This document shows, one piece after another, positions 1 to 64,000 of a DNA stretch of 64,000 nt. Origin of the DNA: Nitrososphaeraceae archaeon (lineage in GTDB: Archaea; Thermoproteota; Nitrososphaeria; Nitrososphaerales; Nitrososphaeraceae); contig JALDRC010000005.1 of NCBI GenBank assembly GCA_031316115.1, positions 124,001-188,000 of the forward strand. Reading direction: 5' to 3'. Under the pieces are notes generated by a model. The model ran no database searches. It was given only the letters and a program-made list of their open reading frames with translations, and had not been told where the DNA came from. Numbering within the stretch: position 1 is the first letter of the stretch; every line of letters starts with the position of its first letter. Both the position numbers and the translations under genes were made by a program.

Positions 1-677
1 ACACCATCGAATGAAAGATAAAGATTACTTACACCTGCAGTTCTTACTTGCCGCATTGTTTCTGGTGACATTGCTAATTTGATACCGTTAGTATTTAATT
101 GAATATGATCTACGCCTTCTTCTTTCATAATTTTTATTACATCTGTTATATCGTCTCGTAGCATTGGTTCGCCACCTGTAACTTGAATTGAATTTCCAGC
201 TATTGGTCTTTCCGCTTTAAGAGTTTTCATCATAGCTCTTATTTGTTCATAATTTGGTTCATAGAGATAAGCTCCTTCTAGACCTTTCTTAACATAAAAG
301 AAACAGTACCAACATGTCAAGTCGCATCTATTGGTAACGATCATATTTGATAAGCCTGAATGTGATAAGTGATTGGTACATAAACCACAATTTGTTGGAC
401 ACGCACACTTATCTACCATTACATTAGGTGCATGAGCTCCTTTGCCATCTTTCCAATAAGTACTAAATTTCCTGTACATCTCGTATGAACCGAAATACAA
501 TTCCTCGCATTCGCCATGAGATGGACAAGTTTTTGTCATGAATACTTTGCCATCTCTCTCGAAGACTTCAGCATCAAGAATCATATTACAATCAGGACAT
601 ATACTTTGTGTAAATCTAATAGTTTTTTTTGTTGTAGAAACTTTATTTGTAATATTAGATATCTGTATTAATTCCAT
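1..677 (-). CDS. Radical SAM protein, Tes/MJ0619-like (3' part outside window)
   Basis: The gene runs off the left edge, so only the first 225 residues are visible. They contain the radical SAM cluster CDLTCWYC (Cys 118, 122 and 125) that binds the 4Fe-4S/SAM centre. A Cys-rich N-terminal region precedes it (CPDC at 27-30, and CACPTNCGLC at 91-100), and the SAM-binding VTGGEP (166-171) follows. This layout matches the family of the Methanocaldococcus tetraether lipid synthase Tes, which joins lipid tails in the archaeal membrane. Thaumarchaea carry several relatives, so the exact substrate is open. The ATG at 675-677 follows an AGGAAGAG-like purine run. The family call is good; the lipid role is inferred. 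Confidence 0.75.
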   Translation of the reverse strand, partial: MELIQISNITNKVSTTKKTIRFTQSICPDCNMILDAEVFERDGKVFMTKTCPSHGECEELYFGSYEMYRKFSTYWKDGKGAHAPNVMVDKCACPTNCGLCTNHLSHSGLSNMIVTNRCDLTCWYCFFYVKKGLEGAYLYEPNYEQIRAMMKTLKAERPIAGNSIQVTGGEPMLRDDITDVIKIMKEEGVDHIQLNTNGIKLAMSPETMRQVRTAGVSNLYLSFDG

Positions 678-1317
678 AATTCTCTTCCTTAATTTGTTGA
701 TTCGATTGTATTAATATATAAATATAATTATAAGAATCCTAAGGTGATTAGGTTAGCTATAAAAAATGTAGAACATGCTTATTGTTATCAAATTTTTTTT
801 ATTTTTTATGATGATCATTAGTTTGTTGTTCATTATCGTCTGTTTGTTTTAGAAATTTAATGATTTATTATTAAAACTAGTTGTTTATATCAATTAAAGA
901 AATTAATTTTAATTAATGAGATATAATAGAAAAATATTAGATTTTCAAAAAACCAAGTTCCAACTAGTAATTCTGACAAAAAATTTAGAAAAGATTTTAT
1001 CGATATTTTATTTATTTTTAAAATAGTATAAAATAATACTTCACAATATCCTCTACTCATCTCGAAAGACAAGTTTATTCAATAGCAATTAAATCAAGTT
1101 ATAATAAAGAATTTAATAAATCGATTAAGTATTCTAAATTAATATAACTTCATTCTACTAATGATCGAATAAAATTCATTAGGATTTTTATGACGAGATA
1201 TATTAAAAGAAAACAAAAACCTTACGTGCGTGAATTCAAAAACCTTACGTGAATTTTGATAGTTTTATTTTACAAAAAAAAGAATTTTAGTAAAGAAAAT
1301 AATTTTACATAACTCTA
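678..1317. other. Intergenic, AT-rich, between the radical SAM gene and cdc48
   Basis: The 640 bases hold only short ORFs of low-complexity hydrophobic composition. It carries the upstream region of the radical SAM gene and the downstream region of the Cdc48 gene. The one structured element is a 15-bp direct repeat near 1214-1251, listed separately. Confidence 0.5.
1214..1251. repeat. 15-bp perfect direct repeat, 23-bp period
   Basis: The word CAAAAACCTTACGTG occurs at 1214-1228 and again at 1237-1251, with eight bases between. It lies about 70 bases beyond the cdc48 stop codon. Its GC content is higher than that of the surrounding DNA. No function is recognised; it could be a protein-binding site or the footprint of an old insertion. 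Confidence 0.6.
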
Positions 1318-3627
1318 CTATCCATATTGTGAATGTGCACTTTTCATTCCAGGTTTCATCTCTCTCTGATTCTTTACCTTTCTTACTGCATCCTCAAAGT
1401 GATGCATTGTTACTTTAGCTTCCATAGCATGTTTTGATGCTTCTTCTGGTGTCGGATATTTTGCAATATATTCATGCAGTACAAGAGATATAGCGGTATT
1501 TACAACAGCTGCAACATCTGCTCCACTAAAGCTATCAGTAATTTCTGCTATACGTTTTAGGTCCAGATCATTGCTAACAGGTTTTCCTTGGATATTAAGA
1601 TCCAATATTCTCTCTCTTGTCTTGACATCTGGATTTGGAACATAAACTATCTTATCAAATCTTCCTGGTCTCAGTAGGGCAGGATCAATCATATCTGCAC
1701 GATTAGTAGCAGCAAGAACGACAACACCAGACAAGGCTTGAATACCATCCATTTCGGTTAGTAATTGAGAAACCATTCTCTCTGTGCTTGCATGACCAGC
1801 TCCTTCTAGTCCTCTGATTGGAGCTATAGAATCTACTTCATCAAAGAATATAACACAAGGTGAAGCCTGTCTTGCACGTCTAAAGATTTCACGTATACCT
1901 TTTTCAGATTCTCCTACCCATTTTGACAAAAGTTCTGGGCCTTTAACACTTATGAAGTTGGCTTCCGATTCTGTTGCAACTGCTTTAGCTAACATGGTCT
2001 TGCCTGTTCCAGATGGACCATGTAATAGCACACCTTTTGGTATTGTATGTCCAAGTTTGTTATACATATCTGGAAAACGCATGGGCCATTCTACTGCTTC
2101 CTGTAGTTCATGTTTAACTTCTTCTAGACCACCTATTTCTGACCAATGTACGTCTGGGGGTTCCAGATAAACTTCTCTCATAGCTGATGGCAATACATCT
2201 TTTATAGCATGTTCAAAATCACTCATGGTTATGATTAGTTTGTTCAATACGTCTGGTGCTAGTTTTTCGTCTTCCAAATTAAGTTGTGGGAGAAGACGTC
2301 TAAGGCATTTCATTGCTGCTTCTTTGCATAGATATTCTAGATCAGCTCCAACAAATCCATGAGTTATTCCTGCAATCTTGTCTTGATCTACATCTGTATC
2401 AAGTGGCATGTTACGAGTATGGATTTGTAAAATCTCAAGTCTACCTCGTTTGTCTGGAACCTTTATCTCGATCTCTCTATCAAACCTTCCTGGACGTCTT
2501 AGTGCTTGGTCTAGTGCATTTGGTCTGTTTGTTGCCGCTATTACGATAACTTTACCTCTTGCTTCAAGACCGTCCATTAAGGATAACAATTGTGATACAA
2601 CTCTTCTTTCTACCTCTCCTGTTACTTCCTCTCTTTTTGGAGCAATAGAATCTATCTCGTCAACAAACATTATAGAAGGAGCTTTTTCTTTTGCTTCTTT
2701 GAATATCTCTCTAAGACGAGCTTCAGATTCACCGTAGAATTTGCTCATGATTTCTGGACCAGAGATACTGATGAAATGAGAGTTACTTTCATTGGCAACT
2801 GCCTTTGCCAAAAGTGTCTTGCCTGTTCCAGGTGGTCCATGTAATAGTACACCTTTTGGAGCTTCTATTCCAAGTTTCTCAAATATTTCGGGATGTCTTA
2901 ATGGAAGTTCAATCATTTCTCGTACTTTTTGTATCTCTTCTCTTAACCCACCAATATCTTCATATGTAACTTGAGGGACTCCACGGAGGGTTTCGCCTTT
3001 TTCTGCGATATGAAATATAGTTTTTTGAGTTACAAGTACAGCGTCTGCATTGGCAGGGGATACACCAATAACTTGGAATGTTAGACGTCCTCCAAAATAT
3101 GGAACCATGACATTATCTCCCTTAATAATTGGAACACTTTCTAATGCGTCAGCAAGATAACGTTCATCTATTGGGGGAATAGCTTCAAGAGGAGCTACAA
3201 TTGCTTTTTCAGCTGGAACTGCTTTTATCTTTCTTACTATAACATTATCACCTATAGCAATTCCAGAATTATTTCTTACAAGACCATCAATTCTTATAAT
3301 GCCTTTTCCTTCGTCTGAAGGATAAAGTGGTAAACACTTTGCAGTGGTTCTACGTTTGCCCCTGATTTCTATGACATCACCAGTAGAAACAGCTAAAGAA
3401 TCCATAGTATCATAATCAATTCGAGCAATGCCACGACCTACATCACGTGTGTAAGCCTCTAGTACTTTAAGAGAAGCACTATGATCAGGTAGTCCACCGC
3501 TACCACCGCCACCGGAAGGTCCTCCTGCAATACTACTTCCGCCTCCGCCTTTATTGTTGGCGCTTCCTCCTGTTCCTCCTACACCTCCGGAACTGCTAAC
3601 ACCACTGTCTGGCAAATTACTATTCAC
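1318..3627 (-). CDS. cdc48: Cdc48/VCP-type AAA+ ATPase
   Basis: This is a two-ring AAA+ unfoldase of 769 residues, the archaeal relative of Cdc48/p97/VAT. It unfolds proteins, probably to feed the proteasome. An N domain (about 52-210) precedes D1 with Walker A GPPGTGKT (264-271) and Walker B FVDEID (321-326), then D2 with Walker A GPSGTGKT (537-544) and FFDEVD (594-599). Ser replaces the usual second Pro in the D2 P-loop. Both second regions of homology keep the RPGRFD signature. The first 50 residues are a Gly/Ser-rich disordered tail that standard VAT proteins lack. There is no other ATG before the N domain. It is transcribed alone and diverges from the aldo/keto reductase with a 114-base gap. 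Confidence 0.95.
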
Positions 3628-3741
3628 GTCAAATAATTTGAAATGACTACATATACACCTTTGTTTGCATAACCTTGGTTTCCATAAAATTTAATACATA
3701 ATATGACTAAAATTATATGCTGATAGGAACACAATAATTTA

Positions 3742-4884
3742 GTGTCAAAAGATAATTTATATTTAGAAGGATTTGCTTCACCAGAAGGAACAAAAAAATT
3801 TAGAGATGATGCATTAATAAAAGGTATATCTAAATCTCATTTTAAAATTTTTGATGAATTGTATTTATCAAGTATTGGAATGGGTACTTATTTAGGAGGT
3901 CTATCCATAAAAGAAGATTTAGAAATAGAAGATGCTGTTTATGAATCCATAAAAACGGGTGCCATTAATGTTATTGATACTGCAATTAATTATAGAGCAA
4001 TGAAATCTGAAAAAAGCATAGGTAGAGCTTTAAGAAGATTGATAAAAGATGGAATAATAACTAGGGATGAGATATTTATTAGTACAAAAAATGGATACAT
4101 TACCAATGATGGAGACTATCCACAAATTGATGTATTAGAGTATATGCAAAAAATGTACATATCAACAGGTGTTATTAAAGAAGAAGAAATAAGCTCAGGA
4201 TACAACGTTCTAAATCCTAATTATATAGCAAGATGTGTGGATAAATCTCTTTGTAATCTAAAATTAAAAACCCTGGATCTTGTTTATATTCATAACCCCC
4301 TTGAAAGCTGGAATCAAGATATCAACAAACAAGAGTTTTTTGAAATGTTATATAAGGTATTTGAGGTTTATGAGAAATTTCGAAAAGAGAATAAAATAAG
4401 ATATTATGGAATAGCTACGTGGACCTGTTTTAGGGTAAATGAAGAGAATAAGGAATATTTATCACTTGAAGAGGTTAACAATTTGGCTATCAATGTTGGA
4501 GGAAAAGATCATGGGTTTCGTTTTATCCAATTACCTTATAATTTGGTATATAGTGAAGCTCTATTTCTTAAAAATCAATCTATTGCACAAGAAAAAAATT
4601 TAACAATTCTAGAAGCAGCAAAGAAATTAGGGATAGGGGTATTTTCTAGTGTCCCATTATTTCAAGGAAGATTATTGAATAGTAAAATCCCAGAATATTC
4701 AGAGAATTTAACTAATCAGGTTTTGAAATTAGTCCAAATAATAAGATCGACTCCTGGAATATTAGCACCACTTTTAGGTCAGAAAAAGATAGAGCACGTG
4801 AAAGAAAATATGAAGGTGGCAGAAATTCCCTTACTATCAGAGAAGCAATTTAAATCAGCAATTAAAATACTTACAAAAAATTAA
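3742..4884 (+). CDS. Aldo/keto reductase family oxidoreductase
   Basis: The 380-residue protein has the aldo/keto reductase (alpha/beta)8 layout with the catalytic tetrad visible: Asp79 and Tyr84 in DTAINY, Lys116 in STKNG and His184 in YIHNP. The family reduces aldehydes or ketones with NADPH. The C-terminal segment ILAPLLGQKKIEHVKENM resembles the nucleotide-binding loop of the family. The long insertion after the Lys loop (about 120-155) and the conserved opening residues are typical of archaeal members of unknown substrate. The start is GTG at 3742, just downstream of the divergent cdc48 promoter. No operon partner is evident. Confidence 0.85.
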   Translation: MSKDNLYLEGFASPEGTKKFRDDALIKGISKSHFKIFDELYLSSIGMGTYLGGLSIKEDLEIEDAVYESIKTGAINVIDTAINYRAMKSEKSIGRALRRLIKDGIITRDEIFISTKNGYITNDGDYPQIDVLEYMQKMYISTGVIKEEEISSGYNVLNPNYIARCVDKSLCNLKLKTLDLVYIHNPLESWNQDINKQEFFEMLYKVFEVYEKFRKENKIRYYGIATWTCFRVNEENKEYLSLEEVNNLAINVGGKDHGFRFIQLPYNLVYSEALFLKNQSIAQEKNLTILEAAKKLGIGVFSSVPLFQGRLLNSKIPEYSENLTNQVLKLVQIIRSTPGILAPLLGQKKIEHVKENMKVAEIPLLSEKQFKSAIKILTKN

Positions 4885-4938
4885 TAGATTTAATAAATTC
4901 TACTAAAGAAATGAAATAAAATGAAATAAAACGATAGC

Positions 4939-5532
4939 TTATATAATATCCGATTGGGTCATTTTCCTTATTTTTTCTTTCCAAGATTGTGTTATCTCAT
5001 TTTTGTCAAAATAATCTAACGGTTTTTTCTTTTCATTTTCATCATTCTTAAAAGGTCTTAACCAGCGAGAACCAAGTAATTTATTCTCTTCATTTTGATT
5101 ACGATTATCATCTTCTAGGATTAAATTATCAATGTCAAAAGTATTATCCTTGGGATTTAAATCATTGGAGCTAGTAGTTATTTCTGTTTTGACCGGTTCA
5201 TAAAATTGTGGTAAAGGTACGGTATCAGTAACAGATACATCATCTTGTGAAAAAATATTGGTATCACTGCTATTATTATTTACACTAGAACTTGCTTGCT
5301 GTGTATTTATAATTTGATCAGTTGTCTGTTTTTCATTAAGAAATTCCTGTAATAGATGCATTTGGCCAATAATTTGACCTCGGCCGCAATCAGATAATCC
5401 ATTTTTCTGTAAAAAGGGCATGTATTTTAAAATAGTGCGAAATTCCTCTATCCTAATTTTAGCAGTTTCCTTTGATGGTATAGCCATTTCAAAAATATGA
5501 TCTAGTCTATTTTTAAATGAAAGGATGTTCAA
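4939..5532 (-). CDS. Hypothetical protein with acidic disordered middle
   Basis: I do not recognise this 197-residue protein. The first 70 residues are predicted helical and basic/hydrophobic, containing IRIEEFRTILKYMPFLQ. Residues about 75-150 are a Ser/Asn/Asp/Thr-rich linker, and the last 45 residues are charged, with WLRPFKND and WKEKIRKM. The N- and C-terminal pieces may fold and the linker probably does not. It lies alone between the aldo/keto reductase (convergent) and the PIN-ATPase gene (divergent, 142-base gap). There are no membrane segments. It is probably real because charged-residue patterning and codon use match its neighbours. Confidence 0.6.
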   Translation of the reverse strand: MNILSFKNRLDHIFEMAIPSKETAKIRIEEFRTILKYMPFLQKNGLSDCGRGQIIGQMHLLQEFLNEKQTTDQIINTQQASSSVNNNSSDTNIFSQDDVSVTDTVPLPQFYEPVKTEITTSSNDLNPKDNTFDIDNLILEDDNRNQNEENKLLGSRWLRPFKNDENEKKKPLDYFDKNEITQSWKEKIRKMTQSDII

Positions 5533-5674
5533 TATTTTTGTTAATTAGCATTCTAAAAGCTAGCTAGTATATGGAGGGTGGGGGAGTATCAAACTATTTA
5601 ATTTTAAAGTTATTAACAGAGAATTCTTACAAACCTATTGAATAAACATTAATTACAAAAGATGAGTATAAAAT

Positions 5675-7507
5675 ATGAATTTATTAGTGAAAAAATTTGT
5701 TTTAGATACAAGTATAGTAATTGATAGAGAAATAACCAAAATGTTGCATTCGGGTAAAATAAATAAAAATGATGAAATAATTATTCCTTATGCAGTATTA
5801 GATGAATTACAAACACAAGCCTCAACTAATAGAGAACATGGATTTGTTGGATTACAAGAGATTCAAGAAATAAGAGAAGAATGTCAAAAACAAAACATCA
5901 AATTAATCTTCTCTGGAGAAAGACCGAATTATGATGATATTCTATTAGCAAAACATGGAAGGATAGATTCTATTATAAATGAAATTGCACGTAACGAAAA
6001 AGCAGTCCTAATTACAGCTGACTATGTTCAACATATTGCAGCCTTGGCCCAAGGAATCGAGTCTATTATTATAAAACCAAATAACAAAATAACCAAATTC
6101 AAATTCGAAAAATTTTTTTCAGAACAAACTATGAGTGTTCACTTAAAGGAAGGAGTATGTCCTTATGCCAAGATTGGGCATCCTGGAAATTTCCAATTAG
6201 CAAAATTAGAGGATAAGATAATTACAGGTGAATTTCTAAAGGAGTTAATAAAAGAAATATATGAATTCAATCCACTGAATGCTAACAAGTTATATGAAAT
6301 CAACCGTGAGGGAGCAAATGTTATTCAATATGACAAATATAGAATCACCATAACAAGGCCTCCATTTTCTGACGCGATAGAAATCACGATCGTAAGACCA
6401 ATAGTTCAACTTTCTTTAGATGATTATAATCTAAGTGAAAAACTTTTGAACCGTTTAGAAGAAAAAGCAGAGGGTATAATGATAGCAGGACCGCCTGGAT
6501 CAGGAAAGAGTACATTAGCTAGTAGTCTTGCGGAATTTTATATTAAAAAAAGCAAAATAGTGAAAACGTTTGAATCTCCAAGAGATTTACAAGTACCAAA
6601 AGAAGTTACGCAATATAGCCCACTAGAAGGAAGTTTTGAAAATTCTGTTGATGTGTTGCTATTGGTGAGACCAGACTATACTATTTTTGATGAGATTAGA
6701 AGGCTGAGAGATTTTAACGTGTTTGCAGATATGAGATTATCGGGGGTAGGAATGATTGGAATTATTCATGCTAACAGTCCTATAGACGCAGTACAGAGAT
6801 TTATTGGTAAGGTAGAAATGGGAATGATTCCTCATATCTTAGATACTATTATATTTTTAAAAGATGGTTCTGTAAACAAAGTTTATGACCTCAAGCTGAC
6901 TGTTAAAGTCCCTACAGGAATGACTGAAGAAGATCTTTCAAGACCGATAGTCGAGATCTGTGACTATGAATCTGGTCAATTAGAATATGAGATTTACACT
7001 TATGGTGAAGAAAATATTGTTGTACCTGTAAGCGAGATAAAAGGGGAAAAACAATCATCTAATAATGTAAAAAAAATGGCTGAATCCAAAATAAAGGATA
7101 TTGTAAGAAGATTCGATCCTAATGCGGAGATAGAAATTGTATCCAATAATAAAGTAAGAATTAAAGTGGATAAGGAATTGATCCCAAGAATAATAGGAAA
7201 GGGTGGTTCAACAGTTTCAGAGCTTGAAGAAGTTATAGGTATGAAAATTGATGTCGAGGCAAGAATACCTGTATTAGGAAACAGCATTAACTTTCAAATC
7301 AATGAATCAGGTTCCTCAATATTATTTGTAGTTGATAATAAAGAGATAGGCAACAATGTAGGAATTTATATTGATAATGAATTTATATCAAGTTCTCAAA
7401 TTGGAAAAAAAGCAAGGATAAAAATTGACAAGAGGTCAGAATATGGAAAGAAGCTTTTAAATGCTATTTTAACATCAGCAGATATCAAATTATTTAAGAC
7501 TAGATAA
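5675..7507 (+). CDS. PIN domain-ATPase-KH domain protein
   Basis: This 610-residue protein belongs to a conserved archaeal family. An N-terminal PIN nuclease-like domain has its acidic residues in DTSIVID (Asp11), LDEL (43-46) and TADY (Asp116). A PilT/VirB11-type ATPase follows, with Walker A GPPGSGKS (272-279) and Walker B FDEIR (338-342). A KH RNA-binding domain has GKGG at 508-511, and a small beta-rich tail completes it. The combination suggests an ATP-driven RNA-processing or ribosome-associated factor; the function is not established. ATG at 5675 is the first start in frame. pheA follows 71 bases later on the same strand. Confidence 0.88.
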   Translation: MNLLVKKFVLDTSIVIDREITKMLHSGKINKNDEIIIPYAVLDELQTQASTNREHGFVGLQEIQEIREECQKQNIKLIFSGERPNYDDILLAKHGRIDSIINEIARNEKAVLITADYVQHIAALAQGIESIIIKPNNKITKFKFEKFFSEQTMSVHLKEGVCPYAKIGHPGNFQLAKLEDKIITGEFLKELIKEIYEFNPLNANKLYEINREGANVIQYDKYRITITRPPFSDAIEITIVRPIVQLSLDDYNLSEKLLNRLEEKAEGIMIAGPPGSGKSTLASSLAEFYIKKSKIVKTFESPRDLQVPKEVTQYSPLEGSFENSVDVLLLVRPDYTIFDEIRRLRDFNVFADMRLSGVGMIGIIHANSPIDAVQRFIGKVEMGMIPHILDTIIFLKDGSVNKVYDLKLTVKVPTGMTEEDLSRPIVEICDYESGQLEYEIYTYGEENIVVPVSEIKGEKQSSNNVKKMAESKIKDIVRRFDPNAEIEIVSNNKVRIKVDKELIPRIIGKGGSTVSELEEVIGMKIDVEARIPVLGNSINFQINESGSSILFVVDNKEIGNNVGIYIDNEFISSSQIGKKARIKIDKRSEYGKKLLNAILTSADIKLFKTR

Positions 7508-7578
7508 AAATGATAAAAAAATGTTCAATTAGATTGATCAAAGATAAAAATGGTTGGTTCCTTTATAATAAATAGTAA

Positions 7579-8403
7579 TTGAAGAACAAACGTAAAGTTA
7601 TTTTTCAGGGAGAGAAGGGAGCGTATAGTGAAATGGCTGTTTTAAAATTTTTTCCAGATGCCATTACAATTCCAATTAGATCCTTTCATGAAATATTTGA
7701 ATCTATAATCAATGATGAGAATGAAATAGCAGTTATTCCAATAGAAAATTCGATAGAGGGCAGCGTTAATGAGAATTATGATTTGTTGTTACAAAATGAT
7801 ATAAACATAGTAGGTGAGATCTTTCAACGGATAAATCATTGTTTAATAGTAAATCAAAAACATGATAAAAAAATTTTAAAAGTATATTCTCATCCACAAG
7901 CCCTTGCGCAGTGTAGAGAATATATCAATAAAAGAGAGCTAGAACCAATTCCTACTTATGACACTGCAGGTGCAGTAAAAATTATTAAAGAGAACAATTT
8001 GACAGATGCAGCTGCTATTGCTAGCAAAAGAGCATGTGAATTATACAACATGAAAATTATTGATGAAGGAATAGAAGATAGAAAGAATAATTTTACTAGG
8101 TTCTTTGTCATTTCAAGAAAAATAGTTACCAAGTCCACAGGTAACGATAGAACCTCAATAATATTTGGTTTAGAGCATACTCCTGGTTCATTATTCAGAA
8201 TTTTAAATGAATTTGCTATGGAAAGTATTAATCTAACTAAAATAGAATCAAGGCCAACCAAAGAAACTCCGTGGGAATATTATTTTTATGTTGATTTAGA
8301 AGGTCATCAGACTGATAAAAAGATTAAAAATACACTAGAAAACATAAAAAACAAAGCAAAATTTTTTAAATTATTAGGATCTTATAAAAGAGGAGAATTT
8401 TAA
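7579..8403 (+). CDS. pheA: Prephenate dehydratase
   Basis: The enzyme converts prephenate to phenylpyruvate in phenylalanine synthesis. The 274-residue protein has the catalytic domain (1-185), including IENSIEGSVNENYD and the key TRF motif at 173-175 (NNFTRFFVI). A C-terminal ACT domain (about 192-272) carries ESRP at 223-226, the phenylalanine-binding allosteric site, so feedback inhibition by Phe is expected. There is no chorismate mutase domain, as is usual in archaea. The start is TTG at 7579, chosen because RKVIFQGEKGAYSE is the normal family opening. The last codons overlap the convergent downstream gene by four bases. Confidence 0.92.
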   Translation: MKNKRKVIFQGEKGAYSEMAVLKFFPDAITIPIRSFHEIFESIINDENEIAVIPIENSIEGSVNENYDLLLQNDINIVGEIFQRINHCLIVNQKHDKKILKVYSHPQALAQCREYINKRELEPIPTYDTAGAVKIIKENNLTDAAAIASKRACELYNMKIIDEGIEDRKNNFTRFFVISRKIVTKSTGNDRTSIIFGLEHTPGSLFRILNEFAMESINLTKIESRPTKETPWEYYFYVDLEGHQTDKKIKNTLENIKNKAKFFKLLGSYKRGEF

Positions 8404-8876
8404 TTTCTTCTGATTGCCCTTATCCCCATATATAAAATTACTATACCTGTTGCAAGTAGCATTATTTGACCAACTATAGCAAATTCATTCCCTTTTGTAT
8501 CTGCATATCCATCAAGCAATACATCGTTATTTCCCGTATTAAAAATTTCTATTATATGTTTCCCATTTTGATCTGCTTCAAAATCATAGACAAAATTAGA
8601 TGAATTACTTGTTAGAATTGTAGAGGTTTTATTAGGATATGTAATGGAAACATTAAAGAAAGACCCAGTTAAATCAACAAGAGCAGTACTTCCAATTTCC
8701 ATATCCGGAGAGAGCGTATCTTTAGCACCTGGTTTAATAGTACCATCTATGTCAACTTTTACTATTGTATTTGTATATATGATAGAAATAATGCTAATGG
8801 AAATAAACACCGAACCAGCTATTAATAATCCATATGAATAAATCGAATTAGATATGCGCATTATAGTATTATTCAT
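8400..8876 (-). CDS. Two-TM membrane protein with extracytoplasmic beta domain
   Basis: From the ATG at 8876 this is a 158-residue protein. It has a TM segment near the N-terminus (SYGLLIAGSVFISISIISII), an outside domain of about 85 residues rich in beta-strand patterning and Asn/Ser, and a C-terminal TM followed by a basic RAIRRN end. The overall layout recalls GOLD/emp24-like single-domain membrane proteins seen in thaumarchaea, but I cannot assign a function. An upstream TTG at 8924 would add 16 residues; the ATG is preferred because the TM then sits close to the N-terminus. Its stop overlaps the end of pheA. Confidence 0.65.
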   Translation of the reverse strand: MNNTIMRISNSIYSYGLLIAGSVFISISIISIIYTNTIVKVDIDGTIKPGAKDTLSPDMEIGSTALVDLTGSFFNVSITYPNKTSTILTSNSSNFVYDFEADQNGKHIIEIFNTGNNDVLLDGYADTKGNEFAIVGQIMLLATGIVILYMGIRAIRRN

Positions 8877-9032
8877 CTTTGTGACAGCTATTAATAAATT
8901 TGTATCAAAGAATAAACGATACAAAATTTACTTCACTTCTAACTATAAGTAACTATTAATGATACTACATTTAGTTTCTTATCTTTAATATTGAAAAAAT
9001 AGGCATATCATGAAGATATATACATGAATTTA

Positions 9033-9986
9033 TTAATTACATCCAAGACCTATCGCTAGATTATTAATATTAGTTTTCATCTTGTCTATATAAGAAATAT
9101 TGTTTTCCTGTTCTACTTTATCTATTCCTTCTATAGGACTAAGAACAAGAACATTCCCGTTGGGGATTTCTGAAGCAAGTATCTCTGCCAATCTGGGATC
9201 TCTTAAGTCTTCTGAATAAATAGTACTAATATTGAGATTTTTGGCAAGAGATATTATTTTACTGATCTGTTGTGGTAAAATTTCTCCTTCTGGAGATAAA
9301 CCTTGAACTGAATATTGTGTTAACCCATATCTATTTGCAAGATATTGAAAAGCCTCATGAAATGATATAAATTCATTTAATTTACAATCAGAAATAGATT
9401 TTTTTATGTTATAATCTAATAGATCTAATTGTTCTACAAATCGTTCTGTATTTTGTTTATAATAATCTGAATTTGCTGGATCCAATTTAATCAAATATGA
9501 GCTTATTGATTTGGAGATATTTTTGGCTATAATTGGGTCTAACCAAATATGAGGATCAAAACTAGATTTTACATTTGTTGATTCTTTATCTTCCTGTTGT
9601 AATTCTATCAAATGAACTCCATCACTAACATCAACTAACTTGGATTTATCAACACGATCTTTTAGCCAAGAATCAAAACCAATACCATTATATATAATTA
9701 AATCGGCATTTTGAAGTTGAGAAATTTTTTGAGGACTAGGTTCCCAATCATGTGGTTCAACTCCAAATGGTATAAGAGTAGTTAAATCGATCTTATCTCC
9801 ACCCACTGCTTTGGTAAATTCATATAGTGGATAAAATGATGTCACTACTTGAAGTCTTGTATGGTTATCGGGATTTGTAATTATGCTTTCTTTTTGTAAA
9901 TCAAGGCTAGAAAACGAGGGATGAGGAATAACAAGACATACAGATAGAAATGTTAAGGATATTTGAAGAATAAAGAATTTATTCAT
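9033..9986 (-). CDS. ZnuA-like zinc/manganese-binding lipoprotein or secreted protein
   Basis: This 317-residue protein is a cluster A-I metal-binding protein of an ABC importer. An N-terminal hydrophobic signal segment (1-22) is followed by the metal ligands His79 (PHDWEPSP), His146 (DPHIWLDP) and His210 (SFHEAFQY), and an acidic fourth ligand region at YSEDLRDPRLAE. The family captures Zn or Mn outside the membrane. The His-rich loop common in zinc-specific ZnuA is short here, so Mn or Zn cannot be decided. No ATPase or permease gene lies next to it, so the importer must be encoded elsewhere or is absent. Confidence 0.88.
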   Translation of the reverse strand: MNKFFILQISLTFLSVCLVIPHPSFSSLDLQKESIITNPDNHTRLQVVTSFYPLYEFTKAVGGDKIDLTTLIPFGVEPHDWEPSPQKISQLQNADLIIYNGIGFDSWLKDRVDKSKLVDVSDGVHLIELQQEDKESTNVKSSFDPHIWLDPIIAKNISKSISSYLIKLDPANSDYYKQNTERFVEQLDLLDYNIKKSISDCKLNEFISFHEAFQYLANRYGLTQYSVQGLSPEGEILPQQISKIISLAKNLNISTIYSEDLRDPRLAEILASEIPNGNVLVLSPIEGIDKVEQENNISYIDKMKTNINNLAIGLGCN

Positions 9987-10315
9987 TAGTTATTAATAAT
10001 TTTTAATAAATATATATATTTATGTTATTAATTCTTAATGATTTTATCTTTAATCTATAATAAAAAAGTAAATTAATCGAAAAAAATTTGGGGGTAAAAC
10101 TGTTAAAAAGATGAAAGATATAGATTTGATGTGTAAAAGATGGATTGAGATCTTTAATTAATATAAAATAGTGAGATGATCGATTACTAATTTATTTATT
10201 TATAAATAGAATAAAAAAATAGAAATAAAAAATCTAAAGAAAATTTTTATTAATTTACTAATTTTAGCAAAAAAAAAGTAAAATAAGGTGAGACATCAAG
10301 AGATAAAAAACTAAG
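9987..10315. other. Divergent intergenic region
   Basis: The 329 bases separate the ZnuA-like gene (leftward) from the secreted W-rich protein gene (rightward) and must hold both promoters. They are very A/T-rich, with poly-A tracts near 10266. A purine run AAGGTGAGA lies about 25 bases before the rightward ATG. No inverted repeat of note was seen. Confidence 0.4.
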
Positions 10316-11101
10316 ATGAAAACGGAAATTATCTTAATTCAAGTTTTAAGTATTATGGCAATTTTGATTATTTCTAATTCTAATAATTTAAAAGCTTATA
10401 ATGAAGAGTTTTATTCTACTAACCAGATCGTGAACAAAAATAATAATATGACTCTTGATATTTCTGATCTAGTTTTTGAACTGGATTCTAATCCATTTGA
10501 TATACCATATTCGGATTGGACTGCAAAATGGTGGCAATGGGCATATTCAATTCCTAAAGACATCCATCCGGCATATGATAGTACTGGTAAATTTTGTCAT
10601 GTGAATCAAAAAGAACCTGTTTGGTTTTTTCCTGGTACATATGAACATCCAGTAATTCGTCATTGTGAAATTCCAAAAGATGTAGGATTATTATTCCCCA
10701 TATTAAATTCAGAGTGTTCTTTTGCAGAGTTTCCAGAAATGAAAACAAAGGAGGAATTGAGTAACTGTGCTAAAGAAATTCAGGATACAACTGTACCAGA
10801 GTTTGTGACATTGAATGGTATAGAAATACCTAATTTAGAAAAGTATCGTATTCAATCAGGTTTGTTCAAGTTTACATTACCTGAAAACAATATATTGGAT
10901 CTCCCTAAAGGAACTACCGAAGCCGTATCAGATGGATATTGGATGTTTTTAAAACCATTACCTCCTGGAGATTATGAGCTTAAATTTAAAGGAAATCTTA
11001 AACCAGTAAATGAAATAACAAAAGATAATACAACAGATGAAGAATTTGCGGGTCCTGTAGGTTGGAATTATACATCTACATATCTATTGACTATAAAATA
11101 G
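10316..11101 (+). CDS. Secreted W-rich family protein (paralogue A)
   Basis: The 261-residue protein has an N-terminal signal-like segment (5-20). Next comes the family hallmark DWTAKWWQWAYSIP (67-80), a Gly-Lys-Phe-Cys-His stretch, a WFFPGTY strand and a C-terminal beta domain containing SDGYWMFLKPLPPGDYELKF. Cys94, 117, 134 and 151 could form disulphides outside the cell. Two related genes lie at 37422 and 40415. I know the family only as an uncharacterised thaumarchaeal one. The terminal SDGYW to GDYELKF piece looks like an Ig- or cupredoxin-like beta sandwich without copper ligands. Function unknown. It is monocistronic. Confidence 0.8.
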   Translation: MKTEIILIQVLSIMAILIISNSNNLKAYNEEFYSTNQIVNKNNNMTLDISDLVFELDSNPFDIPYSDWTAKWWQWAYSIPKDIHPAYDSTGKFCHVNQKEPVWFFPGTYEHPVIRHCEIPKDVGLLFPILNSECSFAEFPEMKTKEELSNCAKEIQDTTVPEFVTLNGIEIPNLEKYRIQSGLFKFTLPENNILDLPKGTTEAVSDGYWMFLKPLPPGDYELKFKGNLKPVNEITKDNTTDEEFAGPVGWNYTSTYLLTIK

Positions 11102-11251
11102 ATCAATTGCATTATTTTTCTTTATCTAGAAACTAAATTTTGCATAATGTATAAAACCAATACTAATAAATTTACATTATATAGATAGTTACTTTAAATT
11201 GGATATATATTAATTTTACATTAAATTATTTAAGACTAATCAAGATTTGAA

Positions 11252-11581
11252 TTATCTAGGGTTGATATTTCTCTTTTCAATATCTAAATTTAAGAGGAAT
11301 AAACATGGTTTTAATATCTCTATCCCGTACAAAGTCAAATGTTTATCAAATCTATCTTTTTTCAGTTCTATATTTAATTTATTTATTCTATTTAGAATGA
11401 TTCTTTGTAAAGTATGTATATCGTTTTTCACAATTTGTTTTATCTCTAATATCCATTGCAAAGTTTCTATTTCTAATTCTAATTTTTGATCAAAGTTATT
11501 ATTTTCTTTGCGTACTGCTTTTAATTCTTTTATAGTCTTTTTAAGAACATCCTCCAAATTACTTTCATATCCTAACATCAT
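11252..11581 (-). CDS. Small coiled-coil protein
   Basis: This 109-residue protein is unrecognised. Heptad-like helices run from about residue 8 to 78, rich in Glu/Lys/Leu, with no TM or Cys pattern. The start is ATG-ATG at 11579-11581, with GGAGAT about 14 bases upstream. A shadow ORF on the other strand covers part of it but has a hydrophobic low-complexity composition, so the minus-strand reading is preferred. Moderate confidence. Confidence 0.5.
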   Translation of the reverse strand: MMLGYESNLEDVLKKTIKELKAVRKENNNFDQKLELEIETLQWILEIKQIVKNDIHTLQRIILNRINKLNIELKKDRFDKHLTLYGIEILKPCLFLLNLDIEKRNINPR

Positions 11582-11983
11582 CTCAGTTCAATATCTCCTA
11601 TCAAGAAATCCTCATCAGGGATGTGTATTTTAACATAGGATCACGATTGGGAAAGGGAGGGGAGGGTGGGAAGTTGTTGTTCTATCACAAGAGGAGTTGT
11701 ATGTTACAGAGAGAGCATATCTGGTAAACTAAAAGATGACTAATAGGTTAAAAAGATAAGATAGAAATTTTGATGGATAGTTCTAACTAAGGATAAAATC
11801 TTATCTTAAAGTTGTTTTATTATTTTGAAGGATTTTGTAAAAAATGTACTTTAAATATTATAGGTAAATTTTCAGAGTTATGAATTAAGAAGAATATGTA
11901 TACCTTCATCATAAATAGAATAAAATAAAGATAAATATTGAATGAATTTTTTAGTAGATTCTTTAAAGCATTAGCATTAAATG
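11582..11983. other. Intergenic, with a G-rich tract
   Basis: The 402 bases lie upstream of the small coiled-coil gene and downstream of the 79-residue gene. They contain the four-run G tract listed separately (11649-11670). The rest is AT-rich with no credible ORF. Confidence 0.5.
11649..11670 (+). other. Canonical G-quadruplex motif
   Basis: The plus strand carries five G-runs of at least three bases separated by loops of one to three bases. They are GGG at 11649, GGG at 11655, GGGG at 11659, GGG at 11664 and GGG at 11668. This fits the intramolecular G4 consensus with very short loops, usually the most stable class. It stands out in an otherwise A/T-dominated intergenic region. It lies about 70 bases upstream of the ATG of the leftward small coiled-coil gene. 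Confidence 0.7.
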
Positions 11984-12223
11984 TTATATATTAAAAAATA
12001 TTTTCCCTATCTTTTTTTTAACATCTTTTGGCATATTGTCATCTTCCATTATTTTGTGAAGATCGTTTTTATTAATGCACAGACCAGTTTTATTGATTTT
12101 ATAAAACCAATTTATATCTTCAGGACTTATTACTACAACTGCTCTATTGCAATCTTTCATTCCACAAAATTGTAGATCATCAGAACTGAAACATATATGA
12201 TCATTTTGACATCCATAAATCAT
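11984..12223 (-). CDS. Small Cys-containing hypothetical protein
   Basis: The 79-residue protein has four Cys (in IYGCQND, FCGMKDC and GLCINK), then a mixed-charge helical half ending KKKIGKIFFNI. No known zinc-ribbon spacing is clear. The N-terminal half resembles a small beta/zinc domain and VVVISPEDINWFY a strand-helix. I do not recognise it. The opposite-strand ORF is hydrophobic and unlikely. It is divergent from the 72-residue gene at 12308. Confidence 0.45.
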   Translation of the reverse strand: MIYGCQNDHICFSSDDLQFCGMKDCNRAVVVISPEDINWFYKINKTGLCINKNDLHKIMEDDNMPKDVKKKIGKIFFNI

Positions 12224-12307
12224 TGTTATAATTATATTGTTTTATCATAATAATTTTTTTTGTATAAGTTGATATATTTTATATTCAATAGACGATTATC
12301 AAAATAA

Positions 12308-12526
12308 ATGGAATCAGAATCTACAAAGAAATTGCAGAGTCTAATTGATAGTAACTATAAAATTGAAAAAATTTTCCCTCCTATTTTTGGTTCAGACGCT
12401 GAAGTCAATATTGTAACTGTTACACTGGTTTCAAGCGATGGAAAAAAGGAAAACATAAGAGCATATAGAGAAGAATCTCATTTTTTAAGAGAATATATTA
12501 GAAAAAACAAATTATTTCATCAATAA
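12308..12526 (+). CDS. Small hypothetical protein
   Basis: This 72-residue protein is soluble and charged: an N-terminal helix, then the strands KIEKIFPPIFGSDAEVNIVT and VTLVSSDGKKENIRAYRE, and a C-terminal helix. The pattern is of a compact alpha/beta domain. ATG at 12308. I do not recognise the family. It ends 66 bases before a decayed IS6-like copy. Confidence 0.5.
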   Translation: MESESTKKLQSLIDSNYKIEKIFPPIFGSDAEVNIVTVTLVSSDGKKENIRAYREESHFLREYIRKNKLFHQ

Positions 12527-12592
12527 TTTATGGAATGAAGATTATCTTAAGACAATCTACAAGAGATTGTGGATGAGAATATTATAAAAAAT

Positions 12593-13222
12593 ATGAAATT
12601 TAGATTTGAAAGAAATAAAATATACTGTTATTGAAGTATTCTCTTTATCTATCTCTACTTTCTTTATAGTCTCTGTTTTAGTAATACATCTAAAGCGTGA
12701 ACTTTATTTAGAGACGAGAGGAAAAGATGTATTTCTATTTAGAATTGGATTAGGTTTTTGAATGTCAAACACAATAAAATACAAAAAATACATAGCATAG
12801 ATTAGGTCATAATGCAGAGGGATATCGAGTATTTTTGATAAAGTTTTAGTATCTAAAAAATCAAATATATTTTTGTATTTAGAATCCATATTTTAGAGGA
12901 TAGCAACATGTTTATTATTGAAAAATTCAATTGATTGGTGGTTCAAAAATATGGAAAAACAACTCGCTATAGACAGATGGAATTACGTGGTATTATGAAC
13001 AAAGTTGTATTATCTTGTGAGTGAACCATTGTCTGTATTATCCATTTAAAAAGAACATAAGAGAATAGGTCAATCAGTATCGAAAAATACATTAGATGAA
13101 AATATTTATGTTTATTATCCTTTATACACAACAAATGATAAATGCAATCAAGCTATTTCATTTTCAGAATTGAATATGCTTCTTTGTACCTTTTATCTTA
13201 ATATTATTTATATTTCAAATTG
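12593..13222 (+). pseudogene. Heavily decayed IS6-like transposase
   Basis: Base-by-base comparison with the intact element at 34055-34778 shows colinear similarity along the whole transposase. The N-terminal AGATTTGAAAGAAATA is near 12604. A match to the segment around AATACATCTAAAGC is near 12682-12695. An ATTGGATTAGGTTTTTG stretch (near 12741) matches the intact WIQRFG region. AGATGGAATTACGTGGTAT (12974-12992) matches the TDGGTWY codons. The YYPC and YNWMKLFVYLY regions follow up to 13222. Many frameshifts and stops destroy the reading frame. The 61-codon ORF on the other strand here is a shadow. No terminal repeats survive. Confidence 0.7.
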
Positions 13223-13346
13223 ATTATATATAATTGATTTAGAATTAATTATATAGAATAAAAAATTGTTTTTACCAATACAAGTTGAATTGTATTGGTA
13301 ATATTCCTGTATTTTTTATTGACTTGGATTTTTATCTTCTATCGTT

Positions 13347-16346
13347 TTAGCCATTCAAATGAAGAGGGTCTTGTTGCTCCATTGTAAGCATATCTGTGTA
13401 GTATTCTGGTAGATTGTAGACCCATCCAGGATATGGATTGGGAATAGCGAGTACCCCCTGGCCTCCTGTACCATCCAATGCCATTGTGTCATCATCACTT
13501 TCATAAGTTGATGATATCGAAGGATTATTGTCTTCTGTAAGCAATATTCTTCCTGCTATTTTAGCATCAGAACCGTCACCATCGTTATTAGGATCGGGGT
13601 CCACAACTGTCAAAGCATTTGAAAATTTGCTGGCTACGTATGCATAGTATGGATAGACTTTATCACGATCTTGTGGGGATACCTGGCTGAGGTCTTTAAA
13701 TCCAAAGTTTGCACCGTGACATCCTGGATCACATGGAAGATGAGCTACAACTTCATCTGTATTTGGACTGTCAGGATCTGTGTTAACTATAGTGATATTT
13801 GCAGTTAGAGTATTTGCAGTAACCATGAATTTACCAGTGGGATCAACAGGTGTTTGTATTGGCAACGCAGCATAGTCTCCATCTGGAGAAGGCTCAAGTA
13901 GATTTATGTTTTTCAGCAACTCACCAGTTTCCAAATTTACGACACTTATGGTGCTATCTAGAAGATTTGCTACATAGTATTTATCTCCCTGCGGTCTAAT
14001 GGCTGTAGCTATAGGTACGGCGCCAGTAGAAGTATCCTTTCCGGTGGTGGAATCAATTGTTCTCTGTATTGTGTCTGAAGCAAAGTCATAGATTGTAGAA
14101 TCTGCAGTTAAGGCATTTGGTGTTACCATTTTCGATCCATCCGCACTGATCCAATGACCATGAGGATGTGTTGGATCTTGACCTGATTTCTGCATTGGAA
14201 TAATTCTTAGCAAATCTAGTAGACCATCAGAGAGTTCTAGTTCAGCTACCCCTTGTTCTCCATTTAATGCAACATAGGCTAAATCAGTCAGTGGGTTAGT
14301 TATAACATGTGAGGGTGCATCTCCAACATTGAATACATCGATAAATTCACCTGTTTCTCTATCAAATACTGCAAGTCGTTGGTCAAACCACATTGTTTGG
14401 TATATAACATTTTGATCTTTATCAGTCCACATGTTGTGAGGATGATTCATATTTATTTCAGGAAGAGATACTTTTCTTTCTATCTCCCATGTTCCAGTAT
14501 TTATTCTTGTTGCAGTTCCAGGTTTTGACTTACCCTCCGTTATTTCAAACTGAGTATCTACCCATACTTCACCTAATCCTGGTATTTTAGGGTCAAATAA
14601 TTTTCCAGTCAGATCCTCTTCAGTATTTAGTGCTGTCAGGTTCACAATAGTATTTCCACCCAAGGTCACATTTACAGGAGGAAGTTCTGTAATGTATGTT
14701 GGTTGTGTATAGTCTTTCCAATTGTGTATGTTAGTAACTTTGAAAAATGTTTTCACTAGTGAAGTGAATATACCAAAGGTAGGATCAGTTGTGCTTGGTT
14801 GTGTATTGAGTACTACTCCGTTGGCTAGTTGTAGCTGTTCTCCTACATCATAAGCAGGACTACCATTTGGATTAGTAGTTTGTGGATCATCTACCAAGGC
14901 ACCTGCAAACATGTATGGATGTACTTTACATGTGAAAACATACAAGCCTGGGTCCTCAAGTTTTACTATCGCACCTCCTTGGTAGCCAGTTATTTGATCA
15001 AATGGCATGTTAGCTGCTCCCTTAGGCCACAGCAGACTTGTAACTGTATGAACTGTATTTGTATCAGTCATAACAAAGTGAGCTGTACCTCCTGGATTGA
15101 TAATTCCAAACGATCCGCCTAAGTGAAGCTGTGGAGCTGCACTGTCTAAATTTGCTACATTTCTGAACCACGTACCTGGCTCATCAGTTATTCCGAAAGT
15201 CAGGAAATTACCTTGTGTAGCTGTAGATGGAGAAGCTTGGTCATATGGAGAAGCTCCAGCAACACTCTGAGTATTGCTGTTTTTAGCACCCACATTAAAT
15301 ATTCCCATCATTCCTGCCTCCATGTGTGCGAAAACATGACAATGATATTGCCAATGTCCTGCTCCCACAAATTGGCCAGCTTTAACTATAAAGTCATGTG
15401 AATCTTCTGGATGTATTGTCTTTACATCTATGATGTCACTTGTGCCTGGATCTAGCCATCTGTGCGCGTGTAAGTGGAATGTATGGTCGTGACCTGATCC
15501 TAGGACATGGAATTGAACTAGATCTCCTAAATCTGAACCTAGAGTAGGGTTAGTCCATAATGGGGTCTGTTTATGATTCTCATCTATTTCCATACCCCAA
15601 AAAGTTGAACCAACCATAAACAATACAAATTGTTTTTTAATATCATCAGGATTTATTTTCTGTATTTCTCCATCTACTAGACCCTTTTCTAGTCCTGGGT
15701 AGTCATAAGTACCAGAGTTTGGATGTACGATAATTGCACCAAATAGACCCAATTCTCTAGTAAAATCGTCTGCAGAGTATTCAATACTTCCCACTTCATC
15801 TGGTTTTATTGAGTCTACCTTTACTTCATTATTTTCTAAAATACTTTTTAGAATCAGAGTGTCTCCTTTATTTATCTCTATACTTGGTCCTGGAATTGTA
15901 GCATCAACAGAATATCTATCTGTTAGATCAGTTGGACCGTTTTTATCTATGGCTATATGTTTTACCATTTTATAAGCATATTGACCATTTTGTAATCGTT
16001 CTATTTTTACGGTCACTTGATGTTTTTTGGAATCTTTACCATAGTCATAGTTACCATTGTCATAGTAACCATTACCAGAGTACATATCGTCATAGTTACC
16101 TTTTTCATAGTTACCATTATCATAGTAATTATTATCATAGTTACCATTGTCATAATAGTCTTGATCATTATATTCTGAAGCTTCAGCAGTTTTGATTATC
16201 GGTTGACCAGAGGTATCACTATCAACAATTTTTTTGTCACTGTCAAGACTGTTATATAGAGCTGTAGGAAGCGTTGAAGTTAACAATATTGCTGCAAATA
16301 AGCAGAGTATTATGTTAGAACTAATTTGTTTCATTTTTCTTTGCAC
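13347..16346 (-). CDS. Multicopper oxidase-like/plastocyanin/beta-propeller fusion, secreted
   Basis: This is a 999-residue modular exported protein. A signal segment (9-30) precedes a Tyr/Asn/Gly/Asp repeat (64-103) and a shortened first cupredoxin domain (about 108-210) lacking the HxH copper ligands. A second domain has the full set HDHTFHLHAH (286-295) and HCHVFAHMEAGM (335-346), giving type 1 Cys336/His341/Met346 and two type 2/3 His pairs. A plastocyanin-like domain follows (His433, Cys473, His476, Met479). A YVTN/D1-type beta-propeller fills about 590-990. It probably handles electrons outside the membrane. It lies eight bases downstream of a paralogous gene, so the two form an operon. 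Confidence 0.85.
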   Translation of the reverse strand: MQRKMKQISSNIILCLFAAILLTSTLPTALYNSLDSDKKIVDSDTSGQPIIKTAEASEYNDQDYYDNGNYDNNYYDNGNYEKGNYDDMYSGNGYYDNGNYDYGKDSKKHQVTVKIERLQNGQYAYKMVKHIAIDKNGPTDLTDRYSVDATIPGPSIEINKGDTLILKSILENNEVKVDSIKPDEVGSIEYSADDFTRELGLFGAIIVHPNSGTYDYPGLEKGLVDGEIQKINPDDIKKQFVLFMVGSTFWGMEIDENHKQTPLWTNPTLGSDLGDLVQFHVLGSGHDHTFHLHAHRWLDPGTSDIIDVKTIHPEDSHDFIVKAGQFVGAGHWQYHCHVFAHMEAGMMGIFNVGAKNSNTQSVAGASPYDQASPSTATQGNFLTFGITDEPGTWFRNVANLDSAAPQLHLGGSFGIINPGGTAHFVMTDTNTVHTVTSLLWPKGAANMPFDQITGYQGGAIVKLEDPGLYVFTCKVHPYMFAGALVDDPQTTNPNGSPAYDVGEQLQLANGVVLNTQPSTTDPTFGIFTSLVKTFFKVTNIHNWKDYTQPTYITELPPVNVTLGGNTIVNLTALNTEEDLTGKLFDPKIPGLGEVWVDTQFEITEGKSKPGTATRINTGTWEIERKVSLPEINMNHPHNMWTDKDQNVIYQTMWFDQRLAVFDRETGEFIDVFNVGDAPSHVITNPLTDLAYVALNGEQGVAELELSDGLLDLLRIIPMQKSGQDPTHPHGHWISADGSKMVTPNALTADSTIYDFASDTIQRTIDSTTGKDTSTGAVPIATAIRPQGDKYYVANLLDSTISVVNLETGELLKNINLLEPSPDGDYAALPIQTPVDPTGKFMVTANTLTANITIVNTDPDSPNTDEVVAHLPCDPGCHGANFGFKDLSQVSPQDRDKVYPYYAYVASKFSNALTVVDPDPNNDGDGSDAKIAGRILLTEDNNPSISSTYESDDDTMALDGTGGQGVLAIPNPYPGWVYNLPEYYTDMLTMEQQDPLHLNG
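16055..16165 (-). repeat. Short in-frame tandem repeat coding for YDNGNY units
   Basis: Imperfect units based on 15 bases (CATAGTTACCATTGT and variants, plus-strand reading) are repeated about seven times. They encode the Tyr/Asn/Gly/Asp stretch at residues 64-103 of the large multicopper protein, just after the signal peptide. The unit count could vary between strains through slippage. Confidence 0.75.
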
Positions 16347-16354
16347 CTTCCTTC

Positions 16355-17428
16355 CTAAGCTTCTCCAGGTTGATCTCCTGGTATGCTTACTCCCATGCCA
16401 TCAACGATAAAGTCTCCAAACATTCCTGATTTGAAATGTGATTGAATTATATCTCGATATTGAGAATCTCCTTCGTCTGCCACAACAGTAAACACATGTA
16501 CTGCAAGAGGACCTATTTCTTTCTCGTTTATTATTTGATCAGTACCTGGTTTTAACCACTCATAACCGGACAACTGAAATACTGTAAAATCAGTTCCTAT
16601 ACCGAGTAGATGAAATCTTACTAAATCGTTATTGACAGCCTTGATTGTTGGATTTTCCCACAATGCTTTGTGATTATACTCACCATAATTATTTACTGCT
16701 TCATTACACCAAAAAGCATCATCAGATATCCAGCATATTACATCTTTAGAAATATCATCAATATTTACAATTTCAGGTTCTCCATTGATTAAGGCGTTGG
16801 TATAACCATCACCATCGTTGATAATTAAAGTTCCAAATAAACCACTCATTTCTAAACCGTTAGGATCCTTTCCTATAGTATTTAGACCTAGTGTGTGATC
16901 ATGATATGGCCATGTTCCAACTGTACCTGGTCCTGCAGTCCAACTATATGTTATTGTATCACCAGGATTTATTCCTTGATCTCCGACGTTGTTAGTTACT
17001 TGTAATGTTCCATCACTAGTTATAGGATAATGTATTCCATGAACATGAACACTTACCATAGCATTTTCTCCTCTAGATTGGATATTGTTTTCTAATGTAA
17101 GAGAAACGACATCTCCTTCATCGATTATAAGTGTAGGTCCTGGAATAGTGGGGCCTGGTTCGTAGTTATTGGTTAGATCTTTAATTGTATTTCCAGTATC
17201 CATATCGTTAACGAGATGTTGTACCATTTTGTAGGCATACAAATTTCCTCCCAATAGAGGTATTTCTTCTACAGCTAAGGTAATTTTGTGCAGAACTGGA
17301 ATATGATGAGGTTGTTTGTAGTATTGAGCAAATGCACTGTTTGATGAATGCATTGTATTTCCCAATCCAATAATTGACGCAATCAATAAAGTCAAAAATA
17401 TTGGATAAGTCTGCCGACTTTGTTTCAT
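16355..17428 (-). CDS. Two-domain multicopper oxidase-like protein with degenerate second domain
   Basis: The 357-residue exported protein has a signal peptide ending near residue 34 (SNSAFA). Domain 1 keeps both type 2/3 copper motifs, HVHGIH (128-133) and WPYHDH (173-178). In domain 2 the expected HxHxH position reads FTVFQLSGYEW, and the expected HCHxxxH reads YRDIIQSH (His331), so three His and the type 1 Cys are missing. On its own it could not build a normal trinuclear site. It is the first gene of a pair with the 999-residue protein (eight-base gap). That protein has the opposite defect, so the two may combine to make one copper centre (inference). Confidence 0.85.
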   Translation of the reverse strand: MKQSRQTYPIFLTLLIASIIGLGNTMHSSNSAFAQYYKQPHHIPVLHKITLAVEEIPLLGGNLYAYKMVQHLVNDMDTGNTIKDLTNNYEPGPTIPGPTLIIDEGDVVSLTLENNIQSRGENAMVSVHVHGIHYPITSDGTLQVTNNVGDQGINPGDTITYSWTAGPGTVGTWPYHDHTLGLNTIGKDPNGLEMSGLFGTLIINDGDGYTNALINGEPEIVNIDDISKDVICWISDDAFWCNEAVNNYGEYNHKALWENPTIKAVNNDLVRFHLLGIGTDFTVFQLSGYEWLKPGTDQIINEKEIGPLAVHVFTVVADEGDSQYRDIIQSHFKSGMFGDFIVDGMGVSIPGDQPGEA

Positions 17429-17715
17429 TAAGGTTAAAAAATCACTTTTTTTTTAAATGAACTTCGTTTCTTCATTATTTGAAAAAGAAATTAAAAAAAA
17501 TAATATCATTAATTTAACTAAGATTATTTGATACATTGTTGCAGAATGTAGAGAACAGTAGCGGTAGCAAATAGAGTTTTTTACTTAATTTAATCGAGAT
17601 TGTTTGCTTTTTAATTACATTTTTCAATAATAGTTATCATTTTTCAGCTTCTATTAATAAAATTGCTACAGATAAAAAGAGGAAGAAGTAAAAGGATGTT
17701 CTTACTTTATCTAGT

Positions 17716-18036
17716 ATGGTAATAGAGTTATTCCTTATTTGGGAATGCTTCTACTATGTAGGTTGTGAGAGGGGAGTTGATATTACTAATACAGTTGCAA
17801 CGTATATAGGTATAACTATGGGAACTGTAATAGCTTTAGGGATTAGTTGGTTTATATACAATAGACAAAAGAGAACTTCCGAGCAACAAGATAATCTTTT
17901 ATCACATATAAAACAGATGGAAGAAAAACATGAACTATTGTTGAATCGGATTGAGCTATTTGAGGAGAATAATAACAAACTATTAAATAATATCTTTACA
18001 TTAGAAAAGAAAATTGATTCATTACTAGAAAAATAA
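17716..18036 (+). CDS. Single-TM protein with cytoplasmic coiled coil
   Basis: The protein has 106 residues. The TM segment is about 28-47 (VATYIGITMGTVIALGISWF), followed by a basic stop (YNRQKR) and a continuous amphipathic coiled coil (50-105) rich in Glu/Leu/Asn/Lys. The first 20 residues may be an overextended N-terminus; a GTG inside (near GVDITNT) gives a shorter protein. It resembles many small membrane-anchored coiled-coil proteins of unknown function. It is divergent from the multicopper operon (287-base gap). Confidence 0.55.
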   Translation: MVIELFLIWECFYYVGCERGVDITNTVATYIGITMGTVIALGISWFIYNRQKRTSEQQDNLLSHIKQMEEKHELLLNRIELFEENNNKLLNNIFTLEKKIDSLLEK

Positions 18037-18466
18037 ACAAAAATATAAAAAAAATTAAACTAAAAATGCTGAAAAAATCAGCACATATTATTAAATATTC
18101 AGGAATCTTATTTTAAAGAAATATCCAAAGTCATTGGCAACAATTATGAAATTTTTTGTAATTATGTTTTTTCTTAATCATCTTTGTAATTCGTCATTGT
18201 AAATATCCTATTTGTTATTGTTTGTGTCGCTCTATTTATAGTAACATTATATATTTTCATATTCTCGAATTTTCTAGTATGATATAATCTATAACTGATT
18301 CAAATTCTAATGGATTTACACTAAAAAGATCTTTATATTTAGCTATATCTTTCATACTATTTTCATTATTGAGAGAAGATCAGTACTAAATTTCTCTTTA
18401 AATATTAGTAACATTGATTGATAATATAATATTGGGTATATCCTCTCTTCTTAGAATTATTTATTT
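18037..18466. other. Intergenic, up to the insertion sequence
   Basis: The 430 bases are AT-rich. The only coding trace is a minus-strand run of about 32 codons near 18270-18365 (reading MKDIAKYKDLFSVNPLEFES). It looks like a small gene remnant or tiny protein that I cannot identify. The last eight bases (18459-18466) are the left target duplication of the insertion sequence. Confidence 0.4.
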
Positions 18467-19639
18467 GAGACTGGGTCATAATTCAGTTAGCAAATATTGT
18501 AATGTAAGCATTATTGTATTATCAATTTTTATGTTCCTAGTATGTATTTGATTGCCATAGGGTTATCACTGTCGGTCTTACAATTATAGTATACAAGTAT
18601 TTGGTATAGCAAGACTGATAGCATTACTATAGCACAAACCTTATCATATCCTCTAACAGGTACTGGATCTATCCTGAATGCCGATTTGATATGTCCTATC
18701 AAAGGTTCTATAGATGTACTTCTCAATGAGTAGATAGCCTGTCCAACATTAGATTCATAAAATTCTATCAATTTTATCCTGTCAGGAGATGTATTTTTAT
18801 ATCTTTGTACAGGACACACCAATCTAAATTCCATGCTATTACTGAGATCATACAGTTGATGATCGTCATATCCAGGATCTGCAGACATGAATAAGATTCT
18901 TTTAATTGTTGTAACAGGTAGACTTGCTGTCAATATACTGTACATCTGATTGTCAGATATGTTGGCAGTTGTAAAATCTGCAGCCAATGGTACTATAATA
19001 GAACCAATAGTACTTGATATCATATGCAGTTTATATCCAAATATCCATCCCTTGGTATGACTGAATCCCCATCTTGCATCAGTATCAATACCAGAACGTG
19101 GTACTACTCCCTCTTCCATAGAGGATTTGTGCCATACAAAGCCTTTGGCTTTCATAAGAGTACTATCTGCTGAAAGAACAAATGGATCAATTATTTTATC
19201 ATGAACAAAAAGTTCACCCATTGTATTTATTCTATGTTTGATATCTCTAGAGAGCGTAACAAGACGTCTATCAAATGTTCTTCTACTAGGTATTCTTGAT
19301 AATCCACGTCCTTTCATTACCTTTTTGTTATACCATAGATCCATTGCAAGATATTCATGTAATGCTCTGTTAGAATCCAATCTTAACCATATACGTACTA
19401 TAAAGCATTTGAGAATAACAGTGGAAGAATACACATATGGTCTTCCAGGCCTTGGTTTATTATTATGTGGCCACCTAATCAAACCAATCAAATACAAAAT
19501 ACTAATTAGAATGGATGTAGATCTATTTTGTACTGCTAGTTTGTTGGTCTGTATATTGTTTCACTAAAACATCATATACCAATAAACTAGCTTTATTCGT
19601 TATGAAAATAGAATAATTATGACCCAGCCTCATTTATTT
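18459..19639 (-). mobile_element. Intact insertion sequence with TIRs and 8-bp target duplication
   Basis: The element proper is 18467-19631 (1165 bp). The left end GAGACTGGGTCATAATT (18467-18483) and the right end AATTATGACCCAGCCTC (19615-19631) are inverted repeats matching at 16 of 17 positions. The eight bases ATTTATTT occur on both sides (18459-18466 and 19632-19639), a direct target duplication, although the word is A/T-simple. One transposase ORF fills the element. A rotted second copy lies at 53935-55015. The family is IS4/IS5-like by the transposase; I cannot place it further. Confidence 0.85.
18529..19497 (-). CDS. DDE transposase, IS4/IS5 type
   Basis: The 322-residue transposase has a DDE_Tnp_1-type core. 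The first catalytic Asp lies in VLSADSTLMKAKG, the second in MSADPGYDDHQL and the Glu in TSIEPLIGHIKSAFR. The N-terminal region with RPGRPYVYSS and RIPSRRTFDRRL looks like the DNA-binding part. The start is TTG at 19497; reading upstream in frame there is a stop about 28 codons earlier and no ATG. No frameshift or premature stop was seen, so the copy may be active. Confidence 0.88.
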   Translation of the reverse strand: MYLIGLIRWPHNNKPRPGRPYVYSSTVILKCFIVRIWLRLDSNRALHEYLAMDLWYNKKVMKGRGLSRIPSRRTFDRRLVTLSRDIKHRINTMGELFVHDKIIDPFVLSADSTLMKAKGFVWHKSSMEEGVVPRSGIDTDARWGFSHTKGWIFGYKLHMISSTIGSIIVPLAADFTTANISDNQMYSILTASLPVTTIKRILFMSADPGYDDHQLYDLSNSMEFRLVCPVQRYKNTSPDRIKLIEFYESNVGQAIYSLRSTSIEPLIGHIKSAFRIDPVPVRGYDKVCAIVMLSVLLYQILVYYNCKTDSDNPMAIKYILGT

Positions 19640-19788
19640 AAAAAATTGTTATTACAAATAATTCATTACAAGTCCCATCTATATTAATAACGATATAAAA
19701 TTTGTTTTAGAAAAATTTTTTGGAGAGTAAAAATAATAATTGGGTGAATAACAAATAAAAACCTAGAGTTTATTTTTATTTGAAATCG

Positions 19789-20712
19789 TTATTTTTTTGC
19801 AAATTTAAGCACTTGCGATTTGATTTTTGATCGAATTTCTACGGGTGAATATTCATTTATAGATTTTTCAAAAATTTTTAGATCAAAATATTTATCTACA
19901 GAATCTAGGACTATTTTTTTGAATTCTTTCGGGGCTACCCCAATAAGTGTATTCAATTCTATTTTTAAATTTTTTCTATCATCTTTAGTTATGAAAGATT
20001 TTGAACTTGCGTTTAATCTTTTATGTTTTGCGTCATTAATTGTATTGTAGTTTTCTGGGAGTTTAAATTTTTTAATTTGTCTTTCAGTTATGGATATTTT
20101 TTTCAAGTCTAAATCTAGAAAATATTTTGGATATTCGGTATAAATATCTCGAATACTTTTGAAAAAATGATTTGAATCTCCAAAATAATTTATGTGTAGT
20201 TTTTTACCCTGTTCTTTGTAATAGATTAATCTTCTGATATTTTCATCTAAGGAATTTAGATAATTGTATCTGTTTAGCAGAATAATTCGTACTTGTCTTT
20301 CCTTTAAGATGTTTCTAAAAGTAGGTAATAATGATGCTTTTTCTATCCACATCTCAACGTAATGAGGTTGATTATGCCACCTTGGAATAGTCCTAGCATA
20401 TATGTACGGTATACTTTCTAATCTTGCAATTTCCTGATTAATATAATCAATTAATGGAATGTATTTTTCATACATTGGTTGGAACTGGGTATCATGATTG
20501 TTAACTCCAAGGTTTGATAATGAAATTTTACCTGTTTTTCTGGCTTTATAAAAATATTTTTTAAAATTTTGATAATCTCTTTGTGAATTTGACACTGCCA
20601 TAATAGAAACAAGGTAATAAAAGATAATAGACAAGGTAGGAATTATGTTATGTTGTTTGAAAACATCTAATCTGCTTTGTATTAAAGGTAAGATTTCTGT
20701 TTCCCAATCCAT
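19789..20712 (-). CDS. Toprim-like protein, distantly related to Top6A/Spo11 fold
   Basis: The 307-residue protein contains the run QPHYVEMWIEKASLLPTF. It continues through ILLNRYNYLNS to a strand HINYFGDSNHFFKSIRDI. This matches, as I remember it, a mobile-element/phage protein family of the Top6A/Spo11 Toprim type, whose pattern is YVEVWIEKDAL..NRGYSS..YFGDFDPSG. Here the Toprim Asp-x-Asp is reduced to GDSNH, so catalysis is doubtful. The N-terminal half is helical and the C-terminal 90 residues are Lys-rich. It diverges from a ribbon-helix-helix gene with almost no gap if the longer start of that gene is used. Family call moderate; role unknown. Confidence 0.6.
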   Translation of the reverse strand: MDWETEILPLIQSRLDVFKQHNIIPTLSIIFYYLVSIMAVSNSQRDYQNFKKYFYKARKTGKISLSNLGVNNHDTQFQPMYEKYIPLIDYINQEIARLESIPYIYARTIPRWHNQPHYVEMWIEKASLLPTFRNILKERQVRIILLNRYNYLNSLDENIRRLIYYKEQGKKLHINYFGDSNHFFKSIRDIYTEYPKYFLDLDLKKISITERQIKKFKLPENYNTINDAKHKRLNASSKSFITKDDRKNLKIELNTLIGVAPKEFKKIVLDSVDKYFDLKIFEKSINEYSPVEIRSKIKSQVLKFAKK

Positions 20713-20760
20713 CTATGAGAATATGGTTAATAACGGTTATAAACATTTCTTAAACGTTAA

Positions 20761-20770
20761 ATTTATAAAT
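20761..20770 (+). promoter_or_regulatory. Candidate TATA box for a leaderless transcript
   Basis: ATTTATAAAT is centred about 27 bases before the TTG at 20792, the spacing expected when transcription begins at the start codon. This supports the TTG as the start of the ribbon-helix-helix gene. Confidence 0.4.
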
Positions 20771-20791
20771 CTAAAAAACACTAATACTATA

Positions 20792-21148
20792 TTGCCTCAA
20801 CCAGGTCAAAAAACAATAACAGTAAGTGGAAAAATACTTAAGAGATTGGAAGAACTTTACAATGTAGAAAAGATAAAAAAGCCTAATCTCTCATTTGCGC
20901 TATTTGTTTCTGAATCTGCTTTGATAGAGATAGAGCGACGACGAATTCTTAAAGAAGCACAATTGATATCTCTTATAAGTTTAACAGAGGATACGATTAT
21001 TTTAAAAGATGTAAGGAAAAAGAATAGACTTGTAGAGGTACAGATAAGAAACAAAAATTTAAAATGTATTACGGAAGAAAAATTTGATTGTATTCATGTT
21101 GGGTTTGCATTAGCACTTCCTGAAGTTAGAAAAGCATTGAATAGTTGA
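20792..21148 (+). CDS. Ribbon-helix-helix-type regulator family protein
   Basis: From the TTG at 20792 the protein has 118 residues. A beta strand KTITVSG is followed by helices (KILKRLEELYN, FALFVSESALIEIERRRIL), the pattern of a ribbon-helix-helix DNA-binding domain. After it comes a small conserved C-terminal domain with DTIILKDVRK, VEVQIRNKNLKC and FDCIHVGFALALPEVRKAL. I recognise this shape as an abundant thaumarchaeal family; the targets are unknown. The ORF is open back to 20645, and an ATG at 20723 is possible. The TTG is favoured by the strand beginning there and by a TATA box 27 bases upstream. Confidence 0.65.
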   Translation: MPQPGQKTITVSGKILKRLEELYNVEKIKKPNLSFALFVSESALIEIERRRILKEAQLISLISLTEDTIILKDVRKKNRLVEVQIRNKNLKCITEEKFDCIHVGFALALPEVRKALNS

Positions 21149-21233
21149 TAATATTGGTGATGATTATCATTACGTAAAATCAAATATTGGATATAATGAA
21201 ATAGGATAATATTATTGACTATTTATATCAATG

Positions 21234-22091
21234 TTATTTAAGATATGCATCACCCAGCAATATGGTGTTTTTCATATGGTTTTCAAATTCTTCATCTGTG
21301 AGATTTTTCTTTAAATTTGTCATAAATACAGCATCTTCTCCAACTACATAGCGCAGGTTGGAATCATCGGAATTTATTATATTTAAGATTTCTTTGGCTA
21401 CTGTTGATGGGGAAGATGCTTTATTTTTCAGCATAGATTCAATTCCTCTTAATCTTGTGTGTAATAGATTTGAATAACTGGAATTTTGTCTGGATTTATT
21501 TGATAATCTAATATTGTTAAAAAAATCAGATTTTATTACACCTGGTTCCACTAAAACCACATCAATACAAAAATTATGTAATTCATATCTTAAAGATTCA
21601 GTAAGACCTTCTAGTGCAAATTTAGTAGATACATAAATAGAATTGAATGGAACACCGAACTTTCCTACCATAGAGCTTACATTAATTATTTTCCCTTTTT
21701 TTTGTTTCTTCATTGTTGGTAATACTGCTTGTATAGTTCTGACAGATCCAAAGAAGTTTGTTTCAAATTGTTCTTTCATTTCATCTAATAAAGTATCTTC
21801 CAATGCTCCGAAAATAGCGAATCCAGCATTATTTACAAGGACATCTACGCGTTTTGTTTCAGATATGATCTTTTCTATAGATTCTGTAACAGAATCTTCA
21901 TCTGTAACATCTAATCTAAGAATTTTGAGGTCAAGACCTTCTTTCTTTACCAATTCTGCTAACCTCGATGCTTTTTCTAAATTTCTCATAGTCGCATAAG
22001 TTCTAAAACCATTTCTTGCAAGAAGTATAGATGTTTCAAACCCTACTCCACTTGAGCACCCTGTGATAACAGCAGTCTTTTTTTCGTCCAT
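21234..22091 (-). CDS. Short-chain dehydrogenase/reductase
   Basis: The 285-residue protein is a classical SDR. The Rossmann motif is TGCSSGVG (10-17), with DVTD near 61-64, NNAG (87-90), a catalytic Ser in NVSS (137-140) and YxxxK as Tyr153/Lys157 (YVSTK). It would oxidise or reduce an alcohol or carbonyl with NAD(P)H. The Arg after the first strand region (ATMRN) suggests NADP preference. The substrate cannot be told. It is transcribed alone, convergent with the ribbon-helix-helix gene (85-base gap). Confidence 0.9.
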   Translation of the reverse strand: MDEKKTAVITGCSSGVGFETSILLARNGFRTYATMRNLEKASRLAELVKKEGLDLKILRLDVTDEDSVTESIEKIISETKRVDVLVNNAGFAIFGALEDTLLDEMKEQFETNFFGSVRTIQAVLPTMKKQKKGKIINVSSMVGKFGVPFNSIYVSTKFALEGLTESLRYELHNFCIDVVLVEPGVIKSDFFNNIRLSNKSRQNSSYSNLLHTRLRGIESMLKNKASSPSTVAKEILNIINSDDSNLRYVVGEDAVFMTNLKKNLTDEEFENHMKNTILLGDAYLK

Positions 22092-22358
22092 TATTAAATA
22101 TTTATTTAATTAACTTTAAAATTTTGTTATAAATATACTATTTATTGAAATCGTCGAGTAAATTGTTAAAGCATTTTCCTGCCTTCTACCTGTGACCTTA
22201 AAACTTTAAAGTGATATTCTTTTTATAATATACTACGTATTATGTAATCTTATTTAAATTATCGAATACTGTTTACAAAATGACAAATTGGATAAAGAAA
22301 AAAAATTTGATATTTTTCTTTTCAATTTCAATAAATAAATATTTGTAAAAGTTGATTG

Positions 22359-22583
22359 TTACTGAATTTCGGTTCTTGTACCGTCAGGATTGTATGAATA
22401 AATTTTTCCCTCCAATTCATCTAATGTTTTTTTGTGACTACCATCACAGAATGGTTGATTATTGCTTAATCCACACATACATATCCATCTACTCTCATTT
22501 CCTACTTTAACTTCCATAGGACCTCTATCTTCTTTTTTTACAAGTCTTGCCATATCTAGTACTGGTTTTATTTCTAAATTCAT
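22359..22583 (-). CDS. CDGSH iron-sulfur domain protein
   Basis: The 74-residue protein has the mitoNEET-type 2Fe-2S signature: Cys35, Cys37, Cys46 and His50, in CMCGLSNNQPFCDGSH. The three-Cys/one-His cluster can be transferred or used as a redox switch. A short strand region precedes it, and KKTLDELEGK follows as in other archaeal single-CDGSH proteins. There is no membrane anchor. It stands alone, with no obvious partner. Confidence 0.9.
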   Translation of the reverse strand: MNLEIKPVLDMARLVKKEDRGPMEVKVGNESRWICMCGLSNNQPFCDGSHKKTLDELEGKIYSYNPDGTRTEIQ

Positions 22584-22849
22584 ATAATAATAAGTTTACG
22601 TATTAAAGTAGAAATAAATTTATGTTAAAGAATAAAAAGATTTAATGTAATAATCCAGCTTTCTTGAATAAATCTTTTTCAAATCAATATAACATTCTAA
22701 ACCTCTATTGTCTAGCGATATTAAGGATAAAAAGAGTAGTGAAAAAGACAGAGAAAGTTAAGATTACAATTAATCTCTAGTTAGACATGGTAAGATAATG
22801 TTTAATAGATTTCATTCTAAAATAATATTTATTTGCTATTAAACAAAAA

Positions 22850-23440
22850 TCATCATATTATTTGCTATTGCACTATAATACATAAATACAAAGAATTGTA
22901 TCCAGTTATAGAATTGAAATAAATTACTTTCGTTTTATTCTTTGAGCTTACACCGATAGTAATCATCAAATGATTCAATTCGATCCTTCAAATACGAATT
23001 TACTCTTTCCTTATGCTTTTCTGTAATGATGAATGTAAATAGTCTTTCAATCCAATGACATTACATGATTCATCATACCATGTACTTCCTTCTGTATAGA
23101 CATGATGTTTTCATATATGGATACAATATATATCAATTTTTCAGCAAAAATTATATCCAACTTGTAGATATATATTCCAAGCGTAGATTTTTAAACATAT
23201 TCAAAAGAGACCCATAACAATAAATGCTCATTGCAAAAAGATAACAATTTTATATATTATAATGACAGCAACTCTTTTTCTTTTATTATATATTTGACGA
23301 AATCCAAATCTTTCTATATTATTACATACAGACACTTAACTTCTTTTTTCATCTCTAAATAGTATCAACACTGTAGAAGGATTGCTTAGACCAAGAAATT
23401 ACAGATATATAAAGCGAATATTTTGCAATAACAGGCGTTA
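22850..23440 (-). pseudogene. Decayed transposase, IS6-like but from a separate lineage
   Basis: Reading the minus strand in shifting frames gives YTEGSTWYDESCNVIGLKD, then SLQKSIRKERVNSYLKDR, FDDYYRC and YNWIQFFVFMYYSAIANN. These line up with TDGGTWYPQACNFLHLKH, the SLIERVMQYFKDR helix with the catalytic Glu, FDDYYPC and YNWMKLFVYLYNSK of the intact IS at 34109-34771. Farther upstream, RFGFRQIYNKRKRVAVII matches its RFGSLQIFRRKRITAFII. The sequence is clearly diverged and full of stops. Both ends are lost. About 240 bases between CDGSH and this relic look empty. Confidence 0.7.
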
Positions 23441-23640
23441 GATATTTTATTATTAACATATAACTATAAATTTTGTATTAGTTTTAAAACATTATCAGAC
23501 ATAGCTTTTACCGCTTAATTTAATAGCATTTAGATGTTGAAAGTTTAACACTTATAACCACTTACATTACATTTATCAAAATAAAATGTCACATATTAAA
23601 AATAGTTTAATAATAAACAATACCCTTATTGTTTTTATTA

Positions 23641-24168
23641 TCAATCTTTTTCAAGTTCTTTCAATGCTTCGTTCATCTCTTCATCAGTTATTTTCTGATA
23701 GATCATGATATCACTTACCTCATAATCTTCTGGTCCTTTTCCTGATGTTCCCGGACTAACTGCTTCAATGGCATGTTTATTCAAAGAACTACAATATTTT
23801 ATCCAGTCAGATAGTTCTTTTCTCATTTCTGGACTAGGATCTATCTTTATTGACTCAAATATTGACTCAAGTTGTGTCAAAGCTAGAACTATTTGTAGGT
23901 ATATTTTTTCACAATTTATCTTTAGGTCTGTATCATCTGTGCTATTTTTGATTTTACATATCAGATACTGAGAATTATCTAAGGCAGTAGCAATAGTAGA
24001 GGCTCTTACAAGTTCAATTATCTTATTTGAAAATAATCCCGTGTTTATTTTGGCCGTTCCTACATCTACAGTAGGAAGTGTTAAAGAGATTTCGTTTCCT
24101 ATCCTTTTTACCATTTTTTCACAATCATGACCTTTAAGTTTGGTAGCAATAGTTGCTAAAATATTCAC
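23641..24168 (-). CDS. Helical hypothetical protein next to the caspase gene
   Basis: The 175-residue protein is mostly alpha-helical by composition. A basic N-terminal helix (ATKLKGHDCEKMVKRIG) is followed by a long hydrophobic/charged helical bundle (60-145) and an acidic tail ending ELEKD. I do not recognise it. It is transcribed away from the caspase-TPR gene from a 107-base shared gap. That arrangement makes it a candidate regulator or partner of that protease (inference only). Confidence 0.6.
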   Translation of the reverse strand: MNILATIATKLKGHDCEKMVKRIGNEISLTLPTVDVGTAKINTGLFSNKIIELVRASTIATALDNSQYLICKIKNSTDDTDLKINCEKIYLQIVLALTQLESIFESIKIDPSPEMRKELSDWIKYCSSLNKHAIEAVSPGTSGKGPEDYEVSDIMIYQKITDEEMNEALKELEKD

Positions 24169-24275
24169 TGATTTTGTTTTTTAGGATAAATATTTAAGGT
24201 TTGTTTTAATGTGAAGCTCGAAATATAAAGGCCTCAAAATTTTTATAATTACCTAAAGAACATTACTATATAGAG

Positions 24276-26456
24276 TTGAACAATACTGATGTCGTTAACA
24301 GTAATTCAAGCAAGAGGGCTCTTATTATTGCTGTTAGCGATTATGATACTTCTTCTGGTTTAAAATCAATAGGATTTTGTAAAAATGATGGCAATAAAAT
24401 GTATGAGATTTTGAAAAAAAATGGATACGATATTCCTGATAACCGTAAACTGATTGGTCATGTAGATTCTCAAAAGTTAAGAGAGATCATTTATGATTTC
24501 TTTACCAATGAATATAACAAACCAGATGACACTTTAGTATTTTATTACTCTGGTCATGGTATACCTGACAAATTTGGAACTACATTTTTATCTCCATCTA
24601 ATATCGATTCAGAACATCCATTTAAGAAAGGTTTCTCTTTTGATAGCTTAACTAATTGTATGTTAGCTTGCAATTCTCTTCGTATTGTAACAATCTTAGA
24701 TAGTTGCTTTAGTGGCTCATTAAAATTAAGTAAAGGACTAGATAGTAAAGGTGGAGAAGAGGCAACAACAATAATAGCAAATAAGAGTATATTAAAACAA
24801 TCAGAAAAACTAAATCAAGGAGTTGGAAGATGTCTTTTAGCAGCAAGTCAGGGATATGAAGAGGCATATGATACTCAAGAAAAAGATCACAGTATATTTA
24901 CATACTATCTGTTGGAAGGTCTTGGAGGACACAAAAATGCTGTTGATGATCAAGGCAATGTGACATATGCTACTCTTGGAAAATTCGTGACTAGAGAAAT
25001 AGGAAATTTACCTCCTGAAAAACGTCCTAGACAAACACCAGTTAGAAAAGGTGAAGTAACCGGAGGAGATATAATACTTGCAAGCTATCCTGATAAACGA
25101 AAGACAAAGGAAACTGATATTTTTACACTTCATGGAAAGGCAGATTATTATTATCGACTTGGTAAATATCAGGAAGCTTTGGAATGCTATGATTCTATTT
25201 TAAAGATTCAACCTAATGATGAATATATTTTACTACATAAAGGTAATATATTAGTCCAACTAAACAAAGATAAAAAAGCGTTAGAATGTTTTGATAAAGT
25301 AATTTCCCGAAACCCAAATACGTTAGAACCTTGGTTATATAAAGCCCAAATAAATATCAAAAATAAAAATTATGAAGCTGTCCTTAGTTGTTTGGATCAG
25401 GCTTCAAACATTAATCCTCATGACCAAAGAGTATTGAATGAATATAAAAAAGTTAAATCCATGATGCGATCCTTAAAAGAGAAAGAAAAACAAACGGACA
25501 TCATAATATTTGAGGAAAAAGAAGATAAACAAAGACAAAAAACAGATATTTCTTTTGTCGATACCTTAATAGATAAACAAAATCAATCAGAATCTGTACA
25601 AAACAGAATAGAATCGGATATTATTATAAAAGAAGAGAAAGATAAAAGTAAAGAACAAAATAATATCACTAGTAAGAGTAGCGATAATAAACCTAGTCAG
25701 GATATTCTTCCAACATTTTCAAAAATAACATCGGATACAAAAACAGATACTACCTCTTCAGGCAAATCAGAAAATAATAGTTTGTTTCAAGATAGTTCGC
25801 ATATAACAACAAAAAAAAATGCTGGAATTACAAAAGATCTGGAACGATTTATTCAGAAAGATATCTCTCTAGAATCAGATAATAAAGAAAATAACTATTT
25901 TAGTTTAGATGGTAATGGAAATAGTAAATCTGGGCGTATCAATATAAAATTTATAATCATCCCAGTTATAGTAGTAGCAGTTATCGGACTAATACTTTCT
26001 ATTAATTTCTTTAGTGCGCCAGAACCCAATATAGAAAATACAAAGACAGTAGAGCCACCTCCTACAAAAACAATTCAAGAAACAGAGAGATCAGCAAATG
26101 ACTTGGTTGAAACAGGTTTTGCTCTTCACAGACAAGGTGATGACCAAGGGGCTATAGAATATTATGATAAAGCTTTAACAATAGATCCGAATTATGCTGA
26201 TGCCTTGATTAACAAAGGTGTTGCTCTTCACAGACAAGGTGATGACCAAGGGGCTATAGAATATTTTCAGAGGGCTTTAGCAATAGATCCGAATTATGCT
26301 GATGCCTTGTATGGTATGGGGATTGCTCTTCATGCACAAGGTGATTACCAAGGGGCTATAGAATATTATGATAAAGCTTTAACAATAGATCCGAATTATG
26401 CTCAAGCTGAAAATAATAAAAATCGTGCACTTGAAAAATTACCTAATAAAAGATAA
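24276..26456 (+). CDS. Caspase-like (C14) peptidase with TPRs on both sides of a membrane segment
   Basis: This is a 726-residue modular protein. A caspase-fold domain (12-270) has the catalytic His94 in YYSGHG and Cys144 in LDSCFSG. Three or so TPR units (284-385) follow, then a Ser/Lys/Glu-rich linker (400-550), one TM helix (about 558-580) and three nearly identical TPR units (606-720). If the caspase is inside, the last TPRs face outside. Archaeal metacaspase-like proteins are linked to stress and regulated cell death; here TPRs would bind an activator or substrate. The start is TTG at 24276, upstream of the first strand RALIIAVSDYD. Confidence 0.88.
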   Translation: MNNTDVVNSNSSKRALIIAVSDYDTSSGLKSIGFCKNDGNKMYEILKKNGYDIPDNRKLIGHVDSQKLREIIYDFFTNEYNKPDDTLVFYYSGHGIPDKFGTTFLSPSNIDSEHPFKKGFSFDSLTNCMLACNSLRIVTILDSCFSGSLKLSKGLDSKGGEEATTIIANKSILKQSEKLNQGVGRCLLAASQGYEEAYDTQEKDHSIFTYYLLEGLGGHKNAVDDQGNVTYATLGKFVTREIGNLPPEKRPRQTPVRKGEVTGGDIILASYPDKRKTKETDIFTLHGKADYYYRLGKYQEALECYDSILKIQPNDEYILLHKGNILVQLNKDKKALECFDKVISRNPNTLEPWLYKAQINIKNKNYEAVLSCLDQASNINPHDQRVLNEYKKVKSMMRSLKEKEKQTDIIIFEEKEDKQRQKTDISFVDTLIDKQNQSESVQNRIESDIIIKEEKDKSKEQNNITSKSSDNKPSQDILPTFSKITSDTKTDTTSSGKSENNSLFQDSSHITTKKNAGITKDLERFIQKDISLESDNKENNYFSLDGNGNSKSGRINIKFIIIPVIVVAVIGLILSINFFSAPEPNIENTKTVEPPPTKTIQETERSANDLVETGFALHRQGDDQGAIEYYDKALTIDPNYADALINKGVALHRQGDDQGAIEYFQRALAIDPNYADALYGMGIALHAQGDYQGAIEYYDKALTIDPNYAQAENNKNRALEKLPNKR
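26121..26426 (+). repeat. Three 102-bp tandem repeats coding for TPRs
   Basis: Units begin at 26121, 26223 and 26325, each with GCTCTTCA. Each encodes one 34-residue TPR (GDxQGAIEYYDKALTIDPNY core). The first and second units are almost base-identical and the third is lightly diverged. The similarity at DNA level suggests recent duplication or gene conversion. Confidence 0.85.
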
Positions 26457-26493
26457 TATTTTCAGAATAACATCAAAAATCATAAATAAACAA

Positions 26494-26670
26494 ATGGGTT
26501 ATAAAATAGTAACTAGAATGTTATCTAAAAAATGCCAAAAATGTGGGAATAAAACAGGCGAACTAGTTAGGATTAATTTAAATAAAAATAATTTTCGTTA
26601 TTGGTGTGACAAATGTGTTTTTCTCGAAATAGAAAAACAAAATATATGGATAATGAATAATTATTTTTGA
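26494..26670 (+). CDS. Small zinc-ribbon protein
   Basis: From ATG at 26494 the protein has 58 residues. Two Cys pairs, KCQKCG and WCDKCV, are separated by about 20 residues, a zinc-ribbon arrangement. The ORF is open further upstream but overlaps the caspase gene; ATG at 26494 or 26518 is more likely. It follows the caspase by 37 bases and ends 9 bases inside the convergent small gene. Confidence 0.5.
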   Translation: MGYKIVTRMLSKKCQKCGNKTGELVRINLNKNNFRYWCDKCVFLEIEKQNIWIMNNYF

Positions 26671-26822
26671 GAACTAGTAATAAATTGAATATTATTTATT
26701 ATTGGATATTCTCTGTATTTTATCTTACAGGCCATACAATAATAAATTTTCATCTTGGTAGTGGCATTTTTTTCTTTGGAAACAAGATATTTCAAATCAT
26801 TTTGACAAAATGAGCATTTCAT
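26661..26822 (-). CDS. Small zinc-ribbon protein, minus strand
   Basis: From the ATG at 26822 the protein has 53 residues and opens MKCSFCQNDLKYLVS. It has a second pair, YCMAC, about 25 residues on: a minimal CxxC/CxxC zinc ribbon. A longer start at 26870 adds 16 residues without motif. It is convergent with the preceding gene. Unknown function; such small ribbons are common in this lineage. Confidence 0.5.
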   Translation of the reverse strand: MKCSFCQNDLKYLVSKEKNATTKMKIYYCMACKIKYREYPIINNIQFITSSQK

Positions 26823-26870
26823 TTTATTTTTTTTAACACTTGTATAAGAATTTAGAATGTTAAAATTCAA

Positions 26871-27663
26871 TAATGTTAACTACTGTTCACGGATTTATAA
26901 AATTATTTATATCATTTTTTTTGAAAGTATATGCTAATCTATTTTTAAGATGTGATTCTATTTTTAAAAGTTGAATATATAGATTGTTTGTTATTGCTTC
27001 ATAATAAAGTAGACTTGAATAAACATTTAAAAATATAATATCAAGAAAGAACAACCTTTTTTGATTTTTATTTGTAAATTTGAATCAAGTTTTGAGCCAT
27101 TATGCTCAATATAGTTGTGACATAGGTTTATTTTTTCGGCGCCGAAAAAGTATTTCGGAAAAGATAATTTGAATTTGTAAGTTCCTTGAAATTATCAATA
27201 GCTATTTTCTCAATAATGCATTTATTGAAAGTAAAATCAGTACAGATCTAGATGTTAAATATAGTTATCTGTTTATGATCAAGTCTAGATAAATCTCAAG
27301 CCATAGGGCGTGTATTTTTGATGATGGAATTACTTGGTATAGGAATATATTTTATAGAATTTTCTTTTCAAGTTTATTTTATCGAGTTAATTGTTTGTTA
27401 AAATCTTTGGCGATGAAATATTAGATTATTAGTTGTGTTTAAGCATCTAGCATAAATATTAGGCATAAAAAATACACCAAATCTCTTTTAAATATCAAAT
27501 TGGGTATTAAAGATATGATCTTTATAACTCTTATGTTATTTGTGAACAATAATGGTAATTATGTAATACACAATACATTATATTTACTCCGTCAAAATTC
27601 TAAAATCTTTGCTGTAAAATATGACTATAAATCCATACTTGGTTTTGTAGGTGGAATCAATCT
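26871..27663. other. Long intergenic region with 18-bp palindrome
   Basis: About 790 bases without a convincing gene. The palindrome at 27132-27149 is described separately. Near 27300-27345 a run reading ATTTTTGATGATGGAATTAC then TTGGTAT weakly resembles the DGxxWY region of the IS6-like transposase, so part may be old transposon debris. The promoter of the cyclase-receiver gene must lie at the right end; TATAAATC near 27629 is a candidate. Confidence 0.4.
27132..27149. promoter_or_regulatory. Perfect 18-bp palindrome, copy 1
   Basis: TTTTTCGGCGCCGAAAAA is its own reverse complement. The same 18 bases occur at 47723-47740 beside the ParB gene and were not seen elsewhere in the window. In such AT-rich DNA the GC core CGGCGCCG is unusual. 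It lies 515 bases before the cyclase-receiver gene and about 310 bases beyond the start of the small zinc-ribbon gene. Confidence 0.65.
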
Positions 27664-28797
27664 ATGAGATTTTTTGGTTCTAAGGGAATTAGGTTTTCAG
27701 ATACTACTACAAAATGTTGTATTGGTTTCATTGATTTAGTAAATTCTACAAAAAATACATTAATGTTTTACAATTCACAAGAAACTAGAAAATATTATAC
27801 CACATTTATTAATTCAATATACGAAATTGTAAAGAAAAATCAAGGTAAAATAATAAAAAATATTGGTGATTCAGTATTATTTTATTTTCCAAAGACATGT
27901 GATAATCCAAGTATGGCTTCTCTTGCTGAGGTTTTGGATTGCGGTTTTGAGATTTTGAATAATCGTCAAAAAGTTAATAATGAGTTAGCGAAACAGAATT
28001 TTCCTCCATTTAATTATAGATTAAGCTTGGATCATGGAACAGTGGAGATAGCATTATCTGGAGAATATAATCAACTTGATTTATTTGGTTCTACTGTAAA
28101 TCTATGTGCAAAAATTAATTCTATCTCTCGACATAATAAGTTAATAGTAGGACAAAATTTGTTTAGGAGATTAAATGCATATTCTAATTATTTTGAAAAA
28201 AAATATACATTCACCAAATCTGCAAGTTATGAGATATCCCTGGATAATGCATATTCTACTTATATAATTGAGAAAAGATTGAGTAATGTACCAGTTATCA
28301 AAACCTCTAAAGATCTAGATCAAAGTGTATCCCATTATTCTAACGGATTGGTCACTACTAAATCTCCTTATATTATAAATGAAGAAGAATACATCAAAGA
28401 GATAGAATGCAGACATTATGATATAACTAAAAAAATAGTTATAATTGATGATGATCCAGATGTTTTGTCCAGTCTAAAACTATTTTTAAGGGATTCAAAA
28501 TACCATGTCACTCTATTTACTGAAGCTGGGCAGGCATTGGAATATTTTCAATCTAATCCATTTTATAATAATTTGCTAGTCATAGCAGATATTAGAATGA
28601 AACAATTGAATGGATTTCAACTTTATCTACACATAAAATGTATGGATCCTACAATAAAGTTCCTTTTTATTACTGCATATGATATAATTGATGAAGTATC
28701 CGCATTGATACCAGGATTTGATAAAAGTAATATATTAAAAAAACCTATAGATCAACGAGCATTTTTAAACAAAGTAAAACATTTGTTACCAAGTTAA
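27664..28797 (+). CDS. Class III nucleotide cyclase fused to C-terminal receiver domain
   Basis: The first part of this 377-residue protein is a class III adenylate/guanylate cyclase domain (18-205). It has metal-binding Asp24 (GFIDLVNST) and Asp69 (NIGDSVLF), LSLDHG and GSTVNLCAKI with Asn146. The C-terminal part (255-375) is a response-regulator receiver domain: acidic DDD 262-264, phosphoacceptor Asp309 (ADIRM), Thr337 and Lys360 in KKP. Phosphorylation by a histidine kinase may control cyclic nucleotide synthesis. The receiver is usually N-terminal in such fusions, so the order is uncommon. No kinase gene is adjacent. Confidence 0.8.
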   Translation: MRFFGSKGIRFSDTTTKCCIGFIDLVNSTKNTLMFYNSQETRKYYTTFINSIYEIVKKNQGKIIKNIGDSVLFYFPKTCDNPSMASLAEVLDCGFEILNNRQKVNNELAKQNFPPFNYRLSLDHGTVEIALSGEYNQLDLFGSTVNLCAKINSISRHNKLIVGQNLFRRLNAYSNYFEKKYTFTKSASYEISLDNAYSTYIIEKRLSNVPVIKTSKDLDQSVSHYSNGLVTTKSPYIINEEEYIKEIECRHYDITKKIVIIDDDPDVLSSLKLFLRDSKYHVTLFTEAGQALEYFQSNPFYNNLLVIADIRMKQLNGFQLYLHIKCMDPTIKFLFITAYDIIDEVSALIPGFDKSNILKKPIDQRAFLNKVKHLLPS

Positions 28798-28912
28798 ATT
28801 TTTTTATTTTTTAATTTATATTTAGAAATAATCTTTATATTTAAAGATAGAAAATAAAATATACAAAACTTTAATAATCTTGATTAAAGTAATATAATGA
28901 GTTTAAAAAGGT

Positions 28913-29989
28913 ATGAGAAGTTTACAAAGAAAACATGATCATAATTTTTGTTTCTGTTCATACGTCCCTCCCCAAGTTCTTGAAAATTTAGCTAGAGCAG
29001 GCATAAAAGAAGCAGTATTAAGCATCAATCAAAGTAAAATTTCTAGAGAAAAACGAGATCTAAAAGATATAAAAACTGATAATTTTATGATGGAATTTAC
29101 ATCCTTAGAATCTGTGGGCAAGGCATCAAGATATGTTTACGATTCAAAGAATAGCTGGATGCAAAGAGTTGATAAACCTGTTAGGAAAGAAGGCGGCAAG
29201 GCAATTTCTGATAAAACAGTAAATCTTGTATATGATTTTGTAGGTGATGTTAGAGAATATTTTAAAAAAATTCATGGACGTAAATCAATAGATGATGCTA
29301 ACATGGATCTTATTTTAAATGTTCATTATGGAGAAAAATATCAAAATGCTTTCTGGGATGGCGATGAAATGACTTTTGGTGATGGAGATGGAGAAATTTT
29401 TGTAGACTTTGCTAAATCACTAGATGTAATTGCTCATGAGCTTACTCATGGTGTAGTACAATGGGAGGCAAATTTAGAATATAAAGGTCAGCCAGGTGCA
29501 TTAAATGAGCATTTTGCAGATGTTTTTGGAACAGTAATAACCCAATGGGTTGAAAAACAGACTGCAAAAAATGCAGACTGGTTAATTGGAGATGAGATTA
29601 TGGGACCCAAACTAAGTGGAGAAGCACTCCGTTCCATGATCGAGCCAGGAACTGCCTATGATAACGATCTCATGGGAAAGGACCCACAACCATCACATAT
29701 GAAAGATTACTATAGTGGACCAGATGATAATTATGGAGTTCATATAAATAGCGGAATACCTAACAAGGTATTTTATTTGGTTGCTAATGAGATGGAAATT
29801 GGAACTAAAGATGCTTCGATGATTTGGTATGATGCTTTGAAAAATCTCTGGCCAACAGCTAACTTTAATGATGCTGTAAAGGTTATAGTTAGATCTGCAC
29901 AGACTCTTACTGAGAAAAAAATAGTGCCGAAGGGCTCTACTCAAAAAGTGAGGGCAGCATTTAAAGAGGTTGGATTACCAACTACCTAG
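28913..29989 (+). CDS. Protealysin-like M4 family metalloprotease
   Basis: This 358-residue thermolysin-family protease has HELTH at 175-179, the third zinc ligand Glu199 in NEHFADVFG, and the transition-state His277 in YGVHINSGIPN. There is no signal peptide. A short propeptide (about 1-60) opens HDHNFCFCSYVPPQVLENL, as in protealysins, which stay inside the cell and self-process. The gene is followed 236 bases later by an emfourin-like inhibitor gene, the known partner of this protease type. The family is mostly bacterial, suggesting past transfer (inference). Confidence 0.9.
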   Translation: MRSLQRKHDHNFCFCSYVPPQVLENLARAGIKEAVLSINQSKISREKRDLKDIKTDNFMMEFTSLESVGKASRYVYDSKNSWMQRVDKPVRKEGGKAISDKTVNLVYDFVGDVREYFKKIHGRKSIDDANMDLILNVHYGEKYQNAFWDGDEMTFGDGDGEIFVDFAKSLDVIAHELTHGVVQWEANLEYKGQPGALNEHFADVFGTVITQWVEKQTAKNADWLIGDEIMGPKLSGEALRSMIEPGTAYDNDLMGKDPQPSHMKDYYSGPDDNYGVHINSGIPNKVFYLVANEMEIGTKDASMIWYDALKNLWPTANFNDAVKVIVRSAQTLTEKKIVPKGSTQKVRAAFKEVGLPTT

Positions 29990-30225
29990 ATATTTGCTGC
30001 GATCTGACACAACTAATTTTTTTGTTAGGTCATTTTATTCTGGTGAGTGAAGAAAAATAAGATTATAGAAAAAATCTATTGGAATTTAAAAGTTAATAGA
30101 ATAACAGTTATCTTCATTGTTCTATATTTGACTTACTATATTTGAATATTTTTTATGTAATTGCTTTTACAAAAATATTACAAAATATCAAAATATTAAT
30201 AGATATATCTATAGAGTAATTATAG

Positions 30226-30549
30226 GTGACAAAAATAGATTTTTCTTTTTCAGGGGGATATGCTAATATCAAAGGATCTTTTAAAGAAGATCTAAAAAAA
30301 CTACCCAATAACATTTCTAAGGAAATTTCAGAATTGTTGGAAAGTTCAAAGATCTTTGATCCTGATTTTAAGTTAAAGAAAACCTCATTTTTTCCACCGG
30401 ATATATTTTCCTATACTTTGATCATAAGTAAAGAAGGGGAAAAAAAAGAATTGTCTTTTAATGATGTTATGATTCCTGAAACTTTACAACCATTGATAGC
30501 TCGTTTACGAGAGCTAGCCTTGGATGAAAAATATCGAAGAAAAAAGTGA
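30226..30549 (+). CDS. Emfourin-like inhibitor of M4 protease
   Basis: This 107-residue protein resembles emfourin (M4in), the protein inhibitor encoded next to protealysin in Serratia and other organisms. Shared features are a strand start FSFSGGYANIKGSF, an acidic mid-helix, PDIFSYTLIISKEG and the ending DVMIPETLQPLIARLREL. No signal peptide is present, which agrees with the intracellular protease next door. The start is GTG at 30226. The assignment relies on family pattern and neighbourhood, not on an alignment. Confidence 0.7.
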   Translation: MTKIDFSFSGGYANIKGSFKEDLKKLPNNISKEISELLESSKIFDPDFKLKKTSFFPPDIFSYTLIISKEGEKKELSFNDVMIPETLQPLIARLRELALDEKYRRKK

Positions 30550-30597
30550 TTGCATTTTTTTGTATTCTATCTATAGATAACATATATACAGAGATTC

Positions 30598-30915
30598 TTA
30601 GTTTTTTTCTATGACTAATATATTCTTATCACAGGATAATATTTTTAATTGAAAAGAAATTTTTTGTTGTCTTTCATCTGAAAGTGAGATTGACAAGGTA
30701 TTCTGATCTAAAAACTTGTATGTCCCTATCAATTTTTCTTGTCTATCAGTTCTACCTATAATATATTGAACAAATGTGCCATTTCTTTTTATCTCAAATC
30801 CCTGTCTTCCTCTAGATGGTGGAAATTTAAATGTAGAGGGTCTGTATACCTTTTTTCCTAGAGAATCTTCTTCATATGAGTGAATCCAATGATTATAAAT
30901 ACATTCAAGAGTCAT
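30598..30915 (-). CDS. Small beta-barrel-like hypothetical protein
   Basis: The 105-residue protein opens with WIHSYEEDSLGKKVYRPSTF. It has a conserved FPPSRGRQGFEIKRNG turn, then alternating strands (FVQYIIG, KLIGTYKFLD, NTLSISLSD, ISFQLKILSC, ILVIEK). This is a lipocalin-like pattern shared with small bacterial hypothetical proteins. There is no signal peptide or TM. Function unknown. It is convergent with the emfourin gene (48-base gap). Confidence 0.6.
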   Translation of the reverse strand: MTLECIYNHWIHSYEEDSLGKKVYRPSTFKFPPSRGRQGFEIKRNGTFVQYIIGRTDRQEKLIGTYKFLDQNTLSISLSDERQQKISFQLKILSCDKNILVIEKN

Positions 30916-31024
30916 TATTTTGTAATTTTCTTTAGCTTAAATTATATATTGCATTTTGGTATAACAATTTCGTTTAATGAAAGAAAAGATAAATTGATTC
31001 AAGTTTTTTATTATTCATCCAAAT

Positions 31025-32047
31025 TTAAATTCCCAAACTGGAAGGTGGAACATATTTATTTGCACCATCAAATATCAGAGTAGGTTTTTCCTTTTTAATT
31101 GGTTCTTCTTCCATAAAACAATTTAGTGCATCTGACTGAGTTAAAGAGAGTCTTGGTCCACTCAATGTTGCTTCCATTCTTAACACTTGTCCTTTGGTAA
31201 ACATAAACATGGATTCATCATCAGTATAATCCATATAATTTACAAACATATCACCATCTGGTGCATTATTACATGATATATGTGGAAAAGATGGAGTTCC
31301 ATAATTTTCCCCTGCCTGATTAGGAGTATCAGCCACGTTATCCGATCCGCTACAAGGGTCTGACAACCAAGTGTCATCTCCCCAGATATGATAGAGGTTT
31401 AACCAATGACCTACTTCGTGCGTAGTAGTTCGTCCTTTATTGAATGGTGGAGCAGCAGTACCCATGTTACCAAAAGCTGTAAATGTAACAACTACTCCAT
31501 CTGTTTCTACCGGACCACCAGGAAATTGTGCATAACCTAATAAACCTCCTCCAAGATTACATACCCAAATATTTAGGTACTTTTCTGTTGGCCATGCATT
31601 TATACCGCTACTAGATGAGAATTTTACTGAATCATCCGTATCAAAAGATGATTTATTTGTCCTAGTTCTTGTTATTCCATTTGTGGTATTGCCTTCGGGA
31701 TCTCGACATGCTAATTTAAATTCAATGTAGCAATCTGATGCCAAAGGACGAAATGGAGATGGAATAGAACCTATATCAGAATTTCTCATTCTATAGTCTT
31801 CGTTCAGAATCTTTATTTGACTGTTAATCTGCTCTTCAGATATATTTTGTTCTTGAGAATTCCATATTACATGTACTACTACTGGCAAGGTTACAATTTG
31901 CGGTCCTTTTTTTATCAGTGATCGAACTTTTCCCCATGTTAGACTATGAGCCTCTATCGACCTACGATTAAATGCATATCCTGGAATTTGATCTAGTAAT
32001 CTTTTATTGACTTCAGATGTACCACATTTTCTACGTTTCTCACTCAT
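31025..32047 (-). CDS. M43 (pappalysin/cytophagalysin) family zinc metalloprotease
   Basis: The 340-residue metzincin has the extended zinc motif HEVGHWLNLYH (210-220) and a Met-turn in VNYMDYTD (Met272), characteristic of M43B. Cys pairs (106/114, 232/259) resemble the disulphides of secreted relatives. Yet the N-terminus MSEKRRKCGTSEVN has no hydrophobic signal, so export is unclear. The propeptide-like first 50 residues are short. It lies in the same block as the M4 and M28 peptidases and precedes no obvious partner. Confidence 0.9.
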   Translation of the reverse strand: MSEKRRKCGTSEVNKRLLDQIPGYAFNRRSIEAHSLTWGKVRSLIKKGPQIVTLPVVVHVIWNSQEQNISEEQINSQIKILNEDYRMRNSDIGSIPSPFRPLASDCYIEFKLACRDPEGNTTNGITRTRTNKSSFDTDDSVKFSSSSGINAWPTEKYLNIWVCNLGGGLLGYAQFPGGPVETDGVVVTFTAFGNMGTAAPPFNKGRTTTHEVGHWLNLYHIWGDDTWLSDPCSGSDNVADTPNQAGENYGTPSFPHISCNNAPDGDMFVNYMDYTDDESMFMFTKGQVLRMEATLSGPRLSLTQSDALNCFMEEEPIKKEKPTLIFDGANKYVPPSSLGI

Positions 32048-32213
32048 TGGATATATTCTAGTTGGGATTTATATAAATATATCAGAAGCAAATATAATAA
32101 TAAATTTGTGATTAATATTCTACAATTATAAATAATAAAAGATAATAAAAATTGTAAAAATAGGATAAGATTTTATTTCTTCTGTTTTGTATTCCAGTAA
32201 TATTACTACTATT

Positions 32214-33203
32214 TTACTTTTTTGCTTCCTTTAAGATCGTAGCTAGAACCATTTTTGTGACAGAAATAAGGAAATCCATATTCAAATTAGCTGGAATATC
32301 TGAGCTACTGTGATAGTGCGGATTGGAAGAAATCGCTGAACCATCGTATGCACCTATACAAACATAACCTCTAGCTTCAAAAGGCATGTAGTCACTTGCA
32401 TCTATTGGATCAAATTCTACATCCAAATCTGTATATATTTTTGCCATCTGTTCCATGGTTAATCCAAACAATTGTGAAGCTTCATTATTTGAGGATTCTA
32501 CACCGGTTTGACCGTTATCAACATCTATATTTGTAGTATTATTAGTAGATAAATAACCTGTTTCTCCACACATATCTAGATTGATTAATAAATGAATATC
32601 AACATCATTTATTTTCAAATAATTTGCATAGTGTTTTGAACCCCATAATCCTTGTTCTTCGCCTGAGAAAAAAACAAATTGAATATCATATTTTGTTTGA
32701 AGGGGAAAAAGTATTCTTGCTATTTCCAATATAGCTGCTACTCCACTAGCATTATCATCTGCCCCAGGAGCTCTAGATACAATATCTTCAAAGTCATTTT
32801 TTAGGATAGTGTCATAATGTGCACATATCAATAGTATCTTTCTTGAATCACCAGTTTTTGTACATATTACATTTTCTAAAGTGAATTCTTCTTCTTGATA
32901 TAAATGGATTTTTATATTTTCATTATCAGTGTATCCTAAATTGCTCAATTCATTTTTAAGCCAATTTCCTACATCATAAATATTAGGTGATTTAGTGTGT
33001 CTATTATGAAAGGATGATAAACGTTCTATCCAATTTGAAATATTTTGTCTTGATACTAGTTCAAGTTGAGATTGTATAAATGGATCAGTTTCAACTGTGA
33101 TAGTTTTTAAAGTTCTGAATCGTTTAAACTGTTGTGATATGGATGGAGTTTTAGTTTTGTCAGGAGGTGGATATTTTTCTATAATATTTTTTTGTTGATC
33201 CAT
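32214..33203 (-). CDS. M28 family aminopeptidase
   Basis: The 329-residue protein has all five zinc ligands of the M28 peptidases: His129 (AHYDT), Asp149 (GADDNASG), Glu183 beside the catalytic Glu182 (SGEEQGLWG), Asp210 (LINLDMCG) and His298 (PHYHSSSD). It should remove N-terminal residues from peptides with a two-zinc site. There is no signal peptide, so it may act in the cytoplasm. It is on the same strand as the M43 gene (166-base gap), upstream of it. Confidence 0.9.
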   Translation of the reverse strand: MDQQKNIIEKYPPPDKTKTPSISQQFKRFRTLKTITVETDPFIQSQLELVSRQNISNWIERLSSFHNRHTKSPNIYDVGNWLKNELSNLGYTDNENIKIHLYQEEEFTLENVICTKTGDSRKILLICAHYDTILKNDFEDIVSRAPGADDNASGVAAILEIARILFPLQTKYDIQFVFFSGEEQGLWGSKHYANYLKINDVDIHLLINLDMCGETGYLSTNNTTNIDVDNGQTGVESSNNEASQLFGLTMEQMAKIYTDLDVEFDPIDASDYMPFEARGYVCIGAYDGSAISSNPHYHSSSDIPANLNMDFLISVTKMVLATILKEAKK

Positions 33204-33689
33204 AAGAAAAATTATTTTTATCTATATAAAAGTAGATTGGTAGAGAAGATGAGATAACAAGGATAATAATAAACTAATAAAATTTAATATCAAAATTGTT
33301 TTAAATTATTTTTGTATAGTTATGTTCTTCAATTTTAAATGATAATGATATTCAATTGAATGTTAAATCGGCGGAGCTTCCGGATTACTTGGATAGAAGT
33401 CGATCTTCCGTTTTATTTTTAGAAATTAAATTTATTTTACTTAGTTTGATTCCTGAACTTATCAAAGATGATGCCTTATGGAGATATAATCAAAGTTATG
33501 AATTGAAATATACTAATTATTCTGTTATCATGAATAAACCAAAAGGTTTAGTTTTTTTGACTGCAGTATATATTGATGTTTAACAACTTTATACTGTTGC
33601 TTAATTCATAATTGTCTATTTTTTTTTAATATTAACTGATATTTTTTGTTTGTGTTTATAATGCCATGTATTTATTATAAATCATAATC
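33204..33689. other. Intergenic, doubtful 75-codon ORF
   Basis: Nearly 490 bases. A plus-strand ORF at 33356-33583 has a partly hydrophobic, partly charged translation with no recognisable motif, and no second support. The rest is poly-T rich. Confidence 0.35.
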
Positions 33690-34054
33690 TTTAGACCGGC
33701 TTCAATTTTCTGTGAACTAAACTTCTTTGATAACAGGACCTCTCCAAATACTCTTTTGATTGCAGAGAAAACTATTTCAGCAATCTATCTTCTATCTGTA
33801 TCTTTCAAATCCCTCCATCCATCATATCCTAATTTCCTGATAAGTAGTACTTCATATCTTCTAAATGGACAACCTTTTGATCTGACTTTTGCATTTTTTC
33901 TAATCTTTTGCTGGTTCAGCATTAATATTGTCAAGTATGTCAAAGTTATTTCTGTTATCATTCTGCTTTATCCACGTACACTTTGTCTATTTCATATTTA
34001 CTTGCTGCTTCTTTTACCATAGGTCCAAACTTTTTTTGTATCATGTACTTTTCT
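33690..34054 (-). pseudogene. Remnant of an IS5-type transposase, interrupted by an IS6-like element
   Basis: Minus-strand frames read MVKEAASKYEIDKVYVDKA, then NINAEPAKD and RKNAKVRSKGCPFRRYEV. They end in a RRQIAEIVFSAIKRVFGE-like stretch (stop where Q is expected). These are the signature DKAYD and C-terminal R-x-x-x-E-x-x-F-S-x-x-K-R pieces of IS5-family transposases. At least two stops and a frameshift are present. The 5' part is missing: the remnant stops exactly where the IS6-like copy begins at 34055. Confidence 0.65.
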
Positions 34055-34778
34055 GGTGCTGTTAAGTTAACGAAAGAGCTAAAGCTATGAATGTTCTATT
34101 TCTAATCTATGGTCATTAGATTATTTGAAAGAAACAGAACATCCACATGTATAGTAATGTATTCTTTGTATTTGTACTTTCTTGGTCTCAGTCTACGAAA
34201 TACATCTAAAGCACTAGAACTGTTCAAGGATCAGAATAGAAGTTATGTTGCAATTTGGGAGTGGATTCAACGTTTTGGTTCATTACAGATTTTCAGGAGA
34301 AAAAGGATAACTGCTTTTATTATAGATGAAACAATTATTCATATTGGTAATCAGCATTTTTGGTTATGGATTTGTATTGAACCAGTTCAGAGATCTGTGC
34401 TTGGAATACATATAACAGAACAGAGAAACATGTTTGTAGCAGAGAATTTTATCAGATCTCTTGTATCCAAATATGGTGTACATACAGTTTTCACAGATGG
34501 AGGTACATGGTATCCACAAGCATGTAACTTTTTACATCTCAAACATAGATTGCATTTACCATTGGAAAAAAGTTTAATTGAAAGAGTAATGCAGTATTTT
34601 AAGGATAGAACAGATTATTTTGATGATTACTATCCATGTACCAAGAATAATGGTATAAAATGTGATCTTCACCATGTATACAATTGGATGAAATTGTTTG
34701 TTTATCTCTATAATTCAAAAGTTAGAAATATTATTTTATTCAAAATTGGAGGTGAAATACTCTTAACTTAACAGCACC
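34055..34778 (+). mobile_element. IS6-like insertion sequence, complete copy
   Basis: The element is 724 bp, bounded by perfect 16-bp inverted repeats GGTGCTGTTAAGTTAA (34055-34070) and its complement (34763-34778). It encodes one transposase. The flanks share only TTCT directly outside each end; no 8-bp duplication typical of IS6 is seen, so the flanks may have been rearranged. A second, truncated copy in the same orientation lies at 35713-36210. Confidence 0.88.
34109..34771 (+). CDS. IS6-like DDE transposase
   Basis: The 220-residue transposase has an N-terminal helical region (YFLGLSLRNTSKALELF). The DDE core follows: first Asp in FIIDETIIHIG, second in VFTDGGTWYP and the Glu in SLIERVMQYFKDRTDYF. 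The next sequence, FDDYYPC, then YNWMKLFVYLYNSK, follows the IS6/ISH pattern. The stop lies inside the right inverted repeat. The frame is intact. Confidence 0.88.
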   Translation: MVIRLFERNRTSTCIVMYSLYLYFLGLSLRNTSKALELFKDQNRSYVAIWEWIQRFGSLQIFRRKRITAFIIDETIIHIGNQHFWLWICIEPVQRSVLGIHITEQRNMFVAENFIRSLVSKYGVHTVFTDGGTWYPQACNFLHLKHRLHLPLEKSLIERVMQYFKDRTDYFDDYYPCTKNNGIKCDLHHVYNWMKLFVYLYNSKVRNIILFKIGGEILLT

Positions 34779-34780
34779 TT

Positions 34781-35485
34781 CTATTTCCTATATTTCTTTA
34801 AAATATTAATTAGTACATCAAATTCTATTTGTTCAAATTTCTGGTAAAACATTTCTACAGTCGTAAAATTTTTAGTAGAAGGTATTATAATAGATTCAAT
34901 ATGATCAACTTCTTTCATCAATAATTTGAATACTGATTTTGGACAAACTGGAACAAGAATTATCAAACTTTTTGGGTTAAACTTTCTAATCCAACGCGAA
35001 GAAACAATTAAAGTAGATCCAGTAGCAACTCCATCATCAACAAGGATGATATCTTTTCGATTAATTTTATTAGATTCAATCTGTTCCCCTAATAAAATTT
35101 CTCTTTTTTTTATTTCTCTCAATTGTTTCTCTTTTTCTAAATTTAAATAGCTTTGGGTAATTCCTAAGGTCTTCATGAGAGGAGTATTAAGATATATTGT
35201 ATTATCTTTCATTATAGCGCCTAAAGACAATTCTCTATCAAATGGAGATAAAATTCTACGTGGAATTAAAATATCAAATTGATAACCAAATTTGCTTGCA
35301 AGAATGTCGCCTATGATGACACCTCCTCTAGGAATTCCTAAAATTAAAACATCTTCAAATCGAAATTCATTGACCTTACTTTTTATGATCGAAAATAACA
35401 ATTCAGATGCACTTTGTCTATTCTGAAATTTAATAAATGATCCATCAAAAATTTTAGAGAGAATATTATGTATATATGATTGCAA
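34781..35485 (-). CDS. Phosphoribosyltransferase-family protein
   Basis: The 234-residue protein carries the PRPP-binding loop LVDDGVATGST (148-158) and the upstream GIPRGGVIIGD turn (50-60). This places it among the type I phosphoribosyltransferases of the COG1926 kind, whose substrates are undefined. Start TTG at 35485. It is enclosed between two direct IS6-like copies, and its stop codon is two bases from the end of the left copy. The C-terminus (NILKKYRK) looks native. Confidence 0.85.
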   Translation of the reverse strand: MQSYIHNILSKIFDGSFIKFQNRQSASELLFSIIKSKVNEFRFEDVLILGIPRGGVIIGDILASKFGYQFDILIPRRILSPFDRELSLGAIMKDNTIYLNTPLMKTLGITQSYLNLEKEKQLREIKKREILLGEQIESNKINRKDIILVDDGVATGSTLIVSSRWIRKFNPKSLIILVPVCPKSVFKLLMKEVDHIESIIIPSTKNFTTVEMFYQKFEQIEFDVLINILKKYRK

Positions 35486-35712
35486 TATGTTTGTTATAAT
35501 TAATATTAGCTTGATATCTTTTTTGATTTCTGAATTTAGTTATAAAAGACAAAACTGATATGATATAATTTTAGAAAATAGATTCTTAAAATAATAGAAC
35601 AAAGAATGGCATTAGATTACCAAAAGAGCAAATAGATATTAGATCTTTTGCGTAATTAGATAAAATCTACATTATATTTTCATTGCAATAAATTATGATT
35701 ATTATCTTTTAC

Positions 35713-36210
35713 GGTGCTGTTAAGTTAACGAAAGAGCTAAAGCTATGAATGTTCTATTTCTAATCTATGGTCATTAGATTATTTGAAAGAAACAGAACAT
35801 CCACATGTATAGTAATGTATTCTTTGTATTTGTACTTTCTTGGTCTCAGTCTACGAAATACATCTAAAGCACTGGAACTATTTAAGGATCAAAAAAGAAG
35901 TTATGTTGCAATTTGGGAGTGGATTCAACGTTTTGGTTCATTGCAGATTTTCAAAAGAAAAAGAGTATCAGCATTCATCGTAGATGAAACAATTATTCAT
36001 ATTGGTAATCAGCATTTTTGGTTATGGATTTGTATTGAACCAGTTCAGAGATCTGTGCTTGGAATACATATAACAGAACAGAGAAACATGTTTGTAGCAG
36101 AGAATTTTATCAGATCTCTTGTATCCAAATATGTGTATATACAGTTTTCACAGATGGAGGTATATGGTATCCACAAGCATGTAACTTTTTACATCTAAAA
36201 CATAGATTAT
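35713..36210 (+). mobile_element. IS6-like insertion sequence, truncated copy
   Basis: The left end GGTGCTGTTAAGTTAA (35713-35728) and about 500 bases match the copy at 34055-34778 closely, with scattered substitutions. Similarity stops near 36210 (after AAACATAGATT). The last ~215 bases, including the catalytic Glu region and the right inverted repeat, are missing. Confidence 0.8.
35767..36210 (+). pseudogene. Truncated, frameshifted IS6-like transposase
   Basis: The frame follows the intact transposase through VAENFIRSLVSKY. A one-base deletion (ATATGTGTATA against ATATGGTGTACA in the intact copy) near 36132 then shifts it. The TDGG-like codons continue in another frame until homology ends. 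It cannot encode a working enzyme. With the intact copy it frames the phosphoribosyltransferase gene. Confidence 0.8.
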
Positions 36211-36375
36211 TAGCGGATATCTTAATTCACCAACCTTGGAGAAATTTATTTTCAAAATATGAAATGAACTAGACTGGATTTAACATCTAAGAGCAGAGTT
36301 GTAAATATTTCTGATAGTTAATCTATACTTATTTGATAAAAAATCTTATATCTTATTAATATAAATCTACATAAA

Positions 36376-37209
36376 ATGAGTGATCATAATAATGGACATC
36401 GAACCGTTGCAGGTTTTTTGGATGATAAGGAAATAGAGGAAATATTAGAAAAGAGATTCAAAGTTCGAAAATCTGCATCAGGTCGCAAGGAACATGATCT
36501 CACTGAAGAGCGATTAAAAATGATTGAAAAGTGGTATAAACATGACCAAGAACATCCTAAGGTTTACAGACATCATGACCCAATCGGACCAGGAATAAAA
36601 AATTGTAATGAAGCTGTTTCAGAATATATGAATTGGATAGCGAGGGAACAAAAATCGACGAGTTCGTTTACCAACAAAGGATCATATAGAGATGAAAATT
36701 CATTTATTTTTAAGAGAGGTGAATCAACTATTTATTTTGCAACGGTATCTCCATTTCAAGATCCGTATGATTTTCGAGATATTAATCTCACTGAACCAAA
36801 CGATGGGCTATTAATAGCAACATTTATGTCAATGGAATCACCACAATTCTATTCTTTAATTAAAGATTATACAGAGAAAGAATTATTAGAATTTATACTA
36901 CAAGACACAGCAGGAATATTTGAAATAGAAGCTTATCTTGATGACGAACCAATAAATGGATGTACAGTAATACAAAGTAAGTTTCAAACAACTACTGATA
37001 TTCCTAAAGGAAATATAATGAATGTCAAACAAGAAAATATGGAAAGTAATAATTCTATAAATCAGCTATATTTGTGGATAGGATTAGCATTAAAACCAAA
37101 GTTCATTAATCAAGGAGATCATCTTCTGGAATTTAAGGTAAACTCTAAGAATTACCGTATTAATGCTAAATTACAAATAAGTGGAATGGTAGGGGTTAGT
37201 AGGGAATGA
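36376..37209 (+). CDS. Hypothetical protein, possible distant W-rich family relative
   Basis: The 277-residue protein is soluble and not recognised. The N-terminal half is charged and helical (DDKEIEEILEKRFKVRK, TEERLKMIEKWYKHDQ), and MNWIAREQ follows. The second half is beta-rich, with LDDEPINGCTVIQSKFQ, then LYLWIGLALKPKFINQGDHL. That order (Asp-Gly-like turn, R/Q strand, then a W-x-G...P strand followed by G-D-H-L-L-E-F) recalls the C-terminal domain of the secreted W-rich proteins at 10316, 37422 and 40415. The similarity is weak. It precedes one of them by 212 bases on the same strand. Confidence 0.55.
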   Translation: MSDHNNGHRTVAGFLDDKEIEEILEKRFKVRKSASGRKEHDLTEERLKMIEKWYKHDQEHPKVYRHHDPIGPGIKNCNEAVSEYMNWIAREQKSTSSFTNKGSYRDENSFIFKRGESTIYFATVSPFQDPYDFRDINLTEPNDGLLIATFMSMESPQFYSLIKDYTEKELLEFILQDTAGIFEIEAYLDDEPINGCTVIQSKFQTTTDIPKGNIMNVKQENMESNNSINQLYLWIGLALKPKFINQGDHLLEFKVNSKNYRINAKLQISGMVGVSRE

Positions 37210-37389
37210 GCTAGAATAATCAATGAAGATTGAATATTTTAAAAATTACGATGTAATACATGATTGTTATTCTTTTCTTTAATTTTTTGTTAATTTAATA
37301 TTAATTATTACAAAATTAAATTGTATTTTAGAAATCCAATTTTTGTGTATAGATATTAGGATATAATGTTTATTCAGAAATAACGAAAA

Positions 37390-37399
37390 TCATAAATAC
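37390..37399 (+). promoter_or_regulatory. Candidate TATA box
   Basis: TCATAAATAC is centred about 27 bases before the ATG at 37422, the spacing expected for a leaderless archaeal transcript of the W-rich paralogue B gene. Confidence 0.3.
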
Positions 37400-37421
37400 A
37401 CATCTAGAGATTTTTATAGTA

Positions 37422-38147
37422 ATGCAAATAAAATCACTATTTTTGATTATATTTACCATGATTGTTCTTTATACATTAGCAATTCCTACAACAGAAGCAG
37501 AAGATAATGTTAAGGAACATGAAAAATGGTTAAAAGAATATTGGAGATATGCACTAAACATTTCTAATGATGAAACTGTTGAGCAGGGTAATTTATGCTT
37601 GATTAATAATCCAACAAACACTTCATTTCCTATTATGTTGTTGGATCCTTTTGAAGTCGGTTACAAAACACAAACCTGTATTTTACCTTCAGATAGAGAA
37701 CTTTTAATCCCTGCTTATACTGGAGAATGCGATACAGGTAGTGAGTTAGGATCAGATGCTTCCTCAGAGGAAATACTTCAATGTGCTCTTGGGGCAGATG
37801 CAGGTTATCTTGATTTTACCTTGACACTAGATGGGAAAAGGATTGTAGATATCAAAGATGTATCGGTAGGAGATAACCCAACTCATCCCAATTTCTTTGA
37901 GGTGCAAACTGGTAAACTTTTTGAGGTAAATCTACCAGAAGATAGTGAATGGATTGATATTTACCCATTAGGAGCAGGTACTTATCAAGCACAAGCACAT
38001 GGTTTTTTCGCAAAATTAGATAAACTAGCTCCTGGAAATCACACATTAGGATATACGCAAACTGTTAGTGGTACACGAGGGTTGGGTACACAAGGAGGTT
38101 GGTCTGGTGGAGCTAACAAGGTTTTATACGACATAACGATAAAATAG
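37422..38147 (+). CDS. Secreted W-rich family protein (paralogue B)
   Basis: The protein has 241 residues with a clear signal peptide (core LFLIIFTMIVLYTLAIP, cleavage near TTEAEDN). The Trp-rich motif is KWLKEYWRYAL (35-45), a shorter version of the KWWQW/KWWEW motif of its relatives. The middle has the family layout LLDPFEVG, ELLIPAYTGEC and GADAGYLDFTLTLDGKRI. The C-terminal LPEDSEWIDIYPLGAGTYQA, then LAPGNHTLGY completes it. Cys residues (59, 86, 103, 121) may form disulphides. It is outside the cell, with unknown function. Paralogues at 10316 and 40415. Confidence 0.8.
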   Translation: MQIKSLFLIIFTMIVLYTLAIPTTEAEDNVKEHEKWLKEYWRYALNISNDETVEQGNLCLINNPTNTSFPIMLLDPFEVGYKTQTCILPSDRELLIPAYTGECDTGSELGSDASSEEILQCALGADAGYLDFTLTLDGKRIVDIKDVSVGDNPTHPNFFEVQTGKLFEVNLPEDSEWIDIYPLGAGTYQAQAHGFFAKLDKLAPGNHTLGYTQTVSGTRGLGTQGGWSGGANKVLYDITIK

Positions 38148-38204
38148 ATAAAAAAAATTGAAATGAATTCCTATTTGTAACAGATATTAATTTTAAATTT
38201 TATC

Positions 38205-39581
38205 ATGAAACTATTCATAACAAATCTATCGCAGTCATACTCTAAATACATCTTTGTACTTGTGTTATTATCTGTTGGAATAATAATTTTCGATTCATCA
38301 TTTGTTAGACTAGATTTAATGGATTTAAATTTGTTCTCAAAACTTTCTTTATTTGTGATCCTAAGCATAGTTTCTTTATGCATAAATATTTCTCTGATTC
38401 GATTTCTTTATTTTAACTATAAGAATTCTAACAAACGATATCGAAAACAGTTGAAAATCTATTTTATAGCATTTTTAACTAATCAAATTATTTATTTTAT
38501 ACTCTTATACATATTGTTATACCAAATTATAACATTAGAACATTATCAAAAAACAATTTTAACCATTATGCTAGATCTTAATTTTATAATATCTCTATCA
38601 TTCTTAATAATTATTATTTTTAAATTATTTAACTGGTTTAAACATAATAAAAACAAGATTATTTTATTATATGCATTATCTTTTTCGTTATTTTCTATTC
38701 ATATTATAACTGGATTAGCATATCTTCATGTAGAATTAGCTTACAAAAACGAGGTTATAAAACCACTTCCTACGCGTTTATTGTTTATGGTTATTTTTTC
38801 TACTAATGACCAAATTACCCTCTTGACCGATTTGTTTGATCTGACTTTCATATCATCTTTTATACTGACATGGATAGCTACTTCTTTATTATTAAAACAA
38901 TATACTAAAAAGCTTGGACGAGTTATTTTTTGGATTTTGATATGTTTGCCGTTAATCTATTTGTTTTTTTCGTATGAATTACTTATTTACTACATTACTG
39001 GACAACATATTTCGATATATAGTCATCTTGTTGAGTCAAATATTAACAAATTTATTCCCTTGGACCTATTAGACATTTTTTTTAGATCTCCAAAACAAAT
39101 TGGAGGAATATTTTTTGGGATTATTTTTTGGATAATAAGTACTAAAATCAACGATGATAAATTTAAACAAAATATGCTTACAACCTCTATAGGAATAATT
39201 TTTTTATACAGTTCAACAGGAATTTATCCAATAATCCTAACAGCTGTTCCTCCACACGGAATCTTAATGCTTCCATTTTTAGTTCTTGGAACATATATGA
39301 TAACTATAGGTATTTTTAATACTGCAATAAACATTTCAACCAATATAGAACTCCGAAAAAAAATCTATAATAGCATTGAGAAGGATTTTGACTTACTAAA
39401 GAATCTAGGTGTTTCTCAGATGGAAGTAGAATTGGAAGAACAATATAAAAAAATCACTAATATGGTGGATAAAAAAGAACTAGAAAATTCGGAAGATTAT
39501 GATATGAGTCCAAAAAATGTAAAAGGTCTTATAAATGACATATTAACTGAAATGAATAAAAGAAAATTACATAGTAAATAA
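38205..39581 (+). CDS. Polytopic membrane protein with cytoplasmic C-terminal tail
   Basis: The 458-residue protein has about ten hydrophobic segments between residues 15 and 380, then a charged, coiled-coil-like tail (about 385-458) with MELEELEQYKKITNMVDKK-type pattern. No transporter or enzyme motif is clear. His/Pro residues in loops (PPHGILMLPFL) are notable. I know no named family. It starts 57 bases after paralogue B on the same strand and could be co-transcribed. Confidence 0.7.
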   Translation: MKLFITNLSQSYSKYIFVLVLLSVGIIIFDSSFVRLDLMDLNLFSKLSLFVILSIVSLCINISLIRFLYFNYKNSNKRYRKQLKIYFIAFLTNQIIYFILLYILLYQIITLEHYQKTILTIMLDLNFIISLSFLIIIIFKLFNWFKHNKNKIILLYALSFSLFSIHIITGLAYLHVELAYKNEVIKPLPTRLLFMVIFSTNDQITLLTDLFDLTFISSFILTWIATSLLLKQYTKKLGRVIFWILICLPLIYLFFSYELLIYYITGQHISIYSHLVESNINKFIPLDLLDIFFRSPKQIGGIFFGIIFWIISTKINDDKFKQNMLTTSIGIIFLYSSTGIYPIILTAVPPHGILMLPFLVLGTYMITIGIFNTAINISTNIELRKKIYNSIEKDFDLLKNLGVSQMEVELEEQYKKITNMVDKKELENSEDYDMSPKNVKGLINDILTEMNKRKLHSK

Positions 39582-40414
39582 ATAGTCCATGGGAAATTTT
39601 GTTTTCGATAAAATTTGTTATTAGATAAATTTTACAATATAATATACAATTTAAAGGATAGGATAGAAATACTCTTTATGGTTCTAGTTTGTTAAATCGA
39701 ATTTCTAAAGATTTTTACTTAAAGTTAATATATTTACATCTGCAAATTGAAAATCAATATGATTAGTCATTTCAAATATTTATCTCAGTTTATTTGTAAC
39801 ATGTTAGAGTTATATTTGGTAAACAATATCATATTTTGACTTAAGGTAACATAAAATGTCAAGAATATTATTCGAATTTTTTACAAATAAAGCAATATTA
39901 TAACATTTATCGAAATACATATGGTGTTTGATAAAGTTGATAAAAATCTCAGAAAATAATAATAGTAATTGCATTAATAATTTATTTAAGGTTTCTTATT
40001 AGAATGGCGATGTATCTGAAGGCCAAAAATATTTTATACTTCTAAATCCAAAATAGAGACATGATAAAGTCCTTGAAAAAAACAAAATATATCTTGTATG
40101 GATTACTTGCGGGAAGTTTGGTATTAGAGAATAAGGTTAAAGGAGATTATAAACATAATTAATTTTAAGATAAAAAAATAAACTAAAAACTAGTTCTAAA
40201 CTTTTTATTTTCTTTCACAAAATCTTGTTCATGGCTGCATAATCAATACATTTAAATTCATTTTATTTCCGAGCAACATTAAACATTTGAATTTTTTTAA
40301 ATTTTTATTCACTACAATTATGATCTTTAATGATAGCAAATTTACTGTAATCTCATCGATGATAAAAGAGACAGAATACTTTATAAGTTATAAAATATTT
40401 TTATTCATAATTCA
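39582..40414. other. Long intergenic region, one possible tiny ORF
   Basis: The 830 bases are AT-rich. An ATG at 40061 opens a 33-codon frame ending at 40162 (MIKSLKKTKYILYGLLAGS, then a charged end). It could be a very small membrane-associated peptide, but it lacks any independent support. A TATA-like TTATAAAATA at 40388-40397 lies upstream of the next gene. Nothing else is recognised. Confidence 0.4.
40388..40397 (+). promoter_or_regulatory. Candidate TATA box
   Basis: TTATAAAATA is centred about 22 bases before the TTG at 40415 (34 before the in-frame ATG at 40427). It is a plausible TATA element for the W-rich paralogue C gene, and the distance fits a short or absent leader. Confidence 0.3.
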
Positions 40415-41029
40415 TTGGAAACAACAATGTTTACTTGTTTTAAATCTGATGCAAAAATTTTAGATAAATCTTACGGTCAATGGACAACAAAATGGTGGGA
40501 ATGGGCATTAAGCACGACTAGAGCTTCAAACCCAGTTTTAGACAAAACCGGTGAATACTATGATATAAATCAACCACCCTTTGGGGTTTGGTTTTTGGCG
40601 GGCATATTTGGTGATGAAGAAAAAAGCCACCCAACACGGCAAATTAATTTACTGGAGGGATTAGCTTTATTGATTCCGATCTTAAATTGTGAGGCAAATA
40701 GTATAGAATACCCACATTTAAAGACTGACAGTGACTTGATAGAACATGTATCGAAGGATATAGAATCAGTAGTAAAAAAAGATTGTTTTATTAATAATAT
40801 AAATATAATTCCAGAACGTGTACAATCTGAACCGAGAATATTTGAATTTACTCTTCCTGAAGAAAATGTTCTTGGTGTTAAGGGTGGGAAATTAATTCGT
40901 GTTTGTGCAGATGGATACTGGATTTTTTTACATCCGCTTCCGAAAGGAAATTACATAATAGATTTTGAAGGTTCTTGTGAATTCGGAAGACTTAGTTCAG
41001 GAGCAAGATATGAACTGAAAGTAATATAG
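40415..41029 (+). CDS. W-rich family protein without signal peptide (paralogue C)
   Basis: The protein has 204 residues. It has the family motif WTTKWWEWALS (23-33), then VWFLAGIFG, LALLIPILNCEANSIEYP, RVQSEPRIFEFTLPEENV and ADGYWIFLHPLPKGNYIIDF. The last is almost the same as SDGYWMFLKPLPPGDYELKF of paralogue A. Unlike A and B it lacks a signal peptide and begins directly at the Cys/Lys region. It may therefore be cytoplasmic or exported by another route. Start TTG at 40415; ATG at 40427 is an alternative. Confidence 0.8.
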   Translation: METTMFTCFKSDAKILDKSYGQWTTKWWEWALSTTRASNPVLDKTGEYYDINQPPFGVWFLAGIFGDEEKSHPTRQINLLEGLALLIPILNCEANSIEYPHLKTDSDLIEHVSKDIESVVKKDCFINNINIIPERVQSEPRIFEFTLPEENVLGVKGGKLIRVCADGYWIFLHPLPKGNYIIDFEGSCEFGRLSSGARYELKVI

Positions 41030-41209
41030 TCTAGAATAAAGGATCTAGCGTTTACTAAAGATAATTTCTAGGAATGATCTACTGTCGTTTTTTTTTTGTG
41101 GGTCTTTGCTGATTTTAGCAAATAAATGGTATCTTTTAAATGGGATTTAGATAAGATTGTCTTTTAAATTTAAAACCAGGGATAATTCATTATTATAAGG
41201 TATTACTAA

Positions 41210-42142
41210 ATGGGAAAAAAAATAGTGTCATTTTTACCAAGTGCTACTGAAATTCTCTATAATTTAGATGTTGGATCTCAGGTGGCAGGAGTAACTCATG
41301 AATGTACTTATCCAGAAGAGGCAAAATTAAAGCCTAAAGTAATAACCTCCTGTTTTGATCCATCTCAATTAACAAGTAAAGAGATAGATAAAAAAATTTT
41401 TGATTTAGTTCGAAATGAAACATCCCTATTTATACTTAATGAGATACTTTTAAAAGATCTAAAACCAGATCTGATAGTAGCACAAGGGATATGTGAAGTG
41501 TGTTCTCCGTTTAAAAAGGAAATATTCCATGCCATATCAATATTGGGATACCATCCTGAAATTTTAATTCTTGATCCTCATAATTTAAAAGATATTCTGA
41601 ATAATATCATGGAAATAGCAGAAAAAGTAGATAAGATACAAAAAGGTAAAAGTTTGGTAGAATTTCTCAACAATAAAATCAACATTATAACTAATAAAAG
41701 AAAAAATAAAGATATACAAATCTCCTCGCGAATATTGTGTTTGGAATGGATTGATCCTTTCTTTACTGCAGGGCATTGGATACCAGAAATGGTTGAAATA
41801 GCTGGAGGAATCAATGGTTTAAGTAGAAAGGGAGATCGATCAAAAATAACTTCTTTAGAAGAGATAAAAAACTTTGATCCTGACAAAATAATTTTGATGC
41901 CATGTGGTTTTGATATAGATAGAACAACAAATGAATATGAAAAAATATTAGAGAATAATTCATCTTGGAATTCATTGAGAGCAATAAAAGAAAAAGAAGT
42001 TTATGTCGTAGATGCAGGATCATATTTTAGTAAACCAGGACCGAGAACTTTTGTAGGTGTTGAAGTGTTGGCAAAGATCATTAATCCTAATGAATTTAAC
42101 TATATCAGAGTCCCCTCAAAATCTTTTATGAAACTTGACTAG
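41210..42142 (+). CDS. BtuF-like cobalamin/metal-chelate binding protein, no signal peptide
   Basis: The 310-residue protein has the helical-backbone binding protein fold (periplasmic-binding type III). It opens with FLPSATEILYNL and VAGVTHECTYP, then LKPDLIVAQG, CSPFK and a second domain with LEWIDPFFTAGHWIPEMVE and GPRTFVGVEVL. Homologues bind cobalamin and pass it to BtuCD, and many archaeal ones lack a signal, as here. With no exporter or importer gene nearby, a cytoplasmic role, such as B12 handling, is possible. Confidence 0.8.
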   Translation: MGKKIVSFLPSATEILYNLDVGSQVAGVTHECTYPEEAKLKPKVITSCFDPSQLTSKEIDKKIFDLVRNETSLFILNEILLKDLKPDLIVAQGICEVCSPFKKEIFHAISILGYHPEILILDPHNLKDILNNIMEIAEKVDKIQKGKSLVEFLNNKINIITNKRKNKDIQISSRILCLEWIDPFFTAGHWIPEMVEIAGGINGLSRKGDRSKITSLEEIKNFDPDKIILMPCGFDIDRTTNEYEKILENNSSWNSLRAIKEKEVYVVDAGSYFSKPGPRTFVGVEVLAKIINPNEFNYIRVPSKSFMKLD

Positions 42143-42276
42143 TAATAATTTGAAAATTCAATTCTTAAAGAAATTTTAATCCTACAGAATATTCACATTA
42201 TACATATATCACTAATTAAAATTAGATAGATCTTCAACAAATATATAACAATATTTAATTGTCTCAAATAGTAGAC

Positions 42277-42921
42277 TTATATTAATGCTGTATATAACAA
42301 ATAACCTCCAAAAAATGCAATAATACCACTAAAGAATAAAAGAATACTCTTGTAATATTTTTCTTTGATAATCGATCTTCCTTTAAATGCCATGAAAGAT
42401 GTAGTTCCTAACCAAAAATAATCCATCCAGATATGTGAAGAGAAAAGGATTACTATACCCTCATAATAGCCAAAAAAACTGATTGAATCTGAAACAAGTT
42501 TCAATCCAAGAGTAGACCACCATATTAAAAAAAATGGGTTAAGTGCCGTAAAAATAATGCCTATTAACAAAGGATTCTTTATATCATACTTTGATCGTTT
42601 GCTGTTATTTGTCTCTGAATATTTGTTAGTCATAATAGAATTGATCTGTAAAATTGAGAAAAATATCATAAAAATACCTCCAATTACTCCAATCATTTTT
42701 AAAACATCTTCAGATAAAAAAAAAGATGAAAATTTATCCAGTCCATAAAATAAAAAGATTATCAAAGGAAGTTCTACAATTGTATGACCTAAGGCAACTT
42801 TTAACCCATTGAAAGGGCCATATTTACTTCCATAGTATAAATTAACAAATAATAAGGGACCAGGAGACAGGACACCAGAAGCAGATATTAGGATAACATA
42901 AAGAGAAAATTCTAAAACCAT
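42277..42921 (-). CDS. LysE/RhtB family exporter
   Basis: The 214-residue protein has six hydrophobic segments and the family opening SASGVLSPGPLLFVNLYYG, with a charged GLKVALGHTIVE loop. These proteins export amino acids or related small molecules. There is no sign of truncation. It is convergent with the BtuF-like gene and alone in orientation until the macro-domain gene. Confidence 0.8.
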   Translation of the reverse strand: MVLEFSLYVILISASGVLSPGPLLFVNLYYGSKYGPFNGLKVALGHTIVELPLIIFLFYGLDKFSSFFLSEDVLKMIGVIGGIFMIFFSILQINSIMTNKYSETNNSKRSKYDIKNPLLIGIIFTALNPFFLIWWSTLGLKLVSDSISFFGYYEGIVILFSSHIWMDYFWLGTTSFMAFKGRSIIKEKYYKSILLFFSGIIAFFGGYLLYTALI

Positions 42922-43007
42922 GTATTTAGTTATCCCATTTACGATTAAATTTCATAATTTGGTCATGCAATATATTCAAATTGACTATTAGTTCATTTTA
43001 GAGATAT

Positions 43008-43577
43008 CTAGGAGAAAATAGATTCTTTATTCTTTATTTTTTGGATTATATTTTTAAAATGCATTAGGGTTTCATCATCAATAATACAAAATTCTATATT
43101 TTCCAGTGACGTCTTACTTTGCAATAAAAAGTTTACCGATTCATTCAATAGAATATCAGCACATTTTTCTTTAGGAAATCCATAAATTCCAGAACTAATA
43201 GCTGGGATGGAGATAGTTTTAAATTCTTTTTGAGAAGCTAGTTTTAAAACACTTGTAATAGCTTTACTCAACTTGCTATCTTCATTTCCTTCACCCATTT
43301 TAGGCCCAACGGCATGAATAACAGCAGAGCATGGCAAATTACCAGATGTTGTAATAACAGAAGAGCCAACTGATACATATCCTATTTTATCACTTTCGAT
43401 TTGTATTTCTTTTCCACCTTTTCTAACAATTGCTCCAGCAACACCTCCTCCATGTTTTAGAAAAGAGTTTGCGGCATTTACTATTGCATCAACCCTCCTT
43501 TCAGTTATATCGCCTTTTACTAGACTTATTACTTTATTATTTGTCAAGTTATATTCATCTATTAAAGTAGTTTTCAA
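43008..43577 (-). CDS. Macro domain protein, probable ADP-ribose/OAADPr hydrolase
   Basis: This 189-residue single macro domain binds ADP-ribose. It contains VNAANSFL (33-40), GGGVAGAI (43-50) and SSGIYGFP (128-135), with Asp23 as the adenine contact. The MacroD/YmdB-like pattern suggests hydrolysis of O-acetyl-ADP-ribose or removal of ADP-ribose from proteins. Start TTG at 43577. A sirtuin gene lies 141 bases upstream on the same strand; sirtuin action makes exactly this product, which fits a shared pathway. Confidence 0.9.
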   Translation of the reverse strand: MKTTLIDEYNLTNNKVISLVKGDITERRVDAIVNAANSFLKHGGGVAGAIVRKGGKEIQIESDKIGYVSVGSSVITTSGNLPCSAVIHAVGPKMGEGNEDSKLSKAITSVLKLASQKEFKTISIPAISSGIYGFPKEKCADILLNESVNFLLQSKTSLENIEFCIIDDETLMHFKNIIQKIKNKESIFS

Positions 43578-43717
43578 TAGTAAACTATGTTAGATGAGAA
43601 GGTAATATAAAATAAAAAGAAATTTCAATATTTTTGTATCGCTTAAACTGAATGAATTCCTATAACCTAGAAAATTCATTATTTATTAGAATTCAAACAT
43701 TTGAAGGAAATTAAGTT

Positions 43718-44530
43718 TTATTTAGTATTAAAATACGCTAAGAATGTAGGTAATATTTCTCCTGCCTTTCCTCTAAAAGAAAAATCCATAATATGATTAA
43801 AAACTGTAGGTTCAGGATTGACCTCTACTAAAATAGCTCCATTTTCTTTAGCATAGAATGGTAATGTGTTTACCGGTCCAACATTTAGAGAAGTTCCGAT
43901 AATAAACATTATATCACAATTTGTAGATATATCTTGAGCATTTTTCCAAGTTGTCTGATTCAAAGGCTCCCCAAAAAAAACTATATCCGGTCTGAGTACA
44001 CTATCACACAAACTACACATAGGTGGTAATGATTTTATTATTACTTTATTTATGTCCTCAACAAAATTACAATTTGTACATTTTGCTTTCAAAATATTTC
44101 CATGTAGCTCTACTATATTCTTGCTTCCTGCTTTCTTATGTAAACCATCAATATTTTGAGTCAAAACATTGGAATTTTTTAATTTTTCTATTTTTGCAAT
44201 GGTAAAATGTCCTGCGTTTGGTTGACAATTTAAAATCAAATTTTGCCTATCTTGATAGAATTCCCATACCAATTTCGGATTTTTGTAAAACCCAGATATA
44301 GATGCTAGTTTCATAGGATCGTATGTTTTCCATAGACCTGCTGGACCTCTAAATGTAGGAATACCACTTTCCTCTGATATCCCAGCTCCAGTTAAAAATA
44401 CAATATTGTTTGAATTTGCTAAAACAGATTTAATGGAATCCATTATCATCGGATTTATATTCATATGATTTATAATTTCATTTCTATCTAGATGAAAATA
44501 TAGACAGGTTTTTGCTATTTCAAATTTCAT
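43718..44530 (-). CDS. cobB: Sir2-family NAD-dependent deacylase
   Basis: The 270-residue sirtuin has GAGISEESGIPTFRG (48-62), the Cys4 zinc site (151, 154, 172, 175), TQNIDGLH (124-131) and catalytic His143 in ELHGN. The helix WEFYQDRQ has Tyr92 and Arg95. This Tyr-x-x-Arg signature binds acidic acyl groups in SIRT5 and CobB, so desuccinylase/demalonylase activity is possible as well as deacetylation. The first 29 residues may not be translated; ATG at 44443 (Met30) is another start. Followed by the macro-domain gene. Confidence 0.9.
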   Translation of the reverse strand: MKFEIAKTCLYFHLDRNEIINHMNINPMIMDSIKSVLANSNNIVFLTGAGISEESGIPTFRGPAGLWKTYDPMKLASISGFYKNPKLVWEFYQDRQNLILNCQPNAGHFTIAKIEKLKNSNVLTQNIDGLHKKAGSKNIVELHGNILKAKCTNCNFVEDINKVIIKSLPPMCSLCDSVLRPDIVFFGEPLNQTTWKNAQDISTNCDIMFIIGTSLNVGPVNTLPFYAKENGAILVEVNPEPTVFNHIMDFSFRGKAGEILPTFLAYFNTK

Positions 44531-44952
44531 CCATGGATATGGATATACTGACTAATATGAATTCCATAATCTATCATAATAAAATTCCGATAATATTTGC
44601 GATGTTGTTATATGATTTATCAAATTTTTTATAGTATAACATATCACTTGGATTAATTTGAATTAATAATCTACCAACCTAAAAGAGGTTTCCTAGTTTC
44701 AATAAAATGAGATGATAGATCTATATGATATGGATTTATGAAAGGAACTACAGAAGGTAGCAATAATTTTAATATTTAGTTATAAAATAGCAATTAATTT
44801 CAATATTTTTATCAAACTAAAATGATATTCTTTCTAATTAATAACAAATCTTGCTGTATCATACTAAGACCAAAAAAATAGTGTAATGATCGAATTTATG
44901 ATTATAATATCAGATCGATTCTCACATTTTATCATTTAGATTTGAAAATAAT
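44531..44952. other. Intergenic, nothing recognised
   Basis: About 420 bases of AT-rich DNA between the sirtuin gene and the HIT gene (both leftward). It holds the sirtuin promoter region. No ORF or repeat was recognised. Confidence 0.4.
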
Positions 44953-45396
44953 TTATGTCAGATTTTTCTGGATTTGGTTTAGAATATCTAACATCATAGA
45001 ATCATCCATTTTTGGTTTATTATTTTTAAACAATGAATGAACAGGGCCTCCTCCATCCCCATATTTACGAGGTATAATATGAATATGAACGTGAGGAATT
45101 TCTTGACCTGCTTCCTTACCATTATGAATTGCAATAGTCGAACTATTCGCTCCTACTGTTTTCTCTATAATTCCAGTAATTTTCAAAAGTATATCAAATA
45201 ATGCCATATAACTTTCTTTATCCATATCATTAATTTTATAATAATGAAGTTTTGGAATTATGAGGGTATGTCCTAGTCTTAATGGATACGCGTCAAGAAA
45301 TGCCAAAGCCTTATCATTTTCAAATACTATGTTCGAAGATATTTCTCTGTTAGCAATTCTACAAAATATACATGAATTATTTTCCATACAGTTCAT
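44953..45396 (-). CDS. HIT family nucleotide hydrolase/transferase
   Basis: The 147-residue HIT protein has the histidine triad HVHIH (102-106) and a following IIPRKYGDGGG. The N-terminal CIFC (9-12) resembles the zinc-binding type of Hint-like proteins. Substrates include AMP-lysine, dinucleotide polyphosphates and ADP-ribose-like compounds. It lies on the same strand as the sirtuin and macro-domain genes, 420 bases upstream of the former. Confidence 0.9.
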   Translation of the reverse strand: MNCMENNSCIFCRIANREISSNIVFENDKALAFLDAYPLRLGHTLIIPKLHYYKINDMDKESYMALFDILLKITGIIEKTVGANSSTIAIHNGKEAGQEIPHVHIHIIPRKYGDGGGPVHSLFKNNKPKMDDSMMLDILNQIQKNLT

Positions 45397-45776
45397 TGAT
45401 CAGGAATTGCTGGTATAAAATAGTTGATCAAAAAAATTTTGATCTATCTTTATAGAATTGTTTATAATTGTTTATAATTGTTTAATTATTCAATCTTTCT
45501 ATACAGGTTTTATTTGATATTTCTTTAGATACATAATATGTTTTATGATAAATATAATTAGTAACATAAATAATACTACTGATATCTTAAGTATTGTTCT
45601 TAACATTAGAGTAACAGTGGTTATCGATATTCTCTAGAAAATAGATTAAAAACAAGACAAGCTAATTTAACATATTTTTAATGAATAATTATCAAGTTTT
45701 GTTAAGTAAATTCTAATCCATCTTTGGCTATTCTATCTTATATTTCAATTAATCAATCTCCGATCCAAATAATGAA
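45397..45776. other. Intergenic with short tandem repeat
   Basis: About 380 bases. A 10-base unit TTTATAATTG (45461-45470, 45471-45480, with partial units to about 45485) is repeated. Otherwise AT-rich and empty. Confidence 0.4.
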
Positions 45777-46019
45777 TCATTGAAACTGTACCATAGTTTT
45801 AAAATCATTTCCGTAAAAATTATTCAGTCTTTTAAAGATTAGCAGGCATTGATCTTTGTCAAACAAATATTCTGAGCCAGAAATAGATTCTACTATGATA
45901 TCTTTTCTGTTGTTCCTAGTAGACAATACCTTTCCACACAATGAACATTTTGAATCTGCTAGACAAAAATTCGCAGTATTCATTTCACTCTTTTCCAAAT
46001 ATATGAAAGATAATTTCAA
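45777..46019 (-). CDS. Stand-alone Cys-domain protein, homologous to kinase N-terminus
   Basis: The 80-residue protein has Cys25, Cys28 and Cys58 in KCSLCGK, then ISGSEYLFDKDQCLLIFKRL and NFYGND. The histidine kinase at 50221-51657 begins with KCSLCGK, ISGSKYFFDSNQCVMMFKRL and HFYGK. The domain is a TRASH/MYM-like treble-clef candidate that may bind metal or another partner. Start TTG at 46019 or ATG at 45983 (Met13). A third copy lies at 52353-52559. Confidence 0.65.
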   Translation of the reverse strand: MKLSFIYLEKSEMNTANFCLADSKCSLCGKVLSTRNNRKDIIVESISGSEYLFDKDQCLLIFKRLNNFYGNDFKTMVQFQ

Positions 46020-46049
46020 TTACCATAACTATATCATTCCTTATTAAAA

Positions 46050-46388
46050 TTAATTTTTATCATATATCCCATCAATGCCAAATACTCCCTTTTTGAGTTC
46101 AATTGAACTCTTGTCCAAATACATCATTAACATAATCACAAATAGATTTACTTTGTAACCATATCCAAAATAACAATAGAACGGATTAGTTTTTAGTAGC
46201 ATAGTAAGTAAAATATGATTATTGTTTTTTATTATTTCAGGGTCGTTTTTTCTAGTCATAATTTTACAAATACAGAATAACTTTGCACTATTTTTAGTGA
46301 GAGATTTAATTAGAACATAGATAAATAACACTACTTTGAAATTTTTTAGAAGTAAATATTTTTGATCTCTCTGAAATAATGTTAACAT
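46050..46388 (-). pseudogene. Decayed IS6-like transposase (N-terminal part)
   Basis: The 112-codon ORF LFQRDQ..SLTKNSAKLF lines up with LFERNR..SLRNTSKALELF of the intact transposase at 34109. In shifted frames LFWIWLQ recalls HFWLWICIEP and KKGVFGIDGIYDK recalls KYGVHTVFTDGGTWY. The rest is scrambled. It is not a convincing protein gene. Homology is partial and by eye. Confidence 0.45.
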
Positions 46389-46459
46389 GTAATATAGAAT
46401 ACGTTTTCATTATTAAATTTATTTATCAAACATAAAGAATATTTCTCTGTAAAATCAAA

Positions 46460-47590
46460 TTACCCCCCCATTACAGCTGGCTGTCGTAATAACCATAGTT
46501 TTTTTTGCAAAGATAGTGTTTTTTCAGCTTGTTTTGAATCAGAATTGCTATTAGACAAAAAAGAATAACTTGCGTTCAATGTTAAAATCACCGGCCCTTT
46601 CGATAATTCCGATTCTTTCGGAGTATTGTATATTGTAGATTCACCACTATTCCCATAGACAAATTCTCCTATATTACAAATCCAATATATACTTGGACTA
46701 ATAGTGATATCCTTTAATCTCTGCTTTTGATAGTTAGTTCCAGTTATTATCAATGAATCGTAACCATTCTGTTCTACTATTGTAGATAGTTTGATAATTT
46801 CAGAAGTGATCAGGTAACTCCTTGATATGTTTATACCTATTTTTATAGGAAAGGGTCGGAAAAGTATCCTAAAGTTACAAATGTTGCAGCTTTTTGTAGG
46901 TTTTATAGACATAGAATCAACATCATCATGTTTGTTTTCAATTATTGATAAATTACCAGTATTTTCTTTTCCAAGCTCATTTCTTAAATTGTCTAGCGAC
47001 AATGATGTCTCATAATTGTTGATATTATTACGTTCATCACTATGAATCGAAATTTTTCCCTTACAGGAACTCTTTAAATTCTTTTTAGAGATTATAATAT
47101 CAATATTTAAAAGATATTTTTTCTTTTCTTGAGTGTAAAATTTTAGACCTATCTGATCGATGTTGACCAGAATTTTTATGTTTTTTTTCTCTGGATTGGT
47201 TGAAATATCATGTAATGCAGGATAAAAAATTACACAATTTCCTGTATCCTTATTTACATATTTTGCACTTATACCATTCCCTATTTTGAAGGCTCCTTTT
47301 TCTTTACCACCTTCAATAATCCATTCTATTTTGTACGCTACTGGAAATTGAAAATTATGAACTATTCCATGATTACAGAATGCCTGTACCAAAGCTAGGC
47401 TTTTTACATGTAATATAATAGGAATAGAATCTTTTATGCCAAAAGTAATCTCTTTTGTAGGAGATTCAACTTCGACATCACAAAAACTTTGAATTTTATG
47501 ATTTATAGAAGAATAGGATGACGAAGATTGTAAAGATGTAGTAGAATAATGATCTAAATCACCAGTGCTTGACGTAGTATGTACCTCCAC
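46460..47590 (-). CDS. Hypothetical protein, beta-rich, with Cys pair
   Basis: The 376-residue protein is soluble, with no signal or TM. The N-terminal 35 residues are Ser/Thr-rich and probably disordered. The middle is beta-rich (ITFGIKDSIPIILHVKSLAL, YKIEWIIEGG, NCVIFYPALHDI). A linker with CNICNF (single CxxC) and a C-terminal strand set (SLIITGTNYQKQRL, IYWICNIGEFV) follow. I do not recognise it. Start GTG at 47590. A perfect palindrome lies 133 bases upstream and parB ends 231 bases upstream on the same strand. Confidence 0.6.
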   Translation of the reverse strand: MEVHTTSSTGDLDHYSTTSLQSSSSYSSINHKIQSFCDVEVESPTKEITFGIKDSIPIILHVKSLALVQAFCNHGIVHNFQFPVAYKIEWIIEGGKEKGAFKIGNGISAKYVNKDTGNCVIFYPALHDISTNPEKKNIKILVNIDQIGLKFYTQEKKKYLLNIDIIISKKNLKSSCKGKISIHSDERNNINNYETSLSLDNLRNELGKENTGNLSIIENKHDDVDSMSIKPTKSCNICNFRILFRPFPIKIGINISRSYLITSEIIKLSTIVEQNGYDSLIITGTNYQKQRLKDITISPSIYWICNIGEFVYGNSGESTIYNTPKESELSKGPVILTLNASYSFLSNSNSDSKQAEKTLSLQKKLWLLRQPAVMGG

Positions 47591-47722
47591 GGATTTATCT
47601 AGATAATTATTAAATAAATATAGCTATATTTGCATCCTAACATACTGATATATAGCTTGTAAATTTAATAAAAACATACGATTATCTTTACATTTTCAGC
47701 AAGAATTAATTACATTTTAATA

Positions 47723-47740
47723 TTTTTCGGCGCCGAAAAA
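47723..47740. promoter_or_regulatory. Perfect 18-bp palindrome, copy 2 (candidate ParB-binding site)
   Basis: TTTTTCGGCGCCGAAAAA lies 80 bases beyond the parB stop codon. ParB proteins of the Spo0J type bind a 16-bp palindrome (parS) near their own genes, so this is a reasonable candidate centromere site, or an operator for the downstream gene. Copy 1 is at 27132-27149. Confidence 0.65.
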
Positions 47741-47820
47741 TTTCTTCTGTTCTAGTCTTTATTTTGTTATAAAAATAATTTAAAAAAATAAAAATTATAA
47801 AGAAATAATAATAATTTGTT

Positions 47821-48723
47821 CTAGATTTTTCTTTTCTCTTTTATTAGTATGTCAATTTGGCTATGTAACATATTTTTATGTTGCATCAATATCTCATAGA
47901 CCGTCCAGTTATCTTCAACGTCACCTATTATGGATGCTATTTTATTCATGGCTACCCGTATAGCTATAATTGCTTTATCGAAAGATTTCTGAGTTCTAGC
48001 ATCTACGTCAATAAGCTTTGTCTGAAAATCGAAAATTTCGTCAGGGTTCTCAGTATGTTTCAACTCGTCTTTTATCATACGAATCTGCCTTGAAGAGAGT
48101 TTTCTTTTTTTGATCAGTTCAGCAAGTTTAGATTGATGTTCTTGATCCTTTATTGGGAGTAATTCCTCTGCAAGGCTTGGTTTTAGATTATTATTGGATA
48201 TAGAATCAATTATTGCATCTGGAAATGTTAACATCCTAATACGTTTATCTACATAGCTAGCACTTTTGCCTAACTTTGTAGCAAGATCTGATATACCACC
48301 CCAACCATAGGTAGTTACATAATCTTTGAATGCTCTAGCTTCATCTATTGGATTAAGATTTTTAGAATGGATATTTTCTATTAATGAAACTTCGAATGCA
48401 TCTTTATCATCTAACTCTACTACATGACATAGAATTTTACGCCATCCGATCATTTTACAAGCATTGTATCTTCTTGTACCTGCAACTATTTCATACATTG
48501 AATCATCTACCATTCGAACAATTATTGGTTGTAGAAGGCCTTTTTCCTTGATAGAATAACATAATTCCTGTAAATCCTCTTCCAAATTGTTTCTGTAATA
48601 ATACTTGAATGGTTTAATCTTTGAAATATCTACATTTTCTAAAATACCTATCACGCTGTTTGACGTGGAATGTATTTTTTGCATGAGAAATATTCTGTCG
48701 CAGACTATATAACTTTGTTGCAC
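47821..48723 (-). CDS. parB: ParB-type partition/CTPase family protein
   Basis: This 300-residue protein has the ParB/Spo0J N-terminal domain, with the nucleotide-binding GTRRYNACKMIGW (82-94) in place of GERR and ENIHSKNLNPIDEARAF (116-132). A helix-turn-helix follows (143-165, ISDLATKLGKSASYVDKRI). The C-terminal 100 residues look like a dimerisation helix region. It lies 75 bases downstream of parA in the same orientation, forming a ParAB operon. Such pairs segregate DNA in bacteria and are sporadic in archaea. Confidence 0.85.
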   Translation of the reverse strand: MQQSYIVCDRIFLMQKIHSTSNSVIGILENVDISKIKPFKYYYRNNLEEDLQELCYSIKEKGLLQPIIVRMVDDSMYEIVAGTRRYNACKMIGWRKILCHVVELDDKDAFEVSLIENIHSKNLNPIDEARAFKDYVTTYGWGGISDLATKLGKSASYVDKRIRMLTFPDAIIDSISNNNLKPSLAEELLPIKDQEHQSKLAELIKKRKLSSRQIRMIKDELKHTENPDEIFDFQTKLIDVDARTQKSFDKAIIAIRVAMNKIASIIGDVEDNWTVYEILMQHKNMLHSQIDILIKEKRKI

Positions 48724-48798
48724 ATATTCAAGTAAAAATTTAATCTATCTTTTTTGCTGATTGAGGTCTTTTAGTTGTTTGTTTGGTGTAAAATATCG

Positions 48799-49656
48799 TC
48801 AGTTATTTTCTTCTAGTTTCTTAATAAGGGTATGTACTTTGTTGGCGAAAGGATGCTCTGGATATTTTAGACCTGTAAGAAATTCTTTTTGACTAAATTG
48901 TATATCACAGTAGCATGGTATTTCTGAGATTATATCAATAGAAATTTCTTCTGCTAATTGTAGCAATGTACTTGATGTGCTAATTTTAGAACCAGATCCA
49001 TATGCTGTGTTACTTGACATTATAGGATTATGTTGATCAGGTGGAATAGTACAATAACCAGCACCTCTATTTAATAAAAGGTAGCACATTGTACCAAATT
49101 TTGTAAATGAACCATAAATTTCATTTGCCATCTTTTTTGTACCATCGACATCAAGATCCCCCATTTTCAAAGTTAAAAGAACTATATCAGATACGGCTAG
49201 AGCATTAATTGACCAATATCTTACCCCTGGACTAGTATCGATAATTATAAAATCAGCATTTTTCTTCATTATTAGCTCCTCTCTTAGCAAGATAAAGTTT
49301 CTTAGGAATTGCATCTGAGAACTCTGCTTTGAAATATTTCCTTCTAGTTTGTAAATTTCTTCTTTGTTAGAGTTTGCTAGACTAACAAATAACTTGCCCT
49401 GTGTTTTATCTGGAAGTATTTTATTAGTAATATCAATACAAATATCATCAACATCAGCAGTACCAAAGAGAAAATCATTAATCCAGCTTCGAGGAGGTTT
49501 TAAATCAAAATATGAACCCAAACTAGGGGCATATACATCCAAATCTAAAAGAAATACCCTATAGCCTTTTTTTGCTAATAAAACACTGAGATTAGTAGCT
49601 AATGTTGTCTTACCAGTCCCACCTTTGTAAGAATGAAATGCAATACACTTTGTCAT
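48799..49656 (-). CDS. parA: ParA/Soj-type ATPase
   Basis: The 285-residue protein has the deviant Walker A KGGTGKT (11-17), a LLDLDVYAPS loop, a central IIDTSPGVRYWS and a C-terminal membrane/nucleotide-like region ending in KLEENN. It belongs to the ParA/MinD superfamily. With parB immediately downstream it forms a segregation module. ATG at 49656. No other segregation gene is near. Confidence 0.88.
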   Translation of the reverse strand: MTKCIAFHSYKGGTGKTTLATNLSVLLAKKGYRVFLLDLDVYAPSLGSYFDLKPPRSWINDFLFGTADVDDICIDITNKILPDKTQGKLFVSLANSNKEEIYKLEGNISKQSSQMQFLRNFILLREELIMKKNADFIIIDTSPGVRYWSINALAVSDIVLLTLKMGDLDVDGTKKMANEIYGSFTKFGTMCYLLLNRGAGYCTIPPDQHNPIMSSNTAYGSGSKISTSSTLLQLAEEISIDIISEIPCYCDIQFSQKEFLTGLKYPEHPFANKVHTLIKKLEENN

Positions 49657-49714
49657 CGTTAACGGTATGACACAGACATCCTAATATAATATACCTTTTA
49701 ATTGTAGGTGTTAT

Positions 49715-50080
49715 CTAGGCTATATATTTTTCAATTTGTTTCACAAGATTCTCTATAGATATCGGCTTTTGTATAAAACATCTATGATCCATATTTGGAT
49801 ACTCTTCTAATAGTCCTTCGTAATACGATTTAAAAGAGGTTATGAAACAAACCCTAACATTTTGATCTATTTTTTTCATTTCTTGAACAAGTTCAAATCC
49901 GTTCATTCCATGCATTCTAATGTCTATTAAACAAAGATCATAAACTTCAGGTTTAAAATTATTTAATGCAATTTCTGGATCATTAAATGTATCGACTATA
50001 AAATCATGATTTTCTAAACCTAATTTAAATGACAGAGTAGTACCTTGATCATCATCAACAACTAGAATTTTTTTTTTCAT
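49715..50080 (-). CDS. Response regulator, receiver domain only
   Basis: The 121-residue protein (from ATG at 50080; the ORF opens 11 codons earlier) has acidic DDD, phosphoacceptor Asp in LIDIRM, a Ser/Thr (FITSFKS) and a Lys in QKP. There is no output domain. It lies 141 bases downstream of a histidine kinase in the same orientation, making a natural pair. Confidence 0.9.
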   Translation of the reverse strand: MKKKILVVDDDQGTTLSFKLGLENHDFIVDTFNDPEIALNNFKPEVYDLCLIDIRMHGMNGFELVQEMKKIDQNVRVCFITSFKSYYEGLLEEYPNMDHRCFIQKPISIENLVKQIEKYIA

Positions 50081-50220
50081 TAGGAAATTTCGATTAGCAA
50101 TTTTATATTTCATACTATATAAATATTTTAAAAATATTGTCAGAAAGAATATTTAGGTATTATATAAGAACCTGAATGAGTAGTCATTGAACCAAGTATC
50201 ATAAAAAAATATTATTTTTA

Positions 50221-51657
50221 TCAATCTATAGGTATAGTAAGATTGAATGTAGCTCCTTTTTCTGCATTATTTTCAGCCCAGATCCTTCCTCCATGTTTTT
50301 CCACAATATTTTTGCAGATATATAATCCAAGTCCAGTTCCAGATTTAGATCCTGTTACAAACTTGGAAAAGATTTTATCTTTTATATTTATTGGAATTCC
50401 TGGACCATTATCGCTTATTTTTATCGACAATATATCATTTTTCTTTGCTATAGATACAGATATTTCTCCTTCTTGTAAAATATTAATAGCATTATTGAGA
50501 ATATTCAATAAAACCTGACTAATACGTAACTTATCTGCCTTTATCAAAATAGAATCTTCCTCAGAATGCAAAAGAAATTCTATTGGTTTCCGTGTTTGAT
50601 CTTTCAAATCTTCAATTATATGTTTTACTGTTTCGACAATATCAAATTCCTCTAAATTAAGGGTCAAAAGATGACTGTCAATACGGGTCACATCTAAAAG
50701 ATTATCAGTAAGAAATTGAAGTTTTTTTGCATTGGAAACTATAATCCTTAGTAGATCCTCTGTTTGACTAGGATCTAGATTCTTGTTAGAAAGCATAACT
50801 TCTGCAAGTCCCAAAATAGGTTGGATTGGATTCCTTATTTCATGTGCAGCTTCATTAATAAACTGTCTTTGTGTCTGACTAGTTTGTTTTAATTGTTGAT
50901 ATAGATCGTCTGCTTTTTTATAAATATCTGCCTGTTTCCATAAATTCTCAAATATGGATACATAATATAGTACTGTTGATTTGCTATTAGAATAAGTTGA
51001 CAATCCGATAGCATTAACTGAATCCTGTACTGAATCATCTTCTAATTCGAGAGCCAACGAGAGATTTCTATCCATAATCAAAATAGTTATTTTCAAGTAT
51101 AATGGTTCTGGTAAATACTTTATATCTACCTCATAATTCTTTTTCAGCATATCAGTTAGATTTTGTATTTTTTCATCAAAAGGAGTTAGAATTCTAATAT
51201 TTACTTTTTTGGATGTATCTTCATTTAATTGATCAAGTATTAAAAAACCATTAGCAATGGCAAAGGTTCTGTAAAAAGCATTAACTGATGAGAAAAGTAA
51301 GAGAATTTCTTTGTTTGCAGAACGAACCATATTCTTAGCAACTTGTAGAGCTTCTTCTGGATTCTTAATTACCTTAATAGATCGTTCTTTCGATTCTATA
51401 TTAATTTCCTGTATTTCATCTTCAGATGGCGTGATTTTATTCCAAAACGGATCTGAAATTATGTCTTGATTCCCTGTGAAACTAGAAATATTTTTTCCAT
51501 AAAAGTGATCCAGCCTTTTAAACATCATAACACATTGATTTGAGTCAAAAAAATATTTTGAGCCTGAAATCTTTTCTTGAATAATTTCATTAGAGTCCCT
51601 ATTTACTAAGGATTTCCCACATAAAGAACATTTAAATTCTATTTTATTATTGCTCAT
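50221..51657 (-). CDS. Histidine kinase with N-terminal Cys domain
   Basis: The 478-residue kinase has a Cys domain at the start (Cys10, Cys13, Cys42), as in the stand-alone protein at 45777-46019. A region with phospholipase-D/TrmB-like sensory patterning (VKNMVRSANKEILLLFSS-type, 100-240) follows. The HisKA helix has His272 in NEAAHEIRNPIQP. The ATPase domain has DNGPGIP (416-422) and GTGLGLYICKN (440-450). No TM, so it may sense an intracellular signal or metal. The receiver gene downstream is the likely partner. Confidence 0.9.
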   Translation of the reverse strand: MSNNKIEFKCSLCGKSLVNRDSNEIIQEKISGSKYFFDSNQCVMMFKRLDHFYGKNISSFTGNQDIISDPFWNKITPSEDEIQEINIESKERSIKVIKNPEEALQVAKNMVRSANKEILLLFSSVNAFYRTFAIANGFLILDQLNEDTSKKVNIRILTPFDEKIQNLTDMLKKNYEVDIKYLPEPLYLKITILIMDRNLSLALELEDDSVQDSVNAIGLSTYSNSKSTVLYYVSIFENLWKQADIYKKADDLYQQLKQTSQTQRQFINEAAHEIRNPIQPILGLAEVMLSNKNLDPSQTEDLLRIIVSNAKKLQFLTDNLLDVTRIDSHLLTLNLEEFDIVETVKHIIEDLKDQTRKPIEFLLHSEEDSILIKADKLRISQVLLNILNNAINILQEGEISVSIAKKNDILSIKISDNGPGIPINIKDKIFSKFVTGSKSGTGLGLYICKNIVEKHGGRIWAENNAEKGATFNLTIPID

Positions 51658-52202
51658 AGTAGGCTCAAGATTGAATAGATTACAATTCCTTGTTTTTAAA
51701 CTCTTCTTTATATTTAAGACAAATTATCATGAGCAAGAAGAATTATCAAAAATCTTCCTAAATTAATTATAAATAATAGATAGTTATTTTGTTAGATTTT
51801 ACTTTAAATTTGTATCCAAAAAATTTCTTTATATTATCTATTTTTAGCTATTTTTTATTTAGATAAATTATAAATTAGTATTTCTTATAGTTATTATAAT
51901 ATAACATACAAATGAAATCAATACCTTTGTGACAGTCTTCAGAATAGTTTTGTATTAAATTTATTTATAACAAATAATTCTGGGATAAAAGGATCTTCTT
52001 GTTTTTCACTAAAAATATATTATATTTAATCATTTAGTGAAAATTCTATCAAACTTTTATTAGCACGATTTTTGATGATATGTATATAAATATAAAGATA
52101 CATATTACTTCAGTACAATATGGTCTAAATTATTATTTTGGATACTTTTTGGATTCCTTAATTTAAGAAGCAAAAACTATAGCTAAGAACCTTTTATCTA
52201 TT
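51658..52202. other. Intergenic, nothing recognised
   Basis: About 545 bases upstream of the histidine kinase gene, AT-rich, without a credible gene or strong repeat. It must contain the kinase promoter. Confidence 0.4.
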
Positions 52203-52335
52203 ATGAAAAAAGAGATTTTGAAAGAAATAGGTATTGTAATGTATTCTTTTTATCTATATTTTCCTGGTGAGTTTACATAGAGTACATCTAATGCATTAGT
52301 AATAGTCAGATATGATAAAATAAGTTATGGTTGTA
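52203..52335 (+). pseudogene. N-terminal scrap of an IS6-like transposase
   Basis: The frame from ATG at 52203 reads KEIGIVMYSFYLYFPGEFT, a stop, then STSNALVIVRYDKISYG. It lines up with TCIVMYSLYLYFLGLSLRNTSKALELFKDQNRSYV of the intact transposase. Bases 52229-52260 are close to the corresponding DNA at 34146-34180. Only the N-terminal third survives. Confidence 0.65.
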
Positions 52336-52352
52336 AATAGTTCTAACAGTAT

Positions 52353-52559
52353 CTAAGTTTTTAAAGATAGTAATTCTAAACAAAATTGATCTCCATACAA
52401 TCCAGAAAATTTTTCGAAAAGATCTAGACAATTTTTCTTGTCAAATGCAATTTTGTAGGTATAATTATCAATAGGTTTGAGGATAGTTATCTTTTCCTCT
52501 TTTTTTATTTTTTTTCCACATAAAATGCATTTTTTAATTCTAATTCTATATTTTTTAGG
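52353..52559 (-). CDS. Small Cys-domain ORF without a standard start codon
   Basis: The frame reads KCILCGKKIKKEEKITILK, then PIDNYTYKIAFDKKNCLDLF and EKFSGLYGDQF. This is a third copy of the domain found at the start of the histidine kinase (CSLCGK..FDSNQC..FKRLDHFYGK). An upstream stop lies directly before the first codon, with no ATG, GTG or TTG before the first Cys. Either an ATT start is used or the gene is a remnant. It is about 68 residues long. Confidence 0.45.
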   Translation of the reverse strand, partial: PKKYRIRIKKCILCGKKIKKEEKITILKPIDNYTYKIAFDKKNCLDLFEKFSGLYGDQFCLELLSLKT

Positions 52560-52826
52560 TTAAAGAAATATTAAAGTCTATGGTTAAAAATTGTTTATTT
52601 CTTGTTAAATTTATTTAATCTTTGTTTGATAATATCTATAATAGGTATGCAAGAAAAAAGTATAAAGGTTATACTCATATTTTTATTTTTTATTTGGTCA
52701 TACTACCTACTACATCATCATATCTATTTCGCTAGATAATTTAATTAATATCAAAATACCTAAAGTAAATGTGCTTAAATCATATTCTCCAATTTTATCG
52801 ATTTTAAATAAAGATAAATGCTAGTA

Positions 52827-53801
52827 CTAGATTTTAAAATTATTTTTTGTAATCTGTTTTTTAATGTATAAATGCATATGTATTATGATTATTCCAAATA
52901 ATCCTAGAATCCCTCCAAATAATGCCAAAATTACATTATCTGGAAGAGTATTTTGAATTGCTAAACGTGCCAACAATAGCTGAATAAGCAATGTCAATAT
53001 TATTCTAGACGAAGCAATAGTTGAAGTTAATGAGGCACCAATTCTCTTCAGACCTTCAACATAACAAATAGTCCCTATTAGAGGTAACAATGAAAAGAGT
53101 AAAAAGATGTACCAATTAGACAATAATAATTGAAATGAGAGATCTGGAGATAAAAGGATCATGACAACTACCAATATTGATCCAGCCATAACAAGACACA
53201 TACCAGAAATTTCTATTGGTGAATATCTAGACGACAATTTTGTTAAAAAGAAGACTGCAAGTGCAAAAGAAATTGCAGATATAACTGCTTCTAGATCACC
53301 AAATTCAATAATAAAGTGAAAAAAAGGAATATTAATACTAAAAATGGGTGAAACAATATTGGTATCAGCAACACTGTTATCGCTTAATAACACGATAACA
53401 AATCCCGCAAGTGCAATACCAATTCCAGTAAATTGAATTTTATTTAATCGTTCAAGAAGAAATAACCTTGCTAAGAATAGTATTGTTATTATCTCCATTG
53501 GGCCAGCAAGAAGACTTTCTTTTGAAGCTCCAACTCTGCTCACTGCATCATACCAAGTAAATATACCTATTGAAAGAAATATTGAAGGAGGTATGAATTC
53601 TTTCCAAGAATAGAAAATAGAAAGTTGTTGCTTTCTAATAATCGTTAAAATCAATAGTAACAAGGTTCCTGAAATAGCTATACTAAAAGCGGAAATGGAT
53701 AATGGAAATATACCTAATAACCTAGTCAGATATTCTATTGAAATAGATTCTATTGACAGGATAAGAGCAAATAAAAAAACTATCCATGATTTTCTGATCA
53801 A
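52827..53801 (-). CDS. DMT/EamA family transporter
   Basis: The 324-residue protein has ten hydrophobic segments in two five-helix EamA repeats (about 5-130 and 165-310). It includes the conserved internal RVGASKESLLAGPMEI and EGLKRIGASLTSTIASSR motifs. These transporters move small metabolites, often outwards. No operon partner. Confidence 0.85.
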   Translation of the reverse strand: MIRKSWIVFLFALILSIESISIEYLTRLLGIFPLSISAFSIAISGTLLLLILTIIRKQQLSIFYSWKEFIPPSIFLSIGIFTWYDAVSRVGASKESLLAGPMEIITILFLARLFLLERLNKIQFTGIGIALAGFVIVLLSDNSVADTNIVSPIFSINIPFFHFIIEFGDLEAVISAISFALAVFFLTKLSSRYSPIEISGMCLVMAGSILVVVMILLSPDLSFQLLLSNWYIFLLFSLLPLIGTICYVEGLKRIGASLTSTIASSRIILTLLIQLLLARLAIQNTLPDNVILALFGGILGLFGIIIIHMHLYIKKQITKNNFKI

Positions 53802-53934
53802 TTAAAGAGTAATGCTAGTTTAGATTTCCATCTAGAAATAAATCTTCCTGTATTAAAAATTGATAGTATTATTTAAAGTTTAGTTTTTTGGATTGTAATA
53901 TTTGTTAATTGTAAAAGTAATAATTTAATTATTT

Positions 53935-55015
53935 GATACTTGGTCATAATTACATTACCGATATTATATTGTATCCTTATCATATCATTCTTTATGTTCC
54001 TAGGATATATTTTATTGCCAGGGTTATTTTCAATGATTTTACAGTTATAGTATACGAGTATTTGGTATTGCAAAACAGATAGTCGTATTATTGCCTAAAT
54101 CTTAGAATACCTTCTAACAAATAAAGATTCTATCTTGAACACATATTTAAAATGTACTCTCAAAGTTTAAATTGATATAAATCTCAAAGAATAGATGATA
54201 GCCTGTCCAATATGACATGTAAAATTATAAGTTTTTATCCTCTCAATGTGTATATTTTTATATCTTTGTATAGGACACACAAATCTAAATTTCATACTAT
54301 TACTGGGATCACGCAGTTCATGATCACAATATCTATGATCTGTAGAAATGTATAATGTCCTTATGATTATTTTAATAGGTAGACTTGCTGGCAATATGTT
54401 GTATACCTGGTTTTCAGGTATGTTAGCAGTCGTAAAACATGTTGCCAATAGTCCCAGAATGGAACAAGTACTAATTATCATATGCAGTCCATTTCAAAAT
54501 ATCCAAGCAAGCATTTGCATTACTGGATCTCCGCATAGCATCTTTATCAATACAAAAACATAGTATTACTCTTTCAGTCATTGGTGATTATTCCAGAGAT
54601 AACCTTTAGCCTTTACAGAAGTACTGTCTGTTGAAAGAACAAAAGGATCAATTATTTTATCATCTACAAAACAATTCACATACTGGCTAACAATTCTATT
54701 TTTGATATCTCCAGATAGATATCGTAGCAAGACGTATATCAAATGTTCTCCTATTGGGTACTCTTGGTAATCCAAATCCTTTCGTTATCTGTCTGTTATA
54801 TGCTAAATCTAATCCAAGGTATTCAGGTAATGTCCTATAGGAGTCTGATCTGATCTAAACCATATACTAACAACAAAACATCCTAGATGACAGTGCGAGA
54901 ACAGACATAAAGTTGCAGATCGTGGTTTATTCTTATTATTATGTGATCAATGAATCAAACCAATCAAATAAAAAATAATAATTAGAACTATTCTTGCTTG
55001 TTTGTATATTTACTT
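53935..55015 (-). pseudogene. Decayed copy of the 18-kb insertion sequence
   Basis: Three separate minus-strand fragments match the transposase at 18529-19497. They are QILVYYNCK at 53873-54073, FTTANIPENQVYNILPASLP with CPIQRYKN at 54167-54481, and DDKIIDPFVLSTDSTSVKAKG at 54578-54775. The DNA remains colinear to about 55015. The left end GATACTTGGTCATAATT (53935-53951) corresponds to the inverted repeat of the intact element; the right end is not recognisable. Multiple frameshifts. Confidence 0.8.
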
Positions 55016-55131
55016 TTAATTTTCGTTTTTTAATCAACCACTAAGACAATGGATTTCACAAGATAAGCTGAGCTAATATATTCAATTAAAGGAGTTTTTA
55101 TTGGGCGCTTTTTTCCACCGTATATTTTCAT

Positions 55132-56058
55132 CTATCCATCCATTTTCATAGTATTGTTTTTCATATTCATATTTGTGTTCATATTCATGTTCATGTTCAT
55201 GTTCATCTTAGTCTCTAGATTAAATAATTGTTGTAAAGATGGATGTATGTTCAAATGTACCAATTTCAATAGATCCTTACCTGACCCTTTATTTAACAAA
55301 ATACTATTGAGATTATCCAAATCTTTTTCCAATTTAGATACTAAGCTAGAATTAATTGTATTAGAAGTAGAACTAGAATTAGAAGAATCATTGATTACAA
55401 GATTTTCTAATTTATTTTTATAAAGATCTTTTATCTCTTTAGCTAGCATAAGAGCAGTTTCATAATCAGCAGGATCGGTAATAGTATTGTTATTTGAAAT
55501 TAATTTTTGAAATTTTTCAAAATTATGGCTTGACTTATTTAATGGATTATTCGAATTTATGTATTTTTCAAAATTATCTAAAACAATTAGATTTGACATA
55601 TTAGTTAAATCAATATTCAACCTAATTGCAGAATTATAAGCACGTAATGCCTGATCAATGAGGTCTGCTAAAACTAAAGAATGGATTGTACCGTTTTCGC
55701 TTGCTATTTCTTTATCATATCTGTTAATAAAATCTTGATCATCTACTATCTCGTCATCAACGTAATACACATCATTTACCAACATTGCTGCATTGTCAGA
55801 GTGGTCCATTGCAAGAGTTATATTAGATGGAAAATTTTTCTTTGCAAGTTCTAATTCAATTAATGCTTTTTTTGCTATAGAAAGAAATGTTACAGAATCA
55901 TCAGAGGTAAAGCTATGGCCAAATGCTTGATTCATATCCTTATGGGAATTTATGAAAGCAACAGTCACGAGAGAAAAAATCAAAGATATTCCCAATATTA
56001 TTGATAAAAAAGAATGTACATTACTATTATTATGATATTGAAGCTTTTTCATAATCAA
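55132..56058 (-). CDS. Secreted or anchored protein with Met-rich tail
   Basis: The 308-residue protein has a TM/signal segment (18-38, FLSIILGISLIFSLVTVAF). A helical middle (NITLAMDHSDNAAM, AYNSAIRLNIDLTN) and a Ser/Asn-rich hinge follow. The C-terminal end is made of repeated Met-Asn pairs with Lys, Thr and Asp (residues about 285-308). Such Met clusters bind Cu(I) in other outside proteins. I do not recognise the family. The tail comes from a six-base DNA repeat (55161-55206). Confidence 0.6.
   Translation of the reverse strand: MIMKKLQYHNNSNVHSFLSIILGISLIFSLVTVAFINSHKDMNQAFGHSFTSDDSVTFLSIAKKALIELELAKKNFPSNITLAMDHSDNAAMLVNDVYYVDDEIVDDQDFINRYDKEIASENGTIHSLVLADLIDQALRAYNSAIRLNIDLTNMSNLIVLDNFEKYINSNNPLNKSSHNFEKFQKLISNNNTITDPADYETALMLAKEIKDLYKNKLENLVINDSSNSSSTSNTINSSLVSKLEKDLDNLNSILLNKGSGKDLLKLVHLNIHPSLQQLFNLETKMNMNMNMNMNTNMNMKNNTMKMDG
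55161..55206 (-). repeat. Hexanucleotide microsatellite encoding Met-Asn repeats
   Basis: The plus strand repeats TTCATG/TTCATA units (at least seven). They encode alternating Met and Asn or Thr near the C-terminus of the Met-rich protein. Slippage here would change the number of Met residues. Confidence 0.75.
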
Positions 56059-56189
56059 TTTAAAATAAGAAAGTTTTCTCCAATAAAATTATTTTGAAAG
56101 AAAATCGACAACACTTTAGTAAATTTTCATCTAGGGATCTATTTTATTATATTTTTAGATTTATTTAAGGGAATAGCGTTTAGAAAATC

Positions 56190-56375
56190 ATGCCTGTAAT
56201 TCAAATTACAATGAATAAAGGAAGAAGTGTAGATCAGAAAAGGGAACTAGTAGAAGTCTTGACTAGAGAGACTGCTCGTATATTACAAGCAAAAGAAGCA
56301 AACATGAGAATCCTTATTTATGAAATATCAGACGAAAATTGGGCTAATGGAGGAAAGTTAGGTGTTGATATGTAA
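56190..56375 (+). CDS. 4-oxalocrotonate tautomerase-family enzyme
   Basis: The 61-residue protein begins MPVIQITMNKGRSVDQKREL, with the catalytic Pro right after the start Met (Pro-1 after cleavage). Helix DQKRELVEVLTRETARIL and strand RILIYEIS complete the tautomerase fold. The family tautomerises keto-enol compounds. Size and N-terminus are typical. Stands alone. Confidence 0.88.
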   Translation: MPVIQITMNKGRSVDQKRELVEVLTRETARILQAKEANMRILIYEISDENWANGGKLGVDM

Positions 56376-56559
56376 TATCAAGATAATCAGGTAGTATCTC
56401 CCAATTTCAAATAATCATCATAGCTTTAGAATCAACTTTGTGTTTAAGATAAACAGCATAATTTATTTTAGGAACATTATGTATTTTTGTTCAATCTTAT
56501 TTTTAAATAATAAATTCTTATTGTATGTTTTTTCTTTTGTTTATCTATCCGAGAACTAG

Positions 56560-56775
56560 TTATGGATTTACAATTTCTGCAACTTTTTTAGCTGTAAATT
56601 CTTTCTTTGTCTCTTCAAAAATAATCTTACCTACATATTCTTCAATTCCCAAGTCTTGTGCAATTTTTGACGGCTCATTGTTTAATATTGATTCGACCGT
56701 AAATCCTGCATTATTTAAAGCATCTTTCAATCCATATGGAATTGGTATGAGGTTAATTCTGTTGTCGTTCGTCAT
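56560..56775 (-). CDS. Small helix-hairpin-helix-like protein
   Basis: The 71-residue protein has two helix-hairpin-helix-like stretches: IPYGLKDALNNAGFTVESIL, then EPSKIAQDLGIEEYVGKIIF with Gly turns. This resembles the N-terminal domain of RadA/Rad51. It may bind DNA. No partner nearby. ATG at 56775. Confidence 0.65.
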   Translation of the reverse strand: MTNDNRINLIPIPYGLKDALNNAGFTVESILNNEPSKIAQDLGIEEYVGKIIFEETKKEFTAKKVAEIVNP

Positions 56776-57493
56776 TATTTTCTTTATTAGTATTATAGAA
56801 CTAAAATCTATCCTATATAATTCATTTAAACTATATAGATTAGTTTAGATGTGTAGATTAGCATCGTTGTAAGATCATATCTAGATAATCTGGTGACTTC
56901 ATGATAACTAATTTGGTCAACCTATTTTATATCATAATATTTAGGTATATACAAATCATGGGAATTAAAAATACTAGAGACAGCTTAAATAATTAACTCT
57001 TATATTTATTTACATAACTGTAAAGGCTATTCTGTACTAAGCATTCTTAATTATCCATTTGAATAATTTAGTAACTAAAAAAAATAATCTTGACAATAAA
57101 AAGAGTAGTCTTATCCGAAGTTTGAATCAGGAATGATTATATTTTAAAAAATCAAATCTTTTTCAGACATTTCAACTCATTTTTTGTTATTTTTAAGATC
57201 AAAAAACAACACTGATCCGAAATATATCAATTACAAATTTTTTTTAAAAAAAAGATTCGCCAAAAAATCAGAATAACGTAGGTTAAAAAATGTGGTTATA
57301 AAGAAAAGCAATCAATAATTCAACATTTAAAAGTGAATCTGATATTGGAACAGCATTATCTGATTGCAGATCTAACTACAACAACGGTCATCACAATATA
57401 ACTAGAAATAGTACATAAATTAACTCATGTGTATGTTTCCATAACTGTTAATAACGCATCCACAACACTTATCTATTTTATTTATAAAATCTT
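56776..57493. other. Intergenic, nothing recognised
   Basis: About 720 bases of AT-rich DNA with poly-A/T tracts (57235-57255). It holds the promoter regions of the HhH-like and cyclophilin-like genes. No conserved ORF, tRNA or repeat was recognised. Confidence 0.4.
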
Positions 57494-57916
57494 ATGATCA
57501 ACTTGAGTTATGAACTTGATCTAATATTTGAAGAGTTTGACGATAAGATAAAAATTATACTGTTAGATGATAATTCTACTACTGAAATAATAAGAAGAAT
57601 TATTCAAAAATTACCATTAACTACACATATCAACAAATGGGGAGAGGAACTTTATACTGATGATATAAAAATAGGATCAGATTATGAGAAATCAGATCTA
57701 AAACAAGAGGTAGCTAAATTTGATGTTGCATTTTGGCCTGAAGGAGGTGCCATCTGCTTATTTTTTGGCCCAACTCCGATCAGCAAAGGAGGAAAAATTT
57801 TACCATATTCTCCGGTACAAGTCATAGGAAAGATAAAAACATCATCATCAAATGAAACCTATGCAAATGTTCTAAAATACGAAAACAGAACAAGAATAAC
57901 TATTAGAAAAACGTAA
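57494..57916 (+). CDS. Cyclophilin-like fold protein (TM1367 family)
   Basis: The 140-residue protein has the signature FDVAFWPEGGAICLFFGPTP and then YSPVQVIGKI. This is the hallmark of the small cyclophilin-like family found in archaea and bacteria. It has a beta-barrel fold; an isomerase role is not established. An N-terminal extension is small. ATG at 57494. HAD gene follows 106 bases later on the same strand. Confidence 0.85.
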   Translation: MINLSYELDLIFEEFDDKIKIILLDDNSTTEIIRRIIQKLPLTTHINKWGEELYTDDIKIGSDYEKSDLKQEVAKFDVAFWPEGGAICLFFGPTPISKGGKILPYSPVQVIGKIKTSSSNETYANVLKYENRTRITIRKT

Positions 57917-58022
57917 AATAAAAATCAAATATTTACTACATTACAACATGCTACCAATACTTGCATGAACTTGGCAAGTAATGATAAAATACAGTTGAAC
58001 AGATTTTAGTATTTCATATCAT

Positions 58023-58682
58023 TTGAAAGGAATAATCTTTGACATGGATGGAGTATTAGTAGACTCTATGCCATCACATGTAATGGCATGGCAATTATCA
58101 GTTAAAGAATTTACAAATATTAATGTTGAAAGAAAATTTGTTTATAGAAATGAAGGAAGAAGAAGTAGGGAATTAGTAAAAGAGATTCTGGCTAATTATA
58201 ATGGGCATAGTGCAGATACTCTATTAACTGAGAAAATTGTAAAAAGAAAGTCTGAGATTTTTAAGAAAAATGGTAGTTTCAAAGTATTCCCAGGAGTTAT
58301 TGAAATAATCTCAAATCTAGAGTGTAAAAAAGCTGTTGTAAGTGGCTCTACAAAAGATGATGTACTTAATATTATCAGGCAAAGTTTTGGAAATAACTTT
58401 TTCGATGCTATAGTGACAGGAGATGATATTACTGATGGTAAACCTAACCCGTTGCCGTTTAGGAAAGCCTTACAGGAGCTAAATTTAAAGGCTAGTCAAG
58501 TAATTGTAGTAGAAAATGCTCCTTTGGGAGTACAGGCATCTAAGAATGCGGGGATAGAATGTATAGTGACATTAAATAATACTCCATTATCCTATGAAGA
58601 TTTTAAACTAGTAATTCCAAAAGAAAAGATATTTGAAGATATGAAATCAGCTAATAGATTCTTGTTGAACTGGTGCAACTAA
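58023..58682 (+). CDS. HAD-superfamily phosphatase, beta-phosphoglucomutase-like
   Basis: The 219-residue HAD hydrolase has Asp7 and Asp9 in FDMDGVLVDS, a cap domain (15-85), a Ser/Thr in VSGSTKDD (106-113), Lys140 in GKPNP and ENAPLGVQ (164-171) as motif IV. It acts on a sugar phosphate or related phosphate ester. Start TTG at 58023. The sequence is complete. Confidence 0.88.
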   Translation: MKGIIFDMDGVLVDSMPSHVMAWQLSVKEFTNINVERKFVYRNEGRRSRELVKEILANYNGHSADTLLTEKIVKRKSEIFKKNGSFKVFPGVIEIISNLECKKAVVSGSTKDDVLNIIRQSFGNNFFDAIVTGDDITDGKPNPLPFRKALQELNLKASQVIVVENAPLGVQASKNAGIECIVTLNNTPLSYEDFKLVIPKEKIFEDMKSANRFLLNWCN

Positions 58683-58859
58683 TTATTAATTTAAATAATT
58701 AATCAATTAGTCTATGAATTGTTTAATTATTCAATTAATTTTAATACAAGTTCAAGTTAAAAAAATAAAAAGCAATCAATCAATCGATTTTCAACATTTC
58801 ATAATAAATAATTTTATCTTTTATAATATATCTATCTGAAGTAAAGATGAAATCATAGA

Positions 58860-60011
58860 TTATCCTATATTTTCTTCAAGAGATACATTTTTTTCTCTAT
58901 TTTGATATATTTTTAGATCAAACCAATGCTCTATTCGTGAGAATGTTAAAGAACCTACAAACCCCATCAGAGCGCCTGCAAGTAACGTGAGAATTGATAA
59001 TGGAACAATCGTATTCAGAAAAGTAGGAAGAACCTCATTAATGGAAACTAGGTCTGTCCCTAACAAATTTCCCAAAGTCCATGTAAGCATAGGATAATTT
59101 AAAAAATAGAATATCGAACCTACCAGTGTTCCGGCTATCATTTTTTTGTAGCGTAAAGTATATGTTTTTAAAATATGAGAATTGAGAATAATATCAGCTA
59201 AAAGAAATACACCTACATTAGTAACAATATACCATGGCAATATCTGACCTAACAAATCCTTAGCTGGAATTATTCCAGTAAATATATTGATTCCAATCAA
59301 CAATGAAGCAATAACAAACCCACTTCCAAATCTATTGTTCAATGTCTTTGACGCACTCAGAAATATTATGGAATTAATTAATGGAAGAACAATACATGCA
59401 ATTATTGTAGCACTATAAGAATCTAAGTTAAAGTTAAAAAAATCTGACTCAGAAAACGGCAGTGCAAACATGAAAGTGTACCATATTGATGTATACCATA
59501 ATGATGAAAGCGATGGAATGAGAAAGAATTGAATTAACCGTTGTTTTTGTTTGTGTTCTATATATCTCTGTAATCTATATAAACCCATGAATACGGCTAC
59601 AGAATTTATTAGCATTCCAGTTACTAATGTAATATGTGATGGACTTAAGAGTCCATCAAACCCAAAGGCATTATGCCATAAAAAATCAGAAGGACCAGCA
59701 ATAACTGTCATTAAAGCTCCTATAAACAAAAGTTTGAATGCACCGGGAAGAGAAGTATTATTTTTTATTTCTGGTTTCTTTATTAACATTAAACCTACTA
59801 CAGCTGAAATGACTAAGAGGCTAATTCCCAGGTATAATAAAGTATGTGACGGGGTAAAAAATGATTCTGGCTCTCTTAAAACATGAGATGTAACATCCCA
59901 GCTACCTCCCCAGATCTGAATAATTGTACCTACAGATGAAATAATTAAAATGAAAAGTGAAATATCAAGTAAAGAGAATTTAGAAAAGACTAATTGCCTA
60001 GTGGCATTCAT
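58860..60011 (-). CDS. Polytopic membrane protein with conserved His/Trp/Pro helices
   Basis: The 383-residue protein has about ten TM segments. Unusual polar membrane residues occur in the first half: GGSWDVTSHVLREPESFF, followed by TPSHTLLYLG, and later SDFLWHNAFGFD with SPSHITLVTG. The repeated S-H and P-S-H motifs suggest a metal, heme or proton pathway. I know similar proteins only as uncharacterised thaumarchaeal membrane proteins. It is divergent from the HtrA gene. Confidence 0.75.
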   Translation of the reverse strand: MNATRQLVFSKFSLLDISLFILIISSVGTIIQIWGGSWDVTSHVLREPESFFTPSHTLLYLGISLLVISAVVGLMLIKKPEIKNNTSLPGAFKLLFIGALMTVIAGPSDFLWHNAFGFDGLLSPSHITLVTGMLINSVAVFMGLYRLQRYIEHKQKQRLIQFFLIPSLSSLWYTSIWYTFMFALPFSESDFFNFNLDSYSATIIACIVLPLINSIIFLSASKTLNNRFGSGFVIASLLIGINIFTGIIPAKDLLGQILPWYIVTNVGVFLLADIILNSHILKTYTLRYKKMIAGTLVGSIFYFLNYPMLTWTLGNLLGTDLVSINEVLPTFLNTIVPLSILTLLAGALMGFVGSLTFSRIEHWFDLKIYQNREKNVSLEENIG

Positions 60012-60242
60012 AATAGATATATGTTATTTAAAAGAATTAATAAAATTAACTAAAGAAAATAGATGTCTAGTTGTTATTATTTAATAAATTGAACAAGAGT
60101 TAATAACAGAATAGGCCAGTAGATCTGCTCCATAAATGATTATACAACTTGTTTTCACACACATACTCCTGATATAATAGTAAGAAATTAAATCCTAAAA
60201 GAAACATATAGAAACAACCACACTATAATACTTTATTTACAA

Positions 60243-61370
60243 ATGCTAAAAAACATTTTCAATACTAGTATAATTTTGTTTGTAACGCTGATACTCATTA
60301 CCACAATAACTTTAAGTGTAAAAGCAGAAGAGACAAACAGTACAGAAAAGAAAGAGTTATCACTTGAGGATTTATTTGATTTTGCAGAAAATTCAGTAGT
60401 TCAAGTAACAAAAACAATGCCCCCTCTAACTCCCTCTGGACCAAACAGTGAAAATAGTACTTCTTTAGGATCTGGATTTATCTACAGCAAAGATGGATAT
60501 ATTGTAACAAACAATCATGTAGTTGAAGGTGCAACAACAGTAGATATTACTCTTATTAATGGAGATAGATATACTGCAAATGTAACTGGAACAGATGTCT
60601 TCAGTGATTTGGCTGTAATAAAAATTAATGAAAATATTACTGATTTACCAATTGTTCTTACTCTTGCAAATTCATCAGATCTAGAAGTAGGTGACCAGGT
60701 AGTTGCAATAGGAAATCCATTCGGATTGGAAGGATCAATGACAACTGGCATAGTAAGCCAAATAGGTCGATTATTATCTATCGATGATAAAGGTTTTTCC
60801 ATACCAAATGCAATTCAGACTGATGCTTCGATCAATCCAGGTAATTCTGGAGGACCATTATTGGATATGACAGGTCAGGTGATAGGTGTCAATACTGCAG
60901 GTATTTTCCCTGGTGGTATTGGATTAGCTGTTCCTTCTAATACTATCGCACAAATAGTTCCAGTACTTATTGAAAAGGGAAATTATACACATCCATGGCT
61001 TGGAATAACTGGAACTACCTTGACTGCAGAATTGGCAAAAAGAGAACATATTAACAGAACTCAAAATGGTGTATTAATTGATACTATTGTTAAAGATAGT
61101 CCTGCAGATTTGGGTGGGTTAAATGGCAGTATAGTTAATCAATATGGAGAAAAACAAGGTGGTGACCTCATTACAGCAGTAGACAAAACTCCGGTAATCA
61201 AAATTGAAGACTTGATCTCTTATTTAGAGACAAATAAAGTTGTCAATGAAAATGCTACAATATCTATATTAAGAGACGGAAAGTTTTTGGAAAAAGAAGT
61301 TATGTTGGAAAGTAGACCATCATACACTCCTACCACAAATCAAACAAAAGATTATGGTTATTTTCCATAA
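60243..61370 (+). CDS. HtrA/DegP-type serine protease with PDZ domain
   Basis: The 375-residue protein has a signal peptide (5-28). The trypsin-like domain has a catalytic triad His92 (TNNHVVEG), Asp122 (SDLAVIKI) and Ser202 (NPGNSGGPLL). A C-terminal PDZ domain (about 250-350, HPWLGITG..GGDLITAVD) follows. It works outside the cytoplasmic membrane in protein quality control. ATG at 60243. The regulator of the family is not evident here. Confidence 0.92.
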   Translation: MLKNIFNTSIILFVTLILITTITLSVKAEETNSTEKKELSLEDLFDFAENSVVQVTKTMPPLTPSGPNSENSTSLGSGFIYSKDGYIVTNNHVVEGATTVDITLINGDRYTANVTGTDVFSDLAVIKINENITDLPIVLTLANSSDLEVGDQVVAIGNPFGLEGSMTTGIVSQIGRLLSIDDKGFSIPNAIQTDASINPGNSGGPLLDMTGQVIGVNTAGIFPGGIGLAVPSNTIAQIVPVLIEKGNYTHPWLGITGTTLTAELAKREHINRTQNGVLIDTIVKDSPADLGGLNGSIVNQYGEKQGGDLITAVDKTPVIKIEDLISYLETNKVVNENATISILRDGKFLEKEVMLESRPSYTPTTNQTKDYGYFP

Positions 61371-61959
61371 TCATATTTGTTGATTATTTACAATTTTTTT
61401 CATATAGTTACTTTTCCTTTTCTATAATTATCAACTCTAGATTGAAACAATATTATTTCTCTGCCAAAAGTAGAGTATATCTATCATATCGATATATACA
61501 ATATTTCTTCAGATAAGGATCAAAAACTCAATTAATATATTTTGAATGATTATATACCATTACCAATTTTTGAATTGGTGATTTTAATAAATATTGATTA
61601 GATTATTGTTGTTTATAATTAAAAATTATAGAAGATACTAGCATATAAAATAGATAAAAATATTTGAATATGTTAAAAATTAGATTATTGTTTAAATATA
61701 AACCATATTTTGTTGTTTAACATATTATGAAATAGATATATAGAATTTTTAAATATATTTATCCAGTTTTTTATTTTTACTTGTAGTATAGATATTTTAG
61801 GACTTGTATGATATGCAGTTTGGTCAAATTCCTAATTATATGTAGTTATTATTAATACATTTGAATGGAATATTATTTTTGATTTCATAGGATAATTATT
61901 ATGTATCTTACTAGATTATTTTATCAACAAGGGTGGTATGAAATGGAGATGCAATTTTC
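61371..61959. other. Intergenic, nothing recognised
   Basis: About 590 bases, AT-rich, between the HtrA gene and the DtxR/MntR gene. It holds the regulator promoter. No operator-like palindrome was picked out with confidence. Confidence 0.4.
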
Positions 61960-62493
61960 TTGAATTTATTTGATGGTGAAGATGTATCTAGTAATAGTGG
62001 TGTTATCGATAGTATGGGTGATGATGAAATAATACGCGAAAGTACTCGATTAAAATCCATACGAAATGCAAATACTTCCAATAAAGATACCAAAGATAGA
62101 ACAACAAGAATGGAAGATTATCTTGAAGTAATTTATGAACTAGTACAAAGCAAAGGTTATGCTACAACAGTAGATATTTCTCAATATCTGAATGTAAGTT
62201 CTCCGAGTGTCACTAAAATGGTTCAAAGGCTTGATGAAGCAGGTATGCTTATTTATGAAAAATATAGGGGAATAAGGTTAACTGAACGTGGCATCTCTAT
62301 TGCGGTTGGTATCAGAACCAGACATGGAACATTAGCTGAATTTTTTAGGTTGATTGGAGTAGATGAAAAAACTGCAAATGAAGATGCTGAAGGTCTTGAA
62401 CATCATTTACATCCAGAGAGTATAAAAAAACTAGAGAAATTAGTAAAAATTATGAAAAACAATCCAGATATATTAGATATTGATCATCCCTAG
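61960..62493 (+). CDS. DtxR/MntR-family metal-dependent repressor
   Basis: This is a 177-residue protein. The core runs from MEDYLEVIYELVQ (Met51) through the winged helix (YATTVDISQYLNVSSPSVTK, LIYEKYRGIRLTERG) to the metal/dimerisation domain (RTRHGTLAEFF, DAEGLEHHLHPES). The family senses Mn or Fe and represses uptake genes. A 50-residue polar extension precedes the normal start, from TTG at 61960. ATG at 62110 (Met51) gives a family-standard protein of 127 residues. No target gene is adjacent. Confidence 0.88.
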   Translation: MNLFDGEDVSSNSGVIDSMGDDEIIRESTRLKSIRNANTSNKDTKDRTTRMEDYLEVIYELVQSKGYATTVDISQYLNVSSPSVTKMVQRLDEAGMLIYEKYRGIRLTERGISIAVGIRTRHGTLAEFFRLIGVDEKTANEDAEGLEHHLHPESIKKLEKLVKIMKNNPDILDIDHP

Positions 62494-62657
62494 AGTTAAA
62501 CAATATTATGGCTATATGATATCATATTCATTTAAGATCTAACAACATAGTAATTTAAATTTGAACAATAAAGAAATATTTTTGTTTTATATTACGATCT
62601 TTGATATTCAATTGATCTATACCTAAATATCCATAAATAGTAAATAGAAAAAATATA

Positions 62658-63383
62658 TTATTTTTGCTCTTGGTTTTTCTTTTGAATTATATCATGAAAA
62701 TTCATGTAAACCAATTTACATAAGTTGAATAAATTCTCAATTTGGGATTGATTTTCAGGCATGAGAGAGCTAGGTACTATTTTCAAGTCCTTCAATTCGT
62801 TTGAATACTGCCTTATCCAATTATTTATCATATTAATATCTACTTCGATGTGAAACTGTATTCCTATTGTATTTTTAATTCGAAATGCTTGAATATAATC
62901 AGAGGATTTAGCTAAAATAGTTGAATTTATTGGTAGATCAAAAGTATCTCCATGCCATTGGAATATTGTTATCCTTTGTGAAGATACACCATGAAATATT
63001 TCTTTTTTACCATCATCAGTAATTTCTACCTCATACCAGCCGATCTCCTTTATTCTACCCGGGTAAACTCTTCCTCCTAAAGCTTGTGCAATTAATTGTG
63101 AACCCAAACAAATTCCTAGTGTAGGAATATCAAGTGCTAAAGCTTTTTTTATTAAATTTTGCTCCTCTTTTAAATAATCATATTTGTCATAAACAGACAT
63201 TGGACCACCCAAAATTACTATTCCAGCATAATCAAAAATATTTTGAAGAGCTTTTTTTGTATTATTTGAATCATAAATGCATATGGAATATCCATCGGAT
63301 TCAAAAAAATCCCTGAACGTTCCCAAATGTTCACAATTGATATTTTGAATTACCAAAATGTTCTTATCCGAAGATCTTGCCAA
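62658..63383 (-). CDS. Class I glutamine amidotransferase domain protein
   Basis: The 241-residue protein has catalytic Cys92 in GICLGSQLIA, with His178 and Glu180 in IGIQFHIEVD. WHGDTF (143-148) is typical of the GuaA-type class I family. There is no synthase domain, so it may be a stand-alone amidotransferase of unknown substrate or a peptidase-like homologue. Alone in orientation. Confidence 0.85.
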   Translation of the reverse strand: MARSSDKNILVIQNINCEHLGTFRDFFESDGYSICIYDSNNTKKALQNIFDYAGIVILGGPMSVYDKYDYLKEEQNLIKKALALDIPTLGICLGSQLIAQALGGRVYPGRIKEIGWYEVEITDDGKKEIFHGVSSQRITIFQWHGDTFDLPINSTILAKSSDYIQAFRIKNTIGIQFHIEVDINMINNWIRQYSNELKDLKIVPSSLMPENQSQIENLFNLCKLVYMNFHDIIQKKNQEQK

Positions 63384-64000
63384 TACTAATTAAGAATAAA
63401 AATTGATTAAATATAATCTATCAATATGAATTTGTCTATTTTCATCATCATTAATAGTTGAAATAAATAAATAAATTATAAATATTGAAAATTTATTTCA
63501 ATGTCTTTGAAATATCTTAGCTGTTATATGAATTGTCAACTGAATAATTTAACCTATAAAAAACAAATCAACCAACGAAAATAAATTAAAAATATTTATC
63601 AATAAAGTATTTGTAAAAAAAGTTTAGGATATAACCTAAAAGATTACATAGAATATTTTAGATTACTAATAACTGCAAAAAGAATAATTTTGCAAACATT
63701 GCTTAATCTCCGCTAATATCAGCTAGCATACATATGCTCCAGTAAATGCAGTACTTTTATCAATATCATCTATTTGTATTATAATATGTTTGATTTTAGT
63801 TGCGTTTATTGAATAGTAGAATTTTTGTCTATTCTTTTTGTTAGATTTATAATTTATCCTCAGTATTTGTAATTTGACCATTGATACTATTAGCTGTTTG
63901 TTGTACATGGATTGTTACTAATACTAAAGAATGAATTGTAGAGATCAGAAATATAATTTTTGAATTTATTGCTTTCTTGATGAGAATATTTTAGAGTTTA
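63384..64000. other. Right-end intergenic region, one doubtful ORF
   Basis: About 617 bases to the window edge. A 61-codon minus-strand ORF at 63723-63908 (basic, ending FTGAYVC) has no recognisable domain, and I could not support it. Nothing else is seen. Confidence 0.35.

Follow-up and report, generated by a model that had tools for sequence, protein, structure and literature searches.

Adjoining genes of ammonia-oxidising archaea and bacteria carry complementary halves of a two-domain multicopper oxidase

In ceruloplasmin and the three-domain laccases, the trinuclear copper site lies between the first and the last cupredoxin domain, and the other domains carry no trinuclear ligands. Type B two-domain oxidases are rings of three identical chains in which domain 2 holds the type-1 copper, and each trinuclear cluster forms where domain 1 of a chain adjoins domain 2 of its neighbour (PMC13151041); a preliminary description of the locus studied here had assumed such a shared site. 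In the archaeon Nitrosocosmicus franklandianus, NFRAN_2029/NFRAN_2030 are called 'two copies' of MCO3; a ferredoxin and an ABM-domain gene are reported beside them, and they are listed among the most up-regulated biofilm genes (PMC12448741). In Nitrosomonas europaea, phage infection induces two multicopper oxidase genes in step, by log2 6.16 and 6.14, or about 70-fold (PMC13356812).

Here, we analysed a window of 64,000 nucleotides from a genome of 3.16 Mb. The genome carries archaeal amoA and is kin to Nitrososphaerales/Nitrososphaeraceae, hence its source is an ammonia-oxidising archaeon. Two adjoining genes of the window, A and B, each resemble a two-domain oxidase and each lack part of the copper ligands. 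We consider it highly probable that A and B are obligate subunits of one secreted heteromeric type B two-domain multicopper oxidase, which arose by duplication and subsequent complementary loss; the complex itself is inferred, and there is no biochemical evidence for it.

Gene order and copper ligands of the pair

The features of the locus are as follows.

16355..17428, minus strand: gene A, a two-domain multicopper oxidase chain with the domain-1 trinuclear ligands only (ORF, Pfam and laccase alignment, ligand table)
16335..16354, minus strand: intergenic stretch from the A stop to the likely B ATG, with the ribosome-binding-like sequence GGAAGGTG
13347..16346, minus strand: gene B, with a shortened ligand-free domain 1, a ligand-complete domain 2, a plastocyanin-like domain and a beta-propeller (ORF, Pfam/laccase alignments, ligand table)
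14880..15210, minus strand: plastocyanin-like domain of B, about residues 380-489, with type-1 ligands H433, C473, H476 and M479
13350..14600, minus strand: seven-bladed lactonase-type propeller of B, about residues 583-999

The preliminary description had set out two tandem genes encoding 357 and 999 residues, and both open reading frames were recovered at the coordinates above, in the order A, then B. The 999 residues of B count from the printed GTG start. The gap of eight bases that had been given between the genes holds for this GTG only; we infer that an ATG at 16334, behind the ribosome-binding-like stretch, is the likelier start, giving a B product of 995 aa and a gap of 20 bases. The presence of GGAAGGTG between the genes supports one operon. 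Hydrophobic, signal-like N-terminal segments were read from the sequence on both products.

The A product matched Pfam Cu-oxidase_3, and two-domain laccases aligned to it across both domains. In its domain 1, HVHG was found at residues 128-131 and HDH (within YHDH) at 176-178, while the positions of the laccase domain-2 ligands read FTVFQLSG(YEW) and YRDIIQSH and are ligand-free. The B product has the opposite make-up: its domain 1 is short and without any HxH or other ligand motif, and its domain 2 carries all trinuclear and type-1 ligands, in HTFHLHAH (residues 288-295) and HCHVFAHMEAGM (residues 335-346). The second domain of two-domain laccases was matched by B, with E about 1e-18. The motifs that had been read in both proteins were thus all present, and the proposed alignment to two-domain oxidases bore them out, over both domains for A and over the second for B.

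A plastocyanin-like domain and a beta-propeller had also been claimed for B. The first has a conserved type-1 site, its four ligands being invariant in 79 sequences save one Met, and the propeller matched Pfam Lactonase. Five His of the propeller are near-invariant (H637, H680, H729, H731 and H877) and might bind a metal, which we regard as a lead only. We also considered B as a clade III lactonase-type nitrous-oxide reductase (L-NosZ), and rejected this at 31.8 bits against the curated NCBIfam cut-off of 700.

We then tabulated the ligands in 28 A chains, 29 B chains and 20 intact relatives. All 28 A chains had four of four domain-1 trinuclear His and none of the four in domain 2; the type-1 Cys was lost in every one of them, to Asp in 25 and to Asn in 3. 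All eight domain-2 ligands (the four trinuclear His and the type-1 His, Cys, His and Met) were kept in 29/29 B chains, in which only a single one of the four domain-1 trinuclear positions was ever His (6 chains). The intact relatives had all twelve ligands (20/20). The eight trinuclear His are therefore split 4+4 between A and B with zero exceptions, and this division is far beyond chance.

A decaying tandem duplication with losses that are complementary by accident and no function left could account for each copy missing one of the two ligand sets, and for the shortened domain 1 of B. We find this scarcely credible, since chance or local decay is ruled out by a partition that is fixed over many pairs, identical in all of those from archaea and bacteria, with surviving ligands that never vary. 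The domains are conserved as well: the ligand-free domain 2 of A retains 57% identity among the archaeal chains and 44% when archaeal and bacterial chains are compared, in keeping with a structural role. Decay is further at odds with the archaeal homologues that we identify as the pair being among the most up-regulated biofilm genes (PMC12448741).

Distribution and origin of the pair

The preliminary description had called for a search for the same split pair in related genomes, and had named an A without its partner as one finding that would refute it. In 70 Nitrososphaeraceae genomes searched, adjacent A-B pairs were found in four genera, and every A gene found in this family adjoins a B. 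The window genome has a second pair on another contig (C1), and also a B on contig C14 without an adjoining A. The same ligand partition was seen in each archaeal pair that was aligned. In a scan of named genomes, the A alignment also picked up the pair in ammonia oxidisers among the bacteria, namely Nitrosomonas (N. europaea being L118), Nitrosospira and Nitrosovibrio. It is also present in two unclassified Gammaproteobacteria (L110 and L131), in which no AmoA or AmoC match was found; this carries little weight, as AmoA was likewise missed in the draft N. europaea genome. Among Nitrosomonadaceae, 72 of 125 genomes contained A. Of the 80 A matches, 77 were followed immediately by B in the same orientation; the remaining three were partial or on separate contigs. 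None of the 72 A-carrying genomes lacked B. The pair thus recurs in related genomes, and in these two families no A emerged whose genome lacked a B. The genome collection held 49 adjacent A-B pairs. A natural A-B fusion or read-through was rejected: A, stop and B are in one frame at about a third of loci, which is the chance level.

Within the limits of a pattern-based scan of named genomes, the family is almost confined to ammonia and methane oxidisers, suggesting a task tied to copper-dependent monooxygenase metabolism. Intact relatives take three forms. In the Nitrosopumilaceae loci L147-L149, a single chain of 1125-1215 aa carries both ligand sets, the plastocyanin domain and the propeller; Nitrosopumilaceae L112 and L117 have a standalone intact two-domain oxidase; and in methanotrophs (L098, L102 and L145) an intact two-domain oxidase is followed by a separate plastocyanin-propeller gene. 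Given that these close relatives hold every ligand in one chain, the split is derived.

Trees rooted with actinobacterial small laccases placed all A chains in one clade and all B chains in another, both nested inside the intact relatives and each divided into an archaeal and a bacterial half. The lost ligands do not drive this topology, which was the same after the ligand columns and their neighbours had been removed (SH-aLRT 99 for A and 98 for B). With the domains treed separately, support was 99 for A and 87 for B from domain 2 alone, and less firm from domain 1 alone (77 and 92). The tree of the plastocyanin-propeller part of B gave the same picture. Moreover, the distance matrices of A and B correlate, with r 0.93 overall, 0.96 in archaea and 0.89 in bacteria. 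In the archaeal loci L084-L086, nested in the B clade, B is reduced to the plastocyanin-propeller part, and there A is missing too. Taken together, the single clades inside intact relatives, the mirrored distances and this joint loss indicate that the split most likely had a single origin, by duplication and then complementary loss, and has been maintained since. The distribution is most naturally read as transfer between archaea and bacteria, although this is inferred and no direction is implied.

These data also bear on whether A or B might complete its half-site with some other oxidase chain of the cell, the A-B pairing not being the active assembly. The window genome does encode several other Cu-oxidase_3 proteins as well as the orphan B on C14, but it has no intact member of the A/B family to serve as such a partner, and A and B are linked and co-evolving. 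We regard an assembly of this kind as very improbable.

Predicted structure and the proposed enzyme

For structure prediction with AF2, we used a single joined A+B chain from a Nitrosocosmicus locus (L099) where both genes lie in one frame, the stop being read as a residue. The model had pLDDT 81 and pTM 0.79. Because the two halves account for about 46% and 39% of the joined chain, we infer that undocked halves would have given a much lower pTM. An earlier model (L090, 11 rows; pLDDT 66, pTM 0.64) was uninformative. In Foldseek searches, each half resembled two-domain laccases (TMt about 0.75), while no solved chain matched the whole A:B arrangement well; these scores fit the individual halves only and say nothing decisive on the A:B geometry. 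On the question of a common copper site in a hetero-oligomer, the modelling therefore goes only part of the way: it suggests, with fair confidence, that A and B dock, but the meeting of the His sets is unproven, and the input was one joined chain.

The preferred reading is that A and B form one oxidase with a shared site. As each chain is without the other ligand set, a cluster is possible only where domain 1 of A meets domain 2 of B, and a homotrimer of either protein would remain incomplete, the sets being on different chains. In the enzyme that we propose, domain 1 of A and domain 2 of B would each contribute four His to an O2-reducing trinuclear cluster between them, the type-1 copper feeding it would sit in domain 2 of B, and domain 2 of A and domain 1 of B would be retained as structural, ligand-free domains. 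Judging from the ligands, electrons probably pass from the substrate to the plastocyanin-like copper of B, then to the type-1 copper, the trinuclear cluster and O2, and the propeller would probably be a platform for substrate binding or docking. An intact two-domain oxidase was most likely duplicated, with complementary ligand loss following once; one duplicate would have borne the C-terminal plastocyanin-propeller extension, and the operon, common to ammonia-oxidising archaea and bacteria, would have been kept as a unit thereafter. Two kinds of subunit cannot take turns around a strict three-fold ring, so the stoichiometry is left open: no trimer could hold more than one complete site, and an assembly of a new kind would be needed. 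Possible forms are trimers of A2B or AB2 composition with a single site, and a 1:1 complex in which the plastocyanin-like domain of B fills a ring position.

A different account dispenses with the shared trinuclear site: B would carry electrons through its type-1 and plastocyanin sites, and A would independently bind copper or act in regulation, its four His forming a mono- or dinuclear site. No complex has been shown, the type-1 Cys is gone from every A chain, and the two type-1 sites of B could pass electrons without a trinuclear cluster. However, this account leaves unexplained why the domain-2 His of B and the domain-1 His of A are invariant in archaea and bacteria alike, and why the genes persist side by side; we think it improbable, though less so than the two alternatives discussed above. 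The conservation of complementary halves across ammonia-oxidising archaea and bacteria argues that the two proteins probably must join for one working oxidase. The mixed oligomer with a shared site, as first suggested in the preliminary description, is thus supported by sequence and evolution (the single origin, the mirrored trees and the intact single-chain relatives) and is structurally plausible, without biochemical data. That the complex exists, that it is loaded with copper and reduces oxygen, how electrons move through it, and that the genes passed from one lineage to another are all inferred.

A bolder scenario can be offered only tentatively, and we would sooner doubt than assert it. 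One duplication in the distant past would have converted a homo-oligomeric copper oxidase to an enzyme of two obligate subunits, its oxygen-reducing cluster forming only between the two different proteins. With a second copper domain and a propeller that may bind a metal, this enzyme would have spread as a unit between the archaea and the bacteria that oxidise ammonia, because its substrate is some nitrogen or copper intermediate peculiar to the copper-dependent form of that metabolism.

In the literature searched, we found no earlier report of the complementarity of A and B, nor of a multicopper oxidase whose cluster needs two different gene products. If the shared site is real, the pair would be such an oxidase, and a clean natural example of two copies degenerating in complementary ways around an active site that they share, conserved from archaea to bacteria and with intact relatives for comparison. 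Annotation that counts A and B as two oxidases would be corrected, and either gene assayed alone would look inactive. Ammonia-oxidising bacteria often carry the pair, and it probably corresponds to genes under strong regulation; knowing it to be a single enzyme would therefore open its role in nitrifiers to testing.

Comparison with known oxidases

The A-B pair of one genome (G007) adjoins a ferredoxin gene and an ABM-domain gene. From these shared neighbours and the same two-gene arrangement, we infer that the pair probably corresponds to the archaeal MCO3 of NFRAN_2029/2030. The available text describes two copies of one oxidase type, and complementarity, a joint site or bacterial counterparts are not mentioned in it (PMC12448741). 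The nearly equal phage induction of the two N. europaea genes would suit an operon like A-B, but their identity with the pair is unproven (PMC13356812).

The trinuclear site of ceruloplasmin and three-domain laccases draws both its halves from one chain, whereas in A:B five cupredoxin domains are spread over two chains, and the A:B model as a whole does not superpose on them. Close relatives are the Nitrosopumilaceae chains L147-L149 and the methanotroph oxidases, which belong to the same family and have the same parts. Unlike A/B, they bear twelve ligands on one oxidase chain, and in methanotrophs the plastocyanin-propeller part is on a separate gene, unlike in B.

The type B oxidases (the small laccases SLAC and Ssl1, and CjMCO) share with A/B the folds of the halves, the domain order, the C-terminal type-1 copper and trinuclear ligands that come partly from domain 1 and partly from domain 2. 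One type B criterion, type-1 ligands only in the C-terminal cupredoxin domain, is met (29/29 in domain 2 of B, no type-1 Cys in A). Another, both trinuclear sets on one chain, is not, as A has 0/4 in domain 2 and B at most 1/4 in domain 1; all eight come together only in the pair. For a third, a trinuclear site between domains of adjoining subunits, the ligands are suitable and the joined A+B model has pTM 0.79, although such a site is inferred. Known type B oxidases are homotrimers with both ligand sets in each chain and have no plastocyanin-propeller extension, whereas in A/B the sets are on two chains and B alone carries that extension.

Conserved residues in the two chains

In domain 2 of A, the chain that carries only the domain-1 trinuclear ligands, the type-1 Cys column is occupied by Asp in 25 of 28 chains and by Asn in the other 3. 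Judging from these sequences, the replacement of Cys by Asp/Asn is a fixed substitution and not random drift. In its partner B, propeller residues H637, H680, H729, H731 and H877 are 91-100% conserved among 79 relatives, and the propeller might hold a second metal site.

Window 13350-14600: propeller of B (residues 583-999)

Surroundings and further copies of the pair

The A-B pair has the following neighbours.

Window 18529-19497: DDE transposase gene, ~1.1 kb upstream of the pair
Window 9033-9986: ZnuA-type metal-binding protein gene, ~3.4 kb past the end of B, on the side opposite the transposase

The genome of the window encodes a third B-type gene on another contig, C14, with complete domain-2 and type-1 ligands.

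G000:C14:41788-44622 (L070:4558-7710): third B-type gene

Inspection of its flanks revealed no A gene within 4 kb, and its product might use A of the C16 pair or of the C1 pair, the genome's second A-B pair. Two complete A-B pairs are arranged in tandem in each of two Nitrosomonas genomes (L113 and L143), and these pairs fall into two distinct sub-clades.

Plastocyanin-propeller genes without an oxidase half

Three archaeal genes of ~640 aa (L084, L085 and L086) comprise solely the plastocyanin-like domain and the propeller, and A is likewise missing where they occur. Since the B clade encloses them in the tree, the oxidase half was apparently lost, and they seem to derive from B. Alongside the pair, many ammonia-oxidising bacteria of the Nitrosomonadaceae have a plastocyanin-propeller protein of ~610-620 aa encoded by its own gene, as in this example.

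G448:C1:110772-112505: separate plastocyanin-propeller gene

These Nitrosomonadaceae genes are similar to the methanotroph type, which lies behind an intact two-domain oxidase.
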